Below are positions 1 to 64,000 of a stretch of DNA of 64,000 nt, piece after piece. Each line of letters begins with the position of its first letter. Positions within the stretch are counted from its first letter, which is position 1. The translations under genes and the position numbers were made by a program. Source of the DNA: Neoaquamicrobium microcysteis (lineage in GTDB: Bacteria; Pseudomonadota; Alphaproteobacteria; Rhizobiales; Rhizobiaceae); assembly GCF_008180155.1 (NCBI RefSeq), contig NZ_VSZS01000062.1, forward strand, positions 124,001-188,000, read 5' to 3'. The notes below the pieces were generated by a model. The model was given only the letters and a program-made list of their open reading frames with translations. It searched no databases and had not been told where the DNA came from.

Positions 1-858
1 GCCGGCATCGCCCTGCCCGGACTGGCGCTGGCCATGCGGCCATGGATCGGCGAGATGGTGGCGGGTCTGCTTTTTCTCGCCGCGCTGCGGGTCGGGCCGA
101 AGCAGGCCGTCGGGGCGCTGGGCGATCTGGGCGCGTCGGTCGGCCTGGCGATGCTGTTCCAGGTGGTGCTGCCGCTGGCCGCCATAGCGCTCTTTGCGGT
201 GACCGGGATGACGGGGGCGGCAATCGCCACGTTCTTCGTGCTGATGCTGGCGGCCGCACCGGTGACCGGCAGCCCCAACCTCACCATCATGAGCGGTAAC
301 GATCCGGCACCAGCCCTGCGGCAGATCGTGGTGGGCACAGCGTTGCTGCCGCTGACGGTGGTTCCGGTCTTCTGGCTGACGCCGTCGTTCGGGCGCGCAG
401 GCGACGTGCTTGCGGCCGCAGGCGGGCTGATGGCCCTCATCGCGCTGGCGACGGGGGCCGCGTTCCTGCTTCGGGCCACAGTGCTGAAAAACCCGAGCGA
501 GCGCGCCGTTCGCTCGATAGACGGCGTTTCGGCGATCGCCATGGCCGTCGTGGTGATCGGGCTGATGTCGGCGGTGGGGCCGGCGATGCGCGAGACGCCG
601 CTGATCTTCGCGGGCATGCTTCTTCTCGTATGCGCGGTGAACTTCACCATCCAGATCGTCGTTGCGACCCTCGCGCGCCGGGCCGGCCATGACGGCCGGG
701 CCGCCGCACTGGGCATCGTGGCGGGGAACAGGAACGTCGCGCTGTTTCTGACGGTTCTGCCGGCGGAGACTGTCGATCCCATCCTGCTTCTCATCGGATG
801 CTACCAGATACCGATGTACCTCACCCCGGCAGTGCTGGGGCGCTTCTATCGAAGGTGA
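1..858 (+). CDS. Putative bile acid:sodium symporter-like membrane protein (partial, 5' end missing)
   Basis: The frame is open from base 1, so the gene starts left of the window; 285 residues are visible, ending in TGA at 856-858. The protein is almost entirely hydrophobic, with about eight to nine predicted membrane spans, and is placed in the inner membrane. Two polar breaks inside spans, a short APVTGSPNL stretch and a GNRNVAL stretch near the C-terminus, are like the unwound-helix motifs of the BASS (bile acid:Na symporter) fold. Family placement rests on these and on the overall pattern only; the substrate cannot be told. Other secondary transporters of similar size remain possible. Confidence 0.5.
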   Translation, partial: AGIALPGLALAMRPWIGEMVAGLLFLAALRVGPKQAVGALGDLGASVGLAMLFQVVLPLAAIALFAVTGMTGAAIATFFVLMLAAAPVTGSPNLTIMSGNDPAPALRQIVVGTALLPLTVVPVFWLTPSFGRAGDVLAAAGGLMALIALATGAAFLLRATVLKNPSERAVRSIDGVSAIAMAVVVIGLMSAVGPAMRETPLIFAGMLLLVCAVNFTIQIVVATLARRAGHDGRAAALGIVAGNRNVALFLTVLPAETVDPILLLIGCYQIPMYLTPAVLGRFYRR

Positions 859-970
859 TTCCTCTTACAAAGAGTCACACAACGTTATGAAACGGTATGG
901 CGCGGCGGGCATTTCTCTCTCGAACGCCTGATCGAACAGGTTGGGCGGTCGATGAAGAAGGAGATTGAAA

Positions 971-1135
971 ATGAAAAAGCTGATCCTCGCTTCCGCGTCC
1001 GCTATTGCGCTGATGGGCCTTGCCGCCTGTAGCGATACGGATGGGACCACCACCCAGGCTGTTCCTGAGCAGGAAGCCCCGATGGCGGCTCCTGAGCCGG
1101 CGACCCCGGCACCTGAGCCGGCTCCGGTCGACTAA
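971..1135 (+). CDS. Small lipoprotein, 54 aa
   Basis: A good ribosome site (AAGGAG, 7 nt before ATG) precedes a 54-codon frame. Residues 1-19 form a lipoprotein signal peptide (Lys-Lys, hydrophobic core) ending in a lipobox LAAC with Cys20. The mature part is only 34 residues and consists of Pro/Glu/Ala repeats (PEPA-type), so it is probably unstructured and anchored to a membrane through lipidated Cys20. It stands alone and is followed by a clear terminator, which supports a monocistronic gene. Function is unknown; tiny entericidin-like or linker lipoproteins look similar. Confidence 0.72.
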   Translation: MKKLILASASAIALMGLAACSDTDGTTTQAVPEQEAPMAAPEPATPAPEPAPVD

Positions 1136-1190
1136 CACAGGTTTGCTGCAGGGGCTGAGAGCGCTCCCGTAGCGATCACAGCCCAAGCGG

Positions 1191-1222
1191 AAAAAGGCCG
1201 GTCCCCATCCGGCCTTTTTCTT
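1191..1222 (+). terminator. Rho-independent terminator after the small lipoprotein gene
   Basis: An 11-bp perfect stem, AAAAAGGCCGG (1191-1201) with CCGGCCTTTTT (1209-1219), and a 7-nt loop, ending in a T-tract. The A-run on the left arm makes it usable on both strands. Confidence 0.85.
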
Positions 1223-1327
1223 TTGGGCGGCGTAATCTTTGTGCGCGGACGCGATGGTGGTCGATGAACGCCACGCCATGCCGAAAACCGGTTTCCACTT
1301 TTCCGCCCGATGCTCTAATAAGCCCCA

Positions 1328-2038
1328 ATGTCGATCTGGGCGCGCATCAGCGAATTTCTCACAACGGTACCGGCAAACGCCTTGTCGAACCTGATCGAGG
1401 CCGTGCGAACGGTCTTCGAAGGCAATCCCGAATTGCGCCGGCGCGTGGCGTTCTCGATCGCGCTGATCGCGCTATCGGCAAAGATGGCGCGAGCCGACGG
1501 CATCGTCACTCAGGCCGAGGTGCGAGCCTTTCAGCAGATATTCGTCGTGCCGCCCGACCAGACCAGGAATGTGGCGCTGCTGTTCGACCTCGCCAAGCAG
1601 GACGTCGCCGGTTTCGAGGCCTATGCGCATCAGATGGCTGGGCTTTGCGGTTCCGGCCAGCGCAACTGCGCGATGCTGGAAGATATTCTCGACGGATTGT
1701 TCCATATCGCCAAGGCCGACGGGCATATCCATGAGCGCGAAGTGGCGTTCCTGCGCCGCGTTGCCGAGATTTTCGAGATCGACGAGACCCATTTCGAGAG
1801 CATCCTGTCGCGGCACGCCATTCTGGGCGAGAACGATCCCTGGCGGGTGCTGGGGCTGGAGCGCGGCACGCCGTTCGACGCCGTGCGGAGCCACTATCGG
1901 CGGCTGGTTGCCGACAACCATCCCGACAGGCTGATCGCGCGCGGCGTGCCGGAGGAATTCCTCGCCATCGCCAACAGCAGGCTGGCCGCCATCAACGGCG
2001 CGTATGAAGCCATCGAACGGAGCATGCAGCGCACATGA
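1328..2038 (+). CDS. DjlA-like TerB/J-domain co-chaperone
   Basis: The 236-residue protein has an N-terminal TerB-like helical domain (about residues 35-155) with acidic DG motifs (ADGIVTQAE, ADGHIHERE) and a C-terminal J domain (about 168-230) carrying the essential HPD triad at 198-200. J domains stimulate the ATPase of DnaK-type Hsp70. The DjlA family has this domain order, but the usual N-terminal membrane span is not evident here, so it may be cytosolic. The stop codon overlaps the start of the next gene (ATGA at 2035), so the two are translationally coupled with the amidase. The partner chaperone is inferred. Confidence 0.85.
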   Translation: MSIWARISEFLTTVPANALSNLIEAVRTVFEGNPELRRRVAFSIALIALSAKMARADGIVTQAEVRAFQQIFVVPPDQTRNVALLFDLAKQDVAGFEAYAHQMAGLCGSGQRNCAMLEDILDGLFHIAKADGHIHEREVAFLRRVAEIFEIDETHFESILSRHAILGENDPWRVLGLERGTPFDAVRSHYRRLVADNHPDRLIARGVPEEFLAIANSRLAAINGAYEAIERSMQRT

Positions 2039-2799
2039 GCGGCTTTGCGCCCGACCATGCCGGTGCCGATGTGCGGGTTTCGCCCAATTTCGGCCCGCGC
2101 CGGGAGGGCATGTCGCCCGACTGCCTGATCCTGCATTACACGGGAATGGAAACCGGCGAGGCCGCCGAAGCATGGCTCTGCGCGCCTGAGAGCGAGGTGT
2201 CGTCGCACTATCTGGTGCATGAGGACGGCCGCATCGTGCAGATGGTTCGAGAGGCCGACCGTGCCTGGCATGCCGGCCGAGGTTCGTGGAAGGGCGTTTC
2301 CGACGTCAACTCGTTTTCCATCGGCATCGAGATCGTCAATCCGGGGCCTCTGGCCGATTTTCCGCCCTTTCCGGATGGCCAGATCGAGACGGTTGCATTG
2401 CTGGCCCGCGACATTTGCGCCCGATGGAGCATCGTTCCGGAGCGCGTGCTGGCGCATTCGGATGTGGCGCCGGGACGCAAATCCGACCCCGGAGAAGCCT
2501 TTCCGTGGAGCCGGCTCGCCGAAATGGGGATCGGACATTACGTCGAACCGTCTGCGGTGCGCGGCGGCCGGTTCCTGGCCATGGGTGATCGAGGCGAGCC
2601 TGTCGAAGCCTTCCAATCGATGCTGTCGCTCTATGGATACGGTATAGAAATCAACGGCTTGTTCGATGAAGCTACGAGAGCGGCGGTGGAGGCCTTTCAG
2701 CGCCACTTCCGGCCGGCGCGCGTGGACGGCGTCGCGGACCAGTCGACCATCGAGACGCTGCATCGCCTGCTGAAGGCGCTGCCATCGATCCCCGCCTGA
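2035..2799 (+). CDS. N-acetylmuramoyl-L-alanine amidase (AmiD/AmpD type) with peptidoglycan-binding domain
   Basis: This 254-residue protein has an Amidase_2 (PGRP-like) domain over about residues 25-165 with the zinc ligands in place: His34 in LHYT, and the His and Asp of the late AHSDVAPGRKSDPG motif. A PG_binding_1 three-helix domain follows at about 180-250. The family cleaves the bond between MurNAc and L-Ala of muropeptides. No signal peptide is visible, so the site of action is unclear: AmpD-like recycling in the cytosol, or export by another route. It overlaps the TerB/J gene by 4 bp and is followed by a terminator. Confidence 0.88.
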   Translation: MSGFAPDHAGADVRVSPNFGPRREGMSPDCLILHYTGMETGEAAEAWLCAPESEVSSHYLVHEDGRIVQMVREADRAWHAGRGSWKGVSDVNSFSIGIEIVNPGPLADFPPFPDGQIETVALLARDICARWSIVPERVLAHSDVAPGRKSDPGEAFPWSRLAEMGIGHYVEPSAVRGGRFLAMGDRGEPVEAFQSMLSLYGYGIEINGLFDEATRAAVEAFQRHFRPARVDGVADQSTIETLHRLLKALPSIPA

Positions 2800-2815
2800 C
2801 GCAGCGTAAATTAGC

Positions 2816-2836
2816 TGACACTGTAACAAAGTGTCA
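2816..2836. promoter_or_regulatory. Perfect inverted repeat upstream of the lytic transglycosylase gene
   Basis: TGACACT (2816-2822) and AGTGTCA (2830-2836) are separated by 7 nt. It lies just after the amidase stop codon and before a separate terminator. It may be an operator or part of an mRNA end structure; no known regulator is recognised. Confidence 0.35.
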
Positions 2837-2840
2837 TGCA

Positions 2841-2863
2841 AAGTGACCGCCGAGGTCATTTTT
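2841..2863 (+). terminator. Probable rho-independent terminator after the amidase
   Basis: A short stem TGACC (2844-2848) with GGTCA (2854-2858), extended by A-T pairs, and a run of five T (2859-2863). It separates the amidase from the transglycosylase gene. Confidence 0.6.
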
Positions 2864-2983
2864 GCCGCCAACTCCACCTGCACATCCCGGCCTTCGCGTG
2901 GCCGGCGGCGCTCTCCATACGCCGGCCGCTTGGTGAAACAGCCGCGAGAGCCTTGCTGCGGCATATCTGAAGAACTGGAAAGC

Positions 2984-3601
2984 ATGAACAAACTGATCAT
3001 TGCGGCGGCGGCCCTTGCCGCCGGCCTGACGACTATTGCCGCTCACGCCGAGAACCGTGACACCCACGAGGCCCTCATGAAAGAGGCGCAGGCGCTCCGC
3101 AACGTCGACAAGACCACCACCGCCTCGATCCCGACCGATGAGGCCGCACAAGGCACCAAGGCACCGGCGGCCAAGAAGAAGGCGGCTGCGAGCACCAAGC
3201 CGACGGCCGCGGTGGCCGTTAAGGGCGGCGGCGATTATTCCTCGATCATCGCGAAGTATGCCGCGAAGAACGGAGTTCCGGTGGCGCTAGCCCATGCGGT
3301 GGTGCGCATCGAGAGCAACTTCCGTCCCAGCGCGCGCGGCCGTGCAGGTGAAGTCGGCCTGATGCAGATCAAGCCAGCGACGGCCCGCTCGATGGGCTAT
3401 TCGGGCAGCGTGAAGGGGCTCTACGACCCTGAAACCAACATCCGCTACGGCATGCGTTATCTCGGCCAGGCGCATCAGCTCGGTGGCGGCGACACCTGCG
3501 GCACAATCCTGCGCTACAATGCCGGCCACGCGGCAAAGCGCATGAACAAGATCTCGGCGGCCTACTGTGCCAAGGTCAAGCAGCACCTCGCGGGTGCGTA
3601 A
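2984..3601 (+). CDS. Soluble lytic transglycosylase (SLT domain), exported
   Basis: The 205-residue protein starts at ATG 2984 because this start gives a clean signal peptide (MNKLI..., cleavage after AHA near residue 22); an upstream GTG would bury it. A low-complexity Lys/Ala/Thr segment (about 55-80) leads to a lysozyme-like SLT domain (about 85-200). The catalytic Glu110 sits in RIESNF, followed by GLMQIKPATA and the RYGMRYL helix. It should cleave the MurNAc-GlcNAc bond with anhydro-ring formation in the periplasm. It is small for the family, essentially one catalytic domain. Confidence 0.9.
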   Translation: MNKLIIAAAALAAGLTTIAAHAENRDTHEALMKEAQALRNVDKTTTASIPTDEAAQGTKAPAAKKKAAASTKPTAAVAVKGGGDYSSIIAKYAAKNGVPVALAHAVVRIESNFRPSARGRAGEVGLMQIKPATARSMGYSGSVKGLYDPETNIRYGMRYLGQAHQLGGGDTCGTILRYNAGHAAKRMNKISAAYCAKVKQHLAGA

Positions 3602-3616
3602 TACGCCGGTTTCAGC

Positions 3617-3646
3617 TTGCGTTTTGCGCGGCGAAACCCTTTATAC
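3617..3646 (+). promoter_or_regulatory. Sigma70-type promoter for rnpB
   Basis: TTGCGT (3617-3622) and TTATAC (3641-3646) with an 18-bp spacer. The distance to the inferred rnpB 5' end near 3651-3653 fits a transcription start 6-7 nt after the -10 box. Confidence 0.6.
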
Positions 3647-3650
3647 GCCC

Positions 3651-4058
3651 TGCCAGCCGGCCGGGCGGCCGCACCGGCGGGAACCGAAAGGTTGCAGGTG
3701 AGGAAAGTCCGGGCTCCAGGGAAACACGGTGCCGGCTAACGGCCGGCGGGGGCGACCCCAGGGAAAGTGCCACAGAAAGCAGACCGCCCCGTCTTCACGA
3801 CAGGGCAAGGGTGAAAGGGTGGGGTAAGAGCCCACCGCGCGACTGGCAACAGGAGCGGCATGGTAAACCCCACCGGGAGCAAAACCGAATAGGGATGACG
3901 CGAGGGGCGACCCTCAGGGCGGTTTCCGGCCCAGTCATCCGGGTAGGTTGCATGAGGCGGGCGGCAACGTCCGCCCAAGACGAATGGCCGCCACGTTGCG
4001 CCGCCCGCAAGGACGGCGTGGCCATACAGAACCCGGCTTACAGGCCGGCTGGCACTTC
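3651..4058 (+). ncRNA. rnpB: RNase P RNA (bacterial class A)
   Basis: The catalytic RNA of RNase P, which removes 5' leaders from pre-tRNAs. The 5' segment TGCCAGCCGGCC (from 3651) pairs with the 3' segment GGCCGGCTGGCA (4043-4054) as helix P1. The universal core is present: GAGGAAAGTCCGGGCTC near 3700 and the 3' core with ACAGAACCCGGCTTAC at about 4026-4041. A length of about 405 nt is usual for alphaproteobacteria. The ends are set by the P1 pairing and are accurate to a few bases. It has its own promoter and runs convergent to the PLP-enzyme gene, whose stop codon starts at 4060. Confidence 0.95.
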
Positions 4059-4059
4059 A

Positions 4060-5172
4060 TCAGGCTGAACGGTTCAGCGAGTCCTCGATTGCGGCCCACA
4101 ACTCTTCCGTGGGCTCGCAGCCGACGGAAAGCCGCACGAACCCCGGATCAACGGCGTCGCCCCAGCGGGCACGCCGCTCGGCCGTGGTGTGCACGCCGCC
4201 GAAAGAGGTGGCGGGCTGTATCAGCGCGCAGCCGTCGATGAACCGCTCGGCCTGTTCCTGCGAGCCGAGCGTCAGCCCGATCAGAAATCCGAACCTCTCC
4301 ATCTGCACCCGCGCCAGATTGTGCGACGGGTCATCCGCAAGGCCCGGAAAGCGCACGGCCCTGACCGCCTTGTGCGCCACCAGCCGCGGCGCGATGGCCT
4401 CGGCAGTGTCGCACATGCGCTCGAAGCGGACGTGCAGCGTCTCGAGCCCCCGATGGACCAGCCACGCCTCGAACGGGCCGGGGATGCCGCCGGCCAGCTT
4501 GCGCCAGTCGGATACGGCGGCCATCACCTCGGCGTCGCGGCTGGCGACGTGGCCGAAAAGCACGTCGGAATGTCCGTTCGGGGCCTTGGTGTCGGCAGCA
4601 ACGACGATGTCGGCACCGAGATCAAGCGGGCGCTGGCCGTAAGGCGTCATGGTGGTGTTGTCGGCCACGACGAGGGCGCCTGCGGCGTGTGCTGCGCTTG
4701 CGACCGCAGAGATGTCGCAGATGTCGAGGCTGGGATTTGCCGGCGTCTCGACGAAGACGAGCCGATAGCCATCGAAGCCGCCATCCAGGAAAGTCGAGGT
4801 CGGCCTCGTGTCATAGGTGACGCCGAGGCGTGTGAGGAATCGTTCCGTCAGGACGCGCGTCGTATAGTAGCCGTCGGAGGGAAGCAGGATGCGGTCGCCG
4901 GCCTTCAGCAGCGCGAAAAACACCGCCGCGCTGGCCGCCATGCCTGACGGGAAGCCCAGCGCCGGCGCACCTTCCAGATGCGACAACAGCTTCTCCAGGG
5001 CGTCCCAGGTGGGGTTCGAGAACCGGCCATACTGCGCGTAGCCGGCGGGGTCGCCGGGCAGGTGAAACATGCTCGCCATGGTGAGCGGTAGTGCAACCGG
5101 ATCGCCCTTCGCGAGTTCGGCGCGGCGGAGATGGGCGACTTGCGCTGCGCGCGCGGACGGGCTGTCGGTCAT
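4060..5172 (-). CDS. Cys/Met metabolism PLP-dependent enzyme (cystathionine gamma-lyase/beta-lyase-like)
   Basis: 370 residues from ATG at 5172; a longer in-frame start would add 15 residues and is less likely. Fold-type I PLP enzyme of the trans-sulfuration family: a YGRFSNPTW substrate loop near 48, ETPANPSLD, and the PLP-binding Lys196 in DTKAPNGHSD. Members make or break thioether bonds (cystathionine gamma-synthase, gamma-lyase, beta-lyase, O-acylhomoserine sulfhydrylase), and sequence reading alone does not separate them. The length is slightly below the usual 380-400. The gene points away from mraZ and its last codons abut the rnpB 3' end. Confidence 0.82.
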   Translation of the reverse strand: MTDSPSARAAQVAHLRRAELAKGDPVALPLTMASMFHLPGDPAGYAQYGRFSNPTWDALEKLLSHLEGAPALGFPSGMAASAAVFFALLKAGDRILLPSDGYYTTRVLTERFLTRLGVTYDTRPTSTFLDGGFDGYRLVFVETPANPSLDICDISAVASAAHAAGALVVADNTTMTPYGQRPLDLGADIVVAADTKAPNGHSDVLFGHVASRDAEVMAAVSDWRKLAGGIPGPFEAWLVHRGLETLHVRFERMCDTAEAIAPRLVAHKAVRAVRFPGLADDPSHNLARVQMERFGFLIGLTLGSQEQAERFIDGCALIQPATSFGGVHTTAERRARWGDAVDPGFVRLSVGCEPTEELWAAIEDSLNRSA

Positions 5173-5260
5173 GGATGCGTTCCCGGGATGTCTGGAAGGC
5201 CCGAACGCTAGTCTCACGACAGGCTTCGCGCAAGCCGTGCGGCCCTATGGATGCGGGTTC

Positions 5261-5275
5261 CTAACCGTTCGTTAA
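5261..5275 (-). promoter_or_regulatory. CtrA-like box in the mraZ leader
   Basis: Read on the minus strand it is TTAA-N7-TTAG, one base from the full CtrA consensus TTAA-N7-TTAA. It lies about 95 bp upstream of the proposed dcw -35 element. Confidence 0.35.
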
Positions 5276-5356
5276 GCCTAACAGAGCATAAATTTAGAAT
5301 CGTGCCTGCGCGCCCGTTCTGATGACCCTTTAGGCGGTTTGTGCAGGCTGTTCCCG

Positions 5357-5385
5357 TTGACGCCCATATAGGCCCATGTTATCCC
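5357..5385 (+). promoter_or_regulatory. Candidate promoter of the dcw cluster
   Basis: TTGACG (5357-5362), a 17-bp spacer, then TATCCC (5380-5385). The -35 is close to the rhizobial CTTGAC form. Transcription would begin near 5392, leaving a leader of about 177 nt before mraZ. Confidence 0.5.
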
Positions 5386-5568
5386 TTGAACACAATCACG
5401 ACTTCGGTTCAGTTCCGGGTGAAGCGTCCCCAAAACCGAGCGCCAGAGCGGCGCATCGGAGCGGGTTCGTTTGGTCTGCGTGCTGCGGCGGGACGGGGTC
5501 AGGGAAAGCATTTCAACGCATGCGCGAAAGCGGGCAGGCGGTCGCCAAGGGATCGACAGCATCGGGTC

Positions 5569-6036
5569 ATGGACCGTTTTTTATCCAGTGCCGTAAACAG
5601 GATCGACGCCAAGGGGCGGGTATCGGTGCCCGCGCATTTCCGCTCGGTCGTGCAGCGCCGGGGCTATCAGGAACTGTATGCGCTGAAGGCGCTGGACCGG
5701 CCGGCTCTGGATGTGGGCGGACTGGACCTTCTCGATCGCTACGAGACGCGCATCGCCATGGAAGACCCCTTCCTGCAGACGGCGGACGACATGTCCTACT
5801 TCGTGCATGGCGACAGCGACTTCCTGAAGCTCGACCAGGACGGGCGCATAACGGTGACGGAGTTTATCCGCGGCCATACGGGCATCACGACGGACGTGGC
5901 TTTCGTGGGGCGCGGGACGTTCTTTCAGATGTGGGAGCCGTCGCAGCTTGCCGCCTACGGGGCGCAGGTGCGCGAGCGGCTGATGAAATTGCGCCAGGCG
6001 GGTATGACGGGCGCACCGGGCGGGGGCTCGGAATGA
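5569..6036 (+). CDS. mraZ: Transcriptional regulator MraZ
   Basis: 155 residues from ATG 5569 (MDRFLSS); the frame is open further upstream, but homologous sequence begins here. Two tandem SpoVT/AbrB-like half domains each carry a DxxxR signature: DAKGRVSVP near 14 and DQDGRITV near 88. MraZ forms a ring-shaped oligomer that binds GGG-containing repeats in front of its own operon and tunes dcw expression. It is the first gene of the cluster and its stop overlaps the rsmH start (ATGA). Confidence 0.93.
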
Positions 6037-7049
6037 TGGCGGGCCACGGCGAGGGGATCGCCGATGGCGGACCGGCCCGCCACATTCCGGTAATGCTTGC
6101 TGAAGTGCTTGCGGCGCTTCGTCCGCAGGCCGGCGAAACCGTCATCGACGGCACGTTCGGTGCAGGCGGCTACACGCGCGCCATTCTGGAAACTGGAGCC
6201 AACGTCGTCGCCATCGACCGCGACCCCGACGCGATTGCCGCCGGCCGGGCGATGGTGGAAGAGTTCGGCGGTCGGCTGAAGCTGGTGCACGAGCGGTTCT
6301 CGCATCTGGACGAGGTGGCTGAAGCCTCCGTCGACGGCGTGGTGCTCGACATCGGCGTTTCCTCGATGCAGCTGGATGAGGCGGAGCGCGGGTTCTCGTT
6401 TCGCGGCGACGGGCCGCTCGACATGCGCATGGCGCAGGAAGGCGTCAGCGCGGCCGACGTGGTCAACCGGTTCAAGGCCGCCGACCTCACACGCATCATC
6501 GGATTGCTGGGTGAGGAACGGCATGCGGGCCGCGTCGCCCGCATGATCGAGAAGCGCCGCGCGGTGCGCCCGTTCGAGCGCACGCGGCAGCTCGCCGATG
6601 CGATCGAAGGCGTGCTGGGCAACAACCCGAAGGAAAAGATACACCCGGCGACGCGCACGTTTCAGGGCCTGCGCATCTTCGTCAACGACGAACTGGGTGA
6701 ACTCGCCCGCGCGCTGTTTGCGGCCGAGCGGGCGCTGAAGCCGGGCGGGCGGCTGGTGGTGGTCACCTTCCACTCGCTGGAAGACCGGATCGTCAAGAAA
6801 TTCATCGCCGACCGCGCGGGCCAGGCTTCCGGCTCGCGCCACATGCCCGCCGTCGCCGAAAAGGCGCCGACCTTCGACAAGGTGGGCAAGGTGGTCGCCG
6901 CCACGGAAGCCGAAGCGCGCGACAACCCGCGTGCGCGCTCGGCCAAGCTGCGCGCCGCGGTGCGCACCGACGCGCCGGCGCGGGCCGAAGATTTTTCGCT
7001 GTTCGGATTGCCGGTGCTGCCGTCTCTCGGCCCGGTCACAGAAAGGTAG
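6033..7049 (+). CDS. rsmH: 16S rRNA (cytosine(1402)-N(4))-methyltransferase RsmH
   Basis: 338 residues. SAM-binding motif I reads [11 protein letters not shown] near residue 36; later motifs include [12 protein letters not shown], the DMRM segment and the C-terminal [16 protein letters not shown]. It methylates N4 of C1402 in 16S rRNA, which fine-tunes the P site. Two adjacent ATGs (6033, 6036) exist; 6033 overlaps mraZ by 4 bp. A much longer upstream frame was rejected because homology begins at ARHIPVML. It is the second gene of the dcw operon. Confidence 0.95.
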
Positions 7050-7054
7050 CCGCA

Positions 7055-7429
7055 ATGTTCAGGACGACCGACATAGTGCTGATCGCGGTCATGGTTTCGG
7101 CGGCAGCGTTTACCTACACGACCAAGCACGGCGCGGAGGCAGAGCTTTCCAAACTGCGCAGGCTGGAAGCGGCGATACGTTTCGAGGAAGAGACCATCGA
7201 CGTGCTGAAGGCCGACTGGAGCCTCCTGACGCAGCCGGCGCGGCTGCAGCGACTGGCGGAGGCCTACCAAAGCGAACTGCAACTGGTGCCTGTCGAGGCG
7301 TACCAGATCGGCAGGATCGACGAGTTGCCGGTCAGGCCTTTGCCGATCGAGCAGTTTGCAGACGAACCGCTGGGCGGCATGGCCGAGACCAGCATTGAAC
7401 AAATCATCACGGGCGGGGTGGTGCAATGA
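7055..7429 (+). CDS. ftsL: Cell division protein FtsL
   Basis: 124 residues with a short N-terminal cytoplasmic tail, one membrane span (about residues 6-20) and a periplasmic heptad-rich coiled coil (about 23-65). FtsL pairs with FtsB/FtsQ in the divisome and helps activate FtsWI. Identity rests strongly on position between rsmH and ftsI, with which it overlaps by 4 bp (ATGA), because FtsL sequences are poorly conserved. The length fits alphaproteobacterial FtsL. Confidence 0.85.
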   Translation: MFRTTDIVLIAVMVSAAAFTYTTKHGAEAELSKLRRLEAAIRFEEETIDVLKADWSLLTQPARLQRLAEAYQSELQLVPVEAYQIGRIDELPVRPLPIEQFADEPLGGMAETSIEQIITGGVVQ

Positions 7430-9138
7430 TCGGTCGCTGGCGCAGGCGGAAGGAAACTTCGGCGGAAACTTCCGAGCGCATCGTGGTGGAGGGCATCGCC
7501 AAGTCCACCGGCGGGCGTGCGCGCACGCGCATCATAATGACGATGGCGGTGTTCTTCGCCGTCTACGGCGTCATCGCCGGAAGGCTCGCCTATCTCGGCT
7601 TTCAGGAGCTGGAGCAGGGCGGACCCGCCCCGTCGCGCGTGACCGCCTCGCGACCCGACATCGTCGACCGTAATGGCGAGGTTCTGGCGACCGACATCAA
7701 CACCGCGTCTCTCTTTGCCGAGCCGCGCCGGATCGTGGATGCGGACGAAGCGCTGGAGAAGCTGCTGACCGTGCTGCCCGACCTCAACATCGAGCAGACC
7801 TACAACCGGCTGGAAAGCGACGCCGGCTTCATCTGGCTGCGCCGCCAGCTATCGCCGCGCCAGCAGCAGGCCATCATGCAACTGGGCATTCCGGGCATCG
7901 GCTTCCGCACGGAGAAGCGCCGCTTCTACCCCGGCGGGCCGACGGCCGCCCATATCGTCGGCCTCGTCAACGTCGACAACAAGGGCATCGCCGGCATGGA
8001 GAAATATGTCGACGACCAGGGGCTTGCAGATTTGCAGGCCTCGGGGCTGGCGGTTGCCCGCGATCTCGAGCCGGTGCGCCTTTCCATGGACCTTCGCGTC
8101 CAGCACATTGTGCGCGACGAGCTTGAGCGCGCGATGGAGCGTTATCATGCGATCGCGGCAGGAGCCGTCGTGCTGAATGCCCGCACCGGCGAAATCCTCG
8201 CCATGGCGTCGCTGCCGGACTTCGACCCGAACAACCCGTTCAATGCGCATGAGAAGGATCGCCTCAACCGCATGTCGGCGGGCGTCTACGAGATGGGCTC
8301 GACCTTCAAGGGCTTCACGCTGGCGATGGCGCTGGAGAAGGGCACGGCCAACCTCAACAGCCGTTTCGATGCCACGCGGCCGATCCAGATCGCGCGACAC
8401 ACGATCCGCGACTTCCACGGCAAGGGCCGCGTGCTGACCGTGCCGGAAGTGTTCATCTATTCCTCCAACATCGGCACGGCGCGCATGGCCGAGACGGTCA
8501 GCGCTGAAGAGCATCGTGCCTTCTTCCGCCAGATCGGCCTGCTGGACCGCATGACCACCGAACTGCCGGAAGTGGCGCGACCGACCGAACCGTCGGAATG
8601 GAAGCGCATCCACCAGATCACCATTTCGTTCGGCCACGGTGTCGCGACCACGCCGTTGCAGACCGCAATGGCGGGCGCGGCGATGCTGAACGGCGGCAAG
8701 CTGATCCAGCCGACTTTCCTGCCACGCAACGAGGCGCAGGCACAGGCTTCGGCGCTGCAGGTCATCAAACCGCAGACGAGCGAGATGATGCGCTACCTGT
8801 TCCGGCTCAACGTGGAGAAGGGATCGGGCCGCCGCGCGGAGGTGCCGGGCTACTTCGTGGGCGGCAAGACCGGCACGGCCGAGAAGGTCGTGAACGGCCG
8901 CTACGTCAGCGGCAAGCGCTTCAATGCGTTCCTTGCCGGGTTCCCGGTCAACGACCCCGAATACATCGTGCTGGCGGTTCTGGACGAGCCCCAGCCCGAA
9001 AAGCCAGGCATGGGCGCAACGGCGGGTATCAACACCACGCAGATGGTCAACAGCATCATTCGCCGGTCTGCCGCGCTTCTTGGCGTAAAGCCCGATTTCG
9101 GCCATGAAAGTGATGCCCTGCTGGTTTCCACAAGGTGA
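7426..9138 (+). CDS. ftsI: Septal peptidoglycan transpeptidase FtsI (PBP3)
   Basis: 570-residue class B penicillin-binding protein. A basic cytoplasmic tail leads to one membrane span (about 36-57), a dimerisation/pedestal domain, and a transpeptidase domain from about 240. All three active-site motifs are present: S292-TF-K295 (catalytic Ser in MGSTFKGF), S346-S-N348, and K481-TG. It cross-links septal peptidoglycan with FtsW. Translation is coupled to ftsL. A 42-bp gap separates it from murE. Confidence 0.96.
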   Translation: MIGRWRRRKETSAETSERIVVEGIAKSTGGRARTRIIMTMAVFFAVYGVIAGRLAYLGFQELEQGGPAPSRVTASRPDIVDRNGEVLATDINTASLFAEPRRIVDADEALEKLLTVLPDLNIEQTYNRLESDAGFIWLRRQLSPRQQQAIMQLGIPGIGFRTEKRRFYPGGPTAAHIVGLVNVDNKGIAGMEKYVDDQGLADLQASGLAVARDLEPVRLSMDLRVQHIVRDELERAMERYHAIAAGAVVLNARTGEILAMASLPDFDPNNPFNAHEKDRLNRMSAGVYEMGSTFKGFTLAMALEKGTANLNSRFDATRPIQIARHTIRDFHGKGRVLTVPEVFIYSSNIGTARMAETVSAEEHRAFFRQIGLLDRMTTELPEVARPTEPSEWKRIHQITISFGHGVATTPLQTAMAGAAMLNGGKLIQPTFLPRNEAQAQASALQVIKPQTSEMMRYLFRLNVEKGSGRRAEVPGYFVGGKTGTAEKVVNGRYVSGKRFNAFLAGFPVNDPEYIVLAVLDEPQPEKPGMGATAGINTTQMVNSIIRRSAALLGVKPDFGHESDALLVSTR

Positions 9139-9180
9139 TTCTGCCGGGGGGCATCCACATATTCGGACCAATGGATTTCG

Positions 9181-10632
9181 ATGAAGCTCAGCCAGTTTTC
9201 CGGTGTTCTTCCCAACCTCGGCCCCTTGGGGGAAATCGAGGTGACCGGGGTTTCTTCGGATTCGCGCCGGGTGGAACCCGGCTACCTGTTCGCCGCCCTG
9301 CGCGGGACCAAGACTGACGGCTCGGTATTCGCCGCCGATGCGGCGCAGAAGGGCGCGGTAGCCATCCTCGCGGCACCCGGAGCGTTGAGCGAAGTTCCCG
9401 GCGTGCCGGTGATCGTGGTGGACGACCCGCGCCGCGCGCTGGCGCTTGCGGCGGCCACCTTCTACGGCCACCAGCCCGAAACAATGGTCGCCGTGACGGG
9501 CACCAGCGGCAAGACATCGGTCGCTTCCTTCACGCGCCAGATATGGGAGCAGGCGGGCTTTGCCGCAGCCTCTATCGGCACGACAGGCGTGATCGCACCC
9601 GGCCGCGAGGAATATGGATCGCTCACGACGCCGGACCCGGTGGCGCTTCACGCGCTGCTGGCCGAACTGGCCGATGCCGGCGTGACCCATGCATCGATGG
9701 AAGCGTCGAGCCACGGGCTCGACCAGCGCCGCCTCGACGGCGTGCGGCTCGCGGCCGGCGGCTTCACCAACCTGGGTCGCGACCACATGGACTACCACGC
9801 GACGGTGGAGGAGTACCACGCCGCCAAGATGCGCCTGTTTGCGGAGCTTTTGCCACAGGGTGCGCCGGCCGTGATCTTCTCCGACGATCCGTGGTCGGCG
9901 GCCACCATCGACGCGGCGAAGGCTGCCCGGATGGACGTGCTGACGGTCGGACGCAAGGGCTCCTTCCTGCAACTGAAGCGGGTCGAGCACGAGCGCTTCC
10001 GCCAGCGCGCCGAAATCGAGGCCGACGGGACGCTTCATGAGATCGACCTGCCGCTTGCCGGCGACTTCCAGATCGCCAATGCGCTGGTGGCGGCAGGGCT
10101 GGCAATCGCGACCGGGCTCGAAGGCGGCAAGGCGTTGCGCGCGCTGGAAAAGCTTAAAGGTGCGTCCGGCCGGCTCGAACTCGTCGGCACGACGCCCGAC
10201 GGCGCGCCGGTTTATGTCGACTACGCGCACAAGCCCGACGCGCTGGAAAACGTGCTGAAGGCGGTGCGTCCCTTCACCACCGGCCGCGTGGTCGTCGTGT
10301 TCGGATGCGGTGGCGACCGCGACCGGGGCAAGCGCCCGATCATGGGAGAGATCGCTACGCGGCTGGCGGACGTGTCCATCGTCACCGACGACAACCCGCG
10401 CTCCGAGGAGCCGGGGAGCATCCGCGCCGCCATCATGGAAGCCGCCCCCGGCGCCATCGAGATCGGCGACCGGCGTAGCGCGATCCGCGAGGCGGTGGCC
10501 ATGCTGCACGCGGGCGACACGCTGATCGTTGCGGGCAAGGGGCACGAGGAAGGCCAGACGGTCGGCGACGTGACGCTGCCGTTCTCGGACCATGAGGAAG
10601 TGCGCGCCGCGCTTCGGGAGCAGGCGGCATGA
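9181..10632 (+). CDS. murE: UDP-MurNAc-L-Ala-D-Glu:meso-diaminopimelate ligase MurE
   Basis: 483 residues with the Mur-ligase three-domain layout. The ATP P-loop TGTSGKTS is at 106-113. The DNPR motif at 404-407 is the marker of meso-DAP-specific rather than Lys-specific MurE, so the stem peptide should contain meso-DAP as in other Gram-negatives. It adds the third residue to the UDP-MurNAc dipeptide in the cytoplasm. The last 4 bp overlap murF. Confidence 0.96.
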
Positions 10633-12074
10633 GCATTCTGTGGCGCAGCCAGGCGCTTGCAGGCGCGATGAACGGCCGGCCGGTCGGCACGCTGCCGCAG
10701 GGCGTGACGGGCATTTCCATAGACACCCGCACGCTGAAGCCCGGCGAGGCGTTCTTTGCCATCAAGGGCGAGCAGTTCGACGGGCACGACTTCGCCACCG
10801 CCGCCATCAAGGCCGGCGCGGGGCTTCTGGTGGTCGCCGAGGGCAAATTGCCGGCGATGGGGCGCATCGCCGCGCCGCTGATCGTCGTGCCGGACGTGCT
10901 TCAGGCGCTGGAGGCTACCGGCATCGCCGCGCGTGCGCGCGCCAAGGGCAAGATCATCGCCGTGACTGGCTCCGTCGGCAAGACGACCACCAAGGAAGCG
11001 CTGCGTTGCGCGCTGGGAGCGGTCGGCACCGTGCACGCCTCGGACCAGTCGTTCAACAACCATTGGGGCGTGCCGCTGACGCTGGCGCGCATGCCTGAGG
11101 ATTGCGACTACGCGGTCTTCGAGATCGGCATGAACCATCCCGGCGAAATCCGCCAGCTGGTGAAGTTCGTGCGCCCGCACATCGCGCTCATCACCGCCAT
11201 AGCGCCGGCGCATCTGGGCTTCTTCAAAAGCATGGAAGAGATTGCCCGTGCAAAGGCGGAAATCTTCGAGGGCATCGAGCGGGGCGGGCATGCGCTGCTG
11301 AACCGCGACGACCGCCAGTGGAAGCTCTTGGAAAAGGCAGCGCGCGACGCAGGCGTGGAGCATGTGTGGAGCTTCGGCGAGCATGCGCGCGCGACATTCC
11401 GGCTCGCCAGTTGCGAGCTTGGCGGCGAGAGCTCCCGCATCACCGTGAAGATGGCCGGGCAGGAGATCGCCGCGACCGTGGGCGCGCCGGGCCGGCATAT
11501 GGTGCAGAACGCGCTGGCGGTGCTGGGCGCGGCCTATCTGGCCGGCGCCGACGCGTCTAAAGCGGCAGCCGCACTCTCGGGTTTCCAGGCCGAGAAGGGG
11601 CGAGGGCGGCGTTATGTGCTGAGCCACCCCGCAGGCGGCCAGATCGTCCTGATCGACGAAAGCTACAACGCCAATCCGGCATCGATGAAGGCGGCCCTGC
11701 AATTGCTGCGCTCGGCCGATCTGCCGGAAGGCGGCAGGCGCATCGCCGTGCTGGGCGACATGCTGGAACTGGGCGTTCATTCGCAGAAGCTGCACGAGGC
11801 GCTGGCAAAGCCAGTCGTCGATGCGAAGGCCGATGTGGTGCTGCTGGGCGGCGCGGAGATGCAGGCGCTGGCTGCGGCGATGCCGCAGGGGCCCGCGACG
11901 CAGCACCGTACCAGCGCCGAAGAACTCAAACCGCTGCTGCTGGAGACGGTGCGGCCGGGCGATGTCGTGATGATCAAATCCTCCAAGAGCATCGGCTTTT
12001 CGAAGCTGGTCGAGGCACTCGTCGCGAAATATCCCGCTGCCGCCGCTTCGGTACGCGCAAACGAACACGTCTGA
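10629..12074 (+). CDS. murF: UDP-MurNAc-tripeptide:D-Ala-D-Ala ligase MurF
   Basis: 481-residue Mur ligase. The P-loop TGSVGKTTT is at 113-121, with the central-domain [10 protein letters not shown] and the C-terminal-domain [14 protein letters not shown] motif that is typical of MurF. It joins D-Ala-D-Ala (made by Ddl, encoded downstream) to UDP-MurNAc-tripeptide. It is coupled to murE by a 4-bp overlap and separated from mraY by 18 bp. Confidence 0.96.
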
Positions 12075-12092
12075 CGTCGGGGGACGCCGCCA

Positions 12093-13175
12093 ATGCTCTT
12101 GCTGCTTGCTGGACTCGCCGACCAGATTTCGGCCTTCAACGTTTTCCGCTACATCACCTTCCGCACCGGCGGCGCGCTCATCACCTCGGCGCTGATCGTC
12201 TTCATGTTCGGACCGATGATCATCAATTCTCTGCGCATCCGGCAAGGGCGTGGCCAGCCGATCCGCGCCGACGGGCCGCAGACGCATTTCAAGAAGGCCG
12301 GTACGCCTACCATGGGCGGGCTGATGATGCTGTCGGGCATCATAGGATCGGTGCTGCTCTGGGGTAATCTCGCCAGCCCGCTGGTCTGGGTCGTGATGAT
12401 GGTGACGCTCGGGTTCGGTGCGATCGGTTTCTACGATGACTATCTGAAGGTCACCAAGCAGTCACATCTGGGCTTTTCCGGCAAGGCGCGGCTGGCGGCC
12501 GAGTTCGTCATCGCAGGCATCGCGGCCTACGTCATCATGCGGAGCGGAGCCGCGCCGTTCTCGTCGTCGCTGACATTTCCGTTCGTCAAGGATTTCGTGC
12601 TGAACCTCGGCATCTTCTTCGTGCCGTTCGCGGCCTTCGTGATGGTGGGCGCGGGCAATGCCGTGAATATCACCGACGGGCTGGACGGGCTGGCCATCGT
12701 GCCGGTGATGGTGGCTGCGGCTTCGTTCGGCGTGATCGCCTACCTGGCCGGTAACGCCGTCTTCGCCGACTACCTGCAAATCCACTTCACGCCGGGCACG
12801 GGCGAACTTTCGGTGGTGCTGGGGGCGGTCATCGGGGCCGGGCTGGGCTTCCTCTGGTTCAACGCGCCGCCGGCCGCGATCTTCATGGGCGACACGGGCT
12901 CGCTGGCGCTCGGCGGCCTGATTGGCGCAGTCGCGGTTGCCGCAAAGCACGAGATCGTGCTGGCGATCATCGGCGGGCTTTTCGTGGTCGAGATCATGTC
13001 GGTCATCATCCAGGTCGCGTGGTTCAAGTTGACGGGCAGGCGCGTCTTCCTGATGGCCCCGATCCATCACCATTTTGAAAAGCTCGGCTGGACCGAAAGC
13101 CAGGTCGTCATCCGCTTCTGGATCATCGCGGTGATCCTCGCGCTGATCGGCCTTTCGACGCTCAAGCTGAGATAG
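12093..13175 (+). CDS. mraY: Phospho-MurNAc-pentapeptide transferase MraY
   Basis: 360 residues with about ten membrane spans. It moves phospho-MurNAc-pentapeptide onto undecaprenyl phosphate, giving lipid I at the inner membrane. Diagnostic cytoplasmic motifs are present: the Asp pair in [10 protein letters not shown] (near 115), [10 protein letters not shown] (near 192), FMGDTGS (near 266), and the [11 protein letters not shown] triple His (near 323). Length is standard. A 4-bp intergenic space leads to murD. Confidence 0.96.
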
Positions 13176-13179
13176 CGCC

Positions 13180-14580
13180 ATGACGCCGGCAACCACCCTC
13201 AACGGACGCAAGGTCGCACTCTTCGGGCTCGGCGGGTCCGGCATTGCGACTGCGCGCGCGCTCGCGGAAGGCGGCGCGGTGGTGACGGCGTGGGACGACA
13301 ACCCCGAAAGCGTCGCAAAGGCGGAGTCGGCAGGCATCGCGGTTGCTGATCTGCGCGGCGTGGACTGGGCCGGCTTCGCGTCCTTCGTGCTGTCGCCGGG
13401 CGTGCCGCTGACGCATCCCAAGCCGCACTGGACGGTGGACTTCGCACGCGGCGCGGGCGTGGAGATCATCGGCGACATCGAGCTGTTCTCACGCGAGCGC
13501 GCGGCGCGTGCGCCGGATGCACCGTTCATCGCAGTGACCGGCACCAACGGCAAGTCGACGACGACCGCGCTGATCTCGCACATTCTGGCGGCATCGGGCC
13601 GCGATACGCAGATGGGCGGAAACATAGGCCGTGCGGTGATGACGCTCGATCCGCCGGCACCGGACCGCTTTCACGTGGTCGAGTGCTCGTCCTACCAGAT
13701 CGAGCTTGCGCCCTCGCTGAACCCGAGCGCGGGCATCCTCCTGAACCTGACGCCCGATCATCTCGACCGGCACGGCACCATGCAGCGCTATGCCGAGATC
13801 AAGGAACGGCTGGTAGCCGGCAGCGACACGGCGATCATCGGCGTCGACGATGCTTTCTGCGTGCAGATCGCCGACAAGCTTGAGCGTGTCGGCAAGGAGG
13901 TGGTGCGCATCTCCAAGCGCCTGCCGCTGACAGACGGCTATTTCGCCGACAGCACCGACCTGATGGAGGCGGTGCAGGGGCAGTATGAGCGCATCGGCTT
14001 TCTGGAAGGCATCGGCTCGCTGCGCGGCTCGCACAATGCGCAGAACGCGCTTGCAGCCGTTGCCGCCTGCCTGAAAGTGGGGCTGGACCTCGGCGAGATA
14101 CAGTCGGGTCTGGAAAGCTTTCCGGGTCTGGCGCACCGCATGGAGCAGGTTGGCAGGCGCGGTCGCGTGCTGTTCGTCAACGATTCCAAGGCGACCAATG
14201 CCGACGCCGCCGCACCGGCCCTGTCGAGCTTCCCGCGCATCTACTGGATAGCCGGAGGGCTGGCCAAGGAAGGCGGCATCGACGCGTTGCGCTCGTTTTT
14301 CCCGCGTGTCGCCAAGGCCTATCTCATCGGCGAGGCAGCACCCGCATTCTCGGCGACGCTGGGTGGCGCGGCCGACTATGAGATTTCCGGCACGCTGGAG
14401 GCCGCGCTCGGCCATGCCGCTGCCGACGCGGCGCGCGACGAGACAGGCGAGGTGGTGGTGCTGCTGTCGCCGGCATGCGCCAGCTTCGACCAGTTCAGGA
14501 ATTTTGAAATCAGGGGTGACGCCTTTCGCGAGGCGGTGCTGGCGCTCGAGGGGATCGAGCCTTTCGGAGGGAAACGCTGA
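13180..14580 (+). CDS. murD: UDP-MurNAc-L-Ala:D-Glu ligase MurD
   Basis: 466 residues. A Rossmann-like N-domain ([11 protein letters not shown]) binds the UDP substrate, the P-loop [10 protein letters not shown] is at 120-129, and the central [12 protein letters not shown] motif and C-terminal [10 protein letters not shown] segment match MurD. It adds D-Glu to UDP-MurNAc-L-Ala. The stop codon shares one base with the ftsW start. Confidence 0.96.
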
Positions 14581-15734
14581 TGGTCAGTCGTATCGACAGA
14601 GGCCCGGTCGCCAACTGGTGGTGGACAGTCGACCGCTGGTTCTTCGCGGCATTCCTCACCCTCATGGGGTTGGGGATCGTGCTGTCCTTCGCCGCCAGCC
14701 CGGCGGTCGCGGAGCGCATCGGGCTCGACAGCTATCATTTCGTCACGCGGCAGATGATGTTCATGCTGCCCGCCGTGATCGTGATGATCGGTGTCTCCTT
14801 CCTCGATGGACGGCATGTCAGACGGCTGGCGCTGGTGATGCTGGCCGGCTCGCTGGTGCTGATGGTGGCAGCGCTTTATTTCGGCGTCGAGATCAAGGGC
14901 TCGCGCCGATGGATTCACGTAGCCGGCATCTCGGTGCAGCCGTCCGAATACATGAAGCCCGCCTTCGTCGTCATCTGCGCATGGCTTTTTTCCGAGCATG
15001 CGAGGCGGCCGGACGTGCCGGGAAACCTGTTCGCCATCATCCTGCTGGGCCTCGTGCTGGCGCTTCTGGTGGCGCAGCCCGACCTTGGCCAGACGGTGCT
15101 GGTGCTGGCGACCTGGGGCGTCATGTTCTTCATGGCCGGCATGCCCTGGTTCTGGATACTGGTGCTGGGCGGCGCGGCGGCGGGCGTGGGCCTTCTGGCA
15201 TATACGACCTTCCCGCACGTGGCAGGCCGCATCGATCGCTTCCTGACCGGTGAGGGCGATACGTTCCAGGTGGACATGGGCCGCGAGGCGCTGGTGCGTG
15301 GCGGGTGGCTCGGCCAGGGGCCGGGCGAAGGCTCGGTGAAGCGTATCCTGCCGGACAGCCACACCGACTTCGTGTTCGCGGTCGCCGGGGAGGAGTTCGG
15401 CATCGTCGTCTGCCTGCTGATCGCCGGCCTGTTCGCCTTCGTTGTGCTGCGCGGTCTGTCGCGAGCCATGCGCGAGAGCGACGACTTCTCGCGCTACGCG
15501 GTGGCGGGGCTGGTGGTGCTGTTCGGCCTTCAGTCGATCATCAACATGGGCGTGAACCTGCAACTTCTGCCGGCAAAGGGCATGACGCTGCCGTTCATCT
15601 CCTATGGCGGCTCGTCGCTCATCGCCATGGCGATCTCGATGGGAATGGTGCTGGCGCTGACGCGCAAGGATCCGCAGAAGCGGGGGCGGATAGGTTCTTC
15701 GCCCTTCATCCGCTCGGTCCAGCCGGCGGAATAG
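14580..15734 (+). CDS. ftsW: Peptidoglycan glycosyltransferase FtsW (SEDS)
   Basis: 384 residues with about ten membrane spans of the SEDS family. Family motifs seen are KGSRRWI near 101, the catalytic-loop region around AGEEFG, and the C-terminal PFISYGGSS. FtsW polymerises lipid II into septal glycan strands together with FtsI. It sits between murD and murG as in most rhizobia, with an overlap of 1 bp before it and a gap of 1 bp after. Confidence 0.95.
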
Positions 15735-15735
15735 C

Positions 15736-16860
15736 ATGGCGAAAGGCGTTATCCTTCTTGCCGCCGGGGGGACCGGCGGACACCTGTTTCCCGCCGAGGC
15801 ACTGTCGCACGAACTGACGGCGCGCGACTGGGAAGTGCATCTGGCAACCGACAGCCGGGCGGGGCGCTATGCGGGGTCGTTCCCTGCATCCGCGATCCAT
15901 GCGATTCCGTCGTCGACCATCGGCTCCCGCAATCCGCTCGCGCTCGCCCGCGCGTTCTGGACCATTTGGCGGGGCGCGCGGGAGGCGGGCCGGGTGATGG
16001 AGAAGATCGGGCCGAAGGCCGTGATAGGCTTCGGCGGTTATCCCACGCTGCCGCCGCTTTGGGCGGCGACACGGCGCGGCCTGCCTACCATCGTTCACGA
16101 GCAGAACGCGGTGATGGGACGCGCCAACCGGGCACTGGCCGGGCGCGTGACGGCGATTGCCGGCGGGTTCCTCGCCGCGACCGGCGCGCATGGCGCAAAG
16201 ATCGTCGAGACCGGAAACCCCGTGCGGCCCGCAGTGGTCGAGGCAGCCAGGACGACCTATCGCGCGCCGGAGGGAGTGGGTCCGTTCCGCCTTCTGGTGT
16301 TCGGCGGCAGCCAGGGCGCGCAGTTCTTCTCCGATGCGATTCCTGGCGCGATCGAGCTTCTTACACCCGCGCAGCGCGCGCGGATCGAGGTGACCCAGCA
16401 GGCAAGGCCGGAAGACGAGGCAAAGGTGAAGGCGCGTTACGAGGCGCTGGGCGTGAGGGCTGATGTTTCTCCGTTCTTCACCGATATGGCGCGGCGCATT
16501 GCCGATGCTCATCTGGTGATTTCACGTTCCGGCGCATCGACCGTCTCCGAGATCGCGGCGATAGGCAGGCCGGCGCTGCTGGTTCCCTATCCGCATGCGC
16601 TCGACCACGACCAGGCGGCTAATGCGGCGACGCTGGCGGCTACCGGCGGGGTGCAGGTGCATCCTCAATCCACGCTTTCGCCAGAGCGGATCGCAGAGCT
16701 TGTCGGCGGGCTGGTGGAACAGCCGGGGCAGCTTACAACCATGGCCGCTGCGGCGAAGGCGGCAGGGCGTACGGACGCGACGAGGTTGCTCGCGGACCTC
16801 GCAGAGGCTATTGCCTCGGGCGAATCCGTCGAAGCGTTCAAAAGGAGAGTGCAGGCATGA
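15736..16860 (+). CDS. murG: Lipid II synthase MurG
   Basis: 374-residue GT28 glycosyltransferase (GT-B fold). The N-terminal G-loop [10 protein letters not shown] (about 10-19) and second loop GFGGYPT bind lipid I; the C-domain has FGGSQGAQ and the nucleotide-sugar site [11 protein letters not shown]. It transfers GlcNAc from UDP-GlcNAc to lipid I at the inner face of the membrane. Its end overlaps murC by 4 bp. Confidence 0.96.
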
Positions 16861-18257
16861 AGATGCCGCAGACAATCGGCGTCGTGCATTTCATCGGCAT
16901 CGGCGGCATCGGCATGAGCGGCATCGCCGAGGTGCTGCACAATCTGGGCTATGCGGTGCAGGGCTCCGACCAGGCCGACAGCGCCAATGTGCAGCGCCTG
17001 CGCGACAAGGGAATCACCTGCTTTGTCGGCCATGCCGCCGAAAACCTCGGCAATGCCGAGGTGGTCGTCGTATCGACGGCGGTGAAGAAGAACAATCCGG
17101 AGTTGATCGCTGCGCGCGAGAAACTGCTGCCTATCGTTCGCCGCGCCGAGATGCTGGCCGAACTTATGCGCTTCCGCAACGCGATCGCCATCGGCGGCAC
17201 GCACGGCAAGACAACGACGACCTCCATGGTCGCCACGCTGCTCGAAGCAGGCGGGCTCGACCCGACGGTGGTGAATGGCGGCATCATCAACGCCTACGGC
17301 ACCAATGCGCGCATGGGCGAGGGCGAGTGGATGGTGGTGGAGGCCGACGAGAGCGACGGCACCTTCCTCAAGTTGCCAGCCGACATTGCCGTGGTGACGA
17401 ACATCGACCCCGAACACCTCGACCATTACGGTTCGTTCGACAAGGTGCGCGAGGCATTCGCCAATTTCGTTGAGAACGTGCCGTTCTACGGCTTTGGCGT
17501 GATGTGCATCGACCATGCCGAGGTGCAGGCGCTGGTGTCTCGCATCGAGGACCGCCGCGTCGTCACCTATGGCGAGAACAAGCAGGCCGACGTGCGCTTT
17601 TCCAATGTGCGCATGGATGGCGCGACGTCGGTGTTCGACGTGACGATTCGCAACCGCAAGACGGGCATGGTGGAGGACATCGAGGGCCTGCGCCTGCCGA
17701 TGCCCGGCCGCCACAACGTCTCCAACGCGACCGCGGCGATTGCGGTGGCGCACGAACTAGGCATGTCCGGGGAAGACATCAGGCGCGGGCTCTCGTCGTT
17801 CGGCGGCGTGAAGCGGCGCTTCACGCATACCGGCTCGTGGAACGGCGTCGAGATATTCGACGATTACGGCCATCACCCGGTCGAGATAAAGGCGGTGCTG
17901 AGGGCGGCACGCGAGGCGTGCAAGGGCCGCGTGATCGCGATTGCACAGCCGCACCGTTTCACGCGCCTGCGCGACCTGTTCGATGATTTCGCAGCCTGCT
18001 TCAACGACGCCGACACGGTGATGATCGCGCCGGTCTATGCCGCCGGCGAAGACGCGATCGAGGGCGTGAACGCCGAGACGCTGGTCGCGCGTATCCGCGC
18101 TGGCGGGCATCGCGACGCGCGCAACATCGAAGGGGCGGCTGCGATTGCGCCAATTGTAAGCGAACTGGCGAAGGACGGCGATTTCGTCGTGTTCCTGGGT
18201 GCGGGCAACATCACCCAATGGGCCTACGCGCTGCCGAAGGAACTGGAGGCGGAATGA
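16857..18257 (+). CDS. murC: UDP-MurNAc:L-Ala ligase MurC
   Basis: 466 residues. N-terminal [12 protein letters not shown] binds the UDP moiety, the P-loop [10 protein letters not shown] is at 113-122, and EADESDGTF and the HHPVEI motif match MurC. It performs the first peptide addition, L-Ala to UDP-MurNAc. The stop codon overlaps the murB ATG by 4 bp. Confidence 0.96.
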
Positions 18258-19219
18258 CGGATGGCGGGGCGTTGCTGCGAAGGCTTGGGGATGCTGCGGC
18301 GAACGTGCGCGGCAGGCTGACGCCCGACGCGCCGATGGACGCGATCACGTGGTTTCGCGCGGGCGGGCCGGCGGAGTTGCTTTTCCAGCCCGCAGACGAA
18401 GAGGATTTGTCCTCGTTTCTCAAGGCTTTGCCGGACGATGTTCCGATAACCGTGGTCGGTGTCGGCTCCAACCTGCTGGTGCGCGAGGCCGGCATTCGCG
18501 GCGTGGTCATCCGGCTGTCGGCCAAGGGATTCGGTCAGGCCGAAGCCACGGGCGACAACACGATTCGCGCCGGGGCGGCGGTACCCGACAAGAAGGTCGC
18601 GGCCGTGGCGCTAGAGGTCGGCATCGGTGGGTTCCACTTTTACCATGGCATCCCCGGTGCGATCGGCGGCGCGCTACGCATGAATGCGGGCGCCAACGGC
18701 GTCGAGACGCGGGAGCGTGTGGTGAGCGTGCGAGCCATCGACCGCCAGGGCGAGGTTCGCGAGTTCTCCAACGCGCAGATGGGCTACGCCTACCGCCATT
18801 CCTCCGCGCCGAAGGATCTGATTTTCGTCAGCGCCGAGTTCGAGGGCTATGCGGAGGACCGCGACGCGATCCGGACCGCGATGGACGCCGTGCAGACGCA
18901 TCGCGAGACAGTCCAGCCGATCCGTGAGAAGACCGGCGGCTCGACCTTCAAAAATCCCGAGGGCACGTCGGCCTGGAAGGAAATCGACAAGGCAGGGTGC
19001 CGCGGTCTGATGATCGGCGGGGCGCAGATATCGCCCATGCACTGCAACTTCATGATCAATACCGGCTCGGCGACGGGATACGATCTAGAGTATCTCGGCG
19101 AGACGGTGCGTGCACGCGTTCTGGAGCATTCGGGTATCAGGCTCGAATGGGAGATCAAGCGCATCGGCGACTTCAAGCCAGGCCACGAGGTGCAGGAATT
19201 TCTGGGCCAGCTGCTCTGA
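18254..19219 (+). CDS. murB: UDP-N-acetylenolpyruvoylglucosamine reductase MurB
   Basis: 321 residues from ATG 18254, chosen for the ATGA overlap with murC; a GTG 36 bp upstream is possible but unneeded. FAD-binding fold with GVGSNLLVR and [16 protein letters not shown]; the active-site Ser lies in [11 protein letters not shown]. It reduces the enolpyruvyl group to lactate, completing UDP-MurNAc. It is the last gene before a 206-bp gap, an unusually large break in this otherwise gapless cluster. Confidence 0.96.
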
Positions 19220-19425
19220 CCCAAGTCCAGCATTTCCGGCCCTCGCACCGGCTTTGTTGCAAAAAGTGAATCCCATCGAATCTCAAGGCCTTGTCACGGA
19301 ATCGTTAGTCTGATTCCTTGGGGTCAGAATCGTTTCCTTGTTTTGAGTCGAGTGTGCGGACGCCGGCGAGTCGCTCGCCGGAAGACTCTGACTCAAACCT
19401 GACGAAACACGTCTAAGGCCCGAGC
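19220..19425. promoter_or_regulatory. murB-ddl intergenic region with a dense GANTC (CcrM site) cluster
   Basis: Nine GANTC sites start at 19268, 19278, 19299, 19312, 19327, 19345, 19368, 19384 and 19390. Among them are a CAAGGCCTTG palindrome (19284-19293), a GGAATC/GATTCC inverted pair (19298-19303, 19312-19317) and two copies of GAATCGTT (19299-19306, 19327-19334). The region faces ddl-ftsQ-ftsA-ftsZ and is the only gap over 100 bp inside the cluster. CcrM methylates GANTC in alphaproteobacteria; a regulatory role here is inferred. Confidence 0.6.
19342..19397. repeat. Long imperfect hairpin upstream of ddl
   Basis: Outer arms TTTGAGTC (19342-19349) and GACTCAAA (19390-19397) pair perfectly; inner arms CCGGCGAG (19363-19370) and CTCGCCGG (19374-19381) pair around a TCG loop. 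No T-tract follows on the plus strand, so it is not a standard terminator. GANTC sites lie in both outer arms. Confidence 0.6.
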
Positions 19426-20373
19426 ATGAGGGGATTTCCGGGCATGGAGAAAAAGAAGCACGTTGCCGTTCTTCTGGGCGGGTTTTCGTCCGAGCGGCCG
19501 GTCTCTCTTTCGTCCGGAAACGCCTGTGCAGACGCTCTCGAAAAGGAAGGCTACCGCGTCACCCGCGTCGATGTGGGGCGCGACGTTTCGAGTGTGCTTG
19601 CGGAGCTGAAGCCGGACGTCGCTTTCAACGCGCTGCACGGGCCTTACGGCGAGGACGGCACGATCCAGGGCGTCCTCGAATACCTCCAGATCCCCTACAC
19701 CCATTCGGGTGTGCTGGCCTCGGCGCTGGCGATGGACAAGGAGCAGGCCAAGCGGGTGGCGAAGTCGGTGGGGATTCCCGTCGCCGAATCACGCGTGATG
19801 AATCGTTTCGATATCGGTAACGCTCACCCGATGAAGCCGCCCTACGTCGTCAAACCGGTGAACGAGGGGTCGAGTTTCGGGGTCGTGATCGTCAAGGAAG
19901 ACCAGTCGCATCCGCCCCAGATCATCACCTCGTCGGAGTGGCGATATGGCGATACGGTGATGGTGGAACGCTTCATTCACGGGCGCGAGCTGACCTGCGC
20001 GGTTATGGGCGATGTGGCGCTGGGCGTGACCGAGATCATCCCCGTCGGCCACTCGTTCTACGATTACGATGCGAAATATGTCGCGGGCGGCTCAAAACAC
20101 GAATGCCCCGCAAAAGTTTCACCCTTTATTTACCAAAAAGTACAGACACTGGCGCTCAAGGCACACCAAGCAATTGGATGTCGTGGCGTCTCCCGGTCGG
20201 ACTTCCGCTACGACGATCGCTATTCCGAGAATGGCGAGTTGGTCTGGCTGGAGGTGAACACCCAGCCGGGCATGACGCCAACGTCGCTGGTGCCTGAGAT
20301 CGCCGCGGAAGCGGGGCATGGTTTTGGTGAGCTTCTGAGTTGGATGGTGGAGGACGCTTCTTGTTCGCGTTGA
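19426..20373 (+). CDS. ddl: D-alanine--D-alanine ligase
   Basis: 315 residues in the ATP-grasp fold. The N-domain has [19 protein letters not shown], the central part has the [11 protein letters not shown] grasp loop, and the C-domain has [15 protein letters not shown] with metal-binding Glu/Asn. It makes the D-Ala-D-Ala that MurF uses. Two starts are possible: 19426, with TAAGG 7 nt upstream, and 19444, which would give 309 aa beginning MEKKKH. The 3' end overlaps ftsQ by 13 bp. Confidence 0.94.
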
Positions 20374-21296
20374 CCTCAGGACGAGGTGGTGGGGCTGGCG
20401 CCGATGCGCGCGGGCGCTGGGCCTTGGCGTCCGGCGGTTTTGTCCTTCCGCGCTGGCTGCGAAAGCCGGTGCGCGCCTTCTCGCGTTTCGCGTCGGGAGA
20501 GATCGAGGCTCCGCCCTATGCGATGGCGATGCTGAGCGCCGCGCTCGTCGGCGGCTTCTCGCTCTACGGAGCGGTTCTCGGCGGACACATGCCAACTGTG
20601 GTGCAGGGCGTGACCGCGAGAACCGGTTTTGCGATCAACGAGATTCGCGTCAGCGGCAATCAGGAGACTTCCGAGATCGACGTGTTCGACCGGGTCGGCC
20701 TCGACGGCTGGACCTCGCTGGTCGGCTTCGATGTCGAGGAAGCGCGCAGCCGCATCGCCAGCCTTCCATGGGTCGAGGGCGTTTCGGTGCGCAAGATCTA
20801 TCCGTCCACGCTGGAGGTGAAGATCGCCGAGCGCACGCCCTACGCCATCTGGCAGCAGGGCACGCGGCTTTCGCTGATCGAGCAGGACGGCAGGCTGATC
20901 GCGCCGCTGGCAAGCGCGCGGCATCATTCGCTTCCGCTGGTCGTCGGCATGGGCGCCGAGGACGTCGCTTCCGGTTTCATCGCCAAGGTTGCGGCTTATC
21001 CGGAGCTGGCCAGCCGCGTGCGCGGCTATGTGCGCGTTTCCGAGCGTCGCTGGGACCTGCGGCTGGAGAACGGCGTGACGGTGAAGCTGCCGGAGCGCGG
21101 TGAGGACAAGGCGCTGCAGGAACTGGTCGCGCTGGATGCGCAGCAGGGGCTCCTGTCGCGCGATATCGAAACTGTCGACATGCGCTTTGCCGACCGGCTC
21201 GTCGTCAAGCTGTCGCCCGATGCGGCGGTGGCACGCGAGGCCGCGCTGAAGGAGCGTCTGGGCAAGAACTACAAGCCGGCGGAGCGTAACATATGA
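20361..21296 (+). CDS. ftsQ: Cell division protein FtsQ (TTG start)
   Basis: 311 residues. The start is placed at TTG 20361 because GGAGG lies 7 nt before it; another TTG at 20340 has no such site. The protein is bitopic: a basic cytoplasmic tail (1-50), one membrane span (about 54-75), a periplasmic POTRA domain ([11 protein letters not shown], about 88-160) and the FtsQ domain. It recruits FtsL/FtsB and links early and late divisome proteins. It overlaps ddl by 13 bp and ftsA by 4 bp. Confidence 0.92.
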
Positions 21297-22606
21297 GCTG
21301 GCTTGGCGGACAGAAGGACACGGCGGCCGGGCGTTCCGGCATCGTCACCGTGCTGGACGTGGGTTCCACCAAGGTTTGCTGCGTCATCGGCCAGCTGAAG
21401 CCCTGCGAGGAGAGCGAGCGGCTGCCGGGCCGTACGCACAAGATCAAGGTGATCGGCATCGGCCACCAGAAATCGCAGGGCGTGAAGTCCGGCGTCATCG
21501 TGGAGCTGGATCGTGCCGAGCAGGCGGTGCGGCTGGCGGTGGATGCCGCGGAGCGCATGGCAGGCCTGACCGTCGAATCGCTTTTCGTGAACGTTTCGGC
21601 CGGACGGATGAAGAGCTCGATCTTCTCGTCGTCGGTGAACCTGGGCGGCCACGAGGCGGGCGAGGGCGACATCAAGCGCGTCCTGGCGGCCGGCGCCAAG
21701 CAGGCGCTGCGCGCCGAGCGCGAAGTGGTGCATTCGCTGCCGGTGGGCTTTTCGCTGGATGCCGAGCGCGGCGTGCGCGACCCGCGCGGCATGATCGGCG
21801 ACGTGCTGGGCGTGGACATGCACGTGCTGACGGCCGATGCCGCGCCGCTGCGCAATCTGGAGCTTTGCGTCAACCGCTCGCACCTTTCGGTCGAGCGCAT
21901 GGTCGCGACGCCTTATGCGAGCGGCCTGTCCGCGCTGGTGGACGACGAGGCGGAAATGGGCGCTGCCTGCATCGACATGGGTGGCGGCACGACCACCATC
22001 TCCATCTTCGCGGAAGGCAAGTTCGTCTATGCCGAGGTGCTGCCAATAGGCGGCGGGCACGTGACGATGGACCTTGCCAAGGGTCTTTCGACCGGGCGCG
22101 AACATGCCGAGCGGCTGAAGGTCATGCACGGCTCCGCGCTGCCGGCGATCGACGACGACCGCGACATGGTGACCATCCAGCCGATCGGCCCGGATGATGG
22201 CGAGATGCCGCAGCATGCGCCGCGCTCGGTGATGAACAAGATCATCCGCGCGCGCATCGAGGAGACGCTGGAGATCGTGCGCGACCGACTCAACAAGTCG
22301 GGCTTCGCAGGCGTGATCGGCAAGCGTGTGGTGCTGACGGGCGGCGCCAGCCAGCTTGCCGGACTGCCGGAAGCGGCACGACGCATTCTCGCACGCAACG
22401 TGCGGCTGGGCAGGCCGCTCGGCGTGACAGGGTTGCCGGAAGCGGCGAAGGGACCAGCCTTCGCCACAACGGTTGGCCTGCTGATCTATCCGCAGGTTGC
22501 AGGCGTGGAGAGCAGGTACGGAAAAGGCGGTGCCTTGCGTTTCAAGGGCACGGGGACGGGCGGCAGGCTTCAGCGTGTCGGCCAGTGGTTCAAGGACAGT
22601 TTCTAA
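21293..22606 (+). CDS. ftsA: Cell division protein FtsA
   Basis: 437-residue actin-fold ATPase that tethers FtsZ to the membrane. The phosphate loops [11 protein letters not shown] (near 20) and [14 protein letters not shown] (near 223) are present, and [13 protein letters not shown] marks the adenosine motif. The C-terminus ends VGQWFKDSF, an amphipathic helix expected to insert into the membrane. Overlap with ftsQ is ATGA; 67 bp separate it from ftsZ. Confidence 0.96.
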
Positions 22607-22673
22607 ACAGCAGGGGCAAGCCCCACGCAGCCGCAGCGGCGAAGCGGCGGGAAAGGCGAAAAGGACGAGGACA

Positions 22674-24350
22674 ATGAGCATCAATCTGCAGAAGCCGGAC
22701 ATCACCGAACTGAAGCCCCGGATCACCGTGTTCGGTGTCGGTGGCGGTGGCGGCAACGCCGTGAACAACATGATCACCGCGGGATTGCGTGGCGTTGAGT
22801 TCGTCGTGGCCAACACCGACGCGCAGGCGCTGACCATGTCGAAGTCCGAGCGGATGATCCAGCTCGGCGCGCATGTCACCGAAGGCCTTGGCGCCGGCTC
22901 GCAGCCCGAGGTTGGCCGCGCGGCGGCCGAAGAGTGCATCGACGAGATCATGGACCATCTGTCCAATACCCATATGTGCTTCGTCACCGCCGGCATGGGC
23001 GGCGGCACGGGCACGGGCGCTGCCCCGGTGGTGGCGCGTGCGGCACGTGAGAAGGGCATCCTGACCGTCGGCGTCGTGACCAAGCCGTTCCACTTCGAAG
23101 GCCAGCGCCGCATGAAGACAGCGGATATGGGTATCGAGGAACTGCAGAAGAGCGTCGATACGCTCATCGTCATCCCGAACCAGAACCTATTCCGCATCGC
23201 CAACGACAAGACCACCTTCGCCGACGCCTTCGCGATGGCCGATCAGGTGCTCTATTCGGGTGTGGCCTGCATCACCGACCTGATGGTCAAGGAAGGCCTC
23301 ATCAACCTCGATTTCGCCGACGTTCGCTCGGTGATGCGCGAGATGGGCAAGGCCATGATGGGCACGGGCGAAGCTTCGGGCGAGGGCCGTGCGATGGCAG
23401 CAGCCGAAGCCGCGATCGCCAACCCGCTGCTCGACGAGACCTCGATGAAGGGCGCACGCGGCCTGCTGATCTCCATCACCGGTGGTCGCGACCTGACGCT
23501 GTTCGAGGTCGACGAAGCCGCGACCCGCATCCGCGAGGAAGTGGATCAGGACGCCAACATCATCCTTGGCGCGACCTTCGATGAGGAACTGGAGGGCGTC
23601 ATCCGCGTGTCTGTGGTTGCGACCGGGATCGACAAGTCGGCAGCGGAGATCAACACCCCGCCGATCTCCATCCGCCCGCCGCAGAAGCCGGTACAGCAGC
23701 CCATGCAGCAGCGTCCGGTCGAAATCCGCCCGGCCGTGGCGGCAGCCCCGGTACAGCCGGAAGCACCGCGCGCCAGCGATCCGGTTGCCGAGGCTATCCG
23801 CATCGCGGAAATGAACGCCGAACTGGCAGCCGCGCCGCGCGCCGCCGCCGAGCAGGAGTTCCGGCCGCAGAGCAGGCTGTTCGCGCAGCCGGCGGCAGAG
23901 CCTGTCGCGCAGCCCGTCGTCCAGCAGGAGTTCGCTCGCCCGGCAGCGCCGGTTGCCGCTCCGGTGCAGCAGGCCGCAGCACCCGCGCCGGTGCAGCCGC
24001 GCATGCCGCGTGTGGAAGACTTCCCGCCGGTCGTTCGTGCCGAGCTGGAAGCCCCGCTTGCGCACGACCATGAAGAGCGCGGCCCCATGGGCCTGCTCAA
24101 GCGCCTGACGCAGGGCCTGTCCTCCCGCCGCGAGGAAGAGCCGGCACGTCTGCAGCCCGCACAGCCGCGCGAGCCGCGCCTGCGCCAGCCTGCACCCGAG
24201 CAGCGCCGCGCGCCTGCACAGGACGCGCAGCTCTACGCACCGCAGCGCGGACAGCTCGACCAGCAGGGACGCGTTTCGGTCCAGCCGCGCACGCATCAGG
24301 AAGACGACCAGCTTGAAATCCCGGCCTTCCTGCGCCGGCAGGCGAACTGA
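22674..24350 (+). CDS. ftsZ: Cell division GTPase FtsZ, long-linker form
   Basis: 558 residues from ATG 22674, with AGGACGAGGAC upstream. The tubulin-like GTPase core (about 15-330) has GGGTGTG at 109-115 and NxxxxD-type synergy residues. A long Pro/Gln/Ala-rich linker (about 335-540) follows, and the conserved C-terminal peptide [12 protein letters not shown] ends the protein and is expected to bind FtsA. The linker makes it about 175 residues longer than the 383-aa E. coli FtsZ, as known in rhizobia and Caulobacter. It forms the Z ring. Confidence 0.97.
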
Positions 24351-24356
24351 CGACGG

Positions 24357-24420
24357 AAAAGGGCCGTGGTGGCGGGGCAGGGCGAAACCATCCGCCGCGC
24401 CGATCACGGCCCTTTCCTTC
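24357..24420 (+). terminator. Probable terminator of the dcw cluster after ftsZ
   Basis: An 11-bp perfect stem pairs AAAGGGCCGTG (24358-24368) with CACGGCCCTTT (24405-24415) across a 36-nt GC-rich loop, followed by CCTTC. The loop is long and the T-tract short, so its efficiency is uncertain. Confidence 0.6.
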
Positions 24421-24685
24421 TGCTTCACGGAATGTTACAGGCGGGCGCTTCGGCGCTCGCTTTCCGTTAAGGAAATGTTAGGGATAACAAAGGGTTGCAG
24501 CAAGAGTGTAAGTCGGCCAATGCTGTAACGGAGGGTAAGAAACCGTGATTTGGACTCTCTTACTCCCAACATTATCTTCGACAACAATCAAAACGGTCAG
24601 GGATTCGTGGGGATGAGAGCCCCTGAGCCGAAAGTAGAAGCCATGATCGGCATTCCGATCTGTCGGGCATAACCGGGACGGGTTT
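24421..24685. other. ftsZ-lpxC leader region
   Basis: No gene is seen. It is relatively AT-rich for this genome and likely holds the lpxC promoter. It contains a CtrA-like TTAA-N7-TTAG box (24467-24481) and two GANTC sites (in TTGGACTCTC near 24553 and GGGATTCGTG near 24602). Confidence 0.45.
24467..24481 (+). promoter_or_regulatory. CtrA-like box upstream of lpxC
   Basis: TTAA (24467-24470), 7 nt, TTAG (24478-24481): seven of the eight consensus bases of TTAA-N7-TTAA. The mraZ leader carries the same variant. Confidence 0.35.
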
Positions 24686-25636
24686 ATGGGGATCGACTTG
24701 CACGACTACCAGACCACGCTCAAGTCGCGCGTGTCGTTGTCCGGCACGGGCGTCCACAGCGGAAAGCCTGTCTCCATCCATTTCAATCCGGCCGACGCCG
24801 ACACCGGCATCGTGTTCTCTCGGACCGACGGCTCCGGCCGCACTGTCGAGCTTCGCGCGCTTGTTGCCGAAGTGGGCGGCACCGACCTCTCCACCATTCT
24901 GGGTGATCCCGCAGGCGTCCACGTCGCCACGGTCGAGCACCTGCTGGCGGCACTTTCGTCTCTCGGCATCGACAATGTGCTGATCGAGATCGATGGCAAC
25001 GAAGTGCCTATCTTCGACGGCAGCGCGGCTCCCTTCGTCGAGGCGTTCGATCACGCCGGGCTGCGCCAGCAGGCCGTGAAGCGGCGCTATATCCGCATCG
25101 TCAAGCCGGTTCGCATCGAGAGCGGCGCTTCTTGGGCCGAGTTCCGGCCGTATGACGGCACCCGGTTCGAGGTCGAGATCGATTTCGAGACGCCGGTGAT
25201 CGGCCGTCAGTATTTCACCGCCGACATCACGCCCGACACCTTCCGGCAGGAGATCGCGCGGGCGCGCACCTTCGGCTTCATGAAGGACGTCGAGCGCCTT
25301 TGGGCTGCCGGCTATGCGCTTGGCTCCTCGCTTGAGAATTCCGTCGTGATCGGTCACGACGACCGGGTCATCAATATGGAAGGCCTGCGTTACTCCAACG
25401 AGTTCGCGCGCCACAAGATGCTGGACGCGATGGGCGATCTGGCTCTGGCAGGGGCGCGGTTCATCGGCTGCTTCCGCTCCTACCGTGGCGGCCACCGGCT
25501 GAACGCATCCGCACTGCGCAGGCTGCTTTCCGATCGTACCGCTTTCGAGATCGTCGAGACCGCGCGGCGCGAGCGTGGCCGCAAGGCCGAGATGATCGCG
25601 GTGAACGCGCCCGTCTACGCGCCCTGGATGATCTGA
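24686..25636 (+). CDS. lpxC: UDP-3-O-acyl-N-acetylglucosamine deacetylase LpxC
   Basis: 316 residues, the first committed step of lipid A synthesis, cytoplasmic and zinc-dependent. The N-domain contains LSGTGVHSGK; the zinc His is in VEHLLAAL (near 84), and the second His and Asp are in RHKMLDAMGDLALAG (near 240). Length is normal. The ftsZ-lpxC neighbourhood is widespread and ties division to outer-membrane supply. LpxC levels are often controlled by proteolysis; nothing in the C-terminus proves that here. Confidence 0.96.
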   Translation: MGIDLHDYQTTLKSRVSLSGTGVHSGKPVSIHFNPADADTGIVFSRTDGSGRTVELRALVAEVGGTDLSTILGDPAGVHVATVEHLLAALSSLGIDNVLIEIDGNEVPIFDGSAAPFVEAFDHAGLRQQAVKRRYIRIVKPVRIESGASWAEFRPYDGTRFEVEIDFETPVIGRQYFTADITPDTFRQEIARARTFGFMKDVERLWAAGYALGSSLENSVVIGHDDRVINMEGLRYSNEFARHKMLDAMGDLALAGARFIGCFRSYRGGHRLNASALRRLLSDRTAFEIVETARRERGRKAEMIAVNAPVYAPWMI

Positions 25637-25645
25637 CAGGGAACG

Positions 25646-25668
25646 CGCAAGCGCCGGTTTTGCGCGGT
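25646..25668. repeat. Hairpin in the lpxC-bamD gap
   Basis: GCGCAA and TTTGCGC arms flank a GC-rich centre just after the lpxC stop. No T-tract follows. It may slow or end transcription; the rest of the 207-bp gap shows no gene. Confidence 0.35.
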
Positions 25669-25843
25669 GTTTCTTGCTGTTTGTCGCCACAAAAAAGTGC
25701 CATTGCACGGCAACAAGATTGCCGAGGGGCGACAGTTCAACTATGACTGCCGCACATTCAGGCACCGGGCCGAAGGCGTTTGCGTCTCTCGGATGGTTCG
25801 GTGCACAGCGAATTGATCGAAGCCAGAGGGGCGAACGTCCGTC

Positions 25844-26710
25844 ATGACTGAATTCCGCAGAGCCGCTTCCGCCAGGCCACGCAGCGCGTTGGGCCTTCTG
25901 GCGTGCGCGGTTGCGTTGCCGCTTATGGTATCGGCCTGCGCGTCCGATCGCGACGTCGACCTCGCCGCCTATGTCGACAGCGTGGAGCCGGCAGACACCC
26001 TGTACAACCAGGGCCTCGCCAACCTCGAATCCGGCCGTATGACCGAGGCCGCCCGCAAGTTCGAGGCGGTGGATCGCCAGCATCCCTATTCGGAGCACGC
26101 CCGCAAAGCGATGGTGATGAACGCCTTCGCCAATTACCGTCAGGGCAAGTACGAGGAAGCCATCACCGCCGGCCAGCGCTATGTCTCGCTCTATCCGAGC
26201 ACGGACGACGCAGCCTACGCGCAGTATATCGTCGGGCTCTCCTATTTCCGCCAGATCCGTGACGTGACGCGCGACCAGCGCGAATCGCGCCGCGCCGTCG
26301 AGGCGATGCAGGAGGTGGTGGATCGTTGGCCCGATTCGGAATATGTCGACGACGCGAAGGCAAAGATCCGCTTCGCCCGCGACCAGCTCGCCGGCAAGGA
26401 AATGCAGATCGGCCGCTACTATCTCGAACGGCGCGAATACATCGCCGGTGTCAAGCGCTTCCGCAACGTCGTGGAAGTCTACGGTGACACGCGCCATGTC
26501 GAGGAGGCGCTGGCACGCCTGACGGAGACCTATTACGCGATGGGCCTCGCCTCGGAAGCGCAGACCGCCGCTGCCGTGCTCGGGCACAATTTCCCCGAGA
26601 GCCAGTGGTACAAGGACTCCTATGCGCTGCTGCAGTCGGGAGGGCTTTCGCCGCGCGAAAATCAGGGATCGTGGCTCAGCCGGGCCGGCGCGCTGATCGC
26701 CGGAAGCTGA
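25844..26710 (+). CDS. bamD: Outer membrane assembly lipoprotein BamD
   Basis: 288 residues. The signal peptide ends in a lipobox at VSAC with Cys32, so the protein is lipidated and held at the inner face of the outer membrane. Residues about 50-270 form TPR-like helical repeats ([38 protein letters not shown]), the BamD/ComL fold. BamD works with BamA to insert beta-barrel proteins. Only 11 bp separate it from recN. Confidence 0.94.
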
Positions 26711-26721
26711 TTATCTCCTAG

Positions 26722-28407
26722 ATGCTGGCGCACCTGTCGATCCGCGATATCGTTCTGATCGAACGGCTCGACATCGATTTTTCGGCTGGCATGTCGGTAC
26801 TAACCGGCGAGACGGGCGCCGGCAAATCCATTCTGCTCGATGCGCTGTCTCTGGCGCTTGGCGCGCGCGGCGACGCCTCGCTCGTGCGCCACGGCGCGGG
26901 GCAGGGCAACGTCACCGCGATCTTCGACGTGCCGGCCAACCATCCCGCACGCGAAATCCTGCGCGCCAACGCGCTGGACGATGGCGAGGGGGTGGGCGGC
27001 GACCTGATCCTGCGGCGCACGCAGTCGGCCGACGGTCGGAGCCGCGTCTTCGTCAACGACCAGCCTGCCAGCGTCTCGCTTCTTCGCGAGATCGGCCGCG
27101 CGCTGGTCGAAATCCACGGCCAGCACGACGACCGCGCATTGGTGGATGCGGCCGCGCATCGCGACCTGCTGGACGCATTCGGCGGTCACGTCGGCGCCGC
27201 GCAATCCGTTGCGCGCGCATGGCGGGCGTGGCGCGAGGCGGAGCAGGGGCTGGCACGGCACCGCGCCAAGGTCGAGGCGGCGGCGCGCGAGGCCGACTAT
27301 CTACGCGCTTCCGTGGACGAGCTTTCCAAGCTCGACCCGCAGCCCGGCGAGGAAACCGACCTCGCAGAGCGGCGCGCGGCGATGATGCGCGCCGAAAAGA
27401 TCGCCTCCGACATTTCCGACGCGCAGGACGTGCTGGCCGGGCAGGGCTCAGCCGTTCCGCAGCTCGCGAGCCTGCTACGCCGCCTTCAGCGCAAGGCGGA
27501 GGCCGCGCCTGGGCTGCTGGACGACATCATCAAGTCGCTGGACGAGGCGCTGATTTCGCTCGACGATGCGCAGCAGGCGGTGGATGCAGCGATGCGAGCC
27601 GCCGAGTTCGACCCGAAGGCGCTCGAAGACGCCGAGGAGCGGCTGTTTGCGCTTCGGGCGGTGGCCAGGAAGCATTCGGTCGCGGTGGACGATCTGGCTG
27701 CGCTGCGCGACAGCATGGCGGCCGACCTCGCCGATCTCGATGCGGGCGAGGAACGGCTGGCCGGGCTGGAAAACGAGGCACGCGCCGCGCGCGTGGCCTA
27801 TGACGAGGCGGCCGCGCACCTTTCCGAACTGCGCAGAGGCACGGCTGCGTCGCTTGCTAAATCGGTGATGAAGGAGCTTCCCGCGCTGAAGCTGGAGCGG
27901 GCCGAGTTCATCGTGGAGATTTCATCCGAGCCGGACGATCGCGCCGAGACGGGTATTGACCAGATCGAGTTCTGGGTGCGCACCAACCCCGGCACACGGC
28001 CGGGGCCGATCATGAAGGTCGCGTCTGGCGGCGAGCTGTCGCGCTTCCTGCTGGCGCTGAAAGTGGCGCTGGCGGACAGGGGCTCGGCGCCGACGCTGGT
28101 TTTCGACGAGATCGATACCGGCGTGGGCGGCGCCGTGGCGGACGCCATCGGCCAGCGGCTGGCGCGGCTTGCAAGCCGCATCCAGGTGCTGTCTGTGACG
28201 CATGCGCCGCAGGTGGCCGCGCGGGCGGACACGCACTACCTCATCTCCAAGTCGGGCGGGGCGGACAAGGTGGCGACGGGGGTTGCTGCGCTTGCTAAGA
28301 ACGATCGTCAGGAAGAGATCGCGCGCATGCTGGCCGGCGCGACCATCACCGACGAGGCCAGGGCTGCCGCCGAGCGGCTGCTGCGCGAGAACGCCTCGGT
28401 CTCCTGA
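26722..28407 (+). CDS. recN: DNA repair protein RecN (SMC-like)
   Basis: 561 residues. Walker A GETGAGKS is at 29-36 and the C-terminal ABC signature VASGGELSRF and Walker B LVFDEIDTGVGG lie near 432-465. The middle (about 150-390) is an Ala/Glu/Arg-rich antiparallel coiled coil. RecN acts early in recombinational repair of double-strand breaks. No LexA-type box was identified upstream; bamD lies only 11 bp away, so read-through is likely. Confidence 0.95.
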   Translation: MLAHLSIRDIVLIERLDIDFSAGMSVLTGETGAGKSILLDALSLALGARGDASLVRHGAGQGNVTAIFDVPANHPAREILRANALDDGEGVGGDLILRRTQSADGRSRVFVNDQPASVSLLREIGRALVEIHGQHDDRALVDAAAHRDLLDAFGGHVGAAQSVARAWRAWREAEQGLARHRAKVEAAAREADYLRASVDELSKLDPQPGEETDLAERRAAMMRAEKIASDISDAQDVLAGQGSAVPQLASLLRRLQRKAEAAPGLLDDIIKSLDEALISLDDAQQAVDAAMRAAEFDPKALEDAEERLFALRAVARKHSVAVDDLAALRDSMAADLADLDAGEERLAGLENEARAARVAYDEAAAHLSELRRGTAASLAKSVMKELPALKLERAEFIVEISSEPDDRAETGIDQIEFWVRTNPGTRPGPIMKVASGGELSRFLLALKVALADRGSAPTLVFDEIDTGVGGAVADAIGQRLARLASRIQVLSVTHAPQVAARADTHYLISKSGGADKVATGVAALAKNDRQEEIARMLAGATITDEARAAAERLLRENASVS

Positions 28408-28442
28408 CAGTGGGGGCTTGAGCGGCGGGGCAGGGGCGCTAG

Positions 28443-30650
<2,208 letters not shown>

Positions 30651-30737
30651 CGCATCCGTCCCGCTGATCCCTTGGCTCAACCGAATTGATGTGACAGGGC
30701 AGCGATGCTGACCTAAACAGGCGCATCGCGAGGCCCC

Positions 30738-31463
30738 ATGTCCACAGCAGAACTGACCGAAACGCAACCCGACCGGCGGAGGGAATTTCTCGACGGCATG
30801 CGTTACGGCTTGCCCGTGCTGCTGGCTTCCATGCCGTTCGGCCTGCTGTTCGGTGCGCTTGCGGCGCAGAACGGCATGAGCGTCGGCGAGGCGGTGCTGA
30901 TGAGCGCGACGGTGTTTGCCGGCGCGAGCCAGATGGTGGGCCTCGAACTCTTCGGCCAGACGATCGCGCCGTGGCTGATCGTGCTTTCGATCTTCGCGGT
31001 CAACTTCCGCCACGTGCTCTATTCCGCAGCGCTAGGACGACGCGTCACGCACTGGACGCCGTTCCAGCGGGCGTTCGGCTTCTTCTTCCTGACCGATCCG
31101 CAATATGCGGAGGGTGAGAAGAAGGCGCTGAATGGCGGGCTTTCGTTCGCGTGGTTCATGGGAATGGCCACGCCGATCTATATCTTCTGGGTGGTGGAAG
31201 CCGGCATCGGCGCGGCTTTCGGCAACCTCGTGCCCAACCCGCACGCGCTGGGCTTCGACTTCCTGCTGCCGATCTATTTCCTCGGTCTCGTGATGGATTT
31301 CCGCAAGCGGCCGCTGTGGCTGCCTGTCGTGGCGATCAGCGCGGCGGTGTCGATTGCGGCGTTCTATCTCGTCGGTTCGCCGTGGCATGTCTCCATCGGT
31401 GCGGCCGCAGGCATCGCGCTGGCCGCCGCGCTGACGCCTGCGAAAAGGGGTGCTAGCCTATGA
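30738..31463 (+). CDS. azlC: AzlC family branched-chain amino acid exporter subunit
   Basis: 241 residues with about seven to eight hydrophobic segments; the FLDGMRYGLPVLLASMPFGLLFG start and the GASQMVGLELFG motif are typical of AzlC. With AzlD it forms an inner-membrane exporter for branched-chain amino acids (the role known from azaleucine resistance); the substrate here is inferred. It overlaps azlD by 4 bp. Confidence 0.9.
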   Translation: MSTAELTETQPDRRREFLDGMRYGLPVLLASMPFGLLFGALAAQNGMSVGEAVLMSATVFAGASQMVGLELFGQTIAPWLIVLSIFAVNFRHVLYSAALGRRVTHWTPFQRAFGFFFLTDPQYAEGEKKALNGGLSFAWFMGMATPIYIFWVVEAGIGAAFGNLVPNPHALGFDFLLPIYFLGLVMDFRKRPLWLPVVAISAAVSIAAFYLVGSPWHVSIGAAAGIALAAALTPAKRGASL

Positions 31464-31753
31464 GCGCGACCGTCTGGATCATCCTCGCCGGCGCGGTCGC
31501 GACCTATCTGTCGCGCATCGGCGGGCATCTCGTGCTGTCGCGGTTCGAGCGCATCCATCCGCGCGTCGAGGCCGGGCTGAACGCGGTGCCGGCAGCGGTT
31601 CTGACCACGCTGGTCGCGCCTGTGGCGACGACCGGAGGGCCGGCTGAATGGGCCGCACTGATCGTTGCCGGCATCGTCGCGCTGCGCGGCGGGCTGTCGG
31701 CGATGTTCGTGGCCGGGGCGGTCGTGCTGATCGTGCTGCGCAATACGCTATAG
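31460..31753 (+). CDS. azlD: AzlD family small membrane subunit
   Basis: 97 residues with about four short hydrophobic helices; VWIILAGAVATYLSRIGGHLVL matches the AzlD pattern. It is the obligate partner of AzlC and is encoded directly after it with an ATGA overlap. Its TAG stop (31751-31753) is back-to-back with the stop of the convergent aminopeptidase gene. Confidence 0.9.
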   Translation: MSATVWIILAGAVATYLSRIGGHLVLSRFERIHPRVEAGLNAVPAAVLTTLVAPVATTGGPAEWAALIVAGIVALRGGLSAMFVAGAVVLIVLRNTL

Positions 31754-33574
31754 AGGCGCGGTGGCGGCTTCCAGCCAGCCCTGCACCTCGCCATCCACCA
31801 TCGAACCGATCTCGGCCTTGACGCGCGCGTGATAAGCGTCCAGCCAGGCGCGCTCGTCGGGGCTGAGCATGTCCGTCACGATCAGCCTGCGGTCGAAGGG
31901 GGCGAGCGTCAGCGTTTCGAAGGCGTGCATCGGCATATCGCCGCCCGCGATCGCTTCGGGCTCCGTCACCACGATCAGGTTTTCCAGCCGGATGCCGTAT
32001 GCGCCTTCCTTGTAGTAGCCGGGCTCGTTGGACAGGATCATGCCGGGCAGCAGGGCCTGCGTCCCCGTCTTGGCGATACGCTGAGGGCCCTCGTGCACCG
32101 AGAGGAACGAGCCGACACCGTGGCCGGTGCCGTGGGCATAGTCGAGGCCGGCCTTCCAGTGGGCGAGCCTTGCGACCGCGTCGATGTCCATGCCGCGCGT
32201 GCCCGACGGGAACCGCAGCATGGAAATGTCGATCATTCCCTTGAGCACGATGGTGTAGCGCTCGCACATCTCCCGGGTCGGCTTGCCGATGGCTACCGTG
32301 CGGGTGATGTCGGTGGTGCCGTCTTGATACTGGCCGCCCGAATCAACCAGATAGAGCTCTCCCGCTCCAAGCGGACGATTGGTCTTCGTCGTGACGCGAT
32401 AGTGGATGATCGCGCCGTTGGGCCCGGCGCCGGAGATGGTGTCGAACGAGATGTCGCGCAACGGCATCTGTACCTCCTCGCCGGTGGAGGCGCGGAAGCG
32501 CTCCAGCGCCTCGACGGCGGCGATCTCATCCACCGAACCGGCCCGCTGCGCATCCAGCCAGCACAGGAACTTCGCCATCGCCGCGCCATCGCGGCGGTGC
32601 GCGGCACGGCTGCCCTGAAGCTCGGCGGCGTTCTTGGTGGCGCGGGGCAGGCGGGCGGGGTCGGCAAAGTGAAGCACGGTGCCGCCGGCCGCATCCACGA
32701 TCATGCGCAGCTTTTCAGCGGCCAGCACCGGGTCCAGCGCTACGCGGGCGCCGGCGGTGGCGATGCGGGCAAGCTCGCCTTCCAGCGCATCGGGCTCCAT
32801 CACGTCGGCCAGTTGGGTCAGGTAGGCGTCGGTCTCGATGGTCAGCTTGTCGCGCGACAGGAACAGTTTCGGCAAACCTTCGGCGGAAAGCAGCGCAAAG
32901 CCGAGAGCCAGCGGCGTGTGAGGCACGTCGCGGCCTCTGATGTTGAACACCCACGCCAGCGACGAGGGATCGGTCAGCACGGCATGGGTTGCGCCCTGCG
33001 CACGCAGGGCATCCGCTAGCCGGACGATCTTGTCCTTCGCCAGTTCGCCCGCAAAACCGATGGGCTGGATTTCTATCTTTTCGGACGGTGCCGCCGGCTG
33101 GTCAGCCCAGATGGCGTCGACGGGATTGTTGAACACCGCCACGAGCGCCGCGCCGGCCTTTTCCAGCGCCTGTCGTAGTGCTGCGGCCTCGGAAACGGTG
33201 TGCAGCCACGGGTCGAAGCCGATCTTCATGCCTGCACGCGCGTTGGCGGCCAGCCACTTGGCCGGCGGGTTCTCGACAAGACTGTCGATCTCGAAAGTGT
33301 TCGCATCCACCTGCGTGCGGCCCTGAAGCGTGTAGCGGCCATCGACGAACAGCAAGGCGCGATCGGCCAGCACGAGCGCTGCGCCCGCAGAACCCGTAAA
33401 GCCGGTCAGCCACTGCAGCCGCTCCGACCGGGCAGCGACATATTCGACTTGATGCTCGTCGGCACGCGGCACGAGGAAGCCGTCGAGGCCGTCTGCTGCC
33501 AGACGTTCGCGCAATCGCGCCACCCTCTCGATGCCCTGGGCGGGATCGGTACGCGCGTCGAACGACTGGAACAT
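31748..33574 (-). CDS. pepP: Xaa-Pro aminopeptidase (M24B), large three-domain form
   Basis: 608 residues from ATG 33574 (MFQSFDART); a longer in-frame start adds 16 residues without support. Two creatinase-like N-domains precede a pita-bread catalytic domain. The metal ligands are recognisable: Asp in LVDSGGQYQDGTTDITR, His in GTGHGVGSF, Glu in ILSNEPGYY and Glu in the RLENL segment. It removes N-terminal residues before Pro, probably in the cytosol. The large form resembles eukaryotic-type aminopeptidase P more than the 440-aa E. coli enzyme, so the symbol is tentative. Confidence 0.92.
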   Translation of the reverse strand: MFQSFDARTDPAQGIERVARLRERLAADGLDGFLVPRADEHQVEYVAARSERLQWLTGFTGSAGAALVLADRALLFVDGRYTLQGRTQVDANTFEIDSLVENPPAKWLAANARAGMKIGFDPWLHTVSEAAALRQALEKAGAALVAVFNNPVDAIWADQPAAPSEKIEIQPIGFAGELAKDKIVRLADALRAQGATHAVLTDPSSLAWVFNIRGRDVPHTPLALGFALLSAEGLPKLFLSRDKLTIETDAYLTQLADVMEPDALEGELARIATAGARVALDPVLAAEKLRMIVDAAGGTVLHFADPARLPRATKNAAELQGSRAAHRRDGAAMAKFLCWLDAQRAGSVDEIAAVEALERFRASTGEEVQMPLRDISFDTISGAGPNGAIIHYRVTTKTNRPLGAGELYLVDSGGQYQDGTTDITRTVAIGKPTREMCERYTIVLKGMIDISMLRFPSGTRGMDIDAVARLAHWKAGLDYAHGTGHGVGSFLSVHEGPQRIAKTGTQALLPGMILSNEPGYYKEGAYGIRLENLIVVTEPEAIAGGDMPMHAFETLTLAPFDRRLIVTDMLSPDERAWLDAYHARVKAEIGSMVDGEVQGWLEAATAPL

Positions 33575-33679
33575 GATTTCCTCGCTTTCGTAACTTGCCG
33601 CATGCTGCTGTAGCCCTGCCAAAGGGCGGTTGCAACGCGCAGCCGGCTGCCCGGTCGTCTAGTGCATTGCAGCATTCCA

Positions 33680-33713
33680 TTTCGCATATGCGAAAACGCA
33701 TGGTTCCCATGCG
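33680..33713. promoter_or_regulatory. Two adjacent palindromes between pepP and the DUF1127-like gene
   Basis: TTTCGCATATGCGAAA (33680-33695) is a perfect 16-bp palindrome. One base later, CGCATGG (33697-33703) and CCATGCG (33707-33713) form a second inverted repeat with a 3-nt centre. They lie midway in the 216-bp divergent region. The first resembles IclR-type operator boxes in general form; the regulator is not known. Confidence 0.5.
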
Positions 33714-33790
33714 GAAACGGCGCTGGTAGATTAGGTCAACATTGCTTACCTTTTGAGCGTGGAGGACAACTTGCTCATTGGAGACGTGAA

Positions 33791-33979
33791 ATGGGACACA
33801 ACTCTGCAAAGCGTGGTTTTTTCCGCAATGCCCTCGACGCCATGGTTGCCGCCCGCGAGAAGCAGGCCCAGCGTTATGTGGCCAACGCGCTGCTGGCGCT
33901 GGACGACGAGACGCTCAAGGCGAGCGGGTTCAGCCGCGCCGAACTGAAGCGCACCGGTGGAATTCCTCATCTGTTCTGA
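33791..33979 (+). CDS. DUF1127-like small protein, 62 aa
   Basis: 62 residues, basic N-terminal half followed by LLALDDETLKASGFSRAEL, which matches the DUF1127 pattern of two short helices ending in a G-[FL]-S/T-R-x-E/D-I/L turn. Such proteins are abundant in Rhizobiales; some affect phosphate, carbon or RNA metabolism, but no general function is agreed. It is monocistronic, divergent from pepP, and ends at a strong terminator. ATG 33791 is preceded by a weak site (GAGACGTGAA). Confidence 0.72.
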   Translation: MGHNSAKRGFFRNALDAMVAAREKQAQRYVANALLALDDETLKASGFSRAELKRTGGIPHLF

Positions 33980-34007
33980 GTTGCGTGGGGTGACGCGATA
34001 CGGAACA

Positions 34008-34042
34008 ACAAAAAGGCGGTCCGGAGACGGGCCGCCTTTTTC
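34008..34042. terminator. Bidirectional terminator between the DUF1127-like gene and prmA
   Basis: AAAAAGGCGG (34010-34019) pairs with CCGCCTTTTT (34032-34041), 10 bp perfect, with a 12-nt loop. Poly-A on one side and poly-T on the other serve both convergent genes. Confidence 0.88.
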
Positions 34043-34045
34043 GTA

Positions 34046-34921
34046 TCAGCGCTTGAGGTGGATGGTCACCCAGCCTTCGCGGTGAAGCGTGCGGACATGG
34101 CGGAAGCGCTGGCCGGCATAGGCCGCCACTACCGCATCGCGCTGGCGATCCAGTATGCCCGAAAGCACGAGCGAGCCGCCCGGCAGCAGATGGGCTGCCA
34201 TCTGCGGCGCCAGCTTCATTAATGGCCGCGCCAGTATATTTGCCACGATCAGGTCGAACGGGCCGCGCCGGGCAAAGACCGGGTTCTGGAAGCCGGCGGC
34301 CGTTGCGGTTTCGACATAGGCCGAAACGGCGTTGAGCCTGACGTTCTCCTTCGCCACGGCAGTCGCCACCGCGTCAATGTCGGTCGCCAGCACGCTGATG
34401 CGCGCCATCTTGGCCAGCGCGATCGCCAAAACGGCGCTGCCGGTGCCCAGATCCAGCGCGTTGCGCGGAGATTCGCGGCGCACCACCTGGGTCAGCACCT
34501 CGAGGCACCCTGCCGTCGTGCCGTGGTGGCCCGTGCCGAAGGCCAGCCCCGCTTCGATCTCGATGCCTATATCGCCGGTGCGGCGCCGGTCGCGATCATG
34601 CGATCCGTGGACGAGGAAGCGCCCGGCCCGGACTGGCTTCAGCCCCTCGAGCGATTTCGTCACCCAGTCGATGTCGGGCAGCACCTCTTGCTCGAGCGAA
34701 GGCGAGAGATCGTGACGGGCGGCAATGGCGAGGATGCGTCGCTCGACCTCCTGCGTCGTGCCGTCGTCCGCATAGACGGAAATCTCGTCGGTGCCCGCAT
34801 CTTCATCGAGTTCCATAATGGCGATCGGCAGTCCGTCGTCCTCGAACTCGGTCTCGAGGGCGGCAAACAACCCGGTCGAGGCCGGCCGGGTCGCGATGAA
34901 GTGCAGACGGGTCTGTGACAA
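34046..34921 (-). CDS. prmA: Ribosomal protein L11 methyltransferase PrmA
   Basis: 291 residues. The N-terminal substrate-recognition region is followed by a class I SAM domain with [16 protein letters not shown] (near 155), acidic DIDAVAT after beta2, and the catalytic-loop [12 protein letters not shown]. It trimethylates L11 at several amino groups. It is a standalone gene 17 bp downstream of the SCO gene on the same strand, so they may be cotranscribed. Confidence 0.94.
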
Positions 34922-34938
34922 GAGAGGGTTCCGGTGGA

Positions 34939-35514
34939 TCAGCCGGCGGCCAGCCTCTTCAGCTTCGCCAGCGCGTTGTCGGGATTCTCTCCATAGGCGA
35001 TGGTGCCCCAGAAATCACCTGCGCGATCGAGCAGAAGGATCGAGGCGGTGTGGTCCATCGTGTAGTCGCCCGTCTCCAGATCGACCTTCTTCCAGTAGAT
35101 GCCGAAGGATTTGGCCATGGCGAACACCTTGTCGGGCTCGCCGGAGATGCCGGTGATGCGTTCCGACACGTTGCCGACATAGGTGTCGACCATTTCCGGC
35201 GTGTCGCGCTCCGGGTCGATGGTGACGAAATACGCCTTGATCTTCTCTCCCTCGGGGCCGAGTTGGGCGAGCCAGCCGTCCAGCTCGAAGAGGGTGGTGG
35301 GGCACACTTCCGGGCAATGGGTGAAGCCGAAGAAGACGGCGGTTGGCGAGCCGCGGAAGGCCGTCTCGGTGATTTCCGAGCCGTCGCCCTGGACCAATGT
35401 GAAGGGCTCGCCGAACGCGCGTGCGCTGTTTTGCGTGCGATACCAGTCGAAGGTGAGCCAGCCGACGCCGGCGACCATGGCAAGCAGAATTCCGACGAGG
35501 ATGGAGCGCATCAT
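34939..35514 (-). CDS. SCO1/SenC family copper chaperone/thioredoxin-like protein
   Basis: 191 residues. One N-terminal membrane anchor (about 4-22) precedes a periplasmic thioredoxin fold. The copper ligands are all present: Cys67 and Cys71 in CPEVC and His155 in MDHTAS. The family delivers copper to the CuA site of cytochrome c oxidase or keeps it reduced. MM at the start allows 35514 or 35511. It lies with a small membrane gene and near cytochrome b561, but no oxidase genes are adjacent. Confidence 0.93.
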
Positions 35515-35556
35515 GATGGAGATCCAGCGTGGGTGAGCGTCAGGCGGCCAGGTTTG

Positions 35557-35757
35557 TCAGAAGCACCACGACAGGCCGGATTCGATGAGCGTGGTGAAGA
35601 TGCCGGGCGCGTGCTCCATCCAGCCTGCAAAGGCGAGGCCTGTCGTCGCCGAAAGCGCGAGCGCCACGAGGGCGAATGCGGCAAGCTGGGCGATGGAGTG
35701 GCGCGCAGTGAACATGTCCGCTTGTACCGCCTCGCGCCAGCGCGCGAAAGATGGCAT
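35557..35757 (-). CDS. Small membrane protein, 66 aa, unknown
   Basis: 66 residues: an amphipathic basic start (FARWREAVQADMFTARHS), then one hydrophobic span (about 23-46) and a short tail ending in Trp-Cys-Phe. It precedes the SCO gene by 42 bp on the same strand, so it may share its transcript. No family is recognised. Overlapping frames on the plus strand have no ribosome site or domain. Moderately supported. Confidence 0.5.
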   Translation of the reverse strand: MPSFARWREAVQADMFTARHSIAQLAAFALVALALSATTGLAFAGWMEHAPGIFTTLIESGLSWCF

Positions 35758-35806
35758 CTTGACGCTGGAGAGAGCATCAACGCGAATGTGAACGTCCGGG
35801 GGAACG

Positions 35807-36310
35807 ATGAGCGCGACAAGACCGCAGGGCTATTCGGCAACGCAGATCATGCTGCACTGGAGCGTAGCCACGCTGGTGGTGTTCCAGTTCTTCATCAATG
35901 ACGGGATCGAGGATGCCTTTCGCGGTTTCATGCGTGGCGAGGGCGTCGAGGCTGATGAGATGGCGGCGGCCAACGTGCACATCATCATCGGGATGACCAT
36001 TCTGGTGCTGGCGCTCTGGCGCATCGCGCTGCGCTTTTCGCGCGGCGTCCCGCCGGCGCCGGGTAACGAACCGCCGATCCTGCGCAAGGTTGCCGAGGGG
36101 ACGCATATCGCGCTCTATGCGCTGATCGTGCTGACGCCGCTTTCGGGCGCGGCGGCCTGGTTTCTGGCCAGCGAGGCGGCGTCGGCCGCACATGGCGTCT
36201 TTCGCGCGCTGCTGTTCATTCTGGCGGTGCTGCACATAATCGGCGCGCTGGTGCAGGTGTTCGTCTTCAAATCCGATGCGCTGACGCGGATGCTGATGAC
36301 GAAGGATTGA
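35807..36310 (+). CDS. Cytochrome b561 family membrane protein
   Basis: 167 residues with four membrane helices. QIMLHWSVATLVVFQF, NVHIIIGMTIL, VAEGTHIALYALIVL and ILAVLHIIGALVQVF supply the conserved His residues that hold two b hemes in the di-heme family. It is expected to pass electrons between quinone and a periplasmic partner. It is divergent from the SCO/small-membrane-gene pair, 49 bp apart, which may mean a shared control region. Confidence 0.9.
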   Translation: MSATRPQGYSATQIMLHWSVATLVVFQFFINDGIEDAFRGFMRGEGVEADEMAAANVHIIIGMTILVLALWRIALRFSRGVPPAPGNEPPILRKVAEGTHIALYALIVLTPLSGAAAWFLASEAASAAHGVFRALLFILAVLHIIGALVQVFVFKSDALTRMLMTKD

Positions 36311-36341
36311 GCGGCGGCGAACGGCAAGGTATGGGCTGCGC

Positions 36342-36962
36342 ATGGCCGATTTCCTGCCCACCGACAGCGACCCGCGCATCCACACGACCGCCGATCTCAA
36401 GTCGTGCAGGCTCGGCCGCCACGTTTCCATCGGTGAGCGGGTCATCCTGCGCGAGGTGACGGTCGACGACTATTCCTATTTCGAGCGCCATGGCGAGGCG
36501 ATCTACACCTCCATCGGCAAGTTCTGCTCCATAGCAGCCAATGTGCGCATCAATGCGCTGGAGCATCCGATGGAGCGCGTGACGACGCACAAGGTGACGT
36601 ACCGGCCGAACGAATATTTCAAGTTTCTCGGCGTCGACCAGACGTTCCGCGAGAGGCGGCGGGCGAAGCAGGTGCGTATCGGCAACGATGTCTGGATCGG
36701 GCACGGTGCCGTAATCATGCCCGGCGTTAACGTGGGCGACGGCGCGGTGGTGGGCGCGAACGCGGTGGTGACCAAAGACGTCGCACCCTACGAGATCGTG
36801 GCGGGGATGCCCGCCAGACGCCTCAGGATGCGGTTTGCGGAAGAAGTCGCCGCCCGGTTGCAGGCTCTGGCATGGTGGGACTGGCCCGCTGAAAAGCTCG
36901 CTCAAGCGATACCGGACATGCAGACGCTGGCGATCGGTGATTTTCTCGCCAAATGGGAGTAA
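36342..36962 (+). CDS. Hexapeptide-repeat acetyltransferase (phosphonate-cluster type)
   Basis: 206 residues with left-handed beta-helix repeats (VRIGNDVWIGHGAVIMPGVNVGDGAVVGANAVVTKDV class, about 105-150). The loop KFCSIAANVRINALEHPMERV and the C-terminal WWDWP motif are typical of the xenobiotic/chloramphenicol-type acetyltransferases that often accompany phn operons. No phosphonate gene is near, so the acceptor is unknown. It starts 31 bp after the cytochrome b561 gene. Confidence 0.8.
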   Translation: MADFLPTDSDPRIHTTADLKSCRLGRHVSIGERVILREVTVDDYSYFERHGEAIYTSIGKFCSIAANVRINALEHPMERVTTHKVTYRPNEYFKFLGVDQTFRERRRAKQVRIGNDVWIGHGAVIMPGVNVGDGAVVGANAVVTKDVAPYEIVAGMPARRLRMRFAEEVAARLQALAWWDWPAEKLAQAIPDMQTLAIGDFLAKWE

Positions 36963-37009
36963 TCATCCAGCCGCTGATCTCATTACAATTTTATCCTTGT
37001 TTTATGAAT

Positions 37010-37032
37010 TAAGGAAAAAGCTTATCCTTAAC
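37010..37032. repeat. AT-rich inverted repeat upstream of the secreted Asn/Gly-rich protein
   Basis: TTAAGGA (37010-37016) and TCCTTAA (37026-37032) with a 9-nt centre. TTATCCTT is also repeated (near 36992 and 37023). The 200-bp gap 36963-37162 is the most AT-rich stretch noticed in the window and likely holds the promoter of the next gene. Confidence 0.4.
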
Positions 37033-37162
37033 GTACCGTTTTCGGTTCTGCTTAACGAAATACTGCGATTGCAGGTTGCAATTCTCTCGCATAGGTGGCT
37101 TTCTGGTTCGCGGAGATAGACCGAAAGGAAGCGGAGGGACTTCATGACAAGGGAGAAGTCTC

Positions 37163-37477
37163 ATGAAGAAACTCGCCGCTCTCGCAGCAATCGCTACCGC
37201 GTTCTCGTTTTCCGTCGTGTCGGCGGAAGCCAATGGCTGGCGGTCCAATACGACAAGCAACCATAACGGCAACAACTATTCGAGCGGGCTGGTCAACGTC
37301 TCGCCGACGGTTCGTACCGGCAATCTGAATGTCCTCAGCGGCATCGGCATCCTCAACAACTCGCCGATCCTGTCGGGCAACAATCTGGGCCTGGGCATCC
37401 TCGGCTCCGGCACCGGCCTTCTCAACAACGTGATTGCCGTGCCCGAAAGCAACAGCCGTCGCGGCCATCGCCGCTGA
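37163..37477 (+). CDS. Secreted Asn/Gly-rich protein, 104 aa, unknown
   Basis: A good ribosome site (AGGGAGAAGTC) precedes ATG 37163. Residues 1-23 are a Sec signal peptide (cleavage after AEA). The mature part is rich in Asn, Gly, Ser and Leu, with repeated xNLxVLSGIGILNNSPIL-like stretches and a basic tail (SRRGHRR). It lacks Cys and membrane spans and is probably periplasmic or exported. No family is recognised; the composition suggests repeat-built or adhesive surface proteins. Confidence 0.75.
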   Translation: MKKLAALAAIATAFSFSVVSAEANGWRSNTTSNHNGNNYSSGLVNVSPTVRTGNLNVLSGIGILNNSPILSGNNLGLGILGSGTGLLNNVIAVPESNSRRGHRR

Positions 37478-37483
37478 TATTGC

Positions 37484-37515
37484 GGGGGCAGGCGGGTCGC
37501 GCCTCCTGCCCCTTC
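37484..37515. terminator. Hairpin between two convergent genes
   Basis: GGGGCAGG (37485-37492) pairs with CCTGCCCC (37505-37512), followed by TT only. It likely ends transcription of the secreted-protein gene and of the convergent outer-membrane-like gene. Confidence 0.55.
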
Positions 37516-37516
37516 G

Positions 37517-38686
37517 CTACAGGCTCCTGGTTACGGCGATCTGCGCATCAATGGTGCGCTTTTCGATGTCGAAGACGGAGATGAGCCGCCGTCGGGCGTC
37601 GATGCGGAGAATGACGGCGGTGCTCTCGTTCGCCTGCCAGCCGGTCTGCGCATAGAGACCGTACACCGTGTCCCGGTTTCCTATGGCGACGTTGTCACGA
37701 CGCTCGTCGAACGCGCCCAGAGCGAGGGTGACGGTGGGGCTAGCCCGGTAGCCGAGCTCCGCCTCGGCGCGGCGCACCCATACGGCCAGCGGGTCGTCGG
37801 TAGACGTCGTGTCGTAGGCAGCCCGGAACGATCCGCGCAGCGAGAATTTTTCACCCAGAGGCATTGCGGCCGCCAGCTCGACGGTCGGTCGAATTTCGGT
37901 GAACGTGCCGTTGAGCAGGTGAAGCACCTGCAGGCCGACCGCACCGCTGATCGTCGCTTCACTGGAGAAACTGGCGGCGGCCTGAAGCTTTGCCGAGTAT
38001 TCCGACAGCAGGAGTTCCGGCAGCGGCTGGACCGCATGGGAGCGGCGCAAGCCTGCGACCACCGAACCCCCGTAGCTGTAGGGTGCGGTCGTCCGGATCA
38101 GGGTTGTTCCAACGCGCAGAAGGTCACGGTCGGGTTCGAGCTTTGTTGGTTCGATCGCGCCGAGCTGGAAATGGGTGCGACCCGCAAATTCGCGCGATGC
38201 CGCGCCTTCCAGCACCAGTGTCGTATCAGCCCCGACCAGAAAGCCGGCCTGCAATGCGCCGCCAAGTATTGTCTTGCGCGTGCGGGTGCCGAGGATGAAA
38301 TCTTCTATCGGAAAGTCGTCGCCGTCGGAGATGGTGCGCAGGGAAAGCGTTCCCCGCAGCTCGGTCGTCGCTGAGGGCCTCATGGTCGTCTCGGCCGCAA
38401 TGCCGAATGCCCTGTCGTCCTCGATGTCGTAGGTGTCGTACCGGCGCAGCTCGAAGTCTGCGGTCAGCTTCGTCGTGCTCAGCTCGTGCCCGACGGCGCT
38501 TTCCAGCGAGCCGCGCAGAGCGGTGTACCAGTCCTCGAAGGGGAGGTCGCTGTCCAGGGCATTCGTGGTGTAGTGGCGCGCGAGCGTCACCGTGGCCTTG
38601 TGGGAGCCTTCGGCTTCGCCCGCGCGCGCGTCCGTCGCAAGGAGCCCCAGAACGACGGTCGCAATGGTGATACGAACGGGATGCAG
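37517..38686 (-). CDS. Unrecognised outer-membrane beta-barrel-like protein; probable CTG start
   Basis: No ATG, GTG or TTG gives a complete protein: the first standard start is GTG 38590, which lies after the signal peptide. At 38686 a CTG follows a perfect AGGAGG with a 5-nt spacer and yields 389 residues beginning HPVRITIATVVLGLLATDARA, a convincing signal peptide. The mature part alternates polar and hydrophobic residues in many strand-like segments (TLRGTLSLRT, ILGGALQAGFLVGADTTLVLEGAASREF), as in outer-membrane barrels. No family is recognised and no function is assigned. Confidence 0.65.
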   Translation of the reverse strand: MHPVRITIATVVLGLLATDARAGEAEGSHKATVTLARHYTTNALDSDLPFEDWYTALRGSLESAVGHELSTTKLTADFELRRYDTYDIEDDRAFGIAAETTMRPSATTELRGTLSLRTISDGDDFPIEDFILGTRTRKTILGGALQAGFLVGADTTLVLEGAASREFAGRTHFQLGAIEPTKLEPDRDLLRVGTTLIRTTAPYSYGGSVVAGLRRSHAVQPLPELLLSEYSAKLQAAASFSSEATISGAVGLQVLHLLNGTFTEIRPTVELAAAMPLGEKFSLRGSFRAAYDTTSTDDPLAVWVRRAEAELGYRASPTVTLALGAFDERRDNVAIGNRDTVYGLYAQTGWQANESTAVILRIDARRRLISVFDIEKRTIDAQIAVTRSL

Positions 38687-38884
38687 CGCGACCTCCTGAG
38701 CGGCAAAGGCGCCCCTTCCGTCGCGGGGGTGGGTGAAACGGAAGGGGCCCGGAGGTAAACCGCTCGGAAGCGGAAGGTACAGGCACCATTGCCTGCACGA
38801 ACAAGCTACAGCGATACACGCAAAGGTTGCTTTACGTGCATGAGCAATTTTGAGGTGTGTCCGGTTGTATGTCTCGAACGTTGC

Positions 38885-41494
38885 CTAAGCGGTAGTGACG
38901 AACCCGTCGAGCACGCGCTTCTGGCCGGCCTTGTCGAAGTCGATCGTCAGCTTGTTGCCCTCGACGGCGGCGATGTTGCCGTTGCCGAATTTCTGGTGGA
39001 ACACGCGGTCGCCGACCTTGAAGGGGGAAGGGCTGTCGGAGACCGACTTGGCGACAAGCTCGCCCTCGATGGTGCGGCCCTTGACCGAGCCACGACCTGC
39101 TCCGTAGCCGGAATCGACCTCGCCATAGCCGATGCGCTCGACCGAGTGGCCGGAGCGCGAGCCCCAGTTGCGGTCTGTCGCTTCGGTGCGGTTCTGCTGC
39201 GCGCGCTGCCAGCCGGGCGTAGCGTAGGTGTTGGAGAACGACCCCGCACCACTGCCGACATTGTCGAAGCGCGACGCACCGTACGGGTTCTGGCGCCCGG
39301 CCTGCCGCTCGCCGAACCCGCCCATGCCGTAGCCGCCATAGGATGAGCCGGCCTCTGCCACCTCGACATGCGCCTCTGGCAACTCGTCGAGAAAGCGGGA
39401 CGGAATGGTCGACTGCCACAGGCCGTGGATGCGGCGGTTGGACGTGAACCACAGGTGCAGGTTCTTCTTGGCGCGTGTGAGCCCGACATAGGCAAGCCGG
39501 CGCTCTTCCTCCAGGCCGGAGCGGCCGCCTTCGTCCAGCGCGCGCTGGTGCGGGAACAGGCCTTCCTCCCAGCCGGGCAGGAAGACGGTGTCGAACTCCA
39601 GCCCCTTGGCCGAATGAAGCGTCATGATGGAAACGGCGTCGAGATTCTCGTTCTGCTCGGCATCCATCACCAGCGCGACGTGTTCGAGGAAACCTCGCAG
39701 GGACTCGTACTCCTCCATGGAGCGGATAAGCTCCTTGAGGTTTTCGAGCCGCGTCGGGGCGTCCGCCGACTTGTCGTTCTTCCACATCTCGGTGTAGCCG
39801 GATTCTTCCAGAATGATCTCGGCCAGTTCGGTATGCGGCGTCGTGTCGATGAGGCCCTGCCAGCGTGCGAAATTGGCCGCGACTTCGCGCAAAGCGGCGC
39901 GCGGCTTGGGTTTCATCTCGTCGCTCTCGGCAAGCTTGCCGGCAGCCTCCAGCATCGGCACGCGCATCGCGCGGGCGGTGTCGTGCACCTGCCGGATCGC
40001 TGCTTCGCCCAGACCACGCTTGGGCACGTTGACGATGCGCTCGAAGGCGAGGTCGTCCGCGCCTTGCGCGACGACGCGGAAATAGGCCATCGCGTCGCGG
40101 ATTTCCTGCCGCTCGTAGAAGCGGGGACCGCCGATGACGCGGTAGTTCAGCCCCAGCGTGACGAACCGGTCCTCGAACTCGCGCATCTGGAACGAGGCGC
40201 GCACGAGGATCGCCATGTCGTTGAGGTTGTGCCTGCGACTCTGGAGCGCCTCGATTTCCTCGCCGACGGCGCGGGCTTCCTCTTCCGAATCCCACGCCGC
40301 GTGGACCATCACCTTGGCGTCGTCGGGGTCGGCCTTTTCGGTGAACAGCGTCTTGCCCAATCGCCCCTCATTGTGAGCGATGAGATGCGAGGCGGCGCCG
40401 AGTATATGCGCTGTGGAGCGGTAGTTGCGCTCGAGCCGGATGACGGTCGCGCCGGGGAAATCCTTGTCGAAGCGGAGGATGTTGTCGACCTCCGCGCCGC
40501 GCCAGCCATAGATCGACTGGTCGTCGTCGCCCACGCAGCAGATGTTGACCTGGTTTTCACTCACGGGCCGCACAGCCGCCTGCGGCGACTGGCCCTCCGC
40601 GACGGCGGTCTGACCGGCCGGAACGTGACCTCTGGCTTCCGGCCTTTGCGCCAGAAGCCGCAACCACATGTACTGGGCGGTATTGGTGTCCTGGTACTCG
40701 TCGACGAGAATGTATTTGAACTTGCGGTGGTATTCCTTCAGCACGTCGGGATGGGCGCGGAAGATGCGGATCGGGTGGCACAGCAGGTCGCCGAAATCAC
40801 ACGCGTTCAGCGTGGTCAGCCGGTCCTGATAGGCCTTGTAGAGCTCGCGGCCCTTGCCGTTGGCGAAAGCGCGCGCATCGCCTTCGGGGATTTCAGAGGG
40901 GCCGAGGCCCTTGTTCTTCCAGCCATCGATGATCTGCGCGAACTGGCGGGCGGGCCAGCGCTTGTCGTCCAGCCCTTCGGCCTGGATCAACTGCTTGATG
41001 AGGCGGATCACATCGTCCGTATCGAGGATGGTGAAGTCCGAGCGCAGGCCGGCCAGTTCGGCATGGCGGCGCAGCAGCTTGACGCCGATGGAGTGGAACG
41101 TGCCGAGCCACGGCATGCCCTCCACCGCCTCGCCGACAAGCACGCCGATGCGGTGCTTCATCTCGCGCGCGGCCTTGTTGGTGAAGGTCACCGCGAGGAT
41201 TTGCGAGGGGTAGGCACGGCCAGTCGCCAGAATGTGGGCGATGCGGGTGGTGAGCACGCGGGTCTTGCCCGTGCCGGCGCCGGCGAGCACCAGCACCGGG
41301 CCTTCGGTCGTCTCGACGGCCAGCCGCTGCTCGGGGTTCAGGCCCGCCAGATAGTCGGGCGCGCGGTTGCCTCCACGTGCCGCCATGGCGCGCGCGGCGA
41401 TGCCGCCGCCGGCCGGTCGAGGGGCGGGCTGGCTGTTTGGGCGCGGTGCATCGTCCTCGTCGAAGAACGGGATGTCGTCTGGGAATCCGGACAT
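38885..41494 (-). CDS. uvrD: ATP-dependent DNA helicase UvrD/PcrA type
   Basis: 869-residue superfamily 1A helicase. The N-terminal 45 residues are low-complexity; Walker A AGAGTGKT is at 71-78, motif II VDEYQDTN near 263, motif III GDDDQSIYGWRG near 320, and SIMTLHSAKGLEFDTVF and LAYVGLTRAKKNL mark motifs V and VI. It unwinds DNA 3' to 5' in excision and mismatch repair. A roughly 30-residue Ala/Gln/Pro-rich insertion (about 282-313) sits between motifs II and III. The C-terminal region ends in a Tudor-like segment (FKVGDRVFHQKFGNG). Confidence 0.95.
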   Translation of the reverse strand: MSGFPDDIPFFDEDDAPRPNSQPAPRPAGGGIAARAMAARGGNRAPDYLAGLNPEQRLAVETTEGPVLVLAGAGTGKTRVLTTRIAHILATGRAYPSQILAVTFTNKAAREMKHRIGVLVGEAVEGMPWLGTFHSIGVKLLRRHAELAGLRSDFTILDTDDVIRLIKQLIQAEGLDDKRWPARQFAQIIDGWKNKGLGPSEIPEGDARAFANGKGRELYKAYQDRLTTLNACDFGDLLCHPIRIFRAHPDVLKEYHRKFKYILVDEYQDTNTAQYMWLRLLAQRPEARGHVPAGQTAVAEGQSPQAAVRPVSENQVNICCVGDDDQSIYGWRGAEVDNILRFDKDFPGATVIRLERNYRSTAHILGAASHLIAHNEGRLGKTLFTEKADPDDAKVMVHAAWDSEEEARAVGEEIEALQSRRHNLNDMAILVRASFQMREFEDRFVTLGLNYRVIGGPRFYERQEIRDAMAYFRVVAQGADDLAFERIVNVPKRGLGEAAIRQVHDTARAMRVPMLEAAGKLAESDEMKPKPRAALREVAANFARWQGLIDTTPHTELAEIILEESGYTEMWKNDKSADAPTRLENLKELIRSMEEYESLRGFLEHVALVMDAEQNENLDAVSIMTLHSAKGLEFDTVFLPGWEEGLFPHQRALDEGGRSGLEEERRLAYVGLTRAKKNLHLWFTSNRRIHGLWQSTIPSRFLDELPEAHVEVAEAGSSYGGYGMGGFGERQAGRQNPYGASRFDNVGSGAGSFSNTYATPGWQRAQQNRTEATDRNWGSRSGHSVERIGYGEVDSGYGAGRGSVKGRTIEGELVAKSVSDSPSPFKVGDRVFHQKFGNGNIAAVEGNKLTIDFDKAGQKRVLDGFVTTA
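40616..40644. repeat. Inverted repeat inside the uvrD insertion
   Basis: GGCCGGAA (40616-40623) and TTCCGGCC (40637-40644), 8 bp perfect with a 13-nt centre, inside codons of the motif II-III insertion of UvrD. Confidence 0.5.
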
Positions 41495-41613
41495 TTCGAG
41501 GGAATGTAGTGATTCGGGACGGAAAGACCAGCGTTCCCGTAACGTTCATCCAAGATCAACTGACGTGACTGCGCTTCGGCGCTGTTCTCCAACCGCGCTG
41601 AATGCCGTGTACG

Positions 41614-41844
41614 TCAGGAATGCCGGCCCGTCGCGTGTCCCTCGGCGCGCTTGGTGCGCGCGACGCTGAGAATGCGCCGCGCGTACAGTACGTCGATGGG
41701 GATCGGCCGATGCTCGCGTTCCAGCTTGTAGAGCTCGTCGTCCAGCGATTTGTGCGCCCGCCACAGGTCATAGTCGCTGTAGGCGGTATCGAGCGCGAGC
41801 GTGCTCGACAGGTTGGCGACGTCGCTGGTTTCGCCGTTCGTCAT
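41614..41844 (-). CDS. Small conserved-looking protein, 76 aa, unknown
   Basis: ATG 41844 has GGAGG 6 nt upstream, an excellent ribosome site. The 76-residue protein is polar and probably helical (YSDYDLWRAHKSLDDELYKLERE), with no signal peptide or membrane span, and a basic C-terminus. It lies on the same strand as the thioesterase gene (144 bp downstream of it) and 119 bp before uvrD. No family is recognised. A very long frame on the opposite strand is an antisense shadow. Confidence 0.62.
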   Translation of the reverse strand: MTNGETSDVANLSSTLALDTAYSDYDLWRAHKSLDDELYKLEREHRPIPIDVLYARRILSVARTKRAEGHATGRHS

Positions 41845-41988
41845 TGCATGCCTCCGAGCCGGGTCTTCGAGGGACTCGTTTCGGTGAGTCGTTTCATCGG
41901 CGATTGTCGGGAGAGGGGGACGCCGATCAAGGCGAACGGGGCATCAAGCTGTGCAAAACCGGACGAACGAGGCCGAAAAGCCCTGTTT

Positions 41989-42474
41989 TCAGCCCGGCTT
42001 GCGGCGGATGCCGATGGAGCGGCCGGCCCGTTCCGGCACGGGCAGGGCTGCATGGGCGGCGCGCATCGCCTGAAGGTTGGCGAGCACATCGGGCGGGAAG
42101 GGGCAGACTTTCGGGCCCGCCATGTCGACATGCAGCGTCAGCACCTCGGAGGTCGCGGCAAGCCAGCCTTCGGCATGGTGCAGTTCCTGGAAAACGTGGA
42201 AGCGCTTCTCGTCGTGATCGAGCAACTGGAAGGTGCATGTCACCTTGTCGCCCAGATGCAGTTCGCGCACGTAGCAGACGTGGACCTCTGCGGTGTAGGT
42301 GGTCAGCCGGCGCTCTTCGGCATATTTCGGCCCCATGCCCAGAAGCTCGAACGCCTCGTCGGCGCAGCGGTCGAACAGGACGTTGTAGTAGGCCATGTTG
42401 AGGTGGCCGTTATAGTCGATCCAATCCTTCTCGATCTCGAGGACGCGCGAGACGAAGGGGGCGGGGCTGGACAT
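41989..42474 (-). CDS. Hotdog-fold acyl-CoA thioesterase (4HBT type)
   Basis: 161 residues from ATG 42474; the frame runs further upstream but homology begins at MSSPAP. The catalytic signature DYNGHLNMAYYNVLFD (near 19-34) is the DxNGHxNxxxY motif of the YbgC/4-hydroxybenzoyl-CoA family, with Asp19 as the likely nucleophile or base. It hydrolyses acyl-CoA thioesters; similar domains occur in carnitine catabolism of rhizobia, but the substrate is not shown. Divergent from the FAD oxidase gene, 136 bp apart. Confidence 0.85.
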   Translation of the reverse strand: MSSPAPFVSRVLEIEKDWIDYNGHLNMAYYNVLFDRCADEAFELLGMGPKYAEERRLTTYTAEVHVCYVRELHLGDKVTCTFQLLDHDEKRFHVFQELHHAEGWLAATSEVLTLHVDMAGPKVCPFPPDVLANLQAMRAAHAALPVPERAGRSIGIRRKPG

Positions 42475-42610
42475 TGCGGTTTCCTGTTTTTGAACGGGCG
42501 GTCGCGGCGGATCGCTGGACAAACCGTGCGCCATTTGCTGTCTGCCGACAGAGAAAACCAAAGGGTCTGCGTGCACAAGACGTGCGGCGGCCGATCCACG
42601 GAGGAATGTC

Positions 42611-44029
42611 ATGGCTCTGGCCGATCTGCAGCCGGTGGAAAGGAACGATGCGGGCATCGCGCTGGTGCTCGGCATTCTCAAGCAGCGTTTCGGCGACCGT
42701 TTCCAGACCGGCCATGCCATTCGCGGCCAGCATGCGCATACCACGACCTACATTCCCTCGCAGCTGCCGGACGGCGTGGCGTTCGCCCATTCCACCGAGG
42801 AAGTGCAGGAGATCGTGCGCGCCTGCGCCGAGCATCGGGTGCCTGTGATCCCGTTCGGGACAGGTACGTCGCTCGAGGGCCATGTGAATGCACCGGGCGG
42901 CGGCATCTCGATCGACCTCACCCAAATGAACCGTGTGCTCGCCGTCCACGCGGAAGACCTCGATTGCACCATCGAGCCGGGGGTGACGCGCGAGGATCTG
43001 AACACGCATCTGCGCGACACGGGCCTGTTCTTCCCGATCGACCCCGGCGCGAACGCCAGCCTCGGGGGCATGGCCGCAACGCGCGCGTCGGGCACCAATG
43101 CCGTGCGCTACGGCACCATGCGCGAGAACGTCCTGTCGCTGACCGCCGTGATGGCCGACGGCCGCGCCGTCACCACGGCCAAACGCGCCAGAAAGTCCTC
43201 CGCCGGTTACGACCTGACGCGACTGCTCGTCGGCTCGGAGGGCACGCTGGGCGTGATCACGGGGCTGACGCTGAAGCTCTACGGCATCCCGCAGGCGATA
43301 TCGGGCGGGGTCTGCCCGTTCCCCAGCGTGGATGCGGCGTGCAACGCCGTCATCATGACCATCCAGATGGGCCTGCCGGTCGCGCGCATAGAACTCATCA
43401 ACGGGCTCGGCATGCGCTCGCTCAACAACTATTCGCAGCTTGGCTATCCCGAGACGCCGTGCCTGTTCGTCGAGTTTCACGGCAGCGAGGCGGGCGTGAA
43501 GGAACAGGCCGAGACGTTCGGCGAGATCGTCGCCGAGTTCGGCGGCGGGCCTTTCCGGTGGACCAACGTCGCCGAGGAGCGCGCAAAGCTGTGGAAGGCG
43601 CGGCACGACGCCTACTGGGCCGGGCTCTCGCTGCGGCCGGGCTGCAAGGCGCTGTCGACGGATGTGTGTGTGCCGATCTCGCGGCTCGCCGAATGCATCA
43701 ACGAGACGGAAGAAGACATCGCCCGCTCGGGCCTGATCGCGCCGATCGTCGGGCATGTGGGCGACGGCAACTTCCATGTGCTGGTACTGATGGACCCCGA
43801 CGACCCGAAAGAGATCGAGGCGACGGAGGCTTTCGTGGGGCGCCTCAACATGCGCGCAATCTCCATGGAAGGAACCTGCACGGGCGAGCACGGCGTCGGG
43901 CAGGGCAAGATCGCCTTCCTGCCGCACGAGCTTGGCGTGGGGGTGGACATCATGCGTTCAATCAAGCAGGCGCTGGACCCTCACAACATCATGAACCCCG
44001 GCAAGGTTCTCCCTGCGGCTGTGACATAG
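42611..44029 (+). CDS. FAD-binding oxidase, GlcD/D-lactate dehydrogenase-like
   Basis: 472 residues. ATG 42611 follows GGAGG at 6 nt. An FAD_binding_4 (PCMH) domain (about 52-235) has VIPFGTGTSLEGHV and GANASLGGMAATRASGTNAVRYG; the C-terminal FAD-oxidase cap has HVGDGNFHVLVL and TGEHGVGQGK, the metal and substrate site of the VAO family. Members oxidise 2-hydroxyacids such as D-lactate or glycolate, passing electrons to cytochrome c or quinone. It is not next to glcE/glcF, so a stand-alone D-lactate dehydrogenase is favoured. Confidence 0.88.
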   Translation: MALADLQPVERNDAGIALVLGILKQRFGDRFQTGHAIRGQHAHTTTYIPSQLPDGVAFAHSTEEVQEIVRACAEHRVPVIPFGTGTSLEGHVNAPGGGISIDLTQMNRVLAVHAEDLDCTIEPGVTREDLNTHLRDTGLFFPIDPGANASLGGMAATRASGTNAVRYGTMRENVLSLTAVMADGRAVTTAKRARKSSAGYDLTRLLVGSEGTLGVITGLTLKLYGIPQAISGGVCPFPSVDAACNAVIMTIQMGLPVARIELINGLGMRSLNNYSQLGYPETPCLFVEFHGSEAGVKEQAETFGEIVAEFGGGPFRWTNVAEERAKLWKARHDAYWAGLSLRPGCKALSTDVCVPISRLAECINETEEDIARSGLIAPIVGHVGDGNFHVLVLMDPDDPKEIEATEAFVGRLNMRAISMEGTCTGEHGVGQGKIAFLPHELGVGVDIMRSIKQALDPHNIMNPGKVLPAAVT

Positions 44030-44106
44030 GGCCGATTGCCACTTTATCGTCACCGTATTGCCGCTAAAGTGCGGGGGAGCTTGGGGATTCAGGCGGGAGA
44101 AAGAGA

Positions 44107-47100
44107 CTGGCCCGGCTATTCGTCGTCATTGGAGGGTTCATCGTACTGGCGCTGACCGTGGCGCTGGTCGCACCCTACTTCATCGACTGGACTTCATATC
44201 GCGCCGACTTCGAGCGCGAGGCCAGCCGTATTCTCGGTCGTGACGTCAAGGTGCAGGGTAGTGCGAATGCCCGCCTGCTGCCGTTTCCATCGGTCACGTT
44301 CACGGACGTGGTGGTCGCCGGAGTGAATCCCGGCGAAACCGCGATGACCGTCGAGACCTTCTCGATGGATGCGGAGTTGGCTCCCTTCATGCAAGGTGAT
44401 CTGCATATCTTCGACATGCGTCTGGTGCGCCCGGACATCCGCATCGGCGTCGGCGACGACGGGGCAGTCGACTGGTCGATGCGGCCTTCGGCACCCATCG
44501 GCGCCAGCCACATCTCGCTCGAGAAGCTGACCATCACCGAAGGCCGGGTTTCGATAGAGCATGCAGAGAGCGGCCGTACGCACCAACTCACCGAAATCAA
44601 TGCGGACATATCGGCGCGCGCCCTGACCGGCCCGTGGCGGATGGACGGATCGCTGCGGCTGGACGGGATGCGCACGGCGTTGCAGGTCTCGACGGGCGCG
44701 GTGGACGAGAGCGGCCGTATGCGGCTTCGCGTGCGGGCCGAGCCCGAGCGATTCCCGTTCGTGCTGGAAACCGACGGCGCGGCGCGGATCGAGGAAGGCG
44801 GCGCACGCTATGCCGGCCAGTTCCGGGTCAACGCATCCACTGCCGCGCAGCTTCAGCAGGCACAGCAGCAGGGCGCGCAGCAGCCACCCGCCTACAGGGT
44901 GAGCGGTGGGTTCGATTTCGACCACAGGATGCTCGACATCACCGAGTTCCGGTTCGAGACCGGCACGCTGGAGGACCCCTACACGGCCGACGGAAGTGCG
45001 CAGTTCGTGCTCGGCGCGGAGCCCCGCTTCGACATAAGGGCGGATGGCGCGCAGATACGTTTCGAGGATGCTGCCGGCGGCGAGGCCGGCGCGGGTGCCG
45101 CGCTCGACCAGCGCTTGGCGGCGGTGCGCGAGTTCCTGCTCGACATGCCGCGCCCGGCCATTCCCGGCCGCGTCGCCGTCAACCTGCCGGCGATCGTGGC
45201 GGGCGACACGACGGTGCGCGACATTCATCTGGCGGCCGAGCCGTCCGAGGCCGGCTGGACGGTTGCCTCGCTCGGCGCCACGCTGCCCGGCCGAACGACG
45301 CTTGAAGCAAGTGGCGAACTGGCCGTCGCCGACGAACTCGGCTTTACAGGGTCGCTGCTGCTGGCGGTGGGGCAGCCCTCGGGCTTCGCGACGTGGCTGG
45401 CGCGCGACGTAGACAACGCCATACGCCGGCTCCCTGCTGCCGGCTTTAGCGCGCAGGTGGAATTGAGTAGCCAGCGGCAGGCATTCCGCGACCTCGAACT
45501 GGTGCTGGGCTCGGCTCGCTTTCGCGGCGAGATCGACAGCCGGACGCCGGCGGGTGAAGAACCTTCCATGACGCTGAAGCTCGACGGCGACAGGCTGGAT
45601 GTCGAAGGCATGACGGCGTTCGCCTCGCTGTTCGTTAGTGACAGCGGCGAGACGCGGTTGCAGGATCGCGACATTGCCTTCGAAATCACGGCCGGCCCGG
45701 TGACGGCGGAGGGGCTTGCGGCGGAGACGCTGGACACCGCGCTTCGGCTCAAGGATGGTCAGCTCGAGATCGACAGGCTTTCGATCGGCGGGCTTGCGGG
45801 CGCAAACATCAGCGCGACGGGCTCGATCAAGGACTTCGACAGCCGGCCGACGGGCAATCTCGACGCAACGGTGATCGCGACGGACCTTGAACCGCTGGCC
45901 GCGACACTTGCAGAGCGTTTCCCCGAAAACCGGCTCGCGCAGGAGATGGCCCGTCGTGCCGCGCTTTATCCGGGCCTGCTGGAGGAGGCCTCGATACGGG
46001 TCGTCACCAGCGCGGCCGCCAATGGCGACGGGACGAGCGGCCTTGCGCTGAGCGCGACCGGCGAGGCAGGCGGCACGAGCTTCACGCTGACCGGCAGCGC
46101 TGAAGACGGAAGCAGCGCGCTTGCCACGACGCCCGTTACGCTGGAGCTGTCTGCGCGCAACGAAGAGGCCGAGGCGCTCTACGCTCTTATGGGCCTTCCG
46201 GTGCTGCCGCTGGGAATGCTTGGGGCTGGCGAACTGGAGCTTGCGTTCGAAGGCGTGCCGCAGGACGGCGGCGCCGCGCGCTTGTCGTTTTCCGGCGACG
46301 GTCTCGATCTTGGCTTCGAGGGCGAGGCATCGCTGCGCCAGACGGGTATCGCCGCCAGCGGCGACGGACGCCTCGAGGCCGACGATCTTGAGCCCTGGCT
46401 GGTCGCCAGCGGCATCGTGCTGCCGGGCGGTGCGCTGGGCCTCCCGGTGACGGGATCGGCACAGATCGACATCGACGACGGCCTGCTGGTCCTGTCCGGC
46501 CTGAGCGGCGAGGTGGCGGGTGCCGCCGTGCGCGGCGACATCAACGCCCAGATGCGCGAGGGACTGCCGCATCTGACGGGCGCGCTGGCGCTGGAAAGCT
46601 TCGATCTCGCCTCGGTGGCCGAAATGGCGACGGGAGCCGCTGCATTGCAGGGTGGCGGCGACGACTGGCCGACCGCGCCTTTCGCGCAAGGGGTCGCCAC
46701 GCCGCTGACGGCCGATCTCGACCTCGCCGTCGACCGCCTCTATGCCGGCTTCCTTGCCGAAGCGCGCGACGCCCGGCTTACCTTGCGCATCGGGCGCGAC
46801 GGCATTGCGGTCTCGGACGTAAGCGCGCAGGTCTATGGCGGCCGGATTTCCGGGCTGCTCGATTTCAAGAATGACAGCGGCACCGGCCTGCTTTCCAGCC
46901 AGTTGCGGCTGGACGATGCCGACCTCACCGAACTGCTCGGCGATGTCGGCCTTGGCGGGGAAACGACGCTGACTGCAGCCCTGACGGCAAGCGGCAAGTC
47001 GATCGACGGCATCGTGTCGGCGCTTGCCGGCTCGGGCACGGTGAGCGTGCGCGACCTTTCCATCGAAGGGGTTGCGCCGGATGCATTTTCCGCGCTGCTG

Positions 47101-48087
47101 GCCGAAGCCGACAAGATCGGCCCCGCGATCGATGCGGCGGCCACGGCAGTGTTCGCGACGGACATCGTGCGCGAGGGCACCTTCCGCGCCGACAGGGCCG
47201 ACATCGCCTTCACGGTGGCCAACGGCGGTGTGCGCGCGCCGCCGCTGCGGCTGGAAACGGACGGCGCGACGCTGTCGGGCGAGGTGAGGGCCGACCTCGG
47301 GCAATCGACGGTCGGCGCGGAGGCGACGCTGACCTTCGCTGCCGGGCAGGAAGCGCTCGTCGGCTCCGAGCCGTCGGTGCGTTTGGTGGCGGCAGGGCCG
47401 CTCGACGATATCGGCGTGCTGGTGGACACGGAGCCGCTGGCGCAATTCCTGACCCAGCGCGCGCTGGAACTCGAACAGCAGCGTGTCGAGGCGATGCAGG
47501 CGTCGCTTCTGGAAAAGCAGCGGCATCGGCGCGAGGTGCGGTACTATGCAGCGCTTTCGCAGGAGCGCGCCAACGCTGCCGAGGAAGCCCGCCGTGCCGC
47601 CGAGGAAACCGAGCGGCTGGAGCGCCAGCAACGCCTGATCGAGGAAGGGGAGGCTGCGCGCAGGCGCGCCGAGGAAGCAGCCAGGATAGAGGCTGAACGC
47701 GCACGCGCGGCCGAGGAAGCGGATGCCGCGCAGCGCCGCGCCGAAGAAGAAGAAGCACGACAGCGCCGCGAGCAGGAGGCCGAACGCCGGCGCATCGAGG
47801 AACAGACGCTGCGCGAACAGGACGAGCGCCAGCGCGCCGAAGATGAGCGGCTGCGCGAGGAGGTCGAGGCGCTGATACGGGCCCGCGGGACGAATCCTTC
47901 GACGCCTGTCGCGACCGACCCCAACGCAGTGCAGCGCCAGCCGCTGGCCCCGCCCGGCACCGTCGATGTCACCCCGCAGCTTGCCCCCCGCGCACCGGAA
48001 CCGAGGCCGCAGCCCGCGCCCTTCACCTTCTCTGAAGAAAGCTTTTCGGTGGAAGGTCTGATGCGCGCGCTCGGCGAGAACCGCTAA
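44107..48087 (+). CDS. AsmA-family giant envelope protein with C-terminal coiled coil; probable CTG start
   Basis: 1326 residues if translation begins at CTG 44107, 7 nt after GGGAG. This gives the expected AsmA start: one membrane anchor (ARLFVVIGGFIVLALTVALVAPYF) followed by DWTSYRADFEREASRILGRDVKVQG. The first standard start, GTG 44158, lies inside the anchor. Residues about 30-1120 are repetitive beta-rich AsmA/DUF3971-like sequence, a bridge type thought to carry lipids or aid outer-membrane assembly. Residues about 1135-1260 are a highly charged Glu/Arg/Ala coiled coil, then a Pro-rich tail. The coiled coil is an unusual addition. Confidence 0.85.
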   Translation: MARLFVVIGGFIVLALTVALVAPYFIDWTSYRADFEREASRILGRDVKVQGSANARLLPFPSVTFTDVVVAGVNPGETAMTVETFSMDAELAPFMQGDLHIFDMRLVRPDIRIGVGDDGAVDWSMRPSAPIGASHISLEKLTITEGRVSIEHAESGRTHQLTEINADISARALTGPWRMDGSLRLDGMRTALQVSTGAVDESGRMRLRVRAEPERFPFVLETDGAARIEEGGARYAGQFRVNASTAAQLQQAQQQGAQQPPAYRVSGGFDFDHRMLDITEFRFETGTLEDPYTADGSAQFVLGAEPRFDIRADGAQIRFEDAAGGEAGAGAALDQRLAAVREFLLDMPRPAIPGRVAVNLPAIVAGDTTVRDIHLAAEPSEAGWTVASLGATLPGRTTLEASGELAVADELGFTGSLLLAVGQPSGFATWLARDVDNAIRRLPAAGFSAQVELSSQRQAFRDLELVLGSARFRGEIDSRTPAGEEPSMTLKLDGDRLDVEGMTAFASLFVSDSGETRLQDRDIAFEITAGPVTAEGLAAETLDTALRLKDGQLEIDRLSIGGLAGANISATGSIKDFDSRPTGNLDATVIATDLEPLAATLAERFPENRLAQEMARRAALYPGLLEEASIRVVTSAAANGDGTSGLALSATGEAGGTSFTLTGSAEDGSSALATTPVTLELSARNEEAEALYALMGLPVLPLGMLGAGELELAFEGVPQDGGAARLSFSGDGLDLGFEGEASLRQTGIAASGDGRLEADDLEPWLVASGIVLPGGALGLPVTGSAQIDIDDGLLVLSGLSGEVAGAAVRGDINAQMREGLPHLTGALALESFDLASVAEMATGAAALQGGGDDWPTAPFAQGVATPLTADLDLAVDRLYAGFLAEARDARLTLRIGRDGIAVSDVSAQVYGGRISGLLDFKNDSGTGLLSSQLRLDDADLTELLGDVGLGGETTLTAALTASGKSIDGIVSALAGSGTVSVRDLSIEGVAPDAFSALLAEADKIGPAIDAAATAVFATDIVREGTFRADRADIAFTVANGGVRAPPLRLETDGATLSGEVRADLGQSTVGAEATLTFAAGQEALVGSEPSVRLVAAGPLDDIGVLVDTEPLAQFLTQRALELEQQRVEAMQASLLEKQRHRREVRYYAALSQERANAAEEARRAAEETERLERQQRLIEEGEAARRRAEEAARIEAERARAAEEADAAQRRAEEEEARQRREQEAERRRIEEQTLREQDERQRAEDERLREEVEALIRARGTNPSTPVATDPNAVQRQPLAPPGTVDVTPQLAPRAPEPRPQPAPFTFSEESFSVEGLMRALGENR

Positions 48088-48098
48088 TTCTGAACAGA

Positions 48099-48317
48099 TC
48101 AACCGCCGTTGCGCACGGCCTCCAGCACGTAGAGGCGGAGAGCGGATGACAGGTTGGTCGTGCGCGGCCGGGCCTCGTCGATCTCGCCCACCAGTCGCGC
48201 CAAAGGCACGTCGCGGGCGGCCGCGATCTTCGCCAGCTCGTCGAAGAACTCCTGCTCGAGCGAGAAGCTGGTGCGGTGGCCACGGATTGAAACCGAGCGT
48301 TTGACGACGGCGCTCAC
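48099..48317 (-). CDS. Ribbon-helix-helix domain protein, 72 aa
   Basis: 72 residues from GTG 48317. It has a beta-strand then two helices (VSIRGHRTSFSLEQEFFDELAKIAAARDVPLARLVGEID), the RHH_4 pattern. Members bind DNA as dimers or serve as small arylsulfate-sulfotransferase-like RHH proteins; the target is unknown. The start overlaps the DUF4169 stop by 4 bp (GTGA), making it the third gene of the sspB operon. It is tail-to-tail with the AsmA gene, 11 bp apart. Confidence 0.85.
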   Translation of the reverse strand: MSAVVKRSVSIRGHRTSFSLEQEFFDELAKIAAARDVPLARLVGEIDEARPRTTNLSSALRLYVLEAVRNGG

Positions 48318-48511
48318 CTGTCTTCGCCGGGCTCGGGCCTTTCGCGGCGGTGGGCCTCGTGGGCGGCTTCTGCGCGCTGGTTTTCGCTTTTGGTGACGCT
48401 GCGCTCGGCCTTCGAGCGGCCGTGCAGGAGCCGGTTTTCGCCGGCCGCCTTCTCGTCCTGGGCGCGTGCCTTGCGCTTGCGGGCCATCCGGAGATTGACG
48501 ATCTCGCCCAT
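48314..48511 (-). CDS. DUF4169 family protein, 65 aa
   Basis: 65 residues from ATG 48511, beginning GEIVNLRMARKRKARA, the DUF4169 signature. It is very basic and charged, helical, and without membrane spans. It follows sspB by 8 bp and overlaps the RHH gene by 4 bp. Function is unknown. The constant company of sspB and the RHH gene suggests a shared job, which is inference only. Confidence 0.85.
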   Translation of the reverse strand: MGEIVNLRMARKRKARAQDEKAAGENRLLHGRSKAERSVTKSENQRAEAAHEAHRRERPEPGEDR

Positions 48512-48519
48512 GGGCGCGG

Positions 48520-49068
48520 CTATTTCTTGCGGAAAGCGTCCAGCGACACGACGTCGGCGGACTTGCCGGGCTCTTTTTCTTCCTCCGCCTCGTCGGGCGA
48601 GGCGGCTGCAGCCTGCTTGCGCTGCTTGTCCGCCTTCTTTGAGGTGGTCGCAGGGGCGGGAAGTTCGACGGGCGCGTCCTGCTGTTCCGGCACGAGGTCC
48701 TCGCCGCTCGGCTGTTCGACGAAGAATTCGAGCTCGAAGTTGACCGACGGATCGTAGAAGCCGCGCACGGCGGCGTAGGGAATCTCGAGCTTCTCCGGCA
48801 CGTCGGAGAACGACAGGCCGACCTCGAAGCCCGTGTCCGTCACCTTCAGATCCCAATACTGGAACTGTAGCACGATGGTCATCTGCTCCGGATAACGCTC
48901 GCGCAGGCGGCTGGAAACGCGCACGCCGGGCGCGCCGGTCATGAAGGTGATGAAGAAATGGTGGTTTCCGGGCAGGCCGGTCCGCGCGACCTCGCCCAGC
49001 ACCTTGCGCATGACGCCGCGCAGGGCCTCCTGGGTGAGAATGTCGTAGCGGATAAGATCGTCAGCCAT
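48520..49068 (-). CDS. sspB: ClpXP adaptor SspB, alphaproteobacterial type
   Basis: 182 residues. The folded domain (about 1-130) has LRGVMRKVLGEVARTGLPGNHHFFITF and the beta-strands FVEQPSGEDLV; a flexible Lys/Ala/Glu linker follows and the end VVSLDAFRKK is the probable ClpX-docking tail. SspB binds ssrA-tagged proteins and hands them to ClpXP. The tmRNA gene that makes the tag lies about 160 bp upstream on the same strand. It is first in an operon with DUF4169 and the RHH gene. Confidence 0.92.
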   Translation of the reverse strand: MADDLIRYDILTQEALRGVMRKVLGEVARTGLPGNHHFFITFMTGAPGVRVSSRLRERYPEQMTIVLQFQYWDLKVTDTGFEVGLSFSDVPEKLEIPYAAVRGFYDPSVNFELEFFVEQPSGEDLVPEQQDAPVELPAPATTSKKADKQRKQAAAASPDEAEEEKEPGKSADVVSLDAFRKK

Positions 49069-49224
49069 AGGGGCCCAATTTTCCTTGAATCAACGGCAAT
49101 GGTGTAATGAAGCTTGGGGCGCGCGTAAACTGGATATAGCGTGACGCGATGCCGGGACGAGACGGCGGCAGCAAAAAGCGCAACCAAAACGAGCGCTCAC
49201 CAATTCGATTCAATGTCTGGGAGA

Positions 49225-49547
49225 GGAAGTGGAGGTTTCTGTTGCCAGGTACCTCCGAACCCCGCCTGAAGGTGCTAACCCACAGGGCTTAATTCGAGAC
49301 TATCGCGCCGCATTAAGCAGCGAGACGTGCCTCAGCATAGTTGTCGTTGGCAACTATAAGAATAGCCCGATAACGGTGGTACAATGCCGGGAAAAAGTCC
49401 GCTCTTTACACCCTCGTCGATCCTGTTTCGCCCCCATCAGCAGCCGCAGCGCGATGCTGCGGTTCCTGGTGGAGGCGCCGGGTACCGCCCCCGGGTCCGA
49501 ATGGCTTATTGCAACGGCCGTTTATTTCCATAGTCAGGCAAGCTGAC
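49225..49547 (-). ncRNA. ssrA: tmRNA, circularly permuted two-piece form
   Basis: Read on the minus strand, the acceptor piece comes first and ends in CGCCTCCACCA at 49467. A 31-nt spacer with a GCCGCAGC/GCTGCGG-type hairpin follows, and the coding piece starts GGGGGCGAAACAGG at 49435. GGGGGCG pairs with CGCCTCC as the acceptor stem (one G-U). The tag frame, after the resume codon, encodes ANDNYAEARLAA and TAA (49351 to 49313). A terminal GGAGGT/ACCTCC hairpin (49231-49256) marks the 3' region. It rescues stalled ribosomes. The outer ends are approximate. Confidence 0.95.
49313..49351 (-). CDS. tmRNA tag reading frame (ANDNYAEARLAA)
   Basis: Twelve sense codons plus TAA inside ssrA. After the tRNA-borne Ala, the ribosome reads A-N-D-N-Y-A-E-A-R-L-A-A; the LAA end is the ClpX signal and the AND part is the usual SspB contact. 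Confidence 0.93.
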   Translation of the reverse strand, partial: ANDNYAEARLAA

Positions 49548-49553
49548 CGCCCG

Positions 49554-49559
49554 AATATA
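49554..49559 (-). promoter_or_regulatory. -10 element for ssrA
   Basis: TATATT on the minus strand, about 7 nt before the expected transcript start near 49547. A convincing -35 was not found. Confidence 0.45.
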
Positions 49560-49725
49560 GGAAGTCGGCGCGCGAAAGGGAAGGCCCGTTCGACGCGTCG
49601 CCTCGCTGCGTCGGCAGCCACGGCCGGGCTTGACTCGGCCTTTGCGAGAACCGAAGTTTACCTTGCGGATGACGCAAGGTCCGCTTCATTTCTTTGAAGC
49701 CTTTACTGACGAGGGGAGACTACGG

Positions 49726-50037
49726 ATGACCGATTATCTCGCGGACGTGAAGAAATACGATGCCGGCGCAAGCGAAGACGCAGTCAACAAGATCGTGAAA
49801 CATCTGGGCATCGCGCTGCGCAACCGCGATTCCTCGCTGGTATCGTGCAGCGATCCGAAGGAACTGGACCGGGTGCGGACGAACTGGATCGAAAAGAAGC
49901 TGGGCGTGTCCGACGAGGCCAAGGCCAATTCCGTCATAGAAAAGGTCTGTCAGGAACTCTCCGCCGACCGCACCAAGAGCCGGGTGACGTTCTACTACCT
50001 GACGGCGAAACATCTGGGCAAGCTCGGCTCGCTGTAG
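49726..50037 (+). CDS. DUF2853 family protein, 103 aa
   Basis: 103 residues from ATG 49726 (GAGGGGAGAC upstream); the frame extends upstream but only this start matches the family. Sequence: DYLADVKKYD, then IVKHLGIALRNRDSSLVSCSD and RVRTNWIEKKLG, all-helical and soluble, matching DUF2853. Function is unknown. The gene stands alone between ssrA (divergent) and thyA. Confidence 0.88.
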   Translation: MTDYLADVKKYDAGASEDAVNKIVKHLGIALRNRDSSLVSCSDPKELDRVRTNWIEKKLGVSDEAKANSVIEKVCQELSADRTKSRVTFYYLTAKHLGKLGSL

Positions 50038-50167
50038 CCCCGTCTCCCAAAGCCTCTTCTATCCACAGCGATATCGGCTGCCGTGCCGCGGCGGCCGAGG
50101 AAACGCGTGCCGCGCCGTGGCGCGTCGGCTATGATGCGTCGATACACGAATCGTAGCGGCGGCATCC

Positions 50168-50962
50168 ATGCGGCAATATCTCGACCTTCTCGAACACGTG
50201 CTGGAAAACGGCGTCGATCGCGGCGACCGCACCGGCACGGGCACGCGCGGTGTGTTCGGCTGGCAGATGCGGTTCGACCTTGCCGAGGGTTTCCCCGTCC
50301 TGACGACCAAGAAGCTGCATCTCAAGTCGATCATCCATGAGCTGCTTTGGTTTTTGGCCGGCGACACCAACGTCAAATATCTCAACGACAACGGCGTCAC
50401 CATCTGGGACGAGTGGGCAGACGGCAATGGCGACCTCGGGCCTGTCTACGGGTCGCAGTGGCGCTCGTGGCCGAAGCCGGACGGCGGGTCCATCGACCAG
50501 ATCGCCAACGTCGTCAGGGAGATACGCGAGAATCCCAATTCGCGCCGGCTGATCGTCTCGGCGTGGAACCCTGCCGAAGTGGATGCCATGGCGCTGCCGC
50601 CATGCCACTGCCTGTTCCAGTTCCATGTCGCCAACGGGCGGCTTTCCTGCCAGCTCTACCAGCGCTCGGCCGACATCTTTCTGGGCGTGCCATTCAACAT
50701 TGCGTCCTATGCGCTGCTGACGATGATGGTCGCGCAGGTGACGGGGCTGAAGCCGGGCGAATTCATCCACACGCTGGGTGATGCGCATCTCTATTCCAAC
50801 CATTTCGAGCAGGCGCGGGAGCAACTGAAGCGCAAACCCCACGCTCTGCCGACGATGTGGATCAATCCCGACGTCAGGGATCTGTTCGCGTTTCGCTTCG
50901 AGGATTTCCGGCTGGAAGGCTATGTGGCCGAGCCGACCATCCGCGCACCGATCGCGGTGTGA
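50168..50962 (+). CDS. thyA: Thymidylate synthase ThyA
   Basis: 264 residues, the exact family length. The catalytic Cys146 is in PPCHCLFQF; the phosphate-binding Arg residues in [10 protein letters not shown] (near 20-28) and SRRL, and GDAHLYSNH, are present. It converts dUMP and methylene-THF to dTMP and dihydrofolate, which FolA (next gene) recycles. Only 5 bp separate the two genes. Confidence 0.97.
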
Positions 50963-50967
50963 TCGCG

Positions 50968-51471
50968 ATGCGCGTGACGCTGGTGGTGGCGATCGCCGAA
51001 AACGGCGTCATCGGACGGGACGGCGGGCTGCCATGGCGGCTTTCGACCGACATGAAGCGCTTCAAGGCGACGACGATGGGCAAGCCCGTCGTCATGGGCC
51101 GCAAGACTTGGGAAAGCTTTCCCAAGCAGCCGCTGCCCGGCCGCCACAACATCGTGATAACGCGTGATCGCGGCTACGTTGCTGACGGGGCGGATGTCGT
51201 TTCCTCGCTGGACGAAGCGCTGGCTCTAGCCCGAGAGGACCATGCGGAGGAGGCATGCATTATCGGCGGCGGGCAGATCTATGCACAGGCGCTGCCGACG
51301 GCCGACCGTCTCGACGTAACCCATGTTCTGGCAACGATAGATGGCGACACGCGATTTCCACCCATAGATGCCGAAACATGGTATGCTGCAAGCAGCGAGG
51401 CGTATCCGGCGGGTGAAAAAGACAGCCATGCCACACGCCATGTGATCTACGAACGGCGGCAGTCCGAATAA
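50968..51471 (+). CDS. folA: Dihydrofolate reductase
   Basis: 167 residues from ATG 50968; GTG 50959 is an alternative start three codons earlier. VVAIAENGVIGRDGGLPWRLSTDMKRFK holds the substrate site including the active Asp, and VVMGRKTWESF and GGGQIYAQAL bind NADPH. It regenerates THF for thymidylate synthase. The thyA-folA pairing is common. Confidence 0.95.
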   Translation: MRVTLVVAIAENGVIGRDGGLPWRLSTDMKRFKATTMGKPVVMGRKTWESFPKQPLPGRHNIVITRDRGYVADGADVVSSLDEALALAREDHAEEACIIGGGQIYAQALPTADRLDVTHVLATIDGDTRFPPIDAETWYAASSEAYPAGEKDSHATRHVIYERRQSE

Positions 51472-51619
51472 GGCGCTGGCGCGGCCATCTGCCGCGAAAA
51501 CGCCGCACCCGGCATCCATTGCGTTGAAAGCGTGGGCTTGCGTGCCTATAACCCCGTTAAACGGCAACACGTGGCGGAGGTTCCGCCGCCAAGGACATAG
51601 TCTAGACAAGAGGAAGTTC

Positions 51620-52729
51620 ATGCCCTGGAGCAATCAGAGTGGCGGAGGCGGCCCGTGGGGGGGCGGAAGCAATGGAGGAGGCGGTGGCGGTCCGTGGGGC
51701 CAGGGGCCACGTGGGCCTAGCGGTCCGGGCGGCAACCCGCCCGATCTCGAAGACATCATCCGTCGCGGACAGGATCGCCTGAAGCAGGCGCTGCCCGGCG
51801 GCGGGCAGGCCAGCCCTGCCATGTTCGGCCTGATCGCATTGGTGGTGGCCGCGCTGTGGTTGTTCCAGTCGATCTACACCGTCCAGCCGGACGAACTGGC
51901 GGTCGAGCTGCGCTTCGGCAAGCCCAAGGACGAGATTTCCGAGCCGGGGCTGCATTTCCATTGGTGGCCCGTTGAAACGGTCGAGAAGGCCAACGTCGCT
52001 GAAAAGCTCATCAATGTGGGCGAAGCGCGCAGCACGGGCGGCGCTTCGACCGGGCTGATGCTGTCGGGCGACCAGAACATCGTCGATGTGCGTTTCTCGG
52101 TTGCCTACCAGGTGGCCGATCCGAGCGCCTATCTCTTCAACGTCTCCGATCCGGACGCGACGCTGCGGCAGATCGCCGAGAGCGCGATGCGCGAGGTCGT
52201 GGGCCGGCGCCCGGCTCAGGACATCTTCCGCGACGACCGTCAGGGCATCGCCGAGAACGTGCGCGAGATCATTCAGGGCACCGTCGAGGATTACAATGCG
52301 GGTCTGGCGATCACCGCCATCTCGATCGAGGACGCCGCGCCGCCGCGCGAAGTGGCCGATGCGTTCGAGGAGGTGCAGCGCGCCGAACAGGACGAAGACC
52401 GCTTCGTCGAGGAATCCAACCAGTACTCCAACCAGCAGCTCGGTCAGGCACGAGGCGAAGGCGCGCAGATCCGCGAAGAAGCAGCCGCCTACCGCAACCG
52501 TGTCGTGCAGGAGGCCGAAGGTGAGGCGCAGCGCTTCATCTCGGTTTACGACGAATACGCCAAGGCACCCGACGTGACACGCAAGCGTCTCTTCCTGGAA
52601 ACGATGGAAAACGTGCTGCGCAGCTCCAACAAGGTCATCGTGGAGCAGGGCAACGGGCAGGGGGTGATCCCCTACCTGCCGCTGCCTGAACTGCGCGCGG
52701 CGCAGCAGGGCCAGGGAGGAAACAACTGA
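51620..52729 (+). CDS. hflK: FtsH-associated membrane protein HflK (SPFH/band 7)
   Basis: 369 residues from ATG 51620 (AGAGGAAGTTC upstream). The N-terminal cytoplasmic part (about 1-60) is nearly all Gly, Pro, Ser and Trp, followed by one membrane span (about 74-92) and a periplasmic band 7 domain (about 100-290) with a coiled coil. HflK and HflC form a large cage around the FtsH protease. Stop and hflC start share one base. Confidence 0.94.
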   Translation: MPWSNQSGGGGPWGGGSNGGGGGGPWGQGPRGPSGPGGNPPDLEDIIRRGQDRLKQALPGGGQASPAMFGLIALVVAALWLFQSIYTVQPDELAVELRFGKPKDEISEPGLHFHWWPVETVEKANVAEKLINVGEARSTGGASTGLMLSGDQNIVDVRFSVAYQVADPSAYLFNVSDPDATLRQIAESAMREVVGRRPAQDIFRDDRQGIAENVREIIQGTVEDYNAGLAITAISIEDAAPPREVADAFEEVQRAEQDEDRFVEESNQYSNQQLGQARGEGAQIREEAAAYRNRVVQEAEGEAQRFISVYDEYAKAPDVTRKRLFLETMENVLRSSNKVIVEQGNGQGVIPYLPLPELRAAQQGQGGNN

Positions 52730-53700
52730 TGTCAAACCGTCTTCCCGCAATACTGGTCATCGCGGCCGTCCTGCTTTTCATCGTCTGGTCGTCGATCTTC
52801 GTCGTCAACGAGCGCCAGCAGGCCATCGTGCTGCGCTTCGGTGAAATCGTAGACGTTAAGACCGAGCCGGGCATCTACTTCAAGGCGCCGTTCTCCTTCC
52901 TGGAGGCCGATAACGTGCAGATGATTGAAGACCGCGTCCTGCGTTTCGATCTCGACGACATCCGCGTTCAGGTCTCGGGCGGTCGCTTCTACGAGGTCGA
53001 CGCCTTCATCGCCTATCGCATCAACGATGCCCGCCGGTTCCGTCTGGCGGTCTCCGGTAGCGTGCCGCTGGCAGAACAGCGCCTGCGGACGCGTCTCGAT
53101 GCGGCGCTGCGCCGGGTCTACGGTCTGCGCGGCTTCGAGGCGGCGCTGTCGGAAGAGCGTTCGTCGATGATGCGCGAGGTGGCCGAGCAGCTTCGCCCGG
53201 ACGCAACGTCGCTCGGTCTTGAGATCGTCGACGTGCGCATCCGCCGGACGGACCTTACGCAGGAGGTCTCGCAGCAGACCTACGAGCGCATGAGGGCCGA
53301 GCGTCTTGCCGAAGCCGAGCGTCTGAGAGCGCGAGGTCGCGAGGCGGCACAGCGCATCCGCGCCCGTGCCGACCGCGAGGTGGTGGAGATCATCGCCGAC
53401 GCACGCCGCGAATCGGAAATCCTCCGAGGCGAGGGCGAGGCGCAGCGTAACGCGATCTTTGCCGATGCCTTCACGCGCGATGCCGACTTCTTCGAGTTCT
53501 ACCGCTCGATGGCTGCCTATACGGCGGCGCTCGAAGGGTCGGGCACGACGATGCTGCTGTCGCCGGATTCGGAGTTCTTCCGGTTCTTCGGCAATCCCAA
53601 CGGCCGTCTGCCGACCAATGGCGAGCAGCCGACACAGCCGACCGCACCGGCGTCACCCGCTGCCGGAAACGGCGGCCTGACCACCGGCGCGACGGAATAG
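52729..53700 (+). CDS. hflC: FtsH-associated membrane protein HflC (SPFH/band 7)
   Basis: 323 residues. One N-terminal membrane span (about 5-25), then a band 7 domain beginning SIFVVNERQQAIVLRFGEI, a long Arg/Ala/Glu coiled coil (about 190-245) and a Pro/Thr-rich C-terminal tail. It pairs with HflK. A GTG-started DUF2065 gene begins 1 bp after its stop. Confidence 0.95.
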   Translation: MSNRLPAILVIAAVLLFIVWSSIFVVNERQQAIVLRFGEIVDVKTEPGIYFKAPFSFLEADNVQMIEDRVLRFDLDDIRVQVSGGRFYEVDAFIAYRINDARRFRLAVSGSVPLAEQRLRTRLDAALRRVYGLRGFEAALSEERSSMMREVAEQLRPDATSLGLEIVDVRIRRTDLTQEVSQQTYERMRAERLAEAERLRARGREAAQRIRARADREVVEIIADARRESEILRGEGEAQRNAIFADAFTRDADFFEFYRSMAAYTAALEGSGTTMLLSPDSEFFRFFGNPNGRLPTNGEQPTQPTAPASPAAGNGGLTTGATE

Positions 53701-53701
53701 C

Positions 53702-53887
53702 GTGAGCGACCTTCTGGTCGCGCTGGGCCTCGTTCTGGTGATCGAGGGCGTTCTTTACGGCGGCCTGCCGCAGCTTGCAAGGCGGCTGGCCGCTGACGTG
53801 CTCTCGATGCCCGAGCAGGTTTTGCGCGTGGCAGGACTTGTGGCGATCGCGGCGGGTGTCGCGATCGTCTGGCTCGTACGGGGCTGA
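53702..53887 (+). CDS. DUF2065 family small membrane protein
   Basis: 61 residues from GTG 53702. Two hydrophobic helices (LLVALGLVLVIEGVLYGGLP and VLRVAGLVAIAAGVAIVWLV) and a short loop match DUF2065. It is the third gene of the hflKC operon, where this family is commonly found; a role with HflKC/FtsH is inferred from context only. Confidence 0.85.
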   Translation: MSDLLVALGLVLVIEGVLYGGLPQLARRLAADVLSMPEQVLRVAGLVAIAAGVAIVWLVRG

Positions 53888-53910
53888 CGGTCCCTTGTAA
53901 CGCGCCCCCT

Positions 53911-53938
53911 ACGACGCACCCTTGTGCGGCGTCTTTCA
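53911..53938 (+). terminator. Possible terminator after the hflKC operon
   Basis: GACGC and GCGTC arms around a CAC/GTG inner pairing, followed by CTTTC. The stem has a bulge and the T-tract is weak. Confidence 0.35.
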
Positions 53939-54052
53939 GGCAGTCACAATGATTTGTCGCGCGCGGCCGGATTCGGTCGCAAACGCGCCTCATTGTTGGC
54001 CACCATGTGCGCCGACGGCGTGAAGCCACCACCATTTTCGGAGAGTGCCCGC

Positions 54053-55585
54053 ATGGTTTCGACGACTTTCAGGTCAGCAACACGCAAGGCGCTCATCGGC
54101 GCGGCGGCAGGCGCGATCGGCGCCGCCAGCCTCTGGTCGCTGCCGCCTTCGGCCCATGCGCAGGCGCAGCCGCCCGTGGTGCAGGGCCCCGCCTCGGTTG
54201 CCGATCTGGCCGAAGGGCTGCTCGACGCCGTCGTCAACATCTCCACCTCGCAGAACGTGCGCGGCAGCAGCGGCGGACAACGCAACGTGCCCCCGCCCGG
54301 CCTGCCGGAAGGCTCGCCGTTCCAGGAATTCTTCGACGAGTTCTTCAGCGAGCGTGACGGAGGCAACCAGCCCGGCGGCCGTCGCGTGCAGTCGCTTGGC
54401 TCCGGCTTCGTCATCGACGCCGAGGAAGGCATCGTCGTCACCAACAACCACGTGATCGCCGATGCCGACGAGATCGAGGTGAATTTCGCCGACGGCGGCA
54501 AGCTCAAGGCGGAGCTGGTGGGAACCGACCCGAAGACCGACATCGCGGTGCTGAAGGTCGATCCGTCCATCCGCGAACTCACCGCGGTCGAGTTCGGGGA
54601 TTCCACGTCCATCCGCATCGGCGACTGGGTGATGGCCATCGGCAACCCGTTCGGGCTCGGCGGTTCGGTCTCCATCGGCATCGTGTCTGCGCGCGGGCGC
54701 GACATCCAGTCCGGACCCTATGACGATTTCATTCAGACCGACGCCGCCATCAACCGCGGCAACTCCGGCGGCCCGCTCTTCGACATGTACGGCCGCGTGA
54801 TCGGCATCAACACCGCGATCATCTCGCCGTCCGGTGGCTCGATCGGCATCGGCTTCTCCATTCCCTCGCAGCTAGCCGTCGGCGTGATCGACCAGCTTCG
54901 CGAGTTCGGCGAGACGCGACGCGGCTGGCTGGGCGTGCGCATCCAGCCGGTCACCGACGACATCGCCGAAAGCCTCGGCATGGACCGGGCGACTGGCGCG
55001 CTGGTGGCCGGCGTCATCAAGGGCGGTCCGGTGGACGACGGCTCGATCCAGCCCGGCGACGTCATCATCAGGTTCGACGGCAAGGAGGTCCGCAACATGC
55101 GCGACCTGCCGCGCGTCGTGGCCGAAAGCCCCGTAGGCAAGGCCGTGGATGTCATCGTCATTCGCAAGGGCGAGGAGCAGACGGTTGCCGTCACGCTCGG
55201 CCGGCTCGAGGACGGCGAACGGCTTGCAGAGGGCGAGGCGACCGAGGGCGAGACGGACACCCCGGAGGAGGTCGCACCGGTTGCGACAGCCACAGTGCTG
55301 GGCATGACCATCGCCGAACTGGACGAAGACACCCGCGCTACCTACGAAATCTCGTCGGAGGTTTCGGGCGTGGTGGTGACCGAGGTCGAGGACGGCTCCG
55401 TCGCGCAGGAGCGTGGCGTGAATGTCGGCGACGTGATTACCGAGATCGCGCAGGAATCGGTTTCTTCGCCCAAGGATGTGCTTGACCGGGTCAACGCTCT
55501 GAAGACGCAGGGGCGGCGCAACGCGCTGCTGATGCTGTCGTCCAATGCCGGAGAACTGCGCTTCGTCACCATCCGCATGGATTGA
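54053..55585 (+). CDS. Do-family periplasmic serine protease (DegP/HtrA type)
   Basis: 510 residues from ATG 54053, which places a signal peptide (about 1-36, ending AHA) at the N-terminus. The trypsin-like domain has the full triad His133 (NNHVI), Asp163 (TDIAVL) and Ser238 (GNSGG). Two PDZ domains follow (about 275-370 and 415-505) with an acidic linker between them. It degrades or refolds damaged envelope proteins. It sits after hflKC, as often in alphaproteobacteria, but with its own 165-bp leader. Which paralogue (DegP, DegQ, MucD) cannot be told. Confidence 0.94.
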   Translation: MVSTTFRSATRKALIGAAAGAIGAASLWSLPPSAHAQAQPPVVQGPASVADLAEGLLDAVVNISTSQNVRGSSGGQRNVPPPGLPEGSPFQEFFDEFFSERDGGNQPGGRRVQSLGSGFVIDAEEGIVVTNNHVIADADEIEVNFADGGKLKAELVGTDPKTDIAVLKVDPSIRELTAVEFGDSTSIRIGDWVMAIGNPFGLGGSVSIGIVSARGRDIQSGPYDDFIQTDAAINRGNSGGPLFDMYGRVIGINTAIISPSGGSIGIGFSIPSQLAVGVIDQLREFGETRRGWLGVRIQPVTDDIAESLGMDRATGALVAGVIKGGPVDDGSIQPGDVIIRFDGKEVRNMRDLPRVVAESPVGKAVDVIVIRKGEEQTVAVTLGRLEDGERLAEGEATEGETDTPEEVAPVATATVLGMTIAELDEDTRATYEISSEVSGVVVTEVEDGSVAQERGVNVGDVITEIAQESVSSPKDVLDRVNALKTQGRRNALLMLSSNAGELRFVTIRMD

Positions 55586-55591
55586 CGGGCG

Positions 55592-55611
55592 GCGGCGGGG
55601 CAACCCGCCGC
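55592..55611. terminator. GC hairpin between the Do protease and the GlxA-type gene
   Basis: GCGGCGGG (55592-55599) pairs with CCCGCCGC (55604-55611) across GCAA, a stable tetraloop. No T-tract. It lies between two convergent genes. Confidence 0.5.
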
Positions 55612-55617
55612 GCCATC

Positions 55618-56616
55618 TCACGCTGCCATCAACTGCTTGCGGTCGACGCGCTCCTGCTGCGGTGAGCGGGCGTAGAGCTCGCGGTAGCATTTGGAGAAGT
55701 GTGAGGCCGACACGAAGCCGCACGCGACCGCCACCTCAACCACCGGCAGAGAAGACTGGATCAGCAGGTGGCGCGCGCGGTCCAGCCTGATCTCCAGATA
55801 GTAGCGGGCGGGCGAGCGGCCCATTTCCTGCCGGAACAGGCGCTCGATCTGCCGGCGCGACAGCCCGACATGGTCGGCGATCTCGATCAGCGAAAGCGGC
55901 TCGGCAAGGTTGGCCTCCATCAGTTCGATGATGGTCAGCACCTTCGAGTTCTGGACGCCCAGGCGCGCGCGCAGCGGCAGGCGCTGGCGGTCTGTGGGGC
56001 TACGCACCCGGTCGGTCAGCACCTGCTCGCAGACGCGGTTGACGAGGTTGTCGTCGAAATCGTCGCCGATGAGCTTGAGCATCATATCCAGCGCCGCCGT
56101 GCCACCTGCGCAGGTGTAGACGTTGGCATCCACCTCGAACAGGTCGGCGTAGACGTTGGCCTTCGGGAAGGCCTCGGCGAAGCCCGGCAGGTTCTCCCAA
56201 TGGATGGCGCAGCGCCGGTTGGACAGCAGGCCCGCCTGCGCCAGCACGTGCGCGCCGGTGCAGAGGCCGCCGATGGCGACGCCGCGGTTATACTCCTCGC
56301 GCAGCCAGGCGAACACGCTCTTCTGCTGGTACTTCTCGACGTTGAGGCCGGAGCAGACTATGACCATGGACGGGCGCTCGGGCCCTGCCATCTTGCGCCG
56401 TTCGTCTTCAAGGGAGGTATCGACCGCGCATTCCACACCGTTGGACCCGCGGACCGGTCGGCCATCCGCGCTTGCGAGCCGCCAGCGATACGCCTCGTAG
56501 CCCAGCATGCGGTTGGCCGAGCGCAGGGGTTCGAGCGCGGTCGCAAACGCGATCATCGTGAAGTCGGGTACCAGAAAGAAGACGATCGAACGTTTGAGCG
56601 TTTGCTTGGGCGTCAC
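55618..56616 (-). CDS. GlxA-family AraC-type transcriptional regulator
   Basis: 332 residues. N-terminal DJ-1/PfpI-like amidotransferase fold (about 10-185; FFLVPDFTMIAFATALEPLRSANR, GGLCTGAHVLAQAGLL) acts as a ligand sensor. C-terminal AraC domain (about 225-325) has two helix-turn-helix motifs (LIEIADHVGLSRRQIERLFRQEMG and VAVACGFVSASHFSKCYRE). Relatives control arginine, carnitine or glycine-betaine catabolism; the ligand here is not known. Its 222-bp upstream region holds two inverted repeats. Confidence 0.92.
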   Translation of the reverse strand: MTPKQTLKRSIVFFLVPDFTMIAFATALEPLRSANRMLGYEAYRWRLASADGRPVRGSNGVECAVDTSLEDERRKMAGPERPSMVIVCSGLNVEKYQQKSVFAWLREEYNRGVAIGGLCTGAHVLAQAGLLSNRRCAIHWENLPGFAEAFPKANVYADLFEVDANVYTCAGGTAALDMMLKLIGDDFDDNLVNRVCEQVLTDRVRSPTDRQRLPLRARLGVQNSKVLTIIELMEANLAEPLSLIEIADHVGLSRRQIERLFRQEMGRSPARYYLEIRLDRARHLLIQSSLPVVEVAVACGFVSASHFSKCYRELYARSPQQERVDRKQLMAA

Positions 56617-56714
56617 TTGTGCCTCCGGGGTAAAGCGGCCCGCAGACAGGTCATGTCGCGATCAGCAAAGCGTCATCAGGAAAACGCATAAATGTCAACG
56701 CCATGCGATGGGGG

Positions 56715-56776
56715 AATTTGACAAGCCGACCGCCCCTTAACGTCAAATTGTCGCGAGTGTATCCGAAACACGACAA
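56715..56776. promoter_or_regulatory. Inverted repeats upstream of the GlxA-type gene
   Basis: AATTTGAC (56715-56722) and GTCAAATT (56742-56749) form a perfect 8-bp pair with a 19-bp spacer. TTGTCG (56748-56753) and CGACAA (56771-56776) form a second pair that overlaps it by two bases. Both lie 99-160 bp before the regulator start and may be binding sites for it. The rest of 56617-56838 shows no gene. Confidence 0.45.
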
Positions 56777-56838
56777 AACCGCCGCGGCGGACTGCCGGGC
56801 GGCTTGTGTCGCTTGACCGATTGCGGCTGCGGCTGGCG

Positions 56839-56979
56839 TCAGTTGACCAGGAAGCCGTAGCGCGAGCCGGCCATCGCGCCGGTCTGGCCGGGCATCGTGC
56901 GGCCGAGGCGCTGGCGCTCGAGGGCGGTCGTCAGGTTGGATTCACGGCGAGCGAAAAAGAAGCGGGAAAAGAGTTTCAT
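56839..56979 (-). CDS. Small protein, 46 aa, unknown
   Basis: ATG 56979 follows GGAG at 7 nt. The 46-residue product starts with an aromatic, basic amphipathic helix (KLFSRFFFARRESN) and ends GSRYGFLVN. There are no Cys and no long hydrophobic stretch. It lies downstream of the two small genes described next, on the same strand but 313 bp away. No family is recognised; it may be DUF1127-related in its N-terminal part. Confidence 0.5.
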   Translation of the reverse strand: MKLFSRFFFARRESNLTTALERQRLGRTMPGQTGAMAGSRYGFLVN

Positions 56980-57292
56980 GATACGTCTCCATGCAAAGTC
57001 AGGTCTCACACGGAGCGCCTTCGCGTGATGGAGTGGGGTCGCTCGTTTGATAGCGCGGATATAAGCATTGTGCGGCGCAAACAAAGCTGAAAATGCGAAG
57101 TGCAAAGCTGCGAAAACGACACTGAAAACGGCGTTTGCCGGAAAAACGGCCAAATATGCAGCGGATTCATCGGCTTGGCGTTCAGGCGCGTCGCCATGCG
57201 GCTAAAACATGGGCGTCATGCCCAAATGCATGCCAAGCTGTGCGGGCCGGCGGGGCGGTCATTATCCCCGCCGGGGATCATGCCTTTGCTCG
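56980..57292. other. 313-bp gap between two small minus-strand genes
   Basis: No gene is supported. On the minus strand an AT-rich stretch with TTGTTT and TATATC about 15 bp apart (near 57060-57085) could be a promoter for the 46-aa gene. Frames crossing the gap lack ribosome sites. Confidence 0.35.
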
Positions 57293-57469
57293 TCAATACC
57301 GCTTCGTCGCGATATCGATACTGGTGTTGAGCCATCCGTCGACCTTGTTCGCGTAGGCGACGGGCTGCTGCTTGCGGCGCAGCCTTTCGGGCGACCGGCC
57401 GGTGCGTGCGTGGTGGTGAATTTCCGCGAACTCGCGCAGGAAGCCCTTCAGTTTGCGAAACATGGACAT
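57293..57469 (-). CDS. Small protein, 58 aa, unknown
   Basis: ATG 57469 has GGGAG 7 nt upstream; a second ATG two codons later is also possible. The 58-residue product starts SMFRKLKGFLREFAEIHHHARTGR, a basic amphipathic helix with three His, and ends SIDIATKRY. It follows the DUF1127-like gene by 18 bp, so the two are very likely one operon. No family is recognised, but the N-terminus resembles that of DUF1127-type proteins. Confidence 0.6.
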   Translation of the reverse strand: MSMFRKLKGFLREFAEIHHHARTGRSPERLRRKQQPVAYANKVDGWLNTSIDIATKRY

Positions 57470-57487
57470 TTGTCATCTCCCTGATGG

Positions 57488-57667
57488 TCACCCGCCGAAG
57501 GTGCGGTAGTTGCGGGCGGCGCGATTTGCGCTGTCATCCTCTACCTGCCAGCCGATGTCCTTTTGGATTTCGGGAGGCAGCGCCAGGATTTCGAGGTAGC
57601 TGTTCATGCGCCGGCGACGGGCACGATAGTCGTTGGCGAAGCGGGCGATCGAATTGAGAATAGACAT
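57488..57667 (-). CDS. DUF1127-like small protein, 59 aa
   Basis: ATG 57667 is preceded by GGAGATAGGAA. The 59-residue product has an Arg-rich helix (NDYRARRRRMNSYLEILALP) followed by PPEIQKDIGW, the conserved DUF1127 turn, and a polar tail. It is the first gene of a minus-strand pair, and 130 bp separate it from a divergent LysR gene, a layout in which the LysR protein often controls the small gene. Function is unknown. Confidence 0.7.
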   Translation of the reverse strand: MSILNSIARFANDYRARRRRMNSYLEILALPPEIQKDIGWQVEDDSANRAARNYRTFGG

Positions 57668-57757
57668 TTCCTATCTCCTTCCTCGGCAGGGGAGCGACGT
57701 CTCCGCTGCTCATGGACTTGACTATGGCCCCTACGTCATGTTCAATCAAACGAAATG

Positions 57758-57774
57758 GAATGATGGTTTCATTC
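57758..57774. promoter_or_regulatory. Inverted repeat in the LysR/DUF1127 divergent region
   Basis: GAATGA (57758-57763) and TCATTC (57769-57774), 5-nt centre, 24 bp before the LysR start. Dyads of this type in LysR divergent promoters are often the autoregulatory site. Confidence 0.4.
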
Positions 57775-57797
57775 AGTTTTGTTGATGGCAGGTCCCA

Positions 57798-58694
57798 ATG
57801 AACGCTCCCCTGAATCATCCGATGCCCATCCTCGATCTCGACGTGTTGCGCACCTTCGTGGCGATCGCCGAAACCGGCAGTTTCACCCTTGCCTCCACGG
57901 CAGTCTTCCGCACGCCTTCGGCCGTCTCCATGCAGATCAAGAAGCTGGAGGACATACTCGGCGTGTCGGTCTTCACGCGCGATGCGCGCTCGGTTTCGCT
58001 GACGCAGGATGGCGAGATGCTGATCGGCTACGCGCGGCGCATGCTGGCGCTGAACCGCGAGGCCGTCTCCAAGTTCATCGTGCCCGACATAGCCGGCATC
58101 GTCAGGCTCGGCTCTCCCGACGACTATGGCGAGCGCGTGCTGCCGACGGTGCTGCGGCGGTTCGCCAAGACGCACCCCGCCATCGCCGTGGACGTGACGA
58201 TCGACATGACCAGCAATTTGCGCCGCCGTCTGTCGGAGCGTCAGCTCGATATCACCCTGTTTACGGCCCGCAGGGATATTCCCGGTGACGCGGAAATCCT
58301 GCTGACGGAGCCCATAGTCTGGGGCGGCGCCAAGGGTGGTTGCGCGCATCTGCGCGACCCGCTGCCGGTTTCGCTCTGGGAGGAGGGATGCGTGTGGCGC
58401 GCCGACGCACTCGACGCGCTGGGGCGTGCGGGGCGCAACTACCGTGTCGCCTATATGAGCGCGCACACCGCCGGCCAACGCGCGGCCATTCTCGCGGATC
58501 TCGCGGTCGCGCCGCTGCCCAAGTCGTTCATCGGCGAGGAAATCGTGGCGCTGGGGCCGGAGGAGGGGCTGCCGCTGCTCTCGAACTATAATCTGGCGAT
58601 GATGGTAGCTCCAGACGCGTCCGCACCGGTACAGGCCGCTGCCGACCACATCCGCGCCGCGTTCGAGACCTTCAGGGAGACGGGCAGGTTTTGA
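57798..58694 (+). CDS. LysR-family transcriptional regulator
   Basis: 298 residues. Winged helix-turn-helix at about 12-72 (LRTFVAIAETGSFTLASTAVFRTPSAVSMQIKKLEDILG) then a periplasmic-binding-like effector domain (about 98-295; PDIAGIVRLGSPDDYGERVLP). The effector is not known. It is divergent from the two small minus-strand genes, which are probable targets; the downstream esterase gene is convergent. Confidence 0.92.
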   Translation: MNAPLNHPMPILDLDVLRTFVAIAETGSFTLASTAVFRTPSAVSMQIKKLEDILGVSVFTRDARSVSLTQDGEMLIGYARRMLALNREAVSKFIVPDIAGIVRLGSPDDYGERVLPTVLRRFAKTHPAIAVDVTIDMTSNLRRRLSERQLDITLFTARRDIPGDAEILLTEPIVWGGAKGGCAHLRDPLPVSLWEEGCVWRADALDALGRAGRNYRVAYMSAHTAGQRAAILADLAVAPLPKSFIGEEIVALGPEEGLPLLSNYNLAMMVAPDASAPVQAAADHIRAAFETFRETGRF

Positions 58695-58701
58695 CGCCGT
58701 C

Positions 58702-59586
58702 TCAGGCCGACAGAAACGCCACCATACGGTCGCGCGCGATGCGTGCTTCGGGCATGTCGATCAGCGGCCAGACATGGATCATGCCCTGCCCGACAACCAG
58801 TTCGGCTTCGACGCCCTCGCGCCTGGCCTTTTCGACGAAGACGATGCTGTCGGGATAGAGAAGATCGCGCGTGCCGGAAAATATCAGCGTCGGCGGCAGC
58901 ACCGAGAGGTCGCCGTAAAGTGGGCTGATGCGCCAGTCGCCGAAGTCGAGTTCTGCCGCGTAGAGCCGCACGGCTTCCTTCCCGCCCTGAATGCCCAGCC
59001 AGGGGTCGAGCTCGGCGGCCGTGAGCGTTTCGGGGTTGGCGAGCGTCATGTCGAGGCCCGGCGAAATCAGAACCATCCGGTTCGCCAGCGGCCAGCCTTC
59101 CTGCGCGGCCATCATGGTCAGCACCAGCGCCATGTTGCCGCCGGCCGAGTCGCCCATGAGCGCCACTTCCGACCCTTCCTCCATGACCTCGCGATACACG
59201 GCGCGCGTCATCTTGTAGATGGCGTGAAAGTCGTGCTCCGGGGCAAGCGGATAGACCGGCACGGTGACATGCGCGCCCAGCCGCTCGGCCACCTCGGCGA
59301 TCAGAAACCAGTGGAACGAGGTCAGCTCGAAACAGTAGGCCCCGCCATGCAGGTAGAGGATGCGCCGCCCGGTCGCGCCCTGTCTCGGCCTTGCCTCGTA
59401 GACGGTGTGTCCCTCGACCGTGCGACGGGCGATGTCGAGGCGGCGCGCGACCTTCACCGGCGGCTGGTGATCCTGCGTCTTTCGCGATTTTTCGATCCAG
59501 GCGTGAAGGCCCTGCGGGCTCATGAACGCCTTCTTGCGCGTGTGTCGCAGAACGAGGGCGGCGAGGCGACTTTTCAGGCTCGGCAT
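58702..59586 (-). CDS. Alpha/beta hydrolase, HSL-type esterase
   Basis: 294 residues. Oxyanion-hole HGG in YLHGGAYCF (near 95) and nucleophile Ser in GDSAGGNMAL (near 168) define the hormone-sensitive-lipase (family IV) esterases; the late Asp and the His in GQGMIHVWP complete the triad. It likely hydrolyses short- to medium-chain esters in the cytosol. No signal peptide. Monocistronic by position, 80 bp from the corrinoid operon on the same strand. Confidence 0.9.
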   Translation of the reverse strand: MPSLKSRLAALVLRHTRKKAFMSPQGLHAWIEKSRKTQDHQPPVKVARRLDIARRTVEGHTVYEARPRQGATGRRILYLHGGAYCFELTSFHWFLIAEVAERLGAHVTVPVYPLAPEHDFHAIYKMTRAVYREVMEEGSEVALMGDSAGGNMALVLTMMAAQEGWPLANRMVLISPGLDMTLANPETLTAAELDPWLGIQGGKEAVRLYAAELDFGDWRISPLYGDLSVLPPTLIFSGTRDLLYPDSIVFVEKARREGVEAELVVGQGMIHVWPLIDMPEARIARDRMVAFLSA

Positions 59587-59666
59587 TGAGGCTCCTGCTG
59601 GCCCGGCGTCTCACGACGCGCAGGCGGGATTCTTGCAGGAAAATGAAGAGCTTTCGCCGGTCGCCG

Positions 59667-61739
59667 TCAACCCCGGTCGCGCCGTGCGGCCCGTTCCTCG
59701 CGCGAGCGGCGGCGCGGTGCGTTGTCGCCGGGAGTGCCGTCGTCGGGCGCGGGCAGCTTGCGCGGCGGGAGCTTCACCTGTTCGGCCAGCTTGGGGAATG
59801 GATCGACCTTGTTGGGCAGGGCCATCGCGTTGACGAAGAGCTGCTGAAAGTTCGGCTCCAGCGCGGTCTCGATCTTTTCGATACGCCGCACCGTCTCCTC
59901 AATCTCGCGGCGATGGCCGCGGTTCAGCAGGGCCATCAGCGCGCCCTGGCCGGCGGCGTTGCCCACCGCCTTGACCTCGGCGAGGTCGCAATCGGGTATC
60001 AGGCCCAGCACCATGGCGTATTTCGGGTCGATGAAGGAGCCGAACGCGCCGGCAAAGCGGATCGTGTCGACGTGATCCACACCCTGCTTTTCCATCAGCA
60101 GCTTGATGCCGGCATAGAGCGCGGACTTGGCGAGCTGGATCGCACGCACGTCGTTCTGGGTAATCGTGATGCGCGGCTGGCCGTCATGCAGCAGATAGGA
60201 CCATGTGCGCCCATTCTGCAGGATGCGCGGGCTTACGGCCGACATCGCGCCATCGACCACGCCGTCCTCCGAGATGATGCCAGAAAGGTACATCTCGGCC
60301 ACCACCTCGATAATAGCCGAGCCGCAGATGCCGGTGATGCCGAGGCGCTCCGCGTCATCGGCAAAGCCTTCTTCATCCGACCATTTCTCCGAGCCGATGA
60401 TGCGGAACTTGGGTTCCAGCGTTGCCGGGTCGATGCGCACGCGTTCGATCGCGCCGGGGGCGGCGCGCTGGCCCGACGAGATTTCCGCGCCCTCGAAGGC
60501 GGGACCGGTGGGGGAGGAGGCCGCGACCACGCGCTGCCGGTTGCCCAGCACGATCTCCGCATTGGTGCCGACATCGACCAGCAGCATCATGCGGTCCTGC
60601 CGGTAGGGGCCTTCACAAAGTGTCGCCGCCGCCGCATCCGCGCCCACATGGCCGGCAATGCAGGGCAGCACATAGACGCGCGAGCCATGGTTGATCTTCA
60701 GGCCGAGCTCGCTGCCCCAGGTGTGGACCGCGCCCGACACGGCAAGCGCGAACGGTGCCTGGCCAAGCTCCGTCGGGTCGATGCCGAGGAACAGGTGGTG
60801 CATGATCGGATTGCCGACGAACACCGCGTCGAGGATATCCTCGGTCGAGACGCCGCCTTCCGCGCATACCTTCTCGATCAGCTCGTTGACGGCGCTCCGC
60901 ACGGCCGAGGTCATCGCCTCGCGCCCGTCGGGGTTCATCATCACGTAAGAGACCCGGCTCATCAGGTCCTCGCCGAACCGTATTTGCGGGTTCGACGCGC
61001 CTGACGAGGCGACGATGCGTCCCGACAGCAGCGAGACGAGGTGCATCGCGATGGTGGTTGAGCCGATGTCGCAGGCGATGCCGTAGGCCTCGTTATGCAG
61101 GCCGGGCCACAGCGCGATGATGGTAGGGCGCGAGGAATCCAGGTCGCGGTGGATCGCTGCCGTCACACCCCATTCGCCCTTGCGCAGGATGGCCTGCACG
61201 TCGGAAAGCAGGTGCTGCGAGACCAGCAGATCCTGCCAGCCCCAGTCCTTTTCCAGCATCACCTTCAGCCGGTCCAGGTCGCCCAGCGGCTTGTGCATGT
61301 CGGGCTCGTCCACCTCGACGTAGCAGAGCTGGACGGCCGGGTTGCGCTCGATCACGCGATCCAGCGCTGCCTTGCGCACCACCTGAGCATTGATGACGGT
61401 GTCCTGCGGCACGTCGATGACGAGATCGCCCTCGATGGTGGACGAACACGAGAGGCGGCGCCCGTCGGGCAGGCCGCGCACCCGCTCGTAGCGTTCCTCC
61501 TTCGGCCCCTTGGGCGAGAGATGATCGTTGGAGGAGACGATCTTGTGCTTGGCGAAATTGCCCTCCTGCACCACCACCTGGCAGCGCCCGCAGGTCGCCC
61601 GCCCGCCGCACACGCTCTCGACATAGACGCCGAGCTGGCGTGCCGCGTCGAGCACCGGCGTGCCCTTGGGAAACCGCCCGCGCTTGCCGGACGGCATGAA
61701 CAGGACCAGCGGGTCGGTGATGACGGGAGGCGGGTTCAT
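59667..61739 (-). CDS. ASKHA-domain reductive activator of a corrinoid protein (RACo-like, DUF4445)
   Basis: 690 residues from ATG 61739. The N-terminal 2Fe-2S ferredoxin domain has Cys44, Cys50, Cys53 and Cys98. After a linker domain, the ASKHA ATPase core (about 200-600) shows ACDIGSTTIAMHLV and LLVDVGTNAEIVLG phosphate loops. The C-terminus is Arg-rich. Known relatives use ATP to return an oxidised cob(II)alamin protein to cob(I) for methyl transfer. It is 10 bp downstream of a methyltransferase gene, in line with that job. Confidence 0.85.
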   Translation of the reverse strand: MNPPPVITDPLVLFMPSGKRGRFPKGTPVLDAARQLGVYVESVCGGRATCGRCQVVVQEGNFAKHKIVSSNDHLSPKGPKEERYERVRGLPDGRRLSCSSTIEGDLVIDVPQDTVINAQVVRKAALDRVIERNPAVQLCYVEVDEPDMHKPLGDLDRLKVMLEKDWGWQDLLVSQHLLSDVQAILRKGEWGVTAAIHRDLDSSRPTIIALWPGLHNEAYGIACDIGSTTIAMHLVSLLSGRIVASSGASNPQIRFGEDLMSRVSYVMMNPDGREAMTSAVRSAVNELIEKVCAEGGVSTEDILDAVFVGNPIMHHLFLGIDPTELGQAPFALAVSGAVHTWGSELGLKINHGSRVYVLPCIAGHVGADAAAATLCEGPYRQDRMMLLVDVGTNAEIVLGNRQRVVAASSPTGPAFEGAEISSGQRAAPGAIERVRIDPATLEPKFRIIGSEKWSDEEGFADDAERLGITGICGSAIIEVVAEMYLSGIISEDGVVDGAMSAVSPRILQNGRTWSYLLHDGQPRITITQNDVRAIQLAKSALYAGIKLLMEKQGVDHVDTIRFAGAFGSFIDPKYAMVLGLIPDCDLAEVKAVGNAAGQGALMALLNRGHRREIEETVRRIEKIETALEPNFQQLFVNAMALPNKVDPFPKLAEQVKLPPRKLPAPDDGTPGDNAPRRRSREERAARRDRG

Positions 61740-61749
61740 GGTGTGCGGT

Positions 61750-62715
61750 CTATCCCCGCGCCATTCGTGCTTCACGGCCACCGCGGCGGCGTCCGCCGGT
61801 CGAGGCCTCGCCGGGCGCGTTGACGGCGACGGGGGCAGGAGCTGCGTGCTCGCCGGGCTTGTAGTCCTTGTAGGTCTTGATCCAGGTCATGCAGTCCCGG
61901 TCGGTGCCGTTCAGCACGTTGGCGCCTCGCACGGCTTCCATCTCCTGCGGTCGACAGGGGTTCATGATTGCGCTCGTCATGCCTGCGCCGATGACCATGG
62001 GGATGAACGCCGCGTTGATGCCGTGGCGGTGGGGCAGGCCGAATGAGATGTTCGACAGGCCGCACGTCGTGTTGACCTTCAGCTCGTTGCGTAGGCGGTA
62101 GAGAAGCTGGAACACCTGCCGTCCGGCATCGCCCAGTGCGCCGATGGGCATGACCAGCGGATCGACCACCACGTCTTCCGGCTTGATGCCGTGGTCCATG
62201 GCGCGTTCGACGATCTTCTTGGCCACGGCGAAGCGGACATCGGGGTCCATGGAGATGCCGGTCTCGTCGTTGGAGATGGCGACGACCGGCACGTCGTATT
62301 TCTTCACCAGCGGCAGGATCGCTTCGAGCTTTTCTTCTTCGCCCGTCACCGAATTGACCAGCGGCCGCCCGCGGGCGACCTTCAGCCCGGCCTCGATGGC
62401 GGCTGTGACCGAGGAGTCGATCGACAGCGGCACGTCGACCAGCCCCTGCACGATCTCCAGCGTCTGCACGAGCAGGGCAGGCTCCGTCGCGTTGGGATCC
62501 ACCGCCGTGACGCCTGCATTGACGTCCAGCATTGTCGCGCCGGCCTGCACCTGCTCGATGGCGTCCTTCCTGACCGTGTCGAAATTGCCTTCGACCATTT
62601 CGGCAGCCAGCTTCTTGCGCCCCGTCGGGTTGATGCGCTCCCCGATGACGCAGAAGGGCTGGTCGAAGCCGATTACGATTTCCCTTGTCGCGGAGGCGAC
62701 GATGGTGCGGGTCAT
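61750..62715 (-). CDS. Methyltetrahydrofolate:corrinoid methyltransferase-like (pterin-binding, DHPS fold)
   Basis: 321 residues from ATG 62715. A TIM barrel with VIGERINPTGRKKL, DVNAGV, PLSIDSS, NSVTGEEEK and GLSNISFGLP matches the pterin-binding family that includes the MeTr and MetH methyl-THF domains. It should move a methyl group between THF and a cobalamin protein. No corrinoid-binding domain is fused to it. Residues after about 275 are a low-complexity tail (APAPVAVNAPGEA then Arg/Gly). Confidence 0.87.
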   Translation of the reverse strand: MTRTIVASATREIVIGFDQPFCVIGERINPTGRKKLAAEMVEGNFDTVRKDAIEQVQAGATMLDVNAGVTAVDPNATEPALLVQTLEIVQGLVDVPLSIDSSVTAAIEAGLKVARGRPLVNSVTGEEEKLEAILPLVKKYDVPVVAISNDETGISMDPDVRFAVAKKIVERAMDHGIKPEDVVVDPLVMPIGALGDAGRQVFQLLYRLRNELKVNTTCGLSNISFGLPHRHGINAAFIPMVIGAGMTSAIMNPCRPQEMEAVRGANVLNGTDRDCMTWIKTYKDYKPGEHAAPAPVAVNAPGEASTGGRRRGGREARMARG

Positions 62716-62776
62716 GCAGTGTCTCCGTTCTGTTGTCGGGAATGTCCCGAATAGGGTGTGTCGCGCAAGTGCGAAA

Positions 62777-63877
62777 TCAGTGGGCGACGTCGCTGACGAT
62801 CTGCTGTGGGTTTTCCGTCGGCGTATCGTGCAGAATGTGTTCGAGCCGTTCGGCCACAAGGGCGTCGTCGGCGCGGGGCTCGCGCTTCCACGGCCGGCGG
62901 CCCTTGAGCACGCCCGATTCGTGGACGATCTCGGCGACGTATTCCTCCTGGCGGTATGCCATCACGTGGATGCCGGAGACGCCTTCGATCTCCTTCACCT
63001 CGTTGATGATGTCGATGGCAAGCTGCTTGCCTTCCTTCTTCTGGTCGGCGGCACCTTCCAGCCGTGCGATAACCGCATCCGGGATGTGGATGCCCGGCAC
63101 GTTCGACCGTATCCAGCGCGCCGTCTTGGCCGACGCGAGCGGGCCGACGCCGACGAGGATGAAGCACTTGTCGGTGAGGCCGAGGTCGCGCACACGTTTC
63201 ATGTAGTCGCGGAACATTGGCACGTCGAAACAGTACTGGCTCTGCACGAACTGCGCGCCGGCGGCGATCTTCTTTGCCAGCCGCAGCGGCCGGAACTCGA
63301 CCGGCGGCGCGAACGGGTTGATCGCCGCGCCGAGGAAGACGGCTGGCGGCGTGGTGAGCTTGCGGCCCGACAGGAACTTCTGCTCGTCGCGCATGGTGCG
63401 CACGGTTTCCAGCAGCGACATGCAGTCGAGGTCGAAGACCGGCTTCGCGCCGGGCTGGTCGCCTGCCTGCACACCGTCGCCGGTCAGGCACAGCACGTTG
63501 GCGACGCCCATGGCGGCCGCGCCCAGCACGTCGCCCTGTATGGCGATGCGGTTCCGGTCGCGGCACGAAATCTGATAGACGGGCGCATAGCCCATGCGCG
63601 TCAGCAGCGCGCAGATGCCCACCGACGACATGTGGCAGTTGGCCCCTGACGCATCGACCGCGTTGATCGCATCCACCCAGCCGTCGAAGACCTTTGCCCG
63701 CTCGTACACGTCTTCGGGATTGGCGCTGTCGGGCGGGTTCAGCTCGGCGGTGACGGCGAACTCGCCCCGGCGCAGCACGCGCTCCAGGCGGCCGCGCGAG
63801 GAGTGGCCGGGAAGGGGATCGAGCGGCAGGTCGGGGCCGTGCGGGTTCTCGTCCGGCTGTGGCGGGCGCGTCGTCAT
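62777..63877 (-). CDS. Methylenetetrahydrofolate reductase-like protein (MetF family)
   Basis: 366 residues from ATG 63877, overlapping the preceding gene by ATGA. A MetF-type TIM barrel: AVTAELNPPDSAN near the start, YQISCRDRNRIAIQGDVLGA, LCLTGDG, FDLDCMSLLE and GAQFVQSQYCFDVPMF. The first 40 residues (Pro/Asp-rich) are extra compared with the 296-aa E. coli MetF. It probably interconverts methylene- and methyl-THF. Placement with the methyltransferase and activator points to C1 catabolism rather than methionine synthesis; that is inference. Confidence 0.87.
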   Translation of the reverse strand: MTTRPPQPDENPHGPDLPLDPLPGHSSRGRLERVLRRGEFAVTAELNPPDSANPEDVYERAKVFDGWVDAINAVDASGANCHMSSVGICALLTRMGYAPVYQISCRDRNRIAIQGDVLGAAAMGVANVLCLTGDGVQAGDQPGAKPVFDLDCMSLLETVRTMRDEQKFLSGRKLTTPPAVFLGAAINPFAPPVEFRPLRLAKKIAAGAQFVQSQYCFDVPMFRDYMKRVRDLGLTDKCFILVGVGPLASAKTARWIRSNVPGIHIPDAVIARLEGAADQKKEGKQLAIDIINEVKEIEGVSGIHVMAYRQEEYVAEIVHESGVLKGRRPWKREPRADDALVAERLEHILHDTPTENPQQIVSDVAH

Positions 63878-64000
63878 GCGGTTTCCCGCGCCTTGTCGCG
63901 TTCGGCGGCTGCAAGTGCCGTCACGCGCAGCCACGCGGACGTTTCGCGAAGCGACTGATCGACAGGCTTCTGCACGTTGAGGATCGCGTTGCCGTGCACC
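63874..64000 (-). CDS. C-terminal end of an unidentified gene, upstream of the MetF-like gene (partial)
   Basis: An open frame enters from the right edge and ends TGA at 63876-63874, overlapping the MetF ATG by 4 bp. The 41 visible residues begin HGNAILNVQKPVDQSLRETSAWL and are helical and soluble. This is too little to identify. It is the first visible part of the same operon. Confidence 0.6.
   Translation of the reverse strand, partial: VHGNAILNVQKPVDQSLRETSAWLRVTALAAAERDKARETA

Follow-up and report, generated by a model that had tools for sequence, protein, structure and literature searches.

A conserved GANTC module upstream of ddl-ftsQ-ftsA-ftsZ in Neoaquamicrobium microcysteis and its relatives, a likely CcrM-dependent promoter of division genes

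In this study, we performed a comparative analysis of the murB-ddl intergenic region of Neoaquamicrobium microcysteis, contained in a stretch of 64,000 nucleotides (the window), together with the corresponding regions of related genomes. Judged by sequence comparison, this region contains a genuine regulatory GANTC module that is maintained by selection in the host's family. It is rather likely that the region constitutes a sigma70-type promoter of ddl-ftsQ-ftsA-ftsZ whose output would depend on methylation by CcrM. GcrA probably reads this promoter, and activation assisted by GcrA is slightly favored over direct repression by full methylation. From the arrangement and conservation of the sites we infer promoter activity, the start site, methylation, GcrA binding and the direction of the effect.

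Results

Gene Context and GANTC Density

The genes around the gap are ordered murC, murB, ddl, ftsQ (by a weak match), ftsA and ftsZ. The gap and the genes downstream of it are:

19220..19443, + strand: murB-ddl intergenic region (murB stop codon at 19217-19219)
19444..20373, + strand: ddl, first gene downstream (NF002378, 408.8 bits)
20340..21296, + strand: ftsQ, longest ORF, listed with a TTG start (assigned by position and weak FtsQ matches)
21293..22606, + strand: ftsA (TIGR01174, 350 bits)
22674..24350, + strand: ftsZ, at the end of the presumed operon (TIGR00065, 405.7 bits)

The ddl start codon is probably the ATG at 19444, where the starts of relatives align, and a further in-frame ATG is present at 19426. 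FtsQ profile matches were far under the curated cut-off (best 47.6 bits versus 366). From the ORF at 9181 (murE) to 22674 (ftsZ) this is the sole gap longer than 100 bp, in agreement with the original prediction, which had placed a GANTC cluster in the only sizeable gap of the gene cluster. The nine sites that it had claimed were recounted within 127 bp (19268-19394), beginning at 19268, 19278, 19299, 19312, 19327, 19345, 19368, 19384, and 19390, a density that recurs nowhere else in the 26.1% of the host genome sampled. The cluster is located 3.3 kb upstream of ftsZ; the 200 bp directly upstream of ftsZ contain no GANTC, since the nearest preceding site is at 22287 and ftsZ starts at 22674.

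The whole 64-kb window contains 80 GANTC sites versus 299 expected from dinucleotide shuffles, so the motif is depleted elsewhere in the window. About 0.6 sites per 127 bp would be expected from the dinucleotide composition of the window, and 0.15 from the sampled host genome, in which 1464 sites were counted in 1.263 Mb (1.16 per kb). At the latter rate, the Poisson probability of at least nine sites was 7.8e-14 per 127-bp window and ∼4e-7 genome-wide, rising to ∼0.006 genome-wide if a three-fold higher GANTC rate was assumed. When the gap was ranked within the sample (1.263 Mb, 26.1% of the host genome, including the C47 and C35 stretches, 40 kb, which were picked because of hits), its nine sites compared with at most five per 127 bp elsewhere. 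The separate clusters, window included, comprised one of nine, two of five, two of four and 19 of three sites.

One of the five-site clusters occupies 45 bp (host contig C43:130001-130045, equivalent to L125:10001-10045) next to a DnaA-box-like TTATCCACA. Just downstream is an ORF that, from its sequence, we take to be hemE, and the hemE neighborhood is the usual site of the alphaproteobacterial origin; this stretch, the runner-up to the ddl gap in density within the sampled genome, is probably the chromosome origin. The other five-site cluster lies at C41:4653-4762. Three further GANTC sites were observed within 32 bp of the ddl coding sequence (window 19773-19804).

Structure of the Conserved Module

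In the alignment of relatives, the core of the module reads CTTGCCA-N2-GAATC-N8-GATTC, with CTCT ahead of GATTC, then TTTGAGTCG. The full module consists of CTTGYCA, GAATC 2 bp on, TCTGATTC at a fixed distance and YGAKTCG 23-27 nt later. In the window, the elements are:

19268..19282, + strand: S1 and S2, GAATC at 19268 and 19278, upstream of the core (in some aligned relatives)
19290..19296, + strand: -35-like CTTGTCA (putative -35)
19299..19303, + strand: S3, GAATC between the putative -35 and -10 (GANTC in 50/76 cores)
19309..19316, + strand: TCTGATTC with S4 (GATTC, 19312-19316), putative -10 region
19327..19331, + strand: S5, GAATC, lineage-specific (mainly same-genus rows)
19344..19350, + strand: S6 and flanks, TGAGTCG, an instance of YGAKTCK with GANTC at 19345-19349 (69/76 cores)
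19368..19372, + strand: S7, GAGTC in the inverted repeat CCGGCGAG-TCG-CTCGCCGG (19363-19381)
19384..19394, + strand: S8 and S9, tandem GACTCTGACTC with a 6-bp period (partly conserved pair)

Cores were picked by a score of at least 15/22 on the pattern CTTGCCA..GAATC..CTCTGATTC, and the conservation of columns between CTTG and GATTC is therefore partly due to selection of the rows; the spacing from CTTG to GATTC, gapless and constant even where S3 is lost, is likewise fixed by the search pattern. S6 played no part in the choice of the 76 non-redundant cores and was required for the rows of the S6-anchored and 47-row alignments. The term invariant refers to these 47 aligned rows of 69, from which nearly all Rhizobium-type rows were left out. 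Locus L012, which contains N, and rows with less than 30 bp ahead of the core were dropped from the core alignments.

The -35-like element is CTTGCCA in most aligned relatives, and its TTG is invariant across the 47 rows, as is TCTGATTC. Among the 76 cores, S3 is GANTC in 50 (GAATC 44, GAGTC 3, GACTC 2, GATTC 1), S4 is GATTC in 73, and S6 is GANTC in 71, with a third base of G in 47, T in 23 and A in one. The extended form YGAKTCK is found at S6 in 69 cores, and two of the five cores lacking S6 differ by a single change to GGGTC. The distance from S4 to S6 is 23-27 nt in 70 of 71 cases, and in the S6-anchored alignment information falls to background from the next base on. A promoter that uses S6 as its -35 or -10, or that has its -10 downstream of S6, was considered and rejected, because no conserved column follows S6 and the distance between S4 and S6 varies.

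Of the nine sites, S3, S4, and S6 alone (19299, 19312, and 19345) are deeply conserved; conservation of the S8/S9 pair (19384/19390) is partial, and the remaining sites look lineage-specific. The view that the sites are selected rather than random is thus supported by their density and by the conserved module, whereas two particulars of the original prediction fared less well. GAATCGTT is indeed repeated (19299 and 19327), with the second copy seen in near relatives only, and the inverted GGAATC/GATTCC pair, which had been regarded as a sign of design, is largely trivial for palindromic sites, because GAATC and GATTC are reverse complements of each other. As a separate observation, a GANTCNGANTC tandem occurs within the last 130 bp before ddl at 33 of the 109 family loci; in 1.199 Mb of sampled host DNA, excluding the window, GANTCNGANTC occurs twice, once in the gcrA leader.

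A leader RNA element (a hairpin or attenuator), in which the GANTC-like sequences would be no more than pairing arms, was also considered. S6 and S9 are able to pair around an 8-bp stem in the window, in the centroid fold too, and the predicted folds of 41 of 69 leaders have S6 mostly base-paired. Such an element is nevertheless highly improbable and was rejected. The fold in the window was no better than that of shuffles (z -0.13), Rfam gave only a sub-threshold ZTP match (18.7 versus 39 bits), no terminator was called in the gap, and the pairing of S6 was inconsistent over the 69 leaders, 29 of which allow exact pairing with a downstream GANTC while 27 have no such site; moreover, any two GANTC sites are near-complementary.

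Other regulatory elements were also searched for in the gap. It has no TTAA and hence no CtrA box (TTAA-N7-TTAA or TTAACC), no DnaA box by a simple pattern, and no GTTC on the + strand or, by eye, GAAC that could form a LexA/SOS operator (GTTC-N7-GTTC). A BLAST search for copies of the gap elsewhere in the host genome returned weak short matches only (best E 0.003).

Distribution Among Relatives

Regions upstream of ddl were taken from 80 named loci and further relatives, and 198 of 199 family genomes were matched. The 109 family loci are those with upstream DNA and comprise the host and its relatives, mostly one per genus for part of them; on the basis of the named carriers, the host's family was taken to be Rhizobiaceae in the wide sense. 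The core was present at 80 of these loci and the full module at 75. At 25 additional named family-side loci, not counted among the 109, the proportions were lower, with 13 and 12, and in the pooled distinct regions 91/132 and 85/132. None of the 56 comparison loci, mostly outside the family, had the core; 55 of them are truly outside, since L041 (Fulvimarina) turned out to be a family member, and L241, an unrelated short contig, was left out. The mean number of GANTC sites per 300 bp upstream of ddl was 4.78 at the 109 family loci versus 0.89 at the 56 comparison loci, and at the former GANTC outnumbered every other one of the 16 palindromic XYNY'X' pentamers, the next reaching 2.81.

In a Ddl tree of 135 rows, 55 of them with the module, 10 label changes were counted versus ∼43 in shuffles, and all module carriers fell inside one part of the tree. 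A presumed single gain with several losses fits this pattern, many branches in that part being weak. Among the named loci, those of Mesorhizobium, Aliihoeflea, Oryzicola, Chelativorans, an Ochrobactrum and Rhizobium tropici are examples with the module, and those of R. esperanzae, R. anhuiense, R. alvei, Pseudorhizobium and three Neorhizobium are examples without it. The core is dispensable in some lineages, because it is absent from 29/109 family loci and 12/25 named family-side loci. Compared across Hyphomicrobiales, as had been proposed, the module is therefore kept in the host's family but not throughout the order.

Two further observations concern individual groups of loci. At 24 loci (Rhizobium-type where named), ddl is preceded by a conserved GTTAACNAAAGTAAA..TTCRTTAACC, CtrA-like by eye, which is found 132-184 bp before ddl codon 11 (L015, L018, L019, L020, L023, L025, L026, L100, L105, and others); at some loci without the GANTC module, this element may reflect a rewiring of the promoter. 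L012 is a MAG contig that bears the label Sphingomonadaceae although its Ddl clusters with the host's family; its murB-ddl gap contains 11 GANTC sites in an apparent repeated block, with N within.

The host encodes GcrA (PF07750, 194.6 bits) and a 383-aa frame with a RAMA domain (PF18755, 69.4 bits) that was read as CcrM. GcrA was found in 60/60 sampled relatives and a RAMA-domain protein in 59/60, so both genes are also present where the module is absent; the only sampled relative without a RAMA match, G004, carries the module (L240). The original prediction of a methylation-gated internal promoter is thus partly supported: it agrees with the selected sites, with the GcrA and CcrM-type genes of the host and with the conserved extended motif, and an internal promoter at the head of the division genes is likely.

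Related Promoters of a Sensor Kinase Gene and gcrA

A genome search with a sequence-only model of the core, in which 150 of 682 first-look candidates were scored, gave 49.6 bits at the ddl locus and one other, weak match (14.2 bits, E 0.145). This second place (C35:46895-46925; L264/L243) lies 58-83 bp upstream of the gene for a 776-aa PAS-HisKA-HATPase kinase, which we take to be of the PleC/DivJ/PdhS type. It reads TAGACA-N4-GAATC-N6-GATTC-N8-CGATTCG, and its GATTC begins 15 bp after the -35-like hexamer, the same geometry as at ddl. Of 30 kinase loci, 20 have the three-site arrangement (YGATTCG in 15, AGATTCG in 5) and 10 lack it; two of the 20 belong to families of the order other than the host's (L280, L285). 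In the host, the kinase promoter adjoins a pepN-like gene.

Upstream of host gcrA, five GANTC sites lie within 179 bp and are mostly retained in near relatives (L262:9099-9250, contig C47). The block CTTGTCACGGANTC is common to the gcrA promoter and the ddl gap; gcrA is also preceded by CTTGTCACGGAGTC, as in ddl, and by a GATTCGGATTC tandem near its start codon. The ddl gap accordingly has the gcrA-type trait, a GANTC cluster with the CTTGTCAC-GGANTC block seen at host gcrA, while no TCTGATTC-YGAKTCG module was seen at host gcrA. The element CTTGYCA-N2-GANTC was found upstream of gcrA at 16 of 30 loci. In the sampled host DNA, TCTGATTCYTT occurs in the ddl and kinase promoters only, and TTGYCA-N2-GANTC has three occurrences, at ddl, at gcrA and at one further site; these counts are not blind, because the kinase and gcrA stretches were fetched for their hits.

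These related promoters bear on the view that the gap holds an ordinary constitutive promoter, with GANTC in its -35/-10 region by chance and the remaining sites acquired by drift because the gap is low in GC. The cluster is absent from several lineages, as this view would allow, and the near-fixed third base of S4 (GATTC in 73/76 cores) means that S4 is constrained as a sequence and not as GANTC alone. However, S6, 23-27 nt past the core, varies exactly at its third base, no palindromic pentamer is commoner than GANTC in these regions though it is depleted elsewhere, and parts of the arrangement recur at the kinase and gcrA promoters, which together make the constitutive view quite unlikely.

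Discussion

No consensus sigma70 promoter was called in the gap, and S3 and S4 fit an inferred -35/-10 pair. By eye, GATTCC at 19312-19317, 15 bp after TTGTCA, would be the putative -10; this assignment is weak, with 3/6 consensus positions matched in relatives and 2/6 in the window and a spacer of 15 bp. In the favored reading, S3 would lie between the putative -35 (CTTGTCA) and -10, S4 would be the putative -10 itself, and the methylatable A of S4 would take the position of the key -11 A of the -10 hexamer, with S6 as the extended YGAKTCG motif through which GcrA would activate. Passage of the replication fork would turn the sites from fully methylated to hemi-methylated until CcrM restores methylation late in the cycle, and the hemi-methylation interval could thereby create a replication-linked window of division-gene expression.

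Several published observations are consistent with this reading. GcrA, which binds region 2 of sigma, stimulates the formation of open complexes when promoters are methylated (PMC7403470). In Caulobacter, YGAKTCK/TGATTCG was hypothesized to be the motif required for activation by GcrA (PMC7987155), and methylation at conserved CGACTC sites promotes the transcription of ftsZ and mipZ (PMC3708114); the TGAGTCG of S6 carries CGACTC on the opposite strand. GANTC was enriched 4.4-4.7-fold in GcrA ChIP peaks of B. abortus (PMC6813329). Caulobacter cell-cycle starts that have a GANTC in the -35/-10 interval become active at 40-60 minutes (PMC4287350), and by analogy S3 would be a site of this kind. 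At A. tumefaciens repE, a GANTC overlaps the -10 region, and its mutation blocked most activity (PMC11514494). Against the favored reading, S6 would be ∼17-20 nt downstream of the inferred start, an unusual place for a GcrA site. GcrA targets in Brevundimonas yielded no extended motif (PMC7987155). In A. tumefaciens depleted of CcrM, the drop in ftsZ was below 2-fold in minimal medium and did not reach significance in complex medium (PMC11514494).

Full methylation might instead weaken the binding of RNA polymerase directly, so that fork passage would release a burst of expression through hemi-methylation and free of GcrA. In A. tumefaciens, methylation reduces the activity of the gcrA promoter, an effect also seen in E. 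coli that produces active CcrM (PMC11514494), and resemblances at ddl point the same way, namely the block CTTGTCACGGANTC in common with the host gcrA promoter, the CTTGYCA-N2-GANTC element before gcrA in 16/30 loci, and the location of S3 and S4 within the putative core promoter. This mechanism, however, leaves unexplained the GcrA-type flanks of S6, its third base of G or T in 70/71 cases and its position outside the core promoter, and we regard it as rather doubtful. The repression of A. tumefaciens gcrA by methylation and the slight response of its ftsZ to CcrM depletion speak against a simple activation model, and methylation at ddl may therefore act in either direction.

Beyond the ddl gap, we tentatively raise the possibility, less likely than the promoter itself, of a promoter class in Rhizobiaceae (wide sense) in which a CcrM site would serve as the -10, with its A at -11, and a downstream YGAKTCG would recruit GcrA. 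Such a class might tie ddl-ftsQAZ, a PleC/DivJ-type kinase and gcrA to fork passage and contribute to the essentiality of CcrM, with some Rhizobium rewired to a TTAACC-type site.

Why several Rhizobiales cannot do without CcrM is a matter of debate. Control of ftsZ by methylation in Rhizobiales has been argued against, since GANTC is infrequent in their ftsZ promoters (PMC3708114); GANTC sites upstream of cell-cycle genes were counted by Brilli 2010, who could derive no control from these counts (PMC2877005), and later work on A. tumefaciens CcrM points to repC and ori2 (PMC11514494). The relevant sections of PMC3708114 and PMC2877005 do not mention ddl, and no paper with GANTC and ddl together as whole words was found in the literature collection searched. 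The module bears on the published view that CcrM of Rhizobiales does not act via the ftsZ promoter: as it heads the ddl-fts genes and not ftsZ, the link between methylation and FtsZ may have been sought in the wrong place. If true, FtsZ would be controlled at the level of the operon, which searches confined to the ftsZ promoter would miss, and lineages with and without the module would offer a natural experiment.

Among known systems, the A. tumefaciens gcrA promoter, with six GANTC sites in 250 bp (PMC11514494), resembles the ddl gap as a GANTC-rich promoter of a cell-cycle gene; in that promoter methylation lowers activity, the comparison being made by description. With the GcrA-activated YGAKTCK promoters described in PMC7987155 and PMC8725594, the ddl gap has the extended motif in common, and the host has GcrA and a CcrM-type protein; here, in distinction, S6, the candidate GcrA site, lies downstream of the putative -10. 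The ftsZ and mipZ promoters of Caulobacter (PMC3708114) are likewise division-gene promoters that contain GANTC with a CGACTC/GAGTCG core conserved in relatives. In Caulobacter, however, the site is directly upstream of ftsZ, whereas here several sites, with a rigid S3-S4 core, stand at the head of ddl-ftsQ-ftsA-ftsZ in another lineage.
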